This document shows, one piece after another, positions 1-36,823 of a stretch of 36,823 nt of DNA (positions are counted from its first letter, which is position 1; each line of letters begins with the position of its first letter). The position numbers and the translations under genes were made by a program. This DNA comes from Chitinophagales bacterium (GTDB lineage: Bacteria > Bacteroidota > Bacteroidia > Chitinophagales > BACL12), in contig JAIBBA010000014.1 in assembly GCA_019694895.1 (NCBI GenBank), positions 1 through 36,823 on the forward strand, in the 5' to 3' direction. The notes beneath the pieces are model-generated. The model saw only the letters and a list, made by a program, of their open reading frames with translations. It had not been told where the DNA came from and searched no databases.

Positions 1-262
1 CTATACGTTTCTTGAGCGCCAATAGCTGCTTGGTGTCGCTGTCTGTTTCTACGACTACCCGTTCCTTTTTCTTTCCCATGACACCAAATTTACTCATCCA
101 CCGAAAAACACTGGTCCTGGACACCTCATATTCTCGGCAAATTTCACTGATGGTCGTCCGGCCAGACGTTATCTCCCTGACTTTCAACTTCTTAAACTCA
201 ACACTGAAGGACCGTAATCTCCGATCCTTGACACTAGTAGAAAATTGTTTTTTGTAACTCAT
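1..262 (-). CDS. IS3-type transposase OrfA, N-terminal part (partial)
   Basis: The minus strand is open from an ATG at 262-260 to the window edge, giving 87 codons with no stop. Residues about 20-55 form a helix-turn-helix of the transposase_8/IS3 OrfA type (ITSGRTTISEICREYEVSR, then a VFRWM recognition helix). A basic stretch (GKKKER) follows, then an acidic and Leu-rich start of what would be the leucine-zipper segment (KQLLALKKRI). OrfA proteins of IS3-family elements bind the terminal repeats and supply the N-terminus of an OrfAB fusion transposase. The rest, including the DDE integrase OrfB, would lie outside the window, so intactness cannot be judged. The family call rests on motif recognition. 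The element's end is probably between 262 and about 320, just before the heptamer array. Confidence 0.75.
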   Translation of the reverse strand, partial: MSYKKQFSTSVKDRRLRSFSVEFKKLKVREITSGRTTISEICREYEVSRTSVFRWMSKFGVMGKKKERVVVETDSDTKQLLALKKRI

Positions 263-323
263 TTTGACTCGTTTTTATGGTTATTGCCCTTAAAAACGGT
301 CAACTTATTTCAGGCATTGACAA

Positions 324-484
324 GTATCAGGTATCAGGTATCAGGTATCAAGTATCAGGTATCAGGTATCAAGTATCAGGTATCAGGTATCAGGTATCAG
401 GTATCAAGTATCAGGTATCAAGTATCAGGTATCAGGTATCAAGTATCAGGTATCAGGTATCAAGTATCAAGTATCAGGTATCAA
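324..484. repeat. Heptamer tandem array, 23 perfect-length GTATCAR units
   Basis: This is 161 bases, exactly 23 x 7. Every unit is GTATCAG or GTATCAA. The A variant occurs in units 4, 7, 12, 14, 17, 20, 21 and 23, and no other base varies. Because 7 is not a multiple of 3 and the unit creates no stop, more than one frame is open and gives repetitive YQVSGIR-like peptides. These are phantom reading frames. The array sits between the IS-like end and a second satellite. Confidence 0.97.
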
Positions 485-548
485 ATGCATGTTCGCATCG
501 TATACCCGATTCTCAAGTACGCACCACACTCACGACTCACGATTCACC

Positions 549-594
549 ACTCACCCACTCACCCACTCACCCACTCACCCACTCACCCACTCAC
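549..594. repeat. Octamer tandem array (ACTCACCC)
   Basis: Five perfect ACTCACCC copies (549-588) are followed by a partial sixth copy that drifts into the next array. The bases just upstream (about 526-548) are looser CTCACGA/TTCACCA variants of the same theme, so the array looks eroded on its left side. Confidence 0.93.
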
Positions 595-640
595 TCTCTC
601 CTCTCTCCTCTCTCCTCTCTCCTCTCTCCTTTCTCCTCCA
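594..640. repeat. Pyrimidine heptamer array (TCTCTCC-like)
   Basis: About six head-to-tail copies of a CT-only heptamer (TCTCTCC permutations) directly abut the octamer array, with one unit carrying TTT. The plus strand is pure pyrimidine throughout. It is a third unrelated satellite unit in the same roughly 320-bp block. Confidence 0.9.
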
Positions 641-809
641 ATTCAATTATCTTTGCTCAATCAATTATTGCATATGATCCTTTAATCAGGATGCTTCCAC
701 TTTAACACATTGTTTAGCATCCACAATTTATTTTTCTTTCTGCACTGTGGTGGATGAGCTGCATGGAAAAGGTAATTTCTTATAATTTATTATTTTGAAA
801 GGCATAGGC
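641..809. other. Spacer between the satellite block and the MATE gene
   Basis: AT-rich non-coding spacer of about 170 bases. No convincing TAnnTTTG promoter or hairpin was seen. A weak TTATTTTG sequence ends at 797, and a short purine run (GAAAGG, 797-802) lies eight bases before the ATG at 810 and may act as the ribosome binding site. Confidence 0.5.
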
Positions 810-2195
810 ATGCGTAAATTTTTTCAATTATTAGGTCAGGCCCTAAAGGGCGAAAATATAGATACTACTAAAGGGAAATTAGATACTGTAATTTTTCTTC
901 TTGCAGTACCCATGATATTTGAAATGGGTATGGAGAGTTTGTTTGCGGTAGTCGATATTTTCTTTGTCAGCAAAGTTGGTGTAGAAGCAGTTGCCGTTGT
1001 TGGACTGACAGAAAGTACACTTACCATTGTGTATTCAATTGGGTTCGGATTGAGTATGGGCGCAACGGCGATGGTGGCGAGGAGAGTAGGTGAAAATAAT
1101 CCAAAAGGAGCCGCAGAAGCCGCCATGCAGGCTATTTACATAGGATTGGCCATTGCAGCTGCAGTATCATTGGTTGGTATATTTTTCCCTGAAAATCTGT
1201 TGCGCGCCATGGGTGCAAGTGATCAGATGATACAAAATGGAGTCGGTTATACTCGATGGATGCTTACCGGAAATTTTGCCATTGTTTTATTGTTTTTAAA
1301 TAATGGAATTTTTCGTGGAGCAGGTGATGCCGGCATCGCAATGCGCAGTTTGATCATTTCAAATGGAATCAATATTGTACTGGATCCTTTGTTCATTTTT
1401 GGAATATGGATATTTCCTGAATTGGGAGTGCAAGGCGCGGCAGTGGCAACAACAATAGGTAGAAGTATTGGTGTAATATATCAGTTCTATCACCTCACAA
1501 ATGGAAAATCACTGGTGCATCTGAAAGGGAAAATCTGGCAATTAAAAACAGATATTGTGAGAAGGATAGTCATACTATCTTCAGGTAGTGCCGGTCAATT
1601 TATTATTGCTTCGGCTAGTTGGATTTTTTTAATGCGCATCATGTCGCAATTTGGCGAGGAAACATTAGCAGGTTATACCACGGCAATACGCATTTTAGTT
1701 TTTTCAATTTTGCCGGCTTGGGGAATTTCGAATGCCGCTGCAACGTTAATGGGGCAAAATCTTGGTGCAAATCAACCAGAACGAGCCGAAAAGGGTGTAT
1801 GGCGAACAGCATATTTTAATATGTTGTTTATGGCAGTGGTGACAGTGATTTTTGTCGGGTTTCCTGAGTTTTTCATGCGCATATTTAATTCAGATGATGC
1901 CGTTGTAAATCAGGGCGTTACATGCTTGCGGATTGTTTGTATCGGATATATCGCTTATGGATATGAAATGGTTCTGGCCAATGCCATAAACGGTGCAGGT
2001 GATACTCGAACACCTACCATCATCAATGTATTTGGATTCTGGATATTGCAAATACCATTAGCCTGGTTTATGGCTATTCAGCTTGACCTTGGCTCGCCAG
2101 GGGTATATGCCGCTGTGCCTATTTCTGAAGCAGTGATGGCTGTTATTTATGTCTATATCTTCAGACAAGGAAAGTGGAAATTGGTAAAAATTTAA
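810..2195 (+). CDS. MATE-family multidrug/Na+ efflux transporter
   Basis: A 461-residue inner-membrane protein with about 12 hydrophobic segments, the usual MATE size and NorM/DinF-like pattern. Diagnostic stretches are PMIFEMGMESLFAVVDIFFV in the first helix, the conserved FRGAGDAG loop near the end of the N-terminal half, and the repeat-related NAINGAGDTRTPT in the C-terminal half. This internal pseudo-symmetry is typical of the family. MATE transporters export cationic drugs or metabolites in exchange for Na+ or H+; the substrate cannot be read from the sequence. The frame is open upstream to a TTG at 795, but ATG at 810 was preferred because an AAAGG run sits just before it. It stands alone, with a satellite block upstream and a MITE-like element downstream. 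Confidence 0.93.
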   Translation: MRKFFQLLGQALKGENIDTTKGKLDTVIFLLAVPMIFEMGMESLFAVVDIFFVSKVGVEAVAVVGLTESTLTIVYSIGFGLSMGATAMVARRVGENNPKGAAEAAMQAIYIGLAIAAAVSLVGIFFPENLLRAMGASDQMIQNGVGYTRWMLTGNFAIVLLFLNNGIFRGAGDAGIAMRSLIISNGINIVLDPLFIFGIWIFPELGVQGAAVATTIGRSIGVIYQFYHLTNGKSLVHLKGKIWQLKTDIVRRIVILSSGSAGQFIIASASWIFLMRIMSQFGEETLAGYTTAIRILVFSILPAWGISNAAATLMGQNLGANQPERAEKGVWRTAYFNMLFMAVVTVIFVGFPEFFMRIFNSDDAVVNQGVTCLRIVCIGYIAYGYEMVLANAINGAGDTRTPTIINVFGFWILQIPLAWFMAIQLDLGSPGVYAAVPISEAVMAVIYVYIFRQGKWKLVKI

Positions 2196-2220
2196 TTCAT
2201 TATCTTTTTGTGATTGTATG

Positions 2221-2388
2221 TAGAACTCATCTCAAAAATACCTTTGGCGTCTTTTCTGCGTCTTCGCTCTTTATCCATCGTTACTTGAATTGCCCTTACA
2301 ACCTCCAGTAGGGGCGACTTCAAGCGCCTCGGCTAAAGCGCGAATACTTGAAAATGCTAAATCAAACCTATTTTTGAGATGAGTTCTA
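2221..2388. mobile_element. MITE-like element with perfect 20-bp terminal inverted repeats
   Basis: TAGAACTCATCTCAAAAATA at 2221-2240 is repeated exactly as its reverse complement at 2369-2388, enclosing 128 bases with no reading frame. The outermost bases of both arms are TA, so an 18-bp repeat flanked by a TA duplication fits insertion by an IS630/Tc1-mariner-type transposase. The interior has a second imperfect inverted repeat (CTTGAA...GCCC near 2284-2295 against GGGGC..CTTCAAG near 2312-2325). No transposase is present, so movement would need an element elsewhere. Family assignment is inference; the repeat itself is read directly. Confidence 0.7.
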
Positions 2389-2465
2389 GTAATTACCGTT
2401 GAATTTTGGCTTTGTGGGAGATGAAAACGAAAAAATGCCAATTTTTTTCCGATTCTCCTATGAAA

Positions 2466-2481
2466 AACGGGTTTAAACCCG
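2466..2481. repeat. 16-bp perfect palindrome ACGGGTTTAAACCCGT
   Basis: A perfect self-complementary 16-mer in the gap between the MITE-like element and the next gene. With no loop it would form a cruciform or a dimeric protein-binding site rather than a good RNA terminator. It lies 78 bases before the start codon at 2559, so an operator role is possible but unproven. Confidence 0.6.
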
Positions 2482-2558
2482 TAGTTTAGTAAATAATGAT
2501 AATTTGAATTTTATTTCATATTAGCATTAATTCAATATAAACCCCAAAATATCTGCGC

Positions 2559-4418
2559 ATGAAAAATCCCATGTCACTCATTAAAAAATCAACCTGCGTA
2601 GCATTGCTTGCTTTTGCCTTCGCACCTGCATTTGCTCAATCGGATATTGCTGATCCGGCATTTTCCTCGGATGGTGAATACCTTTCCATGTTGCGATCCG
2701 ACTACTTGTGGGATAATGATTTTGTCGATGAAGCAGGCAGCATTACCTATTGGCTGAATGAACCTACAGGAACAGGAACTACGAATTACATTTTGCGCGT
2801 ACTTGCAGATGGCACGCCTGATCTTACCTTGGGTTTGTTTGGGATTAAGGCATTGGAAAGTGCATTAATTGAAAATCCCTGCGACCTTCCCGGCGAGGAA
2901 AATTGTCATACTACTACAGATATCACAAAGGCTATTTCTCTTCCCGGAGGTAAGTTCCTGATTGGAGGTATGTCGTATGAATCTGATCCAATTTTCTCTT
3001 CATGGTTTGTAGCACAATACCTGGCTGACGGAACACTTGATGCAAGTTTTAGCGATAACGGTGTAATATTTGGTCCAATCGGAAAAATTCACAGTGTAAC
3101 CGGACTTGGAATAGATGCGGATGGAAAAATTCTTGTTTTGATTGAAGATTATTCATCAGAGCGATCTGAAATCATGCGTTTGAATGCAGATGGTTCCTTC
3201 GATGATACTTTTGGTATAGATGGGCTTTCTATATTGCCGGATTTTACGATCAACTGCAATGATGATATAAAAACTGATGCATCGGGTAATATCTATCTTG
3301 CGGGAAATAATAGTATGCCCGGCGATATTGTAAGACTAACCTCAGATGGTGCACTGGATATGAGTTTTGGTGATGAGGGCAGGGTCGCGTTCGATACCAT
3401 TGATTTTCATATAGAAGCTTTCCGAATTGATGATGCAGGAATTGTAGCTGCCGGGGAAATAGAATTATTCGTTCCATCGCAGTTCTGTCTGCTTCGATTT
3501 GATCTTGACGGCAATCCTGATTTGTCATTTTCGGGCGACGGGCATCAATTTTATATTCCGGATTCAATAACACCTTGTCCAAATTACATTTCGTCAGCTG
3601 CCGTGATTTCAGAAGCAAATGAATTTTATATCAGTCTGAATGAAAATGCTCCCGACCATTATACTTCACCAATTATTTTCAAATTTGATGCGGATGGAAA
3701 TATAGATCTGTCGTTTTCAGAATTGGGATGGACATGGTTGTCGGATGCAATTAACCGAGATATTAAGCTTGATGCTGATCAACGATTGATTGTTAGTTCA
3801 GAGCAATATGATGCATTATTTGGCGATCACTATATTCAGATACATCGTTTGCTGACAGATGGAACTATCACCGGCACTGAAGCACTGTTGCCATGTATGA
3901 TTGATGAAGTTTGCAACGGGATAGATGATAATGAAAATGGGATTGTGGATGAAGATCTTCCTATGAATGTCTTCTATGCCGACTTAGATGGAGACTCTTA
4001 CGGAAACCCTGAGGCGCCGGCGGTTACCTGTGCATTGGAGTTGCCCGGCTACGTGATGGAAAATACTGATTGCGATGATACAAATGCCCTGATTAACAGT
4101 GGTGCTGAGGAATTAATTGATGGTCTCGATAATAATTGCAATGGTCTCGTAGATGAGGGCACTGATGTGCATAATATGCAAGTGCAATTCGCGATTTATC
4201 CTAATCCCACAGATGGAATATTATATATTGAAACAAACAATTCAACAGAGGGATTGCTGACTATTGTAAATGCAACAGGCCAGGAAGTGCTTAGATATAA
4301 AACCCCACTTACCGGTCCCATTATTGATCTGACCTCCCTTCCTGACGGTATGTATATTGTAAATGTTTGCTATCAGAATGTTTGCGATGCGCAATTGTTA
4401 GTGCTTAGCAGAAATTAA
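2559..4418 (+). CDS. Secreted delta-60 repeat/MopE-motif protein with T9SS sorting domain
   Basis: 619 residues. A Sec signal peptide ends at about AFAQ (residue 27). Residues about 40-440 carry delta-60-like repeats with the NADGSFDDTFG/TSDGALDMSFG/DADGNIDLSF pattern, which build a propeller-like fold. Residues about 450-540 contain the Cys/Asp-rich MopE-type putative metal-binding motif (CNGIDDNENGIVDE, DLDGDSYGNP, DCDDTNA, DGLDNNCNGLVDE). The last 75 residues are a T9SS type A sorting domain (IYPNPTDG, NATGQEV, SLPDGMYIV). The product should be exported by Sec, then passed through the T9SS and anchored or released at the surface. The Asp-rich loops suggest Ca2+ binding. The biological target is unknown. 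It appears to be monocistronic, followed by a hairpin terminator. Confidence 0.92.
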   Translation: MKNPMSLIKKSTCVALLAFAFAPAFAQSDIADPAFSSDGEYLSMLRSDYLWDNDFVDEAGSITYWLNEPTGTGTTNYILRVLADGTPDLTLGLFGIKALESALIENPCDLPGEENCHTTTDITKAISLPGGKFLIGGMSYESDPIFSSWFVAQYLADGTLDASFSDNGVIFGPIGKIHSVTGLGIDADGKILVLIEDYSSERSEIMRLNADGSFDDTFGIDGLSILPDFTINCNDDIKTDASGNIYLAGNNSMPGDIVRLTSDGALDMSFGDEGRVAFDTIDFHIEAFRIDDAGIVAAGEIELFVPSQFCLLRFDLDGNPDLSFSGDGHQFYIPDSITPCPNYISSAAVISEANEFYISLNENAPDHYTSPIIFKFDADGNIDLSFSELGWTWLSDAINRDIKLDADQRLIVSSEQYDALFGDHYIQIHRLLTDGTITGTEALLPCMIDEVCNGIDDNENGIVDEDLPMNVFYADLDGDSYGNPEAPAVTCALELPGYVMENTDCDDTNALINSGAEELIDGLDNNCNGLVDEGTDVHNMQVQFAIYPNPTDGILYIETNNSTEGLLTIVNATGQEVLRYKTPLTGPIIDLTSLPDGMYIVNVCYQNVCDAQLLVLSRN

Positions 4419-4428
4419 TAAATGTATT

Positions 4429-4473
4429 AAAAAAAATACACCAGGTTTAATGTAAGTCCGGTGTATTTTTTTT
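4429..4473. terminator. Bidirectional hairpin terminator
   Basis: Inverted repeat with outer A8/T8 tracts and arms AAAAAAAATACACC (4429-4442) and GGTGTATTTTTTTT (4460-4473). It lies between the convergent genes ending at 4418 (plus) and 4506 (minus) and can serve both. Confidence 0.85.
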
Positions 4474-4505
4474 GTCTATTATTTTAGTGTATCTCGATCT
4501 GCCAA

Positions 4506-4955
4506 TTAATCATTGAGCATTTTTTCACCATGCACTTCAATATTTTCATATAACCCAAGGCCACCCCAGAAAGTATTTAGCAGAATATGTGTATCGTCAG
4601 TGAATTCTCCTGAATGCGTATAGCTTGTTCCATAGGAATACGGTTCAATTGCACCTGATTCATCTACATGGCATATCACTGTCCAATTGTTATATGAAAT
4701 AGTGAGCCAAGCCTTTTCGTCGGCAGCGATCTCGTATGATTCTATTGGGGTTGTGGCATTTGCCTCATCGCCCTCTTGATATCGCGATATGGTGCCGGTG
4801 CATAGCAGTGTGTCTGTGGCATAGGCTACGCCTAAACTGTCATATTCCAAATAGTATAGTTCAAAATTGTACTCACCGGTATAATCTTTGACATACGCGT
4901 AGCGGCAGGATGTAATCAAACAGATACAAATGGATACCCAAAGCAATGTTTTCAT
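4506..4955 (-). CDS. Hypothetical small lipoprotein
   Basis: 149 residues. The N-terminus has a short hydrophobic signal and a lipobox-like ITSC with Cys at 17, so a lipid-anchored envelope protein is likely. The rest is polar, Tyr- and Glu-rich and probably beta-sheet (ISRYQEGDEANATTP, WLTISYNNWTVICHVDESG), resembling small lipocalin-like or META-like envelope lipoproteins, but no family was recognised. It is the last gene of a minus-strand run, 50 bases downstream of the DinB-like gene, and shares the terminator at 4429-4473. Confidence 0.75.
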   Translation of the reverse strand: MKTLLWVSICICLITSCRYAYVKDYTGEYNFELYYLEYDSLGVAYATDTLLCTGTISRYQEGDEANATTPIESYEIAADEKAWLTISYNNWTVICHVDESGAIEPYSYGTSYTHSGEFTDDTHILLNTFWGGLGLYENIEVHGEKMLND

Positions 4956-5005
4956 ATTCGAGCATTTTATGTGAGGAAGTAAGGTGATTTGTAATTAGAT
5001 ATTCA

Positions 5006-5530
5006 TTATTGCCGACTTACAATCTGCACATGCGCCAAATGATGATCACAATGCCAGGCATAAAGTGCGAGTAAGGTGAATAATGACATCTCTCTGTTTT
5101 GTTGTGGATGAAATACCGTGCGTTGAAAATCAGCTTCTGACATATTGCGCAATAGCGAGGTCCATCTGGCATGCAATCCTTCAATGATCATCAGGGAATA
5201 TGCGATATCTGTTTTGAGATAATCCGACATTTCAGCCCAAGCTGCTTCCTCGTAAGGTTTTATTGTTGGATTGTCCTCTGTGAGTCCCAGTTTGAATCGA
5301 ATAAAACTATTCATGTGGCTATCCGCACAATGATGTACCACTTGTCGAACTGACCAACCACCGGGTCTGTAAGGTGCATTGAGTTGCGCTTCAGACATAA
5401 CTAAAACAGTTGCCTTCAGTTTTTCAGGAAAGCTTGCAATGGTATCAATAAATGCAGGCATACGGGCAGCATTGAACTCAGCGGGACGTTGAAATTTGCC
5501 AACAGGGTATTGCAGATCAGTAGTGGTCAT
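5006..5530 (-). CDS. DinB/YfiT-like putative metal-dependent hydrolase or bacillithiol transferase
   Basis: 174 residues, the normal length for the YfiT/BstA branch of the DinB four-helix superfamily. The opening LQYPVGKFQRP and the GGWSVRQVVHHCADSH motif are typical. The three metal-ligand histidines can be placed at His67, His160 and His164 (WHCDHHLAH), the arrangement described for Bacillus YfiT. The family comprises metal-dependent thiol S-transferases or hydrolases acting in the cytoplasm; the real thiol cofactor in this organism is unknown. The start codon is 12 bases after the stop of the lipoprotein gene at 5543-5998, so the two are almost certainly cotranscribed. Confidence 0.9.
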   Translation of the reverse strand: MTTTDLQYPVGKFQRPAEFNAARMPAFIDTIASFPEKLKATVLVMSEAQLNAPYRPGGWSVRQVVHHCADSHMNSFIRFKLGLTEDNPTIKPYEEAAWAEMSDYLKTDIAYSLMIIEGLHARWTSLLRNMSEADFQRTVFHPQQNREMSLFTLLALYAWHCDHHLAHVQIVSRQ

Positions 5531-5542
5531 ATCTTTCGCGGT

Positions 5543-5998
5543 TTATTGAAATGGCATTTCAGTGCTAGCAATGGAACCAATTACAGTCGGGTGATCATTA
5601 TGTGCTATAGCATCAAATTTCGGATCACGGATAACTTTGGTATACTTATCGAGATCCCAATCACTTGATACTGCTTTGCCGATGTTTGAATGTATACCGA
5701 TATAAATAAAAGTTTTATCACCGTCCTCCGGACTAAATTCACTCAAATACGGACTTAAAATATTGATGGTGTCCCCCGTTTCCACTGAAGTGACTATGGC
5801 ATGTATATACGCGCCATCATTATCTACCTGTGCGGGACCATTGCTATAATACACCAATTTAATTTCGGCCATATCCTTTAGTGCGTCGGGTTGCATATTA
5901 AACTCGCTTAATTCCCAATAATCATAACCACTATTGCATGAAATGACAACACCCAGACTGCCGATAACTACTAAGATAGTTTGGAGGAATTTTTGCAT
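5543..5998 (-). CDS. Hypothetical lipoprotein
   Basis: 151 residues. An N-terminal hydrophobic segment is followed by VISC (Cys at about 21), a lipobox, so lipid attachment in the envelope is likely. The rest has no Cys and a globular composition with sheet-like stretches (IKLVYYSNGPAQVDNDGAY, KTFIYIGIHSNIGKAV). No family was recognised. It sits between the GNAT gene (63 bases upstream) and the DinB-like gene (12 bases downstream). Confidence 0.75.
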   Translation of the reverse strand: MQKFLQTILVVIGSLGVVISCNSGYDYWELSEFNMQPDALKDMAEIKLVYYSNGPAQVDNDGAYIHAIVTSVETGDTINILSPYLSEFSPEDGDKTFIYIGIHSNIGKAVSSDWDLDKYTKVIRDPKFDAIAHNDHPTVIGSIASTEMPFQ

Positions 5999-6061
5999 GG
6001 GAGGCGATTGGTTGTTTGGTTGATTAACGTGAATGATGCAGGTAGGGTTGTTTGCAGTATG

Positions 6062-6565
6062 TCATTTTTTACGCCTGACCGCATAAATTAGTTCATCTTC
6101 AAAAATACCATTCTTAAAAATTGTTTTCTCCAGGCGCGCTTCGAGCTTGAATCCGTTTTTCTCAAGCACTTTTTGTGAAGCTTTATTACTACCGAAAGGT
6201 CGGGCGAAAAGGCGTTCAATATCATATGTTTTGAAAGCGAAATCGATCATAAGAGGAATGGCTTTGCTCAAAATACCGTTCCTCCAGTAATCTTCCGACA
6301 GCCAATATCCCAACTCTGCATTCTTGCAATGAATATCGGTCTGCGGGTGCATGCCGATCCCACCGACAGCATGACCTTCCACCTCGATAGCAAAGATGTG
6401 GACAGGGTCGTCCTGGGTGGCAAAGTGGATGAATTTGATCCCGTCAGCTTTAGTGTAGGGGTGCGGAAACCCATTGGTCATGTTGCCTGCTATATTTGGG
6501 TTATTGGCATGTTTAACCAGATCCGGCAGGTCTTTCATGTTCCATGGGCGGAGTTTAAAGTCCAT
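6062..6565 (-). CDS. GNAT N-acetyltransferase, RimJ/RimL type
   Basis: 167 residues of cytoplasmic protein. It shows LRPWNMKDLPDLVKHANNP at the N-terminus, AELGYWLSEDYWRNGILSKA for the acetyl-CoA-binding beta4-alpha3 segment (the usual Q/RxxGxA loop is WRNGILSKA), and SNKASQKVLEKNGFK, the C-terminal hallmark of RimJ/RimL-like acetyltransferases. These transfer an acetyl group from acetyl-CoA to a protein N-terminus or small amine; the substrate is unknown. The frame extends two codons upstream to a TTG, but that TTG is part of the promoter box TATCTTTG (6576-6569), so ATG at 6565 is the only sensible start. It heads a likely operon with the lipoprotein and DinB-like genes. Confidence 0.88.
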   Translation of the reverse strand: MDFKLRPWNMKDLPDLVKHANNPNIAGNMTNGFPHPYTKADGIKFIHFATQDDPVHIFAIEVEGHAVGGIGMHPQTDIHCKNAELGYWLSEDYWRNGILSKAIPLMIDFAFKTYDIERLFARPFGSNKASQKVLEKNGFKLEARLEKTIFKNGIFEDELIYAVRRKK

Positions 6566-6568
6566 TAT

Positions 6569-6576
6569 CAAAGATA
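6569..6576 (-). promoter_or_regulatory. Bacteroidota -7 box TATCTTTG for the GNAT gene
   Basis: The minus strand reads TATCTTTG, then ATA, then ATG. Only three bases separate the box from the start codon, so transcription would begin at or next to the ATG (leaderless). No clear -33 element was seen. Confidence 0.6.
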
Positions 6577-6786
6577 CTCAGTTTCAAGATGTTGCAGGAA
6601 AATATGAAGATTTGAGGTTTCAATGAGCTTCGGCTTGGTGAAAAGGTAGCTTTTATCAAAAAACTCCCGCCATCCCCCTAAACCGAGGCAGAAAGTAGAC
6701 CTATCGGGAGTGGAATAGGCTTCCCGGGACTGACCATTATCACCCCTCAAGGCCTCGAAAAAACTGATTTTTTACGTCAGATTCCT

Positions 6787-6794
6787 TACCTTTG
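6787..6794 (+). promoter_or_regulatory. Bacteroidota -7 box TACCTTTG for the cys operon
   Basis: TACCTTTG ends 18 bases before the ATG at 6813. The in-frame TTG at 6792-6794 is the last three bases of this box and therefore not a start codon. The -33 region is weak (T-rich around 6764-6773). No riboswitch-like structure fits in such a short leader. Confidence 0.65.
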
Positions 6795-6812
6795 CAGCGA
6801 TTTTTGCACACA

Positions 6813-7421
6813 ATGGCGCCTGTACAGGATAACATACATCCGATTTTTCACCGTTTGCTTCAGCGTTCCGACAAGGAGCAGTTGCTGAAACAGACCGCGA
6901 AAGTGATATGGCTGACCGGTTTAAGCGGTTCAGGAAAGAGCACTATCGCAGAGGCATTGGAGAAGGAACTGCATAAAATGGGGTTTCTGACCATGTTGCT
7001 GGATGGCGATAATATCAGGACAGGGATTAACAATAACCTGAGTTTCAGCGCTGAAGACAGAATAGAGAACATTCGTCGGATTTCGGAGGTGAGCAAGCTG
7101 TTTCTGAATTGCGGGATCATCACCATCAATTGTTTTGTGAGCCCGACAAATGAGATCAGGGCATTGGCGAAAAGCATAATTGGCGAGGCGGATTTTCTGG
7201 AAGTATATGTAAATGCACCGCTTGAAGTTTGTGAAGCTAGAGACGTGAAAGGCTTATACGCCAAGGCTCGCAAGGGGTTAATTCCCGACTTCACCGGAAT
7301 AACGGCACCTTTTGAGGCACCGGAACATCCTGCTTTGGAAATACCCACTGATAAATTAGAAATTCAGGAGGGCGTGCAACGTTTAATGGATTTTATCTTA
7401 CCTATTATATCGAATCAATAA
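6813..7421 (+). CDS. cysC: Adenylyl-sulfate (APS) kinase
   Basis: 202 residues. It phosphorylates APS with ATP to give PAPS in the cytoplasm. The Walker A loop GLSGSGKST is at about 36-44. The DGDNIR motif that binds APS follows (about residue 67), then NIRRISEVSKLFLNCG and FVSPTNEIR, and the GLYAKARKG segment before the C-terminal FEAPEHPALEI block. All the expected APS-kinase motifs are present and the length is normal. ATG at 6813 was chosen because the upstream TTG lies in the promoter box. It is the first gene of cysC-cysD-cysN, six bases before cysD. CysC is a separate protein here, not fused to CysN. Confidence 0.96.
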   Translation: MAPVQDNIHPIFHRLLQRSDKEQLLKQTAKVIWLTGLSGSGKSTIAEALEKELHKMGFLTMLLDGDNIRTGINNNLSFSAEDRIENIRRISEVSKLFLNCGIITINCFVSPTNEIRALAKSIIGEADFLEVYVNAPLEVCEARDVKGLYAKARKGLIPDFTGITAPFEAPEHPALEIPTDKLEIQEGVQRLMDFILPIISNQ

Positions 7422-7427
7422 TTTACC

Positions 7428-8333
7428 ATGAGTTATAGCTTAACACATTTAAGGGAGCTGGAGGCGGAGAGCATATATGTGATGCGCGAAGTAGCGGCAC
7501 AATTTCAAAAACCGGCTTTATTATTCTCCGGCGGCAAGGACTCTATAGTGATGGTTTACCTGGCTCGCAAAGCCTTTTGGCCTGCTAAGATCCCGTTCCC
7601 ACTGGTGCATATCGATACCGGACATAACTTCCCTGAAACAATGGAATATCGCGACTGGTTGGTGAAAGAAATGGGTGCAACATTAATTGTTGGATCTGTT
7701 GAAGATTCCATCAACAGAGGAACTGCGGTTGAAGAAAGAGGTTTGAATGCAAGTCGCAATGCCCTTCAAACGGTTACACTGCTGGAGACCATCGAGTCAA
7801 ATAAGTTTGATGCATGTATGGGTGGCGCGCGTCGCGATGAAGAAAAGGCTCGTGCAAAAGAGCGTTTCTTCTCTCACAGAGATGAGTTCGGTCAATGGGA
7901 TCCGAAGAATCAGCGTCCGGAGTTATGGAACCTGTTCAATGGTCGCAAACATATTGGTGAGCACTTCCGCGTGTTCCCAATTTCTAACTGGACAGAGATG
8001 GATGTATGGCAATATATTTATCAGGAAAATATTCCACTTCCGCGTTTGTATTTTGCGCATGATCGCGAAGTAATTGAACGCGACGGAGCATTTATTTCGA
8101 CTCATCCTGAATGGGTTAAATTGCGTCCGAACGAGACTGCGAAAACCATGCATGTGCGTTTCCGTACTTGTGGCGACCTTCCTATTACAGGTGCTATTGA
8201 AAGTGATGCAGATACAGTAGAAAAAATCATCTACGAAGTTGCTACAACTCGTGTAACAGAGCGCGGAAATCGTGCTGATGACAAGCGCAGTGAGACTTCA
8301 ATGGAAGACAGGAAGAAGGCAGGATACTTCTAA
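7428..8333 (+). CDS. cysD: Sulfate adenylyltransferase subunit 2
   Basis: 301 residues, the standard CysD length. With CysN it makes APS from sulfate and ATP. The PP-loop SGGKDS is at 34-39, followed by LVHIDTGHNFPET, GGARRDEEKARAKER, and the C-terminal RFRTCGDLPITGAIES and RGNRADDKRSE blocks that identify CysD rather than CysH. It starts six bases after cysC. The 91-base gap to cysN contains a hairpin. Confidence 0.97.
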   Translation: MSYSLTHLRELEAESIYVMREVAAQFQKPALLFSGGKDSIVMVYLARKAFWPAKIPFPLVHIDTGHNFPETMEYRDWLVKEMGATLIVGSVEDSINRGTAVEERGLNASRNALQTVTLLETIESNKFDACMGGARRDEEKARAKERFFSHRDEFGQWDPKNQRPELWNLFNGRKHIGEHFRVFPISNWTEMDVWQYIYQENIPLPRLYFAHDREVIERDGAFISTHPEWVKLRPNETAKTMHVRFRTCGDLPITGAIESDADTVEKIIYEVATTRVTERGNRADDKRSETSMEDRKKAGYF

Positions 8334-8343
8334 ATAAAATCCC

Positions 8344-8384
8344 TGTGATTACGTATGAATAAAATAGATTTATTCGCAATCACA
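8344..8384 (+). repeat. Intercistronic hairpin between cysD and cysN
   Basis: Two nested stems are visible: TGTGATT (8344-8350) with AATCACA (8378-8384), and GAATAAA (8357-8363) with TTTATTC (8369-8375). It is followed by an A-run rather than a T-run, so it is not a plus-strand intrinsic terminator. It could protect or process the operon mRNA, but no function is shown. Confidence 0.6.
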
Positions 8385-8424
8385 AAAAAAGTAAACACAT
8401 AATTTAATTTGTATAATCATTACA

Positions 8425-9723
8425 ATGGAACATTTAGTTCAAGACGGAAAATTTGATCACCATGGTTATTTAAACATGGAGTTACTCCGCTTTACTACAG
8501 CAGGAAGTGTTGACGATGGAAAATCTACTTTGATAGGCCGCTTGCTGTATGATTCAAAGTCAATCTTTCAGGATCAGTTGGAGCAGATCGAGCAGACAAG
8601 TAAAAATCGCGGTGAAGAATATGTAAATCTTGCCTTACTTACCGACGGTCTTCGAAGTGAGCGTGAGCAAGGTATTACGATTGATGTAGCTTATCGCTAT
8701 TTCAGCACCCCGAAAAGGAAATTCATCATCGCTGATACTCCGGGACATATTCAATATACAAGGAATATGGTTACAGGAGCTTCAACGGCAAACCTTGCAA
8801 TTATTCTTGTTGATGCGCGCAATGGTGTTGTTGAGCAGACTTACCGACATTCATTTATTGCATCGTTGTTGCAAATACCTCACGTTGTGATTTGTATCAA
8901 CAAAATGGATCTTGTTGATTTTAGTCAGGAGAAGTATGAAGAGGTTGTTGAGCAATTCCGTCATTTTGCATCGAAGTTGGATGTGCAGGATGTTCGATTT
9001 ATTCCAATCAGTGCGCTCCTGGGTGATAATGTTGTGGATCGCAGTAAAAACATGCCTTGGTATGAAGGTCCGACGTTGATGTATACATTGGAGACTGTGC
9101 ATATTGGCAGCGACCATAATTTAATTGATTGTCGTTTCCCTGTTCAATATGTTGTTCGTCCGATGAGCAATGAATATCACGATTATCGCGGTTATGCCGG
9201 TCGTGTTGCAGGGGGTGTATTGAAGCCCGGCGATGAAGTGATGCATTTACCCAGTGGCATTACAACAAAAATTGCAGAAATTAAATCCCTTGATGGCGAT
9301 TTAGAGGAAGCATATCCTCCGCAGTCGGTTACATTGATTCTTGAAGATGATGTAGATATCAGCCGCGGTGATATGTTAGTGCGCGAAAATAATGCACCTA
9401 AGACCGGACAAGATATCGATATCATGTTATGTTGGATGGACGATAAAAAATCGCTGCAATTGAATGGTAAATATGCAATCAAGCATACTACACGCGATGC
9501 ACGATGTGTAGTGAAAGAAATTTTATATAAAGTAGATGTGAATACGTTACATCGCATTCAGGATGTAGATTCATTGGCATTGAATGAGATTGGGCGTGTA
9601 AAGATTCGCACAACAGTTCCATTATTTTATGACGAGTATCGTCGCAACAGGAATACCGGTAGTATCATCATTATTGATGAAGCGACCAATACAACAGTAG
9701 GCGCCGGTATGATCATTGAGTGA
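8425..9723 (+). CDS. cysN: Sulfate adenylyltransferase subunit 1 (GTPase)
   Basis: 432 residues. This is the GTPase partner of CysD whose GTP hydrolysis drives APS formation. The elongation-factor-like GTPase motifs are all visible: GSVDDGKST at 27-35, EREQGITIDVAY at about 80-91 (the G2 region), DTPGH at 105-109 and NKMD at 160-163. A beta-barrel region similar to EF-Tu domains 2 and 3 follows (YRGYAGRVAGG, SLDGD, VDISRGDML). The chain stops without a fused APS kinase, in keeping with the separate cysC upstream. It is the last gene of the operon, followed by a strong terminator. Confidence 0.97.
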   Translation: MEHLVQDGKFDHHGYLNMELLRFTTAGSVDDGKSTLIGRLLYDSKSIFQDQLEQIEQTSKNRGEEYVNLALLTDGLRSEREQGITIDVAYRYFSTPKRKFIIADTPGHIQYTRNMVTGASTANLAIILVDARNGVVEQTYRHSFIASLLQIPHVVICINKMDLVDFSQEKYEEVVEQFRHFASKLDVQDVRFIPISALLGDNVVDRSKNMPWYEGPTLMYTLETVHIGSDHNLIDCRFPVQYVVRPMSNEYHDYRGYAGRVAGGVLKPGDEVMHLPSGITTKIAEIKSLDGDLEEAYPPQSVTLILEDDVDISRGDMLVRENNAPKTGQDIDIMLCWMDDKKSLQLNGKYAIKHTTRDARCVVKEILYKVDVNTLHRIQDVDSLALNEIGRVKIRTTVPLFYDEYRRNRNTGSIIIIDEATNTTVGAGMIIE

Positions 9724-9743
9724 TATTGACCAAACCTAAAACC

Positions 9744-9780
9744 AAAGCCCTGATGGAGAGTATTCATCGGGGCTTTTTTT
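9744..9780 (+). terminator. Intrinsic terminator after cysN
   Basis: AAAGCCCTGATG (9744-9755) pairs with CATCGGGGCTTT (9765-9776, one bulged G), followed by a T-run. It is about 20 bases after the cysN stop. Confidence 0.88.
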
Positions 9781-9847
9781 GTGGTTGTGCATAAACGGTT
9801 TGATTCGAGTAGAAGCGGTTACTCGTTTTAAACCTTTCTCGTCTAAG

Positions 9848-9906
9848 ACCTTTCGTGTTTAAGACCTAACAGTTCTTAGACCTGTTAGGTCTTAAACACG
9901 AAAGGT
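9848..9906. repeat. Perfect 25-bp inverted repeat (extragenic palindrome)
   Basis: The arms 9848-9872 and 9882-9906 are exact reverse complements around a 9-base loop. The arms carry the AGACCTAACAG/CTGTTAGGTCT core. It lies between the terminators of two convergent transcripts, so it is not needed for termination. Partial extra copies of the motif (CGTCTAAGACC at about 9840-9850, TCTTAGACC in the loop) suggest a degenerate repeat family. Confidence 0.85.
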
Positions 9907-9942
9907 TTGTCAGGGAGAATTTTGACCGGAATTTCAACCCAC

Positions 9943-9975
9943 AAAAAAAAGCCCGCCAACCATGACGAGCTTTTT
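9943..9975 (-). terminator. Terminator of the first PKD gene
   Basis: An AAAAAAGC...GCTTTTT inverted repeat with one mismatch, 18 bases beyond the stop of the minus-strand gene ending at 9994. It has A/T tracts on both sides. Confidence 0.65.
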
Positions 9976-9993
9976 CTATATCATAAAATCAAT

Positions 9994-12900
9994 CTATTCT
10001 TTAGTGAAATAAGTAATGTAATTACCACCATCTTGATGCACTAAAACCATATAATTTCCCGCAGGCAACTCTGCGATATTTAGGGTTAGAATATTTTCAA
10101 TGAATTGCAATTCCTTCACAGGCAGTTTTTGCCCCAACATATTAATGATCGAAACATCGTGATCACCCGATACATTGGGAATATTGACATTCAATATTGA
10201 TGACGCCGGATTTGGGTAAGCAATCACATGGTTTATGTCCAACGATTGAATATCGTCGCCTGCAAAAATTACTTCACAATACGTATCCTCACCAATTCCA
10301 TTTGACGCAGTTAAGCAAACATTATATTCTCCGATATTGGCATACGTGTGTGATGGATTTTGTAATCCACTTATACTTCCATCGCCAAAATCCCACGACC
10401 AATCGGTTGGTGCATTTGTGCTCAGGTCGGTAAACTTAATGGTTAATGGTCCAACATTGATGTATGAAAATGCTGCTGTTGGCGCGCCTGCCGTACTTGA
10501 AATAGTTACATCCTGACACCCGGTATTTACTCCTCCGGGACCTGTTACAGTGAGACAAACGCTATATATTCCATCCGTGGCGTAGGTATGCACAGGGTTT
10601 TCGACTGTAGAAAATGCACCATCATCAAAATCCCAGAACCAGGAGGTGGGAGTTCCGGTTGAGAGATCAGTAAATGAAACAACCGGATCGCCACTGTATG
10701 AGAATAATGCCACAGGTGCAGCATATCCATTAATTACCACAACCTTACAATCGGTTCCGGAGCCAATTCCGTTTGTAGCTGTTAAACAAACATTATAGCT
10801 TCCATTGGTAGGAAATGTGTGAACAGGATTTTCAACGGTACTAAAGGTGCCATCATCAAAATCCCAATCCCACGATGTTGGACTATTGGTAGAAAGATCT
10901 GTAAATGACACAGTTGGATCACCGGTGAAACTGAAGTCGACAACCGGAGATAAATAGCTGTCAATTACCACATCTTGACATGAAGTGCTCGTGCCTGCTC
11001 CATTAGATACTGTTAAGCAAACATGGTAGGTGCCGTTTACTGCATATGTATGTACCGGACTGGCAATGGCAGAGGTAAATCCATCGTCGAAATCCCAACT
11101 CCAGGATGTTGGTGAGCCGATGGAAAGATCTGTAAATGTAACAGTAGGATCGCCGCTATAAATCCAGTAAGCTGTTGGTGCAACGTATGAATCGATAGTA
11201 ACATTTTCGCAATGTGTATCTGACCCTGCACCGTTTGTTACAGTCAGACAAACATTATAAACGCCATTATCACTAAATGTATGAACAGGATCGGATTCAG
11301 TGCTCGTAAATCCATCGCCAAAATCCCAATACCATTCTGCCGGTGAGCCGGTAGAAAGATCTATAAATGCAACTTCAGGATCGCCGATGTAAGTAAAATC
11401 AGCTACAGGCTCATTCATGGCGATTATTTCTTCACACACTGTAGTTTCACCATAAACATTATATCCTGTCAGACATACATTGTATATACCCGGAGCATAA
11501 ATATGCGTTGGATTTTCAAGAGTAGAGGTGCCACCATCGCCAAATTCCCAATAATATTCTTCTGCATCAACAGAGAGATTTGTAAATGTTGCAGAATATG
11601 TCATTCCAACAGGAATCAAGGTATATGTAAAATCAACTGTTGGATTATATGGATCGAATCGCGAAGGATCGAATGCATTATATAAAATATTATTGATTAC
11701 AATATCATCAGCAGGAGAATCCTGAGTGGTTCCGGGTTCTTCATCCTGTTGCCACTGCAGGTGAATTTTTCCATCCATTACTTTTGGAAATGCACTTGCA
11801 TATGCATTTTCATGTCCCAGATAAGCAGTGTATGTAATGTTTACAGGTGATGTCCACGTGGTGCCACCATCATCAGAATAGCATCCGAATATATCATAGT
11901 ACGTTTGATTGCCGGCCGATATTTCATATTCAACCGGCATCATAAACATTAAATACACTCTGCCGGAAGATGGGTCGTAACATGCAGTTGGCATTGTAGT
12001 GACACTTTCTGCATAATACGCAGTGAAATCACTTCCCAAACCTGCATATGGATCATCCAGGCCGTCGTCATTATTCCAATCAACCATCACATCCAACACT
12101 GTAGCGGAGGCCATACCTGTATGCCAATAATATATGCCACTTGTTTTGGGAATGTAATAATATCCGGCAGCAGTGGTAGGATCATAAATGCGCATTCTTC
12201 CACTAAATACATGCACAGTGCCATCGTCTGTTATTATCATTTCATGCATGCCATCAGTTGTGTAAATGGTGTCTTTATCTCCATCGCCATCGTAATCAGA
12301 AGTTTGACCTGCAGCACCGGTATAATTATCGATAGGAAAATTTACTAAGGTTTGTGATGTCCATGTTCCCGGATCACCTTTTGATGGAGAATGCATTAAA
12401 ATCAAATCACAAAAATTAGCTCCGTAAAGTACGTAGACATCATTGCCATGAACTACTATTTGATAGCAATCGGGATTTACTAATTCGATGCCGTATGCTT
12501 CTTCAGTAAATGGAAGAAAATATTCATTTACTGCCCACGTTTCGCCTCCATCATCGGAACGGGAAAATAGTAACGATTCGTAGGTGATCTTTTTTGTATT
12601 AACAACGTAAATGTCATCGGTACCTTCAGGGCAAAATGCCATCGGATTATATCCGTCTATTACATTTGAACCGGCAGTCTCTGTCCAGTCGGTGGCTCCT
12701 ACTGTGCTGTTTTTATTTACGAGCAAACGCGTAGTTTCATCAGAAATAACGACCTCGTGGCCCATCACCTTTAATAGCTCGCCAAAATATGTTTTTTGAT
12801 CCTCCAGTCTTCCGCTTGGAAATGCACCCCAAGAGGTTCCGTTGAAGTGATTATAAAACATTCCGCGATCATTGAACGCTGCGCCAAATCCGTCGGATCC

Positions 12901-13065
12901 AACCCAGGCGGTGCTGACCTTTCCATCCGGATATACCAACAGCCGGTTGTGATTTGCCCAATAAGACTGAAAATCGAATGTTGTGTTGCCAACCAAGGTG
13001 GTTTGCGCCGAAAGGCCGGCTGTTACAATCATGAGGAGAATGCTGATAGTAAAAGCTTTCATCAT
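9994..13065 (-). CDS. Giant T9SS cargo protein: sialidase-like propeller plus six PKD domains
   Basis: 1023 residues. A signal peptide ends at about GLSAQ. Residues about 25-465 resemble a BNR/sialidase-like propeller with Asp-box-type repeats (SRSDDGGETW, YSDDGGTTW). Residues about 470-940 hold six PKD domains, each with a W-DFGDG/DFDDG core, an HTF/HTY turn and a VCLT...C pair. The last 80 residues are a T9SS type A sorting domain (AYPNPASS, NMLGQKL, ELPAGNYMV, ending FTKE). It is probably exported by Sec and T9SS to the surface. The propeller lacks a recognised catalytic set, so glycosidase activity is not claimed; adhesion or glycan binding is plausible. It is a full-length paralogue of the protein at 16980-20066: both share GTTTYD/GNTTFD openings, RGMF, FNGT(S/T)WG and DPSRFDPY. 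Confidence 0.9.
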   Translation of the reverse strand: MMKAFTISILLMIVTAGLSAQTTLVGNTTFDFQSYWANHNRLLVYPDGKVSTAWVGSDGFGAAFNDRGMFYNHFNGTSWGAFPSGRLEDQKTYFGELLKVMGHEVVISDETTRLLVNKNSTVGATDWTETAGSNVIDGYNPMAFCPEGTDDIYVVNTKKITYESLLFSRSDDGGETWAVNEYFLPFTEEAYGIELVNPDCYQIVVHGNDVYVLYGANFCDLILMHSPSKGDPGTWTSQTLVNFPIDNYTGAAGQTSDYDGDGDKDTIYTTDGMHEMIITDDGTVHVFSGRMRIYDPTTAAGYYYIPKTSGIYYWHTGMASATVLDVMVDWNNDDGLDDPYAGLGSDFTAYYAESVTTMPTACYDPSSGRVYLMFMMPVEYEISAGNQTYYDIFGCYSDDGGTTWTSPVNITYTAYLGHENAYASAFPKVMDGKIHLQWQQDEEPGTTQDSPADDIVINNILYNAFDPSRFDPYNPTVDFTYTLIPVGMTYSATFTNLSVDAEEYYWEFGDGGTSTLENPTHIYAPGIYNVCLTGYNVYGETTVCEEIIAMNEPVADFTYIGDPEVAFIDLSTGSPAEWYWDFGDGFTSTESDPVHTFSDNGVYNVCLTVTNGAGSDTHCENVTIDSYVAPTAYWIYSGDPTVTFTDLSIGSPTSWSWDFDDGFTSAIASPVHTYAVNGTYHVCLTVSNGAGTSTSCQDVVIDSYLSPVVDFSFTGDPTVSFTDLSTNSPTSWDWDFDDGTFSTVENPVHTFPTNGSYNVCLTATNGIGSGTDCKVVVINGYAAPVALFSYSGDPVVSFTDLSTGTPTSWFWDFDDGAFSTVENPVHTYATDGIYSVCLTVTGPGGVNTGCQDVTISSTAGAPTAAFSYINVGPLTIKFTDLSTNAPTDWSWDFGDGSISGLQNPSHTYANIGEYNVCLTASNGIGEDTYCEVIFAGDDIQSLDINHVIAYPNPASSILNVNIPNVSGDHDVSIINMLGQKLPVKELQFIENILTLNIAELPAGNYMVLVHQDGGNYITYFTKE

Positions 13066-13180
13066 AGTATACTATTGAGTGTAAGAAACTGTATATAAAC
13101 TTACACCATAGGATACAGAGCGTGTTTATTTAAGTATTATGCTTTCAGGTTACGGCGGTCACATTTTGATAAATATTTGC

Positions 13181-13209
13181 AAAAAAAAGGCGGAACAATG
13201 TCCGCCTTC
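13181..13209 (-). terminator. Hairpin terminator left by the decayed gene
   Basis: AAGGCGGA (13187-13194) pairs with TCCGCCTT (13201-13208) around a 6-base loop, with an A8 tract that becomes a U-tract on the minus strand. It sits 20 bases beyond the stop codon of the T9SS relic at 13228. Confidence 0.85.
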
Positions 13210-13227
13210 TTCAAGATTTTAAATTAT

Positions 13228-13440
13228 TTAAAATTTTATAATATTACTACGATATAAATAGTTTTCGATGATAATTTTAACAGTATGTACACCTGAAGGT
13301 AGCGAAGAAACGTTAACCTTACAATTATTAATATGCCATTCTACCTTGTCACTAAAGTTGATCTCTTGTCAATTTACTGAGCTTACATATACTGCTGCAT
13401 TGGTATGTTGCTCCGGAAGTTCCTAATTAATAATAAGGAT
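13228..13440 (-). pseudogene. Relic of a T9SS type A C-terminal sorting domain
   Basis: Read on the minus strand from about 13425 down to the TAA at 13230-13228, the frame gives ELPEQHTNAAVYVSSVN, a stop, then QEINFSDKVEWHINNCKVNV, SSLPSGVHTVKIIIENY and finally IIKF. This lines up with the sorting domain of the neighbour at 13509: GDIHITSVTGQEV, IINVSKLAAGSYTVKML, QFVKL. In-frame stops at the TGQ turn and before ELPE, and a probable frameshift near the expected PNP motif (CATTGGGTAAATCCT reads HWVNP in another frame), show decay. Nothing of the upstream cargo survives; the relic abuts the terminator of the next gene. Its own terminator is intact. Confidence 0.75.
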
Positions 13441-13460
13441 TTACCCAATGAATTTTGCAA

Positions 13461-13490
13461 AATAAAAAAGGCGAGACATTGTCTCGCCTT
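13461..13490 (-). terminator. Terminator of the GEVED/PKD gene
   Basis: AAGGCGAGAC (13468-13477) pairs perfectly with GTCTCGCCTT (13481-13490) around a 3-base loop, followed on the minus strand by a T-rich run. It lies 19 bases past the stop at 13509. Confidence 0.92.
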
Positions 13491-13508
13491 TCAATGATAT
13501 TGTTGGAA

Positions 13509-16500
13509 TTACAATTTAACAAACTGTCCTGTAAACAGCTGATTATCAACCAGCATCTTCACCGTGTAGGAGCCGGCGGCTAGTTTGCTTACATTGATAA
13601 TGCAAATGCCATTATCCCAGCTGATTATACTGTTGTCGCCAACTTCCTGTCCAGTTACAGACGTAATATGAATATCGCCTGAAAGTGTGCCTGCAGGCAG
13701 TCCTTCTATCATAGTATATGTTCCGGCAGGATTTGGATAACAATTCAATGTGATTTGATCCAGAACCTGTATAGCATTATCCGTTACATTTATTGATTTA
13801 CAATCAGTGTTGGTTCCAAAATCATTTGTTGCGGTCAAGCAAACTTCATATACAGCTTCAACTGCATAAGCATGTGTTGGGTTTTGAAGTCCTGAGATCG
13901 CTCCGTCACCAAAATCCCACAACCAATCTGATGGCGAATCGCTTGAAAGATCAGTGAAAGCTACAGTTGGTGAATTGATTACATATGAGAAATCAATTGT
14001 AGGAGCAGATCCATTACCTGCGATGGTTACATCAGTGCAATATGCATCAGAACCTCCCGGACTCACAATCGACAGGCAAACATTGAATATTCCATTTGTT
14101 GCGTAAACGTGTGATGGATTTTCAAGTGTACTTACGCCGCCGTCGCCAAAATTCCATAACCATGAATTTGGACTGCCGGTTGAGAGATCGGTAAATGTAG
14201 TTACCGGGTCACCGCTGAATGAGAACAATGCGCTTGGTGCAACATAGCCTGTAACAATAATTGTTTTACATTCTGTATCTGAACCTGCAATATTGCCGGC
14301 TGTAAGACATACGTCATAGGTGCCATCAGAAGCATATAAGTGAATAGGATTTTCTAAGGAAGAAGTTCCGCCATCACCAAAATCCCATGCCCATGTTGTA
14401 GGTGCATTTGAACTGATATCAGTAAATTCAACATCAGGATCACCGGTGTAAGTAAAGTCGGCAACCGGAATATAGACATATGAATCTATAATTACATCCT
14501 GACAAGAGGTGTTACTTCCTACGGCATTTGTTGCGGTCAAACATGTATTATAAGTTCCATTGGTTGTGAAGGTGTGTGTTGGATTTTCCAGTGTACTTAC
14601 ACCACCATCTCCAAACGACCATGCCCAGCTTGTCGGACTGTTTGTTGAAAGATCCGTGTAAGTTACGGTTGGGTCACCTGTAAATGTAAATGCAGCCACC
14701 GGTGATAAATATGAATCGATGGTAATCAATTGACATGATGTGTTAGATCCGGTTGCATTTGTTGCAGTTAAGCAAACATTATATACGCCATTTGATGCAT
14801 ATAAATGAGATGGATTTTCTAAAGTAGAAGTGCCGCCATCACCAAAATTCCAGAACCAGCTTGTAGGGCTATTCAATGATGCATCTGTAAAGCTAACTGC
14901 AGGATCGCCGCTGTAGGTAAATGCAGCAACAGGCGCGAGATAATAATCAATAACCACAAATTGGCATGAAGTATTTGAACCGGTTGCATTTGTTGCTGTC
15001 ATACATACATTAAATGTTCCATTATAGGTGTAAGTATGTGTTGGGTTTTCTAAAGTAGAAGTGCCACCATCACCAAAATTCCAGAACCAGCTAGTTGGGC
15101 TGTTCAATGATGCATCAACAAATGACACCGTTGGTTCACCACTGAATGTAAAATTGGCAACAGGAGGTACATAAGAATCAATTACCACATTTTGACAGGC
15201 TGTATTTGATCCATATAAATTTGTTGCAGTAAGACAAACATTATAGGTGCCGTTTGTTGCGTAAAGGTGTGCCGGATTTGTTGCTGTTGAAATACCGCCA
15301 TCTCCAAACGCCCAGCTATATGAGGTAGGTAAGCCGGTAGAGGTGTTAGTAAAAGTAACAGTTGGATCACCTGCATATGTAAAGGCTGCAGTTGGTATAG
15401 TGCCGGGAATAATATTTACATTATAATCTTCTGTTTCTCCAAAACCATATTCATCACAAGGCAAAATCCCTATCTGATTCCAAACTTCTCTTACGCGCAA
15501 TCGGGTTGTTCCGGTTGCAGCTGTAACAGGCACTGTAAAAATGATATTACCTGTAGCCATAGCCGCAAGGTTAGTCACTTCACCTAATTTTTCAGAAGCT
15601 TCAAATACACCATTATGATTATAATCTATCCATGCAGCGAAACCATTTTGTGTGGCATATGTGCCTACCGTTACACTTAATGTATTTGATGTGCCGGCCA
15701 TTAAATCAGTTGACAATGCTGTGTAATAATTATAGAAAGGAGCAGGTAGCGCTCCGGTTGTGTTATTTAGTGTTCCCAATACTGCGTGACTAATATAATC
15801 GCCTTCTGTAGTACCGGTAGTATATGTTGGTATACAATAACAACTTGTTGGGTCATTTTGGTTTACAGTAACAGGGCTTGAAACTTCAAAATCTCCGCTG
15901 ATGGTACAAGTTACTTTACAACGATATAATGTTGTGGCAATTTGCGTAGTTGTTAAACTAGACGACACAGCTCCCGGAATTAATGAATATGCCGCACCGT
16001 CGGGAGAAGAGTACCAAGTATAGGTAATTCCCAATTCTGCAACTGGTGGCACTGATAAAGTAAATTCTTCACCAATACACACATTGGTTGCGGTAGTGTT
16101 TGTTACACCTAAGCTTGGAACAACGGCGCAATCAGTACCGGGAATAGTTGTAAAAATTACTTGAGGTCTATAGTCCGGACCGCCGGGAGAATTCTCCCAA
16201 TATTCGGTACCTGTATAACCACATGGGTCAGGCTCTGTATCGCTTTGTCGTGTATGAGATCCATTAAAAGCTAATGGGCCTGTCCATGTAACCCTTGCAT
16301 TTTTTGTGAATGTTGCATTAAAGTCGCCACCACAAACTTCTACTATAATACTTGAAACACCATCCCAAAAGAATGGAGATGCAAGCGTAAATGTGTTGAT
16401 TCCTAAAACAGGATTATAAAATGTTGGTCCCCATACTGTAGTTGCACCCTCTTCCCATGTTGTAAGTCCAAGTGAGGTAGTGCCGCTATTAAGGAGTTTG

Positions 16501-16781
16501 ATAGTGTAGTCTTCAGTACCATCAATAGTTCCAGGAAGCGCAGCAACGTTCCAGGCTATTTCGGTGATAAATCCGGCCGACATACCCATGTCAGTAAGCT
16601 CAGATGCACGATATAGATATTGTGCACGCATGGTTTTGTAATAATCACCGAAAGGTGAAGGGTAGTTTGTAGGACCCGGCATACCGTTGTCGGCTCCAAT
16701 TGTAAAGGTCTGTGCCGTTAAGCAGGAACTGATTCCAAGTATTAAGCTGAGAGTCAGTAGTTTTAATGTGCGTTTTTTCAT
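13509..16781 (-). CDS. Giant T9SS cargo protein: GEVED domain plus seven PKD domains
   Basis: 1090 residues. The signal peptide ends at about CLTAQ. Residues about 25-215 form a beta-rich N-terminal domain (TIGADNGMPGPTNYPSPFGD, NSGTTSLGLTTWEEGA) of the kind often found at the front of Bacteroidota adhesins. An Ig-like segment (YTWYSSPDG, YRCKVTC) follows. A GEVED domain is at about 310-460, recognised by AAWIDYNHNGVFEASEKLGE and FGETEDYNV. Seven PKD domains with a 77-residue period fill about 465-1000, and the T9SS type A sorting domain closes the protein (CYPNPAG, VTGQEV, LAAGSYTVKM, QFVKL). No enzyme motif was seen; a surface adhesin or structural role is inferred. PKD units 2 and 3 are nearly identical in sequence, pointing to recent internal duplication. 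Confidence 0.9.
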   Translation of the reverse strand: MKKRTLKLLTLSLILGISSCLTAQTFTIGADNGMPGPTNYPSPFGDYYKTMRAQYLYRASELTDMGMSAGFITEIAWNVAALPGTIDGTEDYTIKLLNSGTTSLGLTTWEEGATTVWGPTFYNPVLGINTFTLASPFFWDGVSSIIVEVCGGDFNATFTKNARVTWTGPLAFNGSHTRQSDTEPDPCGYTGTEYWENSPGGPDYRPQVIFTTIPGTDCAVVPSLGVTNTTATNVCIGEEFTLSVPPVAELGITYTWYSSPDGAAYSLIPGAVSSSLTTTQIATTLYRCKVTCTISGDFEVSSPVTVNQNDPTSCYCIPTYTTGTTEGDYISHAVLGTLNNTTGALPAPFYNYYTALSTDLMAGTSNTLSVTVGTYATQNGFAAWIDYNHNGVFEASEKLGEVTNLAAMATGNIIFTVPVTAATGTTRLRVREVWNQIGILPCDEYGFGETEDYNVNIIPGTIPTAAFTYAGDPTVTFTNTSTGLPTSYSWAFGDGGISTATNPAHLYATNGTYNVCLTATNLYGSNTACQNVVIDSYVPPVANFTFSGEPTVSFVDASLNSPTSWFWNFGDGGTSTLENPTHTYTYNGTFNVCMTATNATGSNTSCQFVVIDYYLAPVAAFTYSGDPAVSFTDASLNSPTSWFWNFGDGGTSTLENPSHLYASNGVYNVCLTATNATGSNTSCQLITIDSYLSPVAAFTFTGDPTVTYTDLSTNSPTSWAWSFGDGGVSTLENPTHTFTTNGTYNTCLTATNAVGSNTSCQDVIIDSYVYIPVADFTYTGDPDVEFTDISSNAPTTWAWDFGDGGTSSLENPIHLYASDGTYDVCLTAGNIAGSDTECKTIIVTGYVAPSALFSFSGDPVTTFTDLSTGSPNSWLWNFGDGGVSTLENPSHVYATNGIFNVCLSIVSPGGSDAYCTDVTIAGNGSAPTIDFSYVINSPTVAFTDLSSDSPSDWLWDFGDGAISGLQNPTHAYAVEAVYEVCLTATNDFGTNTDCKSINVTDNAIQVLDQITLNCYPNPAGTYTMIEGLPAGTLSGDIHITSVTGQEVGDNSIISWDNGICIINVSKLAAGSYTVKMLVDNQLFTGQFVKL

Positions 16782-16837
16782 AACTGGCTGGTTATTAATG
16801 TTGTCGTGTAATTTGTAGTGTTTTGGTAAAAAGTTAC

Positions 16838-16845
16838 CAAAAGTA
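16838..16845 (-). promoter_or_regulatory. -7 box TACTTTTG for the GEVED/PKD gene
   Basis: The minus strand reads TACTTTTG about 57 bases before the ATG at 16781. It overlaps a perfect 9-bp inverted repeat, TTTTGGTAA (16821-16829) and TTACCAAAA (16834-16842). The repeat could be an operator or a hairpin at the very 5' end of the transcript. No clear -33 element was seen. Confidence 0.45.
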
Positions 16846-16928
16846 GGGGTTTTGCACTAAAAATTGGTAAATATCAATGCTATTATACCTGCTATATACT
16901 GTCAGGTTTCTTCAAATCCTTACAAAAT

Positions 16929-16958
16929 AAAAGGTCGCCCCATAGGAGGCGACCTTTT
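16929..16958 (-). terminator. Terminator of the second propeller/PKD gene
   Basis: AAAAGGTCGCC (16929-16939) pairs with GGCGACCTTTT (16948-16958), giving a GC-rich stem with flanking A/T tracts, about 20 bases past the stop at 16980. Confidence 0.92.
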
Positions 16959-16979
16959 AAAGTGCTGAATATCAATAAG

Positions 16980-19900
16980 TTATTCTTTCACAAACTGTCC
17001 AATGTAAGCGGCATTGCCATTTGTCATATACAGTGTATATGCGCCGGAAGCTAATTCCCCTATATTGATTGTAAGTGTTTGATTCTGAATAGCTTGGATG
17101 TTAGAGTTAACCACTTTTTGACCTACGGTATTAAAAATGGCCACCTGAACATCACCGGTGATTGCCGGAAGTGCAATGGAGATAGCACCTTCAGCAGGAT
17201 TAGGCCAAACATTCAGATTAGTTACATTCAATCCGGCAATAGCTGTTACATCTACAACCTTACAAACATCGTCGCCGCCGCCTGCGTTTGAAGCTTCGAG
17301 GCATACCGTAAATGAACCGCCGGCTGTGTAAACGTGAACCGGATTCTGTTCAGTGCTTGTACCGCCATCACCAAAATCCCAAGCCCATGTGGTAGGTGAA
17401 TTACTTGAGTTATCAAAGAAGGATACGGATCCTCCCACACCAAAGAAGAAGTTAAAGTCGGCAACCGGAGCGGTTACAACGGATCCTATCACAACATCTT
17501 CGCAATACACATCAACACCTCCGGGGCCTGTAGATTCAAGACAAACATTATATGTTCCATTAGAAGTATAAGTATGCACCGGATTTTCTTCGCTGCTAAA
17601 TGAGCCATCGTCAAAATTCCAGAACCATGAAGTGGAATTCACAGAAAGATTTGTGAAGATAACGTCGGGATCTCCTGAGTAAGTAAACATTGCATCAGGA
17701 GCCACATATGATGAGATTACAACTGCTTCGCAACCGGTAGTAGAACCTACTGCATTTGAGGCTGTCAGACATACATTGTAGGTACCATTTGCAGCATACA
17801 TGTAAACAGGGTTCTGTTCTGTGCTGAAAGACCCGTCGCCAAAATCCCATGACCATGAAGTTGGGTCTTCAGTTGATAGGTCGGTGAAACTAACAGTTGG
17901 ATCACCGGTGTATGAGAACATAACTGTAGGTGGCAAATACGAATCAATAATTACATCCTGACAGCTTGTGCTTGAGCCAAGTGCATTAGTTGCAGTAAGG
18001 CAAACATTATAAGTGCCGTTAGTAGCATATGTATGTACCGGATTTTGATCGGTAGAAACACCACCATCATCAAAAGTCCATGACCATGATGTTGGATCGC
18101 CGCCGGTTAAATCTGTGAAGCTAACTGTTGGGTCTCCGGTAAATGAGAAATTGGCCAATGGAGCTGCATAGCTGCTGATAATTACGTTTTCACATGCTGT
18201 ATTTGTTCCACCAGCATTAGTAACGGTGAGACAAACATTATAAATGCCATTAAATGCATATGTGTGCACCGGATTTTCTTCAGTAGAAGTTGCGCCATCA
18301 TCAAAATCCCAATACCAACTTGTAGGTTCATCGGTTGAAAGATCTGTGAATGTAACAGTTGGATCACCTGAATAATCAAATAATGCTACCGGTGGAACCA
18401 CAGCAATAATTTCCTGACATACTGTAGCTTCACCATAAACATTATAACCTGTTAAGCACACATCATAAACGCCTTCGGCAAATGTATGTGTAGGATTTGT
18501 GAGTGTTGAAGTACCACCATCACCAAAATCCCAGAAATATGTTTCGGCATCGGTAGATAAATTGGTAAACGTTGCATTAAATGTTGCACCTACGGCAGTA
18601 AGCACATAAGAATAATCCACTGTTGGTGCATATGGATCGAATCGTGAAGGATCCCAATCGCTGTATAAAATATAATTTGTGTGAATTGGATCTGCAGGAA
18701 CATCTACAGCCGTACCCGGATTATCATCCTGTTGCCAGATCATATGAATTTTACCATCAACAACGCGATCGTATACCATAGGAAAATAATTTTCTTTTCC
18801 CTTAAACGCGCTGTACGTAAGGTTTACAGGGTATGACCATGATTCGCCGCCGTCCTCAGAATAGGTGCCGAAAATGTCGCATTTAGACTCAGAAGTTGGT
18901 AATGTCGGATCACCGAATTGATCGGTGTACTCAACCGGCATTGTATAGGTGAGATACAATCGTCCTGTAGCAGGATCATAAGCTGCTGATGGCATAGAAG
19001 TAAAACTTTCGCCACCATAAGCAATAAATTGTTGTCCAATTCCTGCAAATGGATCATCCAGTCCATCATCATTTTTCCAGTCAACCAAAACGTCTAAATA
19101 ATACATGCCAACCAATCCTGTTTTCCAATAAAGGAATCCGCTGATGGTAGGAAAATATGACCATCCTGCTGTTGTTGGATCATCGTCAAGCATATAGTAT
19201 GCAGGAGCGAATACTTCGAGTGTGCCATCATCGGTGATAAGCATTTCGATATTGCCATCTGTTGTTAAAATGGTATCATAATCGCCATCAGTATCATAGT
19301 CGGTATCCTCACCAACAAGACCGGTATAATTTTCAAGTGGGTTATCCCAAATGATTTCAGAAGTCCATGATCCCGGATCGCCATTTGCATCAGAATGCAA
19401 CAGCACTAAGTCTGTATATGACGCACCGTAAAGAACATAAACATCAGAACCATAAACTGCAATTTGATAAGCTTCGGCTGTAATAGCTCCGAATCCTTCT
19501 GCAGTAGTTAGATATGGTAATACATATTCCAGTACTTCCCAGTTTTCACCACCATCGGTAGAACGTGAAAAATAAATCTGAGTAGGTGAGCTGGCGTTTG
19601 CATTTACTACGTAAACATCGTTGGTGCCGGCAGGGCAATAAGCATTTGGCCAAAGACCTGTAATATCGGTAGAACCTGCTGTTTCAGTCCAGCTTGTTCC
19701 GCCGATGGTTGCGTTTTTATACACGCGGATATTGGTTCCGTCATGGGAAAGAACGATCTCATGATCGCCCACATTAATGATTTCGCCAAATCCTGTTCTT
19801 ACGCCTTCAATTCGAGCAGTTGGAAAACCACCCCATGTAGTGCCGTTGTATTTATTAAAGAACATGCCCCTGTCGGAGAAAGTGGCTGCCAGGCTTGTTG

Positions 19901-20066
19901 AGCCTGTCCATAGCGCTGAAACCTTGCCATCGTCATATACATGGAGGCGGCTTTTATTGGCGCTGTTTGTTTGTAGATCGTAGGTGGTGGTTCCAATAGT
20001 CACGGGCTGTGCCAACACTGCACCCCATGCTACCACACCCAACATCAATGAGTAAATTTTTTTCAT
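16980..20066 (-). CDS. Giant T9SS cargo protein: sialidase-like propeller plus six PKD domains (paralogue)
   Basis: 1028 residues from ATG at 20066 (MKKIYSLMLG). The frame is open nine codons further, but the ATG gives a standard signal peptide ending at AVLAQ. Residues about 25-470 form a propeller with Asp-box-like SRSTDGGENW and YSEDGGESW. Six PKD domains follow, each with a W-DF(G/D)DG core and two Cys. A T9SS type A sorting domain ends the chain (VWPNPAEG, NTVGQKV, ELASGAYTLYM, QFVKE). It parallels the protein at 9994-13065 over its whole length, including TDGNIEMLITDDGTLEVF against TDGMHEMIITDDGTVHVF. PKD unit 5 lacks one residue in its SPTSW turn (NSTSW). Likely role: surface-exposed adhesin or ligand-binding protein; no catalytic residues were identified. 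Confidence 0.9.
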   Translation of the reverse strand: MKKIYSLMLGVVAWGAVLAQPVTIGTTTYDLQTNSANKSRLHVYDDGKVSALWTGSTSLAATFSDRGMFFNKYNGTTWGGFPTARIEGVRTGFGEIINVGDHEIVLSHDGTNIRVYKNATIGGTSWTETAGSTDITGLWPNAYCPAGTNDVYVVNANASSPTQIYFSRSTDGGENWEVLEYVLPYLTTAEGFGAITAEAYQIAVYGSDVYVLYGASYTDLVLLHSDANGDPGSWTSEIIWDNPLENYTGLVGEDTDYDTDGDYDTILTTDGNIEMLITDDGTLEVFAPAYYMLDDDPTTAGWSYFPTISGFLYWKTGLVGMYYLDVLVDWKNDDGLDDPFAGIGQQFIAYGGESFTSMPSAAYDPATGRLYLTYTMPVEYTDQFGDPTLPTSESKCDIFGTYSEDGGESWSYPVNLTYSAFKGKENYFPMVYDRVVDGKIHMIWQQDDNPGTAVDVPADPIHTNYILYSDWDPSRFDPYAPTVDYSYVLTAVGATFNATFTNLSTDAETYFWDFGDGGTSTLTNPTHTFAEGVYDVCLTGYNVYGEATVCQEIIAVVPPVALFDYSGDPTVTFTDLSTDEPTSWYWDFDDGATSTEENPVHTYAFNGIYNVCLTVTNAGGTNTACENVIISSYAAPLANFSFTGDPTVSFTDLTGGDPTSWSWTFDDGGVSTDQNPVHTYATNGTYNVCLTATNALGSSTSCQDVIIDSYLPPTVMFSYTGDPTVSFTDLSTEDPTSWSWDFGDGSFSTEQNPVYMYAANGTYNVCLTASNAVGSTTGCEAVVISSYVAPDAMFTYSGDPDVIFTNLSVNSTSWFWNFDDGSFSSEENPVHTYTSNGTYNVCLESTGPGGVDVYCEDVVIGSVVTAPVADFNFFFGVGGSVSFFDNSSNSPTTWAWDFGDGGTSTEQNPVHVYTAGGSFTVCLEASNAGGGDDVCKVVDVTAIAGLNVTNLNVWPNPAEGAISIALPAITGDVQVAIFNTVGQKVVNSNIQAIQNQTLTINIGELASGAYTLYMTNGNAAYIGQFVKE

Positions 20067-20107
20067 AGTATGATGTAAATTAAGTGGACGCAATTTAGGG
20101 AAAATTG

Positions 20108-20135
20108 TTGAATTAGCCGATGATGGTTACATTTG
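20108..20135 (+). promoter_or_regulatory. Promoter of the TonB-like gene (TTG-N17-TACATTTG)
   Basis: The -33 TTG is at 20108-20110 and the -7 box TACATTTG at 20128-20135, with 17 bases between. The expected start of transcription is a few bases downstream, about 10 bases before the ATG at 20152. Confidence 0.65.
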
Positions 20136-20151
20136 GGATAATATCTTTAGA

Positions 20152-20610
20152 ATGAAAAACACCCTCAGATTCCCGATCGCAGCTCTCGCTTTTCTTGTTT
20201 TACCACTAATAGCCACCGCACAAAATGGAACACCGGAAGCAGGGCGACAAGACTCCTTACCTGTAATGGATACCACCGATCATACACCTAATATGATCTA
20301 TGAATATTTAGAAACAATGCCGGAATTCCCGGGAGGCACAATGGCACTCTATGAATTTATTAATACAAATCTTCAATATCCTGAGGCTGCCAAAAAAAAG
20401 AAAATTGAAGGTAATGTCTACGCAAAATTTGTAGTTACAGAGGATGGTTCTATAATTAATATTGCTATATTGCGCGACATAGGAGGGGGTTGTGGCGAGG
20501 AAGTGGTACGCATATTGTCAACTATGCCAAAATGGAAACCTGGCATGCAAAATGGTAAGCCGGCAGCAGTATTTTACAAACTTCCTATAAAATTTACATT
20601 AAGCGATTAA
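20152..20610 (+). CDS. Secreted TonB C-terminal domain protein
   Basis: 152 residues. A signal peptide ends at about IATAQ, followed by a polar linker and then a TonB C-terminal fold from about residue 58: MPEFPGGTMALYEFINTNLQYP, GNVYAKFVVTEDGSI, MPKWKPGMQNGKPAAVFYKLP. Classic TonB has an N-terminal inner-membrane anchor and a Pro-rich spacer; here there is a cleavable signal and no anchor, so the protein should be free in the periplasm. Such short TonB-like proteins are common in Bacteroidota, and their partners are unclear. It is convergent with the RNA methyltransferase gene, 15 bases away, with no terminator visible between them. Confidence 0.88.
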   Translation: MKNTLRFPIAALAFLVLPLIATAQNGTPEAGRQDSLPVMDTTDHTPNMIYEYLETMPEFPGGTMALYEFINTNLQYPEAAKKKKIEGNVYAKFVVTEDGSIINIAILRDIGGGCGEEVVRILSTMPKWKPGMQNGKPAAVFYKLPIKFTLSD

Positions 20611-20625
20611 CCTGAGGCGGAGTAA

Positions 20626-21957
20626 TTATTTTCTCAATCGCCATTCGGTCGGGTAATAATTATTATGTCTTCCCGGTATCATCTTCACCCAACCTAATGC
20701 AATATTTTCATAGGTAATAATATGCCATCCGGGTTCTGATGAGTTTAATTCAATATTATTTTTCCTTAAGTATTCTAATGCCTCTGATTTTGATAGGGCG
20801 ATGCGTGGAATATTGTCTGAAATGATATTGCTCATCGCCAATGCATGATGTGGGATCAGACTACCTTGCTTAATTTCTCCGATTGCTATACCTGCCTGCA
20901 GAATATTTAGTCCTGATGCGGCTTTTAAGGCTTCTTGCAGTTGTTTCGTCCAGGCAAAAAATACATTGTTGTGCTTAACGAAAATGAATTTATCGAAATT
21001 CTTCAGCCATGGGCGAATGATTTCACGCTCTTCACTAGAAGCTAGCTGATAATTTAGTTGTTTGCCTTTGGAAATTGCTAATTCTTCAGCGTTGTTTTTT
21101 TGTAAGATGCTGATAAAAAATCCTTCACCACGAATTTTGTCCGGATAAAATCTATATCCTAATGCTGTTGAAATAATACCTTGTGTTTCAATTGATGAAA
21201 TAATATCATTTCTGTTTGTCAAACCTTGTTCAATAAAATGCGAAACTACATGTTCGTCTTCCTCCATACTATATGAGCATGTTGCGTAAATGAGAAATCC
21301 TCCGGGTTTTAGTGCAGGTAAAATATCTGTGAGAATTCGTTGTTGACGTTTGCTGCAAGTAATTACATTTTCTTCGCTCCATTCTGCTATTGCTGCAGGT
21401 TCCTTCCTGAATAATCCGGATCCGCTGCATGGTGCATCAACAACAATGATATCGAAGTATTCCTGCATGCCCGTGAAAGTCGCCGGATCCTGACTTAAAA
21501 CAACCACATTTTCCTTTCCCCACTTTGTCAGATTTTCTCTTAAAATCGGCGCGCGGGTTTTAATTACCTCATTGCTGAATAAAATACTTTCTTCATGCAT
21601 AGCTCCGGCTATCAAAGTGCTTTTTCCTCCCGGTGCAGCACATAAATCTAATATGCGCAAGGGCTTTTTATCTGCATCAAGTTTTCTAAGTATGAAATCT
21701 AAAAACATGCTGGAAGCTTCCTGCACATAATACGCTCCTGCATGAAACAACGGATCGTAAACAAATAAGGGTCTTTCCGCCAGGTAACATGCGTTTTCGC
21801 ACCATGGCACGGGGTCATCGCTCAGGCGTTTTGCCGATTTCAATGGATTATACCTTATCGATACAGGGGCCACCTCGTCATGTGACGCCACAAAAGCGGC
21901 TTTATCGAAACCGATATTGTGTTGTAAGTTTGCTATAAATCCCGGTGGGAATGACAT
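20626..21957 (-). CDS. RsmF/NOL1-NOP2-Sun family rRNA (cytosine-C5) methyltransferase
   Basis: 443 residues of cytoplasmic protein. It uses S-adenosylmethionine to methylate a cytosine C5, by analogy RsmF at 16S rRNA C1407. The SAM motif DLCAAPGGKST is at 104-114. DAPCSGSGLFRK places the first Cys at 177 and YATCSYS the catalytic Cys at 227, the two-cysteine set of this family. The C-terminal 150 residues match the RsmF-type PUA-like extension (WLKNFDKFIFVKHNNVFF, ending in GWVKMIPGRHNNYYPTEWR). The upstream in-frame TTG at 21972 lies in the promoter box TACCTTTG, so ATG at 21957 is the start. Confidence 0.92.
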   Translation of the reverse strand: MSFPPGFIANLQHNIGFDKAAFVASHDEVAPVSIRYNPLKSAKRLSDDPVPWCENACYLAERPLFVYDPLFHAGAYYVQEASSMFLDFILRKLDADKKPLRILDLCAAPGGKSTLIAGAMHEESILFSNEVIKTRAPILRENLTKWGKENVVVLSQDPATFTGMQEYFDIIVVDAPCSGSGLFRKEPAAIAEWSEENVITCSKRQQRILTDILPALKPGGFLIYATCSYSMEEDEHVVSHFIEQGLTNRNDIISSIETQGIISTALGYRFYPDKIRGEGFFISILQKNNAEELAISKGKQLNYQLASSEEREIIRPWLKNFDKFIFVKHNNVFFAWTKQLQEALKAASGLNILQAGIAIGEIKQGSLIPHHALAMSNIISDNIPRIALSKSEALEYLRKNNIELNSSEPGWHIITYENIALGWVKMIPGRHNNYYPTEWRLRK

Positions 21958-21969
21958 ATCTAGGTCCGA

Positions 21970-21977
21970 CAAAGGTA
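21970..21977 (-). promoter_or_regulatory. -7 box TACCTTTG for the RsmF-like gene
   Basis: The minus strand reads TACCTTTG, ending 12 bases before the ATG at 21957. This leaves a leader of only a few bases. The same 8-mer precedes cysC at 6787-6794. Confidence 0.65.
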
Positions 21978-22032
21978 ACCGCTATTGCATGTAATTAATC
22001 GGTTTTTAAGCTAAACTCTCCCGGAAAGTAGA

Positions 22033-22061
22033 TTTGGGTTGAGCCTAATTGCTTAACTTTA
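22033..22061 (+). promoter_or_regulatory. Putative promoter of the CotH gene (TTTG-N17-TAACTTTA)
   Basis: TTTG at 22033-22036, a 17-base spacer and TAACTTTA at 22054-22061 match the Bacteroidota promoter layout with one mismatch in the last base of the -7 box. The ATG at 22082 lies 20 bases further on. Confidence 0.5.
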
Positions 22062-22081
22062 ATTTTAAGTTTAGTTTATTC

Positions 22082-25000
22082 ATGTTCACACGCACCATAC
22101 TCCTCATTGGGCTTCTAGGCTCATTTTGCTTCGCGAAGGCGCAACTTGTCATCAATGAAATTGCAACAAACGGAGCAGTCTTAGATGCTTATAACGAAGA
22201 AAGCGATTGGCTGGAATTGTACAATAATTCAGCTACTGCCATCGACCTTAACGGATATGCACTGACCGATGATCCGCTCTTTCCGAATAAATGGCCTTTG
22301 CCCGCCATCATGCTTGATGCTAATGAGCATTTATTGTTACTGGCAAATGGAAATAATACTTATGCGCTTATCGACCATTGGGAATCGGCAGTATTAAATG
22401 AAACTGAGCGAACATATTTTGTTGGCACAAGTGAACCGCCTTCCGATTGGAATACTGTCGGATTTGACGATACAGGCTGGAGCACCGGACCCGGAGGCAT
22501 TGGTTTTGGTGATGGAGATGATAATACTGTAATAGCTTCTGCCACCTCGTGCTATATGCGTTGTGCATTTGATGTGGCAGATGTAAGTGTAATTGAAAAT
22601 GCAAAATTGCATATGGATTACGACGATGCATTTGTTGCTTATTTGAACGGCGTGGAGATTGCAAGGTCGGGTAACATTATTGGAACACCTCCGACTTACA
22701 ATACTTTAGCAAATGCCGATCATGAAGCGGGGATGTATGCCGGATATCCGGCTGAAGAATGGAATATTCCAGCAGTGGTTATGAATATATTATTGGTGCC
22801 CGGTGAAAATATTTTAAGCATCCAGGTACATAACGTTACTGCAGGCTCATCTGACCTTTCATCAAATGCGTGGTTTTCTGTTGGCATCAATAACGGACTC
22901 ACATATTTTTCACCCGTGCCCGCCTGGTTTGCAGAACCGGTAGTATACAGTGAAACGAATTTTAAAATCACCAATACCGGCGAAACAATTTATTTATTCG
23001 ACAATACCGGTGCAATTGCAGATATGGTAAATCCGGGAAGCGTAGCTTATGGTCATGCCTATGCGCGCATTCCCGATGGTGCTGCAAGTTGGTGCACAAC
23101 TACAACACCCACACCCGATAATTCAAATGATGGCGCACCTTGTTTTGCCGGATACGAACCGCTGCCGGTTTTTTCGCTCGCTGCCGGATTTTATACTGGA
23201 ACACAAACATTAACGCTTTCGTCAACTTCACCGACAGCTCAAATTCGATATACTACTGATGGTTCGCTTGTTACGGCAACATCGCCGGTATACACCGGTC
23301 CAATAACAATTTCTTCAAATGAAGTGGTTGCTGCGCGATGTTATAGTACCGGAACATTATTAACCGGAGAGCAAGTTAAACGCTCCTATTTTATCGATGA
23401 AGATGACTACACCTTGCCAATATTATCCATCTCGATAGACCCCGGAAGTTTATTTGACTATGATACCGGTATTTATGAATTCGGATGTTGTTACGATGCA
23501 GCATATCCATATTTCGGGGCTAATTTCTGGCAACCATGGGAGCGCTTCGGACATATAGAATATTTTACTGCTGATGGAGATTTTGAATGGGGAAAAGATA
23601 TGTCGCTGGAAATTCACGGCGGCTGGAGTAGGGCAGAGGCTCAGCGCGGTTTTAGGGTTGATTTTAAAAATAAGTACGGAGGAAATCTGGAGTATCCATT
23701 ATTCGGCGGTAAGCCTGATGCAAGCTCCATAAATAATTTTAATATACGCAGTGGAGGCCAGCACGTGTGGACATATAAAATTCAGGATGCGTTTCTGGCA
23801 AAGGTGATGGAGGATACACATATTGATTATGAAGAGTGGCAACCATGTATGTTGTTTATAAATGGCGATGCATGGGGATTATACGAGATCCGCGAAAAAG
23901 CTGATGAACATTTTGTTGAATCGAATTATGGTATCAATAATAATGATGTCGATTTGTTGAACTCATATTCTGTGTTGAATGGAAGCGACACCGGTTGGTG
24001 GAATATTTATTCCAGTCTCATGTCGTTAGATCCATTGTCTGATATTTTCTACGATAAGTTCAATCAGGCATTTGACATGCAGAATTATATCGATTACTAC
24101 ATAGGTGAAATTTATTATCAGAATGTAGATTTTGGTGGATATTATTGGGGGGCGAATAATATGAAGGTGTGGCGAAACAGGTATGGCGGGAAATGGCGAT
24201 TTATCATGTATGATATGGATGGTGCTATGGGATACTTTGGCTCTTCACCTTATGATAATTATATCAACCTTACCCGCAGTCCGGCATATCCATCTTCATA
24301 TTCTCAGATATTTGATCGTGTGCTCGATAATCAGGAGATCCGTGAATATTTTGTGAATCGATTTGCCGATTTGATCAACACGATTTATCAACCTGATAAT
24401 ATGGAAGCAGTATTGTACGAAATGCGCGATTCTATTCTTTCTGAAATACCACATCAGGTTGAGCGATGGGGCGCTCCAAATACGGCAACAGTAAATAGCT
24501 ATGTAGATGGCCTGTTGAGCTACAACAATTCCCGCAAAAATGCAGCAAGAACACATATCAATAATAGTTTCGACCTCGATGGTCAGCGCACAACTACTTT
24601 AGCCGTGAGTCCTGCCGGTGCCGGATATATTAAAATAAATACCATCGTGCCAACAGAATTGCCATGGACCGGCATTTATTTCGATGGTGTGCCAATTACA
24701 ATTACTGCTGTACCAAATCCCGGCTACACATTTGATTCGTGGTTGCCGAATGCCTTGCTTCCGGGTGGTTCCACTGATATATCGTTGACCATAAATATGG
24801 ATAACAGCACAACATTTACCGCAGTATTTACAGGAACGGCTGTAACTCCCGAAATTATTGTATCTGAAATAAATTATAATAGCTATGTTGATTATAATAT
24901 GGGCGACTGGATAGAATTGCATAATGCGGGAACTGATGCAATTGATATTTCTTACTGGAAAATCACCGATCGATATGAGGGTAATGCCTATATCTTGCCT

Positions 25001-26077
25001 GCGGGTTCTGTAATCGAGTCGGATGAGTATCTTGTAATTGCAAAAGATCCGATAGCCTTCTCAAACGTACATCCTGATATAACGAATGTTGTTGGCGGCT
25101 ACGATTTTGAATGGGATAATTCAGGTGACGATATTAGATTATTTGACATCGCCGGAAATGAAATCATACACATGGCATATGCCGATTCACTTGGCTGGCC
25201 ACAAGGTGCTGATGGAACCGGTCGCACATTGGAATTAATAAACCCGACTGCGGATATGAATAATCCCGGTAGTTGGTTCGACGGATGCATCGCCGGTTCA
25301 CCCGGAGAAGCTTATTCGCCATGCAATGATGCACTCGTTTTTAGTGAAATAAATTACAACAGCTCCGCAGCAATGAATGCAGGCGATTGGGTGGAGATAC
25401 TCAATACTACAGCTGATGATATGGATATTTCAGGATGGAAATTCCTTGATGGCGAAGATTCTCTTATTTATACATTTGAATCAGGCACTACAATTCCGGC
25501 AAACGATAGATTGGTATTGAGCGGCGACCTCGATCTTTTCGAATCACGCCATCCTGATATTACAAATGTTACCGGCGAATTTAATTTTGGATTAGATGCT
25601 TCAGGTGAAGAGATCAGGTTGTTTAATGATTATGGTATTTTGCAGTTTACCGTTATTTACGATGATGCTGCGCCATGGCCATATGAAGCCGATGGTGCAG
25701 GAAAAACACTTGAACTTGAAAGTGCTTCAGGCATCATGAACAATGGCGATAATTGGTTCGCCGGTTGCCCTGAAGGTTCGCCGGGAACTATTTATGACCC
25801 TGATTGCGACGGTGTTATTGCCATCGAAGAGTCTGTTCCCGCATCCTTGCTTGTGTTCCCCAATCCGGCTAAAAATTATGTAATGATTGCCTTCGAAAAT
25901 AATTACAATTCGGGTAGAATTGAATTGTGTAATTTATCCGGACAAATTATCTATGAAACGCAATCTCTCGAAAACGGACAAGTAATTATACCGCGCAATG
26001 AAATCGCGTCAGGAGTTTACAGAGTAAGATTAATTGCCGACAAAAAAATGATAGAGAGCCTGTTGGTATGGGAGTAA
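22082..26077 (+). CDS. CotH-kinase/lamin-tail domain T9SS surface protein
   Basis: 1331 residues from ATG at 22082; the upstream TTG at 22049 would put a polar extension before the signal peptide. Order: signal peptide ending FAKAQ; a lamin-tail domain (LVINEIATNG, DWLELYNNS) interrupted at about residue 95 by a roughly 180-residue galactose-binding-like insert (GFDDTGWSTGPGGIGFGDGD, ILSIQVHN) and resumed at NFKITNTGETIYLFD; a chitobiase-C-like sheet (QIRYTTDGS); a CotH kinase-like domain at about 440-800 with EIHGGWSR, GLYEIREKADEHFV and MYDMDGAMG (the metal-binding Asp-x-Asp-Gly); a repeat of the PNPGYTFDSWLP type; two more lamin-tail domains (SEINYNSYVDY, SEINYNSSAAM); and a T9SS type A sorting domain (VFPNPAKN). 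CotH proteins are atypical extracellular protein kinases; the substrate here is unknown. It is convergent with the prenyl synthase gene. Confidence 0.9.
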   Translation: MFTRTILLIGLLGSFCFAKAQLVINEIATNGAVLDAYNEESDWLELYNNSATAIDLNGYALTDDPLFPNKWPLPAIMLDANEHLLLLANGNNTYALIDHWESAVLNETERTYFVGTSEPPSDWNTVGFDDTGWSTGPGGIGFGDGDDNTVIASATSCYMRCAFDVADVSVIENAKLHMDYDDAFVAYLNGVEIARSGNIIGTPPTYNTLANADHEAGMYAGYPAEEWNIPAVVMNILLVPGENILSIQVHNVTAGSSDLSSNAWFSVGINNGLTYFSPVPAWFAEPVVYSETNFKITNTGETIYLFDNTGAIADMVNPGSVAYGHAYARIPDGAASWCTTTTPTPDNSNDGAPCFAGYEPLPVFSLAAGFYTGTQTLTLSSTSPTAQIRYTTDGSLVTATSPVYTGPITISSNEVVAARCYSTGTLLTGEQVKRSYFIDEDDYTLPILSISIDPGSLFDYDTGIYEFGCCYDAAYPYFGANFWQPWERFGHIEYFTADGDFEWGKDMSLEIHGGWSRAEAQRGFRVDFKNKYGGNLEYPLFGGKPDASSINNFNIRSGGQHVWTYKIQDAFLAKVMEDTHIDYEEWQPCMLFINGDAWGLYEIREKADEHFVESNYGINNNDVDLLNSYSVLNGSDTGWWNIYSSLMSLDPLSDIFYDKFNQAFDMQNYIDYYIGEIYYQNVDFGGYYWGANNMKVWRNRYGGKWRFIMYDMDGAMGYFGSSPYDNYINLTRSPAYPSSYSQIFDRVLDNQEIREYFVNRFADLINTIYQPDNMEAVLYEMRDSILSEIPHQVERWGAPNTATVNSYVDGLLSYNNSRKNAARTHINNSFDLDGQRTTTLAVSPAGAGYIKINTIVPTELPWTGIYFDGVPITITAVPNPGYTFDSWLPNALLPGGSTDISLTINMDNSTTFTAVFTGTAVTPEIIVSEINYNSYVDYNMGDWIELHNAGTDAIDISYWKITDRYEGNAYILPAGSVIESDEYLVIAKDPIAFSNVHPDITNVVGGYDFEWDNSGDDIRLFDIAGNEIIHMAYADSLGWPQGADGTGRTLELINPTADMNNPGSWFDGCIAGSPGEAYSPCNDALVFSEINYNSSAAMNAGDWVEILNTTADDMDISGWKFLDGEDSLIYTFESGTTIPANDRLVLSGDLDLFESRHPDITNVTGEFNFGLDASGEEIRLFNDYGILQFTVIYDDAAPWPYEADGAGKTLELESASGIMNNGDNWFAGCPEGSPGTIYDPDCDGVIAIEESVPASLLVFPNPAKNYVMIAFENNYNSGRIELCNLSGQIIYETQSLENGQVIIPRNEIASGVYRVRLIADKKMIESLLVWE

Positions 26078-26086
26078 ACCAACAAT

Positions 26087-27058
26087 TTATTTTTTTCGCT
26101 CAGTAGTAAATATTACGAGATCCTTTAAAGCGCGTTTGCTCTCGCTTTCAGGAAATTTTTCAAGTAGTTCGAAGGCTTCTTGTTGGTATTGTTTCATTTT
26201 TTCTGTTGCATAAGCAATGCCTCCGCCCTTCTTTACATAATCAATCACCCAATTCACTTTTTCCTTGTCGGTATTGTAGTGTTTGATGATGCGCATAATC
26301 TCACTTTTGTCATTTTTTGGAGCATGTAAAAGTGTGTAGATAATAGGAAGTGTTAATTTTCTTTCTTTTATATCGATACCAAGAGGTTTGCCGATATCAT
26401 CGGTGCCGTAATCAAGTAAATCGTCTTTAATTTGAAATGCAATGCCAATTTTTTCTCCGAAAAGACGCATAAGCGAAATAGTATCTTCATCAGTGGTTAC
26501 ACTGGCGGCACCTGCACTGCATGCACTGGCAATCAGTGTAGCGGTTTTCTTTCTGATAATCTCAAAATAGACATCTTCTTTGATATCGAGGCGACGTGCT
26601 TTTTCAATTTGCAGTAATTCTCCTTCACTCATTTCTTTTACGGCATCGGAGGTGATTTTTAGCATACGGAATTCATTATTGTCGAGCGACACTAATAATC
26701 CTTTTGCCAATAAATAATCTCCGATCAACACGGCAATTTTGTTTTTCCAAAGCGCATTGATGCTGAAAAATCCTCTTCGCTCATAGGCATCATCTACCAC
26801 GTCATCGTGTACCAGTGTTGCTGTATGAAGGAGCTCAATTAATGTGGCGGCTGTATAGGAAGATTCAGAAATATTGCCGATCATTTTCGCACTCAGCAAT
26901 ACAAACATGGGGCGCATTTGCTTGCCTTTCCGCTTTACGATGTAATACATCACCCTATCGAGCAAGGCCACATTGCTGCGCATGGAGGCCCTGAATTTCT
27001 CTTCAAAAAGGGCTAACTCCTCGTGAATTGGCTGCTGAATGGAGGCGATATCGGCCAT
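26087..27058 (-). CDS. Trans-polyprenyl diphosphate synthase
   Basis: 323 residues, cytoplasmic. It condenses isopentenyl diphosphate units onto an allylic primer. The first Asp-rich motif DDVVDD is at 85-90 and the second, DDLLDY, at 212-217. GKQMRP at about 45-50 (substrate Lys/Arg) and KTATLI/GEKIG complete the class signature. The length and RPMFVLL/TATLVHDD context suit an octaprenyl- or heptaprenyl-type enzyme supplying the menaquinone tail; chain length cannot be fixed by eye. The frame runs on for 182 codons antisense to the neighbouring protease gene, but that part has no family similarity, so ATG at 27058 is used. Confidence 0.93.
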   Translation of the reverse strand: MADIASIQQPIHEELALFEEKFRASMRSNVALLDRVMYYIVKRKGKQMRPMFVLLSAKMIGNISESSYTAATLIELLHTATLVHDDVVDDAYERRGFFSINALWKNKIAVLIGDYLLAKGLLVSLDNNEFRMLKITSDAVKEMSEGELLQIEKARRLDIKEDVYFEIIRKKTATLIASACSAGAASVTTDEDTISLMRLFGEKIGIAFQIKDDLLDYGTDDIGKPLGIDIKERKLTLPIIYTLLHAPKNDKSEIMRIIKHYNTDKEKVNWVIDYVKKGGGIAYATEKMKQYQQEAFELLEKFPESESKRALKDLVIFTTERKK

Positions 27059-27163
27059 GGGGCTGCAAGTTAAGGCACATTTTTTAGATGTAACAAAATA
27101 CCTCTGTTTCCGTTTAACATGTGAAAGGGGCGCTTGCATCATGTTGAGAGCCTCTCGTTTTTT

Positions 27164-27976
27164 ATGTTTAAAGTGAATAGAACTGTTGTTATTGTAAGCT
27201 GCTTCGGTATGTTCCTGAGCGGCATAATTGCCATCCAATCCTGTTCTGAAGGGGGTGGGATCAATATTTTTTCTATTGAAGACGACAAAGCCTTGGGAGA
27301 CCAGATAGCGGCAGAAATAGCAGGCGATCCTGTAAATTATCCTATCCTTGATAGCGTCGACTATGCAGATGCTTATGCCTTCGTTTATGATATCCGTGAT
27401 AGAATCCTTGAGAGTGGTATGGTGTTTCACAAGGATGATTTTAAGTGGCAGGTGCGTATTATAGATCAGGATTCCGTGATCAATGCATTTTGTACCCCGG
27501 GAGGTTACATCTATGTGTATACGGGGCTCATCAGATACCTTGAGAATGAAGCTCAACTGGCAGGAGTGCTTGGTCACGAAATGGCACATGCCGACCTGAG
27601 GCATTCTACCGACCAGCTTACTCAGGCTTATGGTATATCAATACTGTTGGATATTGTGCTGGGTGATGATCAAAACGCAATTACTGATATTGCTGCAAGC
27701 CTGACTCAACTTGCATTCAGCAGAGGCGATGAATCGCAAGCCGATGAATATTCTGTCATCTATTTATGTCCCACCGAATATGAGGCCTCCGGTGCAGCAG
27801 GTTTTTTTGAGAAAATTGAAGCTGAAGGTGATATTCAAATTCCGGAATTTCTGAGTACCCACCCGAACCCCGATAATCGTATTGATGCTATTTATGCGAA
27901 GTCGTCAGAATTGTCCTGCTCAGGTGATCAAACTTATGACGCGCGATATCAGGAATTAATTGATGCACTGCCGTGA
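27164..27976 (+). CDS. M48-family metalloprotease lipoprotein
   Basis: 270 residues. The N-terminal hydrophobic stretch ends in IQSC (Cys27), a probable lipobox. The zinc motif HEMAH is at 138-142 with GHEMAHADLRH context, and the third ligand Glu lies in SRGDESQADEYSV, as in M48 (HtpX/BepA-like) peptidases. FLSTHPNPDNRI near the C-terminus is a further M48C signature. It should act in the periplasm or at the outer membrane in protein quality control. ATG at 27164 gives a clean signal; the upstream TTG at 27134 does not. The gene diverges from the prenyl synthase (105-base gap) and ends in a shared terminator. Confidence 0.93.
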   Translation: MFKVNRTVVIVSCFGMFLSGIIAIQSCSEGGGINIFSIEDDKALGDQIAAEIAGDPVNYPILDSVDYADAYAFVYDIRDRILESGMVFHKDDFKWQVRIIDQDSVINAFCTPGGYIYVYTGLIRYLENEAQLAGVLGHEMAHADLRHSTDQLTQAYGISILLDIVLGDDQNAITDIAASLTQLAFSRGDESQADEYSVIYLCPTEYEASGAAGFFEKIEAEGDIQIPEFLSTHPNPDNRIDAIYAKSSELSCSGDQTYDARYQELIDALP

Positions 27977-27996
27977 GCTAAATTTTAAATTTGTAC

Positions 27997-28047
27997 AAAA
28001 AAATAACCCGCATTAATCAAACAATGATCACTGCGGGTTATTTTTTT
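27997..28047. terminator. Bidirectional hairpin terminator
   Basis: Perfect 16-bp arms, AAAAAAATAACCCGCA (27997-28012) and TGCGGGTTATTTTTTT (28032-28047), lie between the convergent protease and TonB-receptor genes. Confidence 0.95.
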
Positions 28048-28051
28048 ATCA

Positions 28052-30238
28052 TTATAGCTTAACTACAACAGTTCCCGAGAATGTGCGACCATCTGAAGGC
28101 CATATACCGGGACCGGGATAGAATTGCGGACGTTTAGTAAAATACTGTTCATCAAGAATATTGTTTGCATTGAATTGCACTTTTACCTGATTAGTCAGTT
28201 TAACGCCAATATTTATGTCGATGAGTTGATACGAAGGAACCAGGCCAACAGAGCCACTGGCATTTGGTTCTACCGTATTTAATGCGTCGGCATAACTTTC
28301 GCCAACATAACTATATAAAGCTGAAAGGCTGTATCGAGTATATTTCAATGTCAGTCCGTTGCGGGAAATAATATCAGGAACACTCTCTACTTTATTGCCA
28401 TCAATGTCGATATTTTCACTGCCTGAACGAATGGTTGCATCATGGTAGCGAGCATCCATATATGAAGTTGATGTAAATATTGATAAAGACAATTTTCTTG
28501 TGAGATCAAAATCGCCCTGCATAAAGAATTCAAGACCGGTTGTTCGGGAGTCGCCAATATTTGTCCTACGGATAATCAGATTCCCGGCTGTATCTGTTTC
28601 TGCCAATGTTCCCAAGCGATTGTTATATGCTAAGTAGAAAGCGGTTACATCCCATTTTAAAAATTTCCAGTTTCCTCTATATCCAACCTCAGCGTTGTAA
28701 CCGTATGCATCTTTTAAATCTTTATCTGCATATTCATATACAGAAGCAGGTACGATGTCTTTAAAAATCACCGGTCTATATGCCTGTGACCATCCTCCAT
28801 AAATATTGGTGAATTTAGATACATTGTATTGTGCACTTACACCAAACAATGGGAAGCTGTGTTTAATGGTGTTTGGCAAAGTTGAATCGGGATAATATGT
28901 GATTACACCACTCATATTGCTCTCACCCATTTCTATTCGCGCGCCGGTGTTAACCGAAAACCTATCAGAGAGCACCCACCTGTTTTCTGCAAATACAGCA
29001 ATGTTGCTTGTTATGAAGTGTAAATCTCGTCCCCAGCCCGGTATAGCCAATGTAAGATCGAAGTCGCTACCGGTAGTGCCTTTGCCAATTTGCTGACGAT
29101 GTAAATCATTATGCATGTATTGCACACCTGCTGCGAGATTGCTGGTATGACCTAATAATTTATAGGATTGTAACAAACGCAATTCATTTGTGTAGCTGTT
29201 GAAATGATCAATATCAACCTGACGATTATTGTAATCGAGTGTTGCTCCAACAATGGTATCTTCTGTGGTGGCAGGTCTGTCAAACATCACGCTGTTTCTG
29301 GCGCCAATTACCGCTGATGATGTTAGCTGTAATTTAGTAGATGATGTTATATTCCAATTCATGTTAATTGAAGGAACATGAATATTAGGGTTATAATAAT
29401 TTCTTGAACGTGTAGCCATTTGCGGGTCGGCATAAAACATGCTGTCGGTTAATGGACCCGGAAGATGTGTAATATAATTGGAGTGCGTCCACTCAAATTT
29501 GAAGGTCAGATCTTTTGAATAGTCGTAAAATAATGAAACAGCTTCAGCATCATATTGTGCGTCGCTGTTATCTCGATATCCTGTAATCCATTTTTTATTA
29601 TACCAGGTAGAATATCTGAATTTTCCAATTTTACCCGATGCGCCATTATAGGTGCTTACTAAACCGTAGGAGCCTACGGTATTGCTTGTTTCAAAAGCCA
29701 ATGCACGTGTAGAATCAGGTTGTTTGCTGATGTAGTTTAACATACCACCAAATTGTGCACCATATTGCAATGATCCCGTTCCACGCACTAATTCAATTTT
29801 CTCAACTGCTTCCATCGGGATATTATAGTGACTTGCAGGATAACCATACATATCGGAGTTTGTGAGAACACCATCCTTTCTGATATTGAACTCCCAACCG
29901 CGATGCGGATCTAAGCCCCTGGTTGAAATGTTTATTTGATTGCCGGTGCCGTCCATGTCATAAACAAATACACCAGGTATTTTTGAAAATATTTGACGAC
30001 CATACTTCTCGCTCAGCGACACAGTCCTTTGTGTTAGATCGATAACTTCCGTCTTTTTGCCTGAATAAATAAATGTCCCTTTAACAGGTTGTATACGCTG
30101 AATATCCGGAATGGTGCGTTCAGCTTGTACATTTACCGTAGGCAACAACTTCAGTTTGCTGGTGTCAGTTTCAGCCGTTTGGGCTGAAAGGGCTGCAGAA
30201 ATGCATACAATAGTAAGGAATAGGAAATATCTGGCCAT
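28052..30238 (-). CDS. TonB-dependent outer-membrane receptor, FecA-like
   Basis: 728 residues. The signal peptide ends at about AALSAQ. The plug domain shows VYDMDGTGNQINISTRGLDP, then HRGWEFNIRKDGVL, TNSDMYGYPASHYNIP and EKIELVRGTGSLQYGAQFGG. These stretches closely resemble ferric-citrate (FecA)-type receptors. The beta-barrel follows, with NGLTLKYTRYSLSALYSYVG and a C-terminal NILDEQYFTKRP block ending in an aromatic-poor VVVKL. It lacks the SusC-type carboxypeptidase-like front domain, so it is an iron/siderophore-class receptor rather than a polysaccharide one. Iron or citrate as ligand is inferred from resemblance only. No FecI/FecR regulator is adjacent. The minus strand reads TAGTTTTG at 30266-30259, a possible -7 box. 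Confidence 0.92.
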   Translation of the reverse strand: MARYFLFLTIVCISAALSAQTAETDTSKLKLLPTVNVQAERTIPDIQRIQPVKGTFIYSGKKTEVIDLTQRTVSLSEKYGRQIFSKIPGVFVYDMDGTGNQINISTRGLDPHRGWEFNIRKDGVLTNSDMYGYPASHYNIPMEAVEKIELVRGTGSLQYGAQFGGMLNYISKQPDSTRALAFETSNTVGSYGLVSTYNGASGKIGKFRYSTWYNKKWITGYRDNSDAQYDAEAVSLFYDYSKDLTFKFEWTHSNYITHLPGPLTDSMFYADPQMATRSRNYYNPNIHVPSINMNWNITSSTKLQLTSSAVIGARNSVMFDRPATTEDTIVGATLDYNNRQVDIDHFNSYTNELRLLQSYKLLGHTSNLAAGVQYMHNDLHRQQIGKGTTGSDFDLTLAIPGWGRDLHFITSNIAVFAENRWVLSDRFSVNTGARIEMGESNMSGVITYYPDSTLPNTIKHSFPLFGVSAQYNVSKFTNIYGGWSQAYRPVIFKDIVPASVYEYADKDLKDAYGYNAEVGYRGNWKFLKWDVTAFYLAYNNRLGTLAETDTAGNLIIRRTNIGDSRTTGLEFFMQGDFDLTRKLSLSIFTSTSYMDARYHDATIRSGSENIDIDGNKVESVPDIISRNGLTLKYTRYSLSALYSYVGESYADALNTVEPNASGSVGLVPSYQLIDINIGVKLTNQVKVQFNANNILDEQYFTKRPQFYPGPGIWPSDGRTFSGTVVVKL

Positions 30239-30258
30239 TGGATGAATTTTTGAATGGC

Positions 30259-30266
30259 CAAAACTA
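30259..30266 (-). promoter_or_regulatory. Putative -7 box TAGTTTTG for the TonB receptor
   Basis: The minus strand reads TAGTTTTG, ending 20 bases before the ATG at 30238. The -33 region has no clear TTG. No Fur-box-like palindrome was recognised nearby. Confidence 0.45.
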
Positions 30267-30380
30267 CGTATATGAGCAGGGCTAACCTTTGATACTTTGT
30301 AAAAGAAAAGTAAACGAAATATTAAGAGCGCTCAAGTGAAGGCTTGTCGGCAATCTTGGGAGACGACGGACGGCCAACTC

Positions 30381-30408
30381 TTGGGTTGAGAATTACTAAT
30401 TAAATTTG
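30381..30408 (+). promoter_or_regulatory. Promoter of the PafA-type phosphatase gene (TTG-N17-TAAATTTG)
   Basis: TTG at 30381-30383, a 17-base spacer and TAAATTTG at 30401-30408 form a good Bacteroidota promoter. The box ends three bases before the ATG at 30412, so the transcript is essentially leaderless. Confidence 0.72.
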
Positions 30409-30411
30409 TGC

Positions 30412-32034
30412 ATGAAGCGATTGTTTTCATTATTGATACTTGGGTCTGTTTTGACAATGAACGGACAAACTATTCCTTCGAAACCTAAACTGGTGGTTGG
30501 AATCGTAGTTGATCAGATGGCCTACGAGTTTTTGTATCGCTATAGCGATACATACTCAGATTCTGGTTTCAAGCGACTTTTGCGAGATGGCTATAGCTGC
30601 GAAAACACCCATTATAACTACATTCCCACGTATACCGGTCCCGGTCATGCCAGCATTTATACCGGATCGGTTCCTGCACTCAATGGCGTAGTGAGCAACG
30701 ATTGGTTCAATGAACAGAGCGGCGCATATGTTTACGTTACCGACGACAGCACAGTATCAATGGTTGGTGGCAATGGACTGGGAAGTAAAATGTCACCGAA
30801 AAATATGGTGGCCACTACCATTACTGATGCGTTGCAGTTGAGCAATCAGCAACGATCGAAAGTGATAGGAATTGCATTAAAAGATCGCGGTGCGATATTG
30901 CCGGCAGGGCATGCAGCTGATGCCGCTTATTGGTATGATGGCGCCAGTAATGCGTGGGTGACAAGTACCTATTATATGCAACAATTGCCTACCTGGGTGA
31001 GTGCATTTAATATGCAGCAACCGGCGCAAAAAATGATGAATAAAAATTGGGATCTCTTATTGCCTGCATCTCAATATAATCAAAGTACAGCCGATTCTGT
31101 TTCGTGGGAGACATTGTACACCGGAGAAACATCGCCGAAATTCCCGCATTATTTGCCATTTACCGGTAATAGCGAAAGTATAAAAGGTACACCCTTCGGA
31201 AATACATTGACTGCGCAATTTGCTATGGCTGCTATTAAGAATGAAGAACTCGGGACGGGTCCTGAAACGGATTTTTTATGTGTAAGTTTTTCATCTACTG
31301 ATTATGTAGGACATGCATACGGCCCGCATTCTATGGAGATTCAAGACACCTACTTGCGGTTGGATAAAGACTTAGGTGAATTACTTACTTATCTAGATAC
31401 ACAAGTTGGCAAAGGAAATTATTTATTATTTCTGACTGCAGATCATGGTGTTACACCAACACCACAATACATGGAATCATTGCGCATTCCGGCTGGAACA
31501 ACTACAGAAGTGTCGATGTTGCAAAGTATGCAAGCGATGTTGAATGCCGCATGGGGTCAAAAAGACTGGATAAGTGCATACACCAACCAGCAGATTTATT
31601 TAAATGATGCATTATTGCAAGCTGCGGGTAAAACTATTGAAGATGCATATAATGTTCTCTACCCCCAACTTATGAAAATGGACGGCGTTTCTTATGTCTT
31701 ACAAATTAATAAATTGAATGACGCCACCATGAACAATGATGTTAAAGAGCTTGTCATCAATGGCATCTATCCCAAACGATGTGGCGATATTCAAATTCTG
31801 TATGAACCTTATTGGTTTGAAGCCTACAGGCCAACAGGTACAACACATGGCTCGCATTTTTCTTACGACACACATGTGCCGCTGATTTTTTATGGATGGA
31901 AGATAAAATCCGGTGCACTGCATCGGAATGTATATGTGACTGATATTGCTGCAACACTTGCCGATCTGTTAAACATCAGTGAGCCAAACGCATGTATAGG
32001 TCATGTTATACCTGAAGTGGCAAATGGTAAATAA
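30412..32034 (+). CDS. PafA-type alkaline phosphatase/phosphodiesterase superfamily protein
   Basis: 540 residues. A signal peptide ends at about TMNGQ, so the protein is periplasmic. Metal ligands and active site of the alkaline-phosphatase fold can be placed: Asp34 in GIVVDQM, the nucleophile Thr75 in PTYTGPGHASIYTG, Asn96 in VVSNDWF, the LKDRGAI Lys/Arg pair that marks PafA monoesterases, STDYVGHAYGPHS and TADHGVTP. A terminal THGSHFSYDTHVP completes the metal set. With the Lys/Arg pair it most likely removes phosphate from monoesters, as Flavobacteria-type PafA does. The upstream TTG at 30406 belongs to the promoter box. It is followed 22 bases later by a propeller T9SS gene and probably cotranscribed with it. 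Confidence 0.92.
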   Translation: MKRLFSLLILGSVLTMNGQTIPSKPKLVVGIVVDQMAYEFLYRYSDTYSDSGFKRLLRDGYSCENTHYNYIPTYTGPGHASIYTGSVPALNGVVSNDWFNEQSGAYVYVTDDSTVSMVGGNGLGSKMSPKNMVATTITDALQLSNQQRSKVIGIALKDRGAILPAGHAADAAYWYDGASNAWVTSTYYMQQLPTWVSAFNMQQPAQKMMNKNWDLLLPASQYNQSTADSVSWETLYTGETSPKFPHYLPFTGNSESIKGTPFGNTLTAQFAMAAIKNEELGTGPETDFLCVSFSSTDYVGHAYGPHSMEIQDTYLRLDKDLGELLTYLDTQVGKGNYLLFLTADHGVTPTPQYMESLRIPAGTTTEVSMLQSMQAMLNAAWGQKDWISAYTNQQIYLNDALLQAAGKTIEDAYNVLYPQLMKMDGVSYVLQINKLNDATMNNDVKELVINGIYPKRCGDIQILYEPYWFEAYRPTGTTHGSHFSYDTHVPLIFYGWKIKSGALHRNVYVTDIAATLADLLNISEPNACIGHVIPEVANGK

Positions 32035-32056
32035 ATTTTATTGAAGAAATACTACG

Positions 32057-34651
32057 ATGAATAAAAAAATTGCAATCATCATTATTATCGGGTCGATATT
32101 GTTAACATTCGTTAGCATGGCTATTGTTTTCATTTTGCAAAAAGATGATAATAATTTCCATCACACAGAGACGAATCCCGCACCTGTCAGGGTGGATGGT
32201 AATCATGAGAAGGAAGATGAATCCTATAATCGCGACAGACAAAATTTCTTCGACCAAATGCATAAATCTGCACCCGGAACAAATTGGAGAAAAATGGATG
32301 CCGATTTGCGATTTCAGTTAATGAAACAGCGCAGTAATAATCTTCGCACCGATGATATCGCTATGGATACCCTGGCATCAGGAGCATTAATTGGCGAATG
32401 GAATGAGATGGGTTCTTATAATACCTCCGGAAGAATAAGAGCAACAGAAGTAGATTTTGAAAATGAAACTATATATGCATTTTCCGACGGCGGTAATCTT
32501 TGGAAAGGCGATCTGGATGGCGAAAACTGGGCGGTTATCAATGATAATATGAAGATAACCGGAGCACATACGCTTCGAAAAATTGGTGATAGATTAATTG
32601 TAGGTTGCGACCAATGGGGTGTTCAAGGCGTTTTTTATACCGAAGACGAAGGGCTTACCTGGAATGCAACAACCGGTCTTGAAAATGTTGCAGCATGGGG
32701 CTATATCTCTGATATGGAAATATTAAATGATGCCAATCACACCATTTATTTATTGGCTTATGAATGGGATTATACAAATTGGTGGGATATCGTTTCGCTA
32801 TATCGCTCAGAAGATTTAGGAGTTTCATTCACTAAGCTCAGCTCATATGATGTTCCTGTTTATGGTGGGGCCAATCACTTCGTTTTGTGGTCACCGCCAT
32901 ACGGCTCTCCTGATTGCTATATGATAGAAAATACGCACGTTAATTTACTCGATGCCACCGGAACACCTGTATTGCAAGGAACACTGCCTATAACAGATGA
33001 TGGCGATTATATGTTGTGTGGTTTTGAGGGACCTTCCTCTACAAGCCTGTATGTGGCTCACAGAAACTATGTCGATAATTTCACACATTTTTATACTTCT
33101 TTCGATGGCGGTGTAAATTGGAACACAGAGGGTATTATTGAGGAAGGGAATTTCAGTAAGAATAGTTTTAATTGCTCTCAGAAACAGGAGGGATATTTAT
33201 TTTATGGTGGTGTTGATAGCTATAGGAGTTTTACTGCCGGTAATTCATGGGTGCGGAATAATTATTGGTACGAATATTATGGCGATATAGAATATAATCT
33301 GCACGCTGATATACCATTTATCAGAACTTTTATTGATGGTGGGGGAGATGAAATCGTTTTGATCAGTACTGATGGCGGCTTATATAAATCAACAGATAAT
33401 GGACTTATCTGGAATAATATCACTAACGAAGGCATGCGCAATGCTCAATATTATGATGTGTATACCTATCGATGGGTAACCGATATTTTGTTTGCAGGGG
33501 CGCAGGATCAGGGATATCAACGCAGTAGTTATACTATTGGTGATGACTATTATTTTGATCAGTTGATTAGTGGCGATTATGGTCATATTGTTTCAAGAAG
33601 CGGTGGTGATAATTTATGGTGCGTTTATCCGGGATTTGCCATGTATGTGAATGATGCAGCCTCGGCATCCAATCTTACTACATGGGATTTTCAGGGTTAT
33701 GGTCACCTTTGGATGGCGCCTATCATGCAAGATCCGTGGAACGATCAGGTGGCATGGTGGGGTGGGGGCTCCGATGCCGGCGGTGCCTACTTGTGGCGTT
33801 TGCAAAAAAGTGGTGCATTCATTTCAGGTGTGAAACAGGCAAAAAACTTTTCAGTTGCCGGCGGTGGTTCTATTTCAGCAATCAGCTATTCTCCTATTGA
33901 CCCCAATTATTGGTATTTACTTACCAGTGGAGGAAATTTCTATCATTCGGAAGATGCCGGTGAAACCTGGTATTTAAGTAGTGGATTTTCAGGTCCCGGA
34001 CCGCAATATTTTTATGGTGCAACTATCGAACCATCTAAATCGCAACTTGGAGTAGTGTATATCGGTGGAAGTGGTTATGATAATCCGGCAGTTTATATGT
34101 CTGACGATCATGGCGACAATTTTGTGGAATTACAAGATGGCCTCCCTCCAACACTAGTATATGATCTGGCTGTTGATCAAACCGACAGCCTGTTGTTTGC
34201 GGCAACGGAAGTTGCACCTTACGTTTGTGTACTTGCAGAAGGTAAATGGTATAATATAGCAGCTAATGATGCTCCACTGCAAACCTATTGGAGCGTCGAT
34301 TATGTTGATGAAATTAATACCGTTCGCTTTGGAACTTATGGCAGAGGTGCCTGGGAATTTGCCATAGAAAAATTACCTACCATAAATATTCATGATGCCA
34401 ATCAGGAAGCATTAATGAGCGTGTATCCAAATCCGGCCTCCGAAAAAATTCAAATCACCATTCCTGCTTATTTCTCTAATGCTGAGGTTACTGTTGTGAA
34501 TATGCAAGGCGATATTGTATATAAAACAAAGGCAACCATAAATAAAGACATGCCATATAACATTCCGGTTTCTGGCCTCGCAGCCGGTTCTTATGTGATT
34601 GCTGTGAAGCAAGGTGAAAAGATGTATACATCGAAGTTTGTTAGAATATAA
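32057..34651 (+). CDS. Sortilin/BNR-like propeller protein with T9SS sorting domain
   Basis: 864 residues. The N-terminus MNKKIAIIIIIGSILLTFV is very hydrophobic to about residue 28 and is followed directly by KDDNN, with no AxA cleavage site, so it could stay uncleaved. Residues about 70-780 make a long propeller of the sortilin/BNR type, with many Asp-box-like motifs (YTEDEGLTWN, YTSFDGGVNWNTE, STDGGLYKSTDNGLIWNN, YHSEDAGETWY, SDDHGDNFVEL). The C-terminal 75 residues are a T9SS type A sorting domain (VYPNPASE, NMQGDIV, GLAAGSYVIAV, KFVRI). No catalytic set was recognised; glycan or protein binding at the surface is inferred. It follows the phosphatase gene in the same direction and ends in a bidirectional terminator. 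Confidence 0.9.
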   Translation: MNKKIAIIIIIGSILLTFVSMAIVFILQKDDNNFHHTETNPAPVRVDGNHEKEDESYNRDRQNFFDQMHKSAPGTNWRKMDADLRFQLMKQRSNNLRTDDIAMDTLASGALIGEWNEMGSYNTSGRIRATEVDFENETIYAFSDGGNLWKGDLDGENWAVINDNMKITGAHTLRKIGDRLIVGCDQWGVQGVFYTEDEGLTWNATTGLENVAAWGYISDMEILNDANHTIYLLAYEWDYTNWWDIVSLYRSEDLGVSFTKLSSYDVPVYGGANHFVLWSPPYGSPDCYMIENTHVNLLDATGTPVLQGTLPITDDGDYMLCGFEGPSSTSLYVAHRNYVDNFTHFYTSFDGGVNWNTEGIIEEGNFSKNSFNCSQKQEGYLFYGGVDSYRSFTAGNSWVRNNYWYEYYGDIEYNLHADIPFIRTFIDGGGDEIVLISTDGGLYKSTDNGLIWNNITNEGMRNAQYYDVYTYRWVTDILFAGAQDQGYQRSSYTIGDDYYFDQLISGDYGHIVSRSGGDNLWCVYPGFAMYVNDAASASNLTTWDFQGYGHLWMAPIMQDPWNDQVAWWGGGSDAGGAYLWRLQKSGAFISGVKQAKNFSVAGGGSISAISYSPIDPNYWYLLTSGGNFYHSEDAGETWYLSSGFSGPGPQYFYGATIEPSKSQLGVVYIGGSGYDNPAVYMSDDHGDNFVELQDGLPPTLVYDLAVDQTDSLLFAATEVAPYVCVLAEGKWYNIAANDAPLQTYWSVDYVDEINTVRFGTYGRGAWEFAIEKLPTINIHDANQEALMSVYPNPASEKIQITIPAYFSNAEVTVVNMQGDIVYKTKATINKDMPYNIPVSGLAAGSYVIAVKQGEKMYTSKFVRI

Positions 34652-34656
34652 ATGGC

Positions 34657-34696
34657 AATAAAAAAACCGCATCCGATTAGATGCGGTTTTTTTATT
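34657..34696. terminator. Bidirectional hairpin terminator
   Basis: The arms AATAAAAAAACCGCAT (34657-34672) and ATGCGGTTTTTTTATT (34681-34696) are exact reverse complements, between convergent T9SS genes. Confidence 0.95.
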
Positions 34697-34712
34697 AAAT
34701 ATGTGTTATAGT

Positions 34713-36290
34713 TTATAATTTTTCAAAATTACTTATTGCCATTTGACTACCTTGTGTTGCCCTAAGCGTATAGATTCCTGCAGGCAGTGCAGAAACATCA
34801 ATGGATACAGAATTTCCGTAAGCAGTTGATGTAAGCACTACTTCACCTTGCAGATTCAATATATTGATTACCGCATTATTTTCTGTTCCTTCTAATTGCA
34901 GCACATTTGCAACAGGGTTTGGTGAAATGCTTAAGGTGTTTTGTAAGTCATTTATGTCAACATTACCAACAGTTACCATATCGCAATAGGTATCAGAACA
35001 TCCATAAGCATTATAACCTGTTACACAAACATTGTAAACACCGGCTGTTGCATAAATATGTGTCGGGTTTGATTCTGTCGATATGGTGCCATCACCAAAC
35101 TCCCAGTATTGCGATACAGCAGCACCACTTGTTTCGGTGAATGCAACACTCAAATCTGAAATAGTAGATGCAAAAGAGGCTGCTGCCGGTTCATCGTCTA
35201 TGAGCATGGTAACAGTATCGTAGATAACGCCTGACTGAGGATTGTATAGATAAAGAATTACACTTTCAAAGCTCTCATCAATTACATCGTGAATAGGAAC
35301 AATGTCAATAGTGCCTTCTGATGTCCACGCAGGTATGGTGAGCTGTTCGGGAATTGTTTCATAATCAACACCATTAATTGCTGATCCTCCGATCATATAA
35401 TCTATTACCAATGGTTCTGCTGATGGGATCTCATTTGTGAAAGTGAAATGTCCTGATGCACATTTTTCTACAGCAAATGTTAAATCATTATCTGCAAACA
35501 CATCGGTATGCATGCGAAGACTTCCAAGGCTTCCTGTTTCAAGGAAAACGCCGGAATCATAAATACCGTCAGAAGCATCTGCTATGGCCATTTTCATATG
35601 GTATGTTTCACCTGCGGTTACGGCTAGTTTAGCTTCAAGAACTGTTGTTAAGCCATCAAATTGAATATAGTAATCATCGGTACTATATGGCGTCATATAG
35701 CCATCGCCATTTTCGATATAATAATCTGAATAAGTTGTAGCGTTGATGTTGTTAATTGATACCGGTAAGTCTGTGCCCGGAACAGTAGCAATGTTTACCG
35801 GCGTTGGAATGCCGGGACCGCTCACCCAAAATGCAAATATGTCGTTGAACCCTGAAAATGTGAACTCAGGATATTCTTCTGATGCGAACACATATTTCAA
35901 TTTAACGGTATCTGCCATCACGGTCATATCAAAGGATATTGCACAGGCATCGTACGTGAGCCACATGGTAAGGCCTTCAAGATCAGTATCTCCGGGATAA
36001 TCTAAATAGGAAGAGGCTGCGCCAACATCATTTGGTCCTGCCGATGAGGCCGCTGTTCCCGAGGAAAGGAGAATGCCATTTTCTATACCCACATTCGCAT
36101 CCGTGCTATTGTAAAATGCAGATGCATCTGTATGGCAATTTCTCTCAATATTAGATACCACTATTCCCGGTCCTGCCAGAGAATAAATAAAGGTAGTATC
36201 ATTTGGCTCAGGTGTTAACGTTAACTGTGTAAAGGCACCTGAAAACATCAAAATACCTGACGTAAGGAGGAGTAATTTGTTTTTCATCAT
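34713..36290 (-). CDS. Choice-of-anchor L, Calx-beta-like and PKD T9SS protein
   Basis: 525 residues. A signal peptide ends near FSGAFTQ. Residues about 35-255 match the choice-of-anchor L domain: ENGILLSSGTA, LKYVFASEEYPEF, FNDIFAFWVSGPG, TYHMKMAIADASDGIYDSGVFLE. A Calx-beta-like segment follows (SAINGVDYETIPEQLTIPA, DESFESVILYLYNP), then one PKD domain (QYWEFGDGTISTESNPTHIY, with VCVTGYN...C) and a T9SS type A sorting domain (ISPNPVAN, NLQGEVV, ALPAGIYTLRA). Surface or secreted adhesin-like role inferred; no enzyme motif. Upstream, the minus strand has TAACTTTA (36312-36305), a one-mismatch -7 box about 14 bases before the ATG, inside an AGTGTT/AACACT inverted repeat. Confidence 0.88.
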   Translation of the reverse strand: MMKNKLLLLTSGILMFSGAFTQLTLTPEPNDTTFIYSLAGPGIVVSNIERNCHTDASAFYNSTDANVGIENGILLSSGTAASSAGPNDVGAASSYLDYPGDTDLEGLTMWLTYDACAISFDMTVMADTVKLKYVFASEEYPEFTFSGFNDIFAFWVSGPGIPTPVNIATVPGTDLPVSINNINATTYSDYYIENGDGYMTPYSTDDYYIQFDGLTTVLEAKLAVTAGETYHMKMAIADASDGIYDSGVFLETGSLGSLRMHTDVFADNDLTFAVEKCASGHFTFTNEIPSAEPLVIDYMIGGSAINGVDYETIPEQLTIPAWTSEGTIDIVPIHDVIDESFESVILYLYNPQSGVIYDTVTMLIDDEPAAASFASTISDLSVAFTETSGAAVSQYWEFGDGTISTESNPTHIYATAGVYNVCVTGYNAYGCSDTYCDMVTVGNVDINDLQNTLSISPNPVANVLQLEGTENNAVINILNLQGEVVLTSTAYGNSVSIDVSALPAGIYTLRATQGSQMAISNFEKL

Positions 36291-36304
36291 CAGTGTTTAG
36301 CTAA

Positions 36305-36312
36305 TAAAGTTA
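36305..36312 (-). promoter_or_regulatory. Putative -7 box TAACTTTA for the anchor-L gene
   Basis: The minus strand reads TAACTTTA, the same variant box as before the CotH gene. It is between the arms of a short AGTGTT/AACACT inverted repeat. Confidence 0.4.
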
Positions 36313-36357
36313 ACACTACATCCTCAGAAATCAGCTTTTTTTCTCATTTTTAACGCA

Positions 36358-36823
36358 ATGTCATCGTTTAACTTCAAGCAGTTTACCATTCTGCAACAAG
36401 ATTCAGCCATGAAAGTTGGGGTTGATGGCGTGCTGTTAGGTGCCTGGGCGTTCAGTAAAGGAAAGGTTGAACATATTCTTGATATCGGGGTCGGAACCGG
36501 ACTCATTTCCATAATGATGGCTCAGCGATTTCCTGAAGCCCTGATCACCGGGGTTGAAATTGATGAAGCGGCCTGTTTCGAGGCAATTGAAAATGCAAAA
36601 CGCTCTCCCTGGAGTAATCGCATTAAAATTATAAATAGTGATTTTTTGCAATTGGATGAAAAGTCATCTGCTTATGACCTGATAATATCCAATCCGCCTT
36701 ATTATGAAAAGGGATGGCCGGTTGAAGATGAAGGGCGCCGTAAGGCAAGGGATGCTGCTTCATTACCGCTTGTGGATTTATTTCAACGTGCTGCAAAAAT
36801 TTCCGGGCAGCATACGGTTTTTT
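36358..36823 (+). CDS. trmN6: tRNA1(Val) (adenine37-N6)-methyltransferase, N-terminal part (partial)
   Basis: The frame opens at ATG 36358 and runs off the window after 155 codons with no stop. FNFKQFTILQQDSAMKVGVD and GVLLGAWA at the start are typical of TrmN6/YfiC. The SAM-binding motif LDIGVGTGLISIMMAQR is at about 42-58, the acidic GVEIDEAA follows, and the catalytic NPPYYEKG is near residue 110, the NPPY signature of N6-adenine methyltransferases. RKARDAASLPLVDLF after it also matches this family. The enzyme methylates A37 of tRNA1(Val) in E. coli. About 80-90 residues are missing beyond the edge. It diverges from the anchor-L gene. Confidence 0.9.
   Translation, partial: MSSFNFKQFTILQQDSAMKVGVDGVLLGAWAFSKGKVEHILDIGVGTGLISIMMAQRFPEALITGVEIDEAACFEAIENAKRSPWSNRIKIINSDFLQLDEKSSAYDLIISNPPYYEKGWPVEDEGRRKARDAASLPLVDLFQRAAKISGQHTVF

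Follow-up and report, generated by a model that had tools for sequence, protein, structure and literature searches.

Organization of the Cargo Locus

The window (the whole stretch of 36,823 nucleotides analyzed here) is one contig (C130) of a 3.3-Mb draft genome in 235 contigs (G000). On its minus strand lies a row of three long genes, read in the order cargo 3, cargo 2, and cargo 1, each encoding six or seven PKD repeats and a T9SS type A sorting domain (CTD); the PKD repeats are common to the cargo genes, at 50–60% protein identity. The gap between cargo 2 and cargo 1 measures 443 bp and contains two terminators, each consisting of a hairpin and a T run. Between the two hairpins is a damaged stretch of sorting-domain sequence (the scar). 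The features of this region are as follows.

9994–13065, minus strand: cargo 1, intact; BNR-like N-terminal region, 6 PKD repeats, T9SS CTD; downstream neighbor of the scar
13184–13211, minus strand: predicted intrinsic terminator hairpin of a putative lost gene, then a T run (from fold energy and stem)
13228–13422, minus strand: CTD remnant; 64 codons plus a terminal TAA (13230–13228), with an internal TGA (13371–13369)
13423–13447, minus strand: probably where the CTD remnant begins, in damaged form; it holds a TAG, a TAA, and, in a different frame, the piece "WVNP" (from six-frame reading)
13466–13492, minus strand: terminator hairpin of cargo 2 (from folding)
13509–16781, minus strand: cargo 2, intact; GEVED domain, 7 PKD repeats, T9SS CTD at about 13512–13757; upstream neighbor of the scar and its closest relative
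16980–20093, minus strand: cargo 3, a paralogue of cargo 1 (56% identity); 6 PKD repeats, T9SS CTD

Elsewhere in the window, two convergent T9SS cargo genes (32057–34651, plus strand, and 34713–36290, minus strand) have a single bidirectional terminator hairpin between them, which sits within 61 bp (34651–34713).

Reading Frame, Lesions, and Terminator

Read on the minus strand from 13422 to 13228, the scar translates as ELPEQHTNAAVYVSSVN, a stop, QEINFSDKVEWHINNCKVNVSSLPSGVHTVKIIIENYLYRSNIIKF, and a final stop. The open frame within it (13228–13368, 46 aa) has the C-terminal end ...NVSSLPSGVHTVKIIIENYLYRSNIIKF, directly before the stop; if the single TGA is read through, the frame stays colinear with the CTD of cargo 2 up to 13422. 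Six-frame reading places further in-frame stops upstream (TAG, 13425–13423; TAA, 13443–13441), together with the short "WVNP" piece in another frame (13447–13436), which can be likened to the CTD motif YPNP, with weak homology. The original prediction was of an orphan sorting-domain tail with stops and a frameshift at 13181–13440, lying between two live cargo genes and followed by an intact hairpin. The stops (TGA and TAG) are real in this assembly; the frameshift, to which the "WVNP" piece points weakly, is only plausible. The predicted coordinates are about right, and the remnant may extend a few bases beyond 13440, to about 13447. The segment 13423–13447 is likely the junction of a deletion with the 3′ flank of cargo 2.

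The hairpin after the scar is indeed intact (−16.7 kcal/mol, z −4.5), with an 11-nt stem formed by 13184–13194 and 13201–13211; both it and the hairpin of cargo 2 fold far better than shuffled sequence. The coding sequence is recognizable and carries disabling lesions: the 5′ part is missing, no start is present, the TAG and TGA lie in frame, and the terminator of cargo 2 separates the scar from that gene. The scar does not provide the intact frame expected at the C-terminus of a signal-peptide cargo. Its GC content is about 30%, versus 40–49% in the flanking genes, indicating AT-rich drift.

A string, AAATGTGACCGCC, follows the terminator of the scar and is related to TTTTGTGACATGC, found after the terminators upstream of cargo 1 and cargo 2 in G001, a genome of the same genus (locus L075, about 1775–1800; locus L078, about 1950–1980); these strings are possibly a promoter-associated element.

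Identity as a Sorting Domain

Generic profiles recognize the scar marginally: its longest open piece scores E 0.033 (14.9 bits, below the cut-off of 27) with Por_Secre_tail (PF18962) and E 0.016 (15.2 bits, below the cut-off of 23) with TIGR04183. Comparison within its own genome is much stronger. A translated whole-genome search, the kind of check that the original prediction had proposed against the neighboring sorting domains, returned the CTD of cargo 2 as the best match at E 4.8e-8, the next best being 0.06; the local BLOSUM62 score is 109, whereas 200 shuffled versions of the scar, compared with 125 CTDs, never exceeded 56. A tree built from 16 CTDs contains a single strongly supported pair, which unites the scar with the CTD of cargo 2 (98/99). 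Nucleotide alignment of the scar with CTDs revealed nothing apart from the terminator, and here too cargo 2 is closest among the CTD genes compared: terminator and flank align with those of cargo 2 at a score of 42, tied third among 6,903 pairs of CTD-gene 3′ flanks. Generic profiles alone would leave the identity undecided, but similarity to genuine CTDs encoded elsewhere in this genome settles it: the scar is a T9SS CTD remnant, sister to the CTD of cargo 2. That generic CTD profiles miss relics of this sort is a warning.

The 64 C-terminal codons can be aligned over their full length to an intact T9SS type A CTD, and the L-[PA]-[SA]-G turn is retained, as is the hydrophobic final strand that closes with K-[FL]. 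In contrast to such domains, the scar has stops, scores below the curated cut-offs of both families, and possesses neither a start nor, in frame, the N-terminal strand that bears the PNP motif. Its CTD groups with that of cargo 2 and hence falls with the GEVED-PKD-CTD cargo family of the genus (cargo 2 and, in G001, C238/C201, C99, and C100); the N-terminal and PKD parts are gone, so that membership past the CTD is presumptive.

Comparison with a Related Genome

G001 is the sole genome of the same genus compared and the nearest relative among the genomes searched. It has the array in the same order (cargo 3-2-1), distributed among several contigs, with cargo 3 on C23/C238, cargo 2 on C238/C201, and cargo 1 on C201. 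The assembly breaks fall inside PKD repeats, and the join of C238 to C201 in cargo 2 was inferred from a roughly 290-bp near-identical overlap. The original prediction had proposed looking for an intact gene at the position of the scar in close relatives; G001 has there a 145-bp spacer with one terminator and no scar. With three genes at this place in G001, no intact orthologue of the putative lost gene was found there; either that gene would have arisen in the lineage of the window, or it was cleanly lost in G001.

Wider searches gave little. Alignment of the spacers of the two genomes revealed no significant similarity; a contig scan with a profile of the cargo 1 N-terminal region matched the G001 contig alone; a plasmid collection gave no match; and a DNA search of 40 relatives with the scar region produced terminator-sized matches only. 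The scar peptide found nothing better than E 0.03 in G001 to G005, as expected because CTDs diverge so fast.

Conservation as a non-coding RNA, which the original prediction had set against itself along with a lack of CTD similarity, was considered and rejected. An Rfam search of the region gave chance-level matches only, none near the gathering score, the scar region is absent from G001, and the 40 relatives match the terminator alone; the CTD similarity, for its part, exists.

G001 also contains two dispersed GEVED-type paralogues of cargo 2 (C99:8843–11338 and C100:12190–13533; 53–56% identity); the genome of the window yielded no comparably complete counterpart.

Codon Positions and History of the Scar

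The scar and the CTD of cargo 2 align without gaps over 63 codons, with identities of 49%, 62%, and 21% at codon positions 1, 2, and 3. Third positions are thus random (saturated), whereas first and second positions are kept, as is the hydrophobic pattern. This contrast indicates that both copies diverged under protein-level selection and that the gene of the scar was lost late. When the CTD of cargo 2 was mutated neutrally along one branch to equal DNA identity, the observed protein similarity was reached in none of 2,000 simulations, the best score being 54 versus 110 observed. A two-branch simulation, in which cargo 2 remains under selection and the scar switches from selection to neutrality, gave a median neutral share of 14% of the history of the scar (5–95%: 1–61%). 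The mutation models behind these simulations are simple, cover 63 codons, and leave indels uncounted; the absence of indels from the alignment points in the same direction, that is, to a long functional history. Codon positions and simulations alike indicate divergence under selection before decay, and from them the scar is predicted to have functioned in protein sorting over the greater part of its existence.

These results bear directly on the possibility that a tandem duplication copied just the final ~300 bp of cargo 2, comprising its CTD and terminator, and that this downstream copy decayed, never having been a gene. A single event would be enough, and both the CTD and the terminator of the scar most resemble those of cargo 2. 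However, a failed copy of this kind accounts poorly for third positions that are saturated beside preserved first and second positions, 63-codon colinearity, and hydrophobic pattern; in the two-branch simulation the fully neutral (never-functional) model dropped from a prior of 20% to a posterior of 0.5%, even without charging for the missing indels. We consider a partial duplication very improbable. The scar offers a small worked example of how codon positions distinguish the remains of a once-functional gene from an abortive partial duplicate.

Origin of the Scar

The scar is best explained as the CTD-plus-terminator tail of a lost T9SS cargo gene, a sister of cargo 2, deleted after long use; we assign this reading a probability of roughly 0.7. 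A T9SS cargo gene would once have stood on the minus strand between cargo 2 and cargo 1, presumably as a tandem sister of cargo 2, and its product was probably secreted and in use during most of the time that the gene existed. A deletion may then have taken out the promoter of this gene together with the N-terminal region, the PKD repeats, and the first CTD strand, joining the 3′ flank of cargo 2 (about 13447, just downstream of its terminator) to the remnant CTD. The remnant, startless and cut off by the terminator of cargo 2, would now be decaying; it is probably idle, and at most a second terminator upstream of cargo 1. The family of cargo 2 does duplicate, as the two further dispersed copies in G001 attest, which favors a sister gene. 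Against it, the similarity of the terminators fits oddly with saturated third positions, unless terminators are constrained or homogenized.

Other features are those of a truncated pseudogene in a tandem paralogue cluster: a 3′ remnant with its terminator, stops, AT-rich drift, and the adjacent gene as nearest relative. Nothing notable departs from that pattern, except that an intact counterpart of the scar was not found, and the scar is an ordinary gene relic. No earlier description of an orphan T9SS CTD scar emerged from our searches of the literature. As the tail of a lost sister gene, the scar would mark the disappearance of one gene from a cluster that encodes secreted PKD proteins.

Unequal recombination had been proposed alongside deletion as the mechanism. 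Shared PKD repeats, and the assembly breaks of G001 inside them, would be in keeping with homologous recombination between tandem cargo genes that made the scar directly. Crossing-over within PKD or CTD sequence, however, would leave a chimeric or cleanly deleted gene rather than a 5′-truncated CTD behind the intact terminator of cargo 2, and no repeat was seen flanking the junction. Since PKD crossing-over would leave a chimera, this is not the likely mechanism, and as a direct origin of the scar we rate it slightly below even the partial duplication; deletion appears to fit better.

A further claim, that the cluster once held four genes or more, is likely, though not proven: the comparable array of G001 consists of three genes, with a short, clean spacer at this place, and an exchange of the CTD of cargo 2 would leave the same relic without any fourth gene. 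The scar would in that case be the former CTD and terminator of cargo 2 itself, superseded when a cassette made up of a diverged CTD and its terminator, originating in a different cargo gene, inserted upstream and took over. An exchange likewise predicts a long functional history, and it would place the terminator of the scar where the terminator of cargo 2 stands in G001, directly upstream of cargo 1. The G001 orthologue, however, is at least as close to the present CTD of cargo 2 as to the scar (BLOSUM scores of 71 versus 45 over the same 63 codons), the CTD of cargo 2 is no more diverged from its orthologue than that of cargo 3 from its own, and no donor CTD closely similar to that of cargo 2 was found in the genome. 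CTDs diverge too fast for certainty on this question, and we regard such an exchange as unlikely. A genus-wide version, in which CTD and terminator turn over as exchangeable 3′ cassettes, cargo 2 having been swapped and the scar being its discarded CTD, is somewhat more doubtful; if true, it would tie in with the contrast, among orthologues, between CTD identity (28%) and PKD-repeat identity (65–75%) described below.

Divergence of Sorting Domains between Orthologues

The bodies of orthologous cargo genes in the two species (window 13509–20093 versus G001 loci L075 and L078) are 64–78% identical; for cargo 2 and cargo 3, identity in the PKD regions is 67–75%. CTD identity falls to 22–35%, with the drop at the PKD/CTD boundary, and is 28% for each of cargo 2 and cargo 3. 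Because CTDs diverge so fast, orthologues of the putative lost gene would not be recognizable by this domain. CTDs of Porphyromonas gingivalis combine low sequence similarity with a common fold (PMC11285876; PMC5445135); low CTD similarity, known within that species, is seen here between orthologues. That sorting domains diverge far faster than the proteins that carry them has implications for how loosely the T9SS recognizes its signal.

The CTDs of cargo 1, 2, and 3 in the window (9997–20093) score higher with one another (cargo 1 and cargo 3, 141; cargo 2 and cargo 3, 122) than those of cargo 2 and cargo 3 do with their G001 orthologues (107 and 116, respectively), a hint of within-genome homogenization or co-adaptation.
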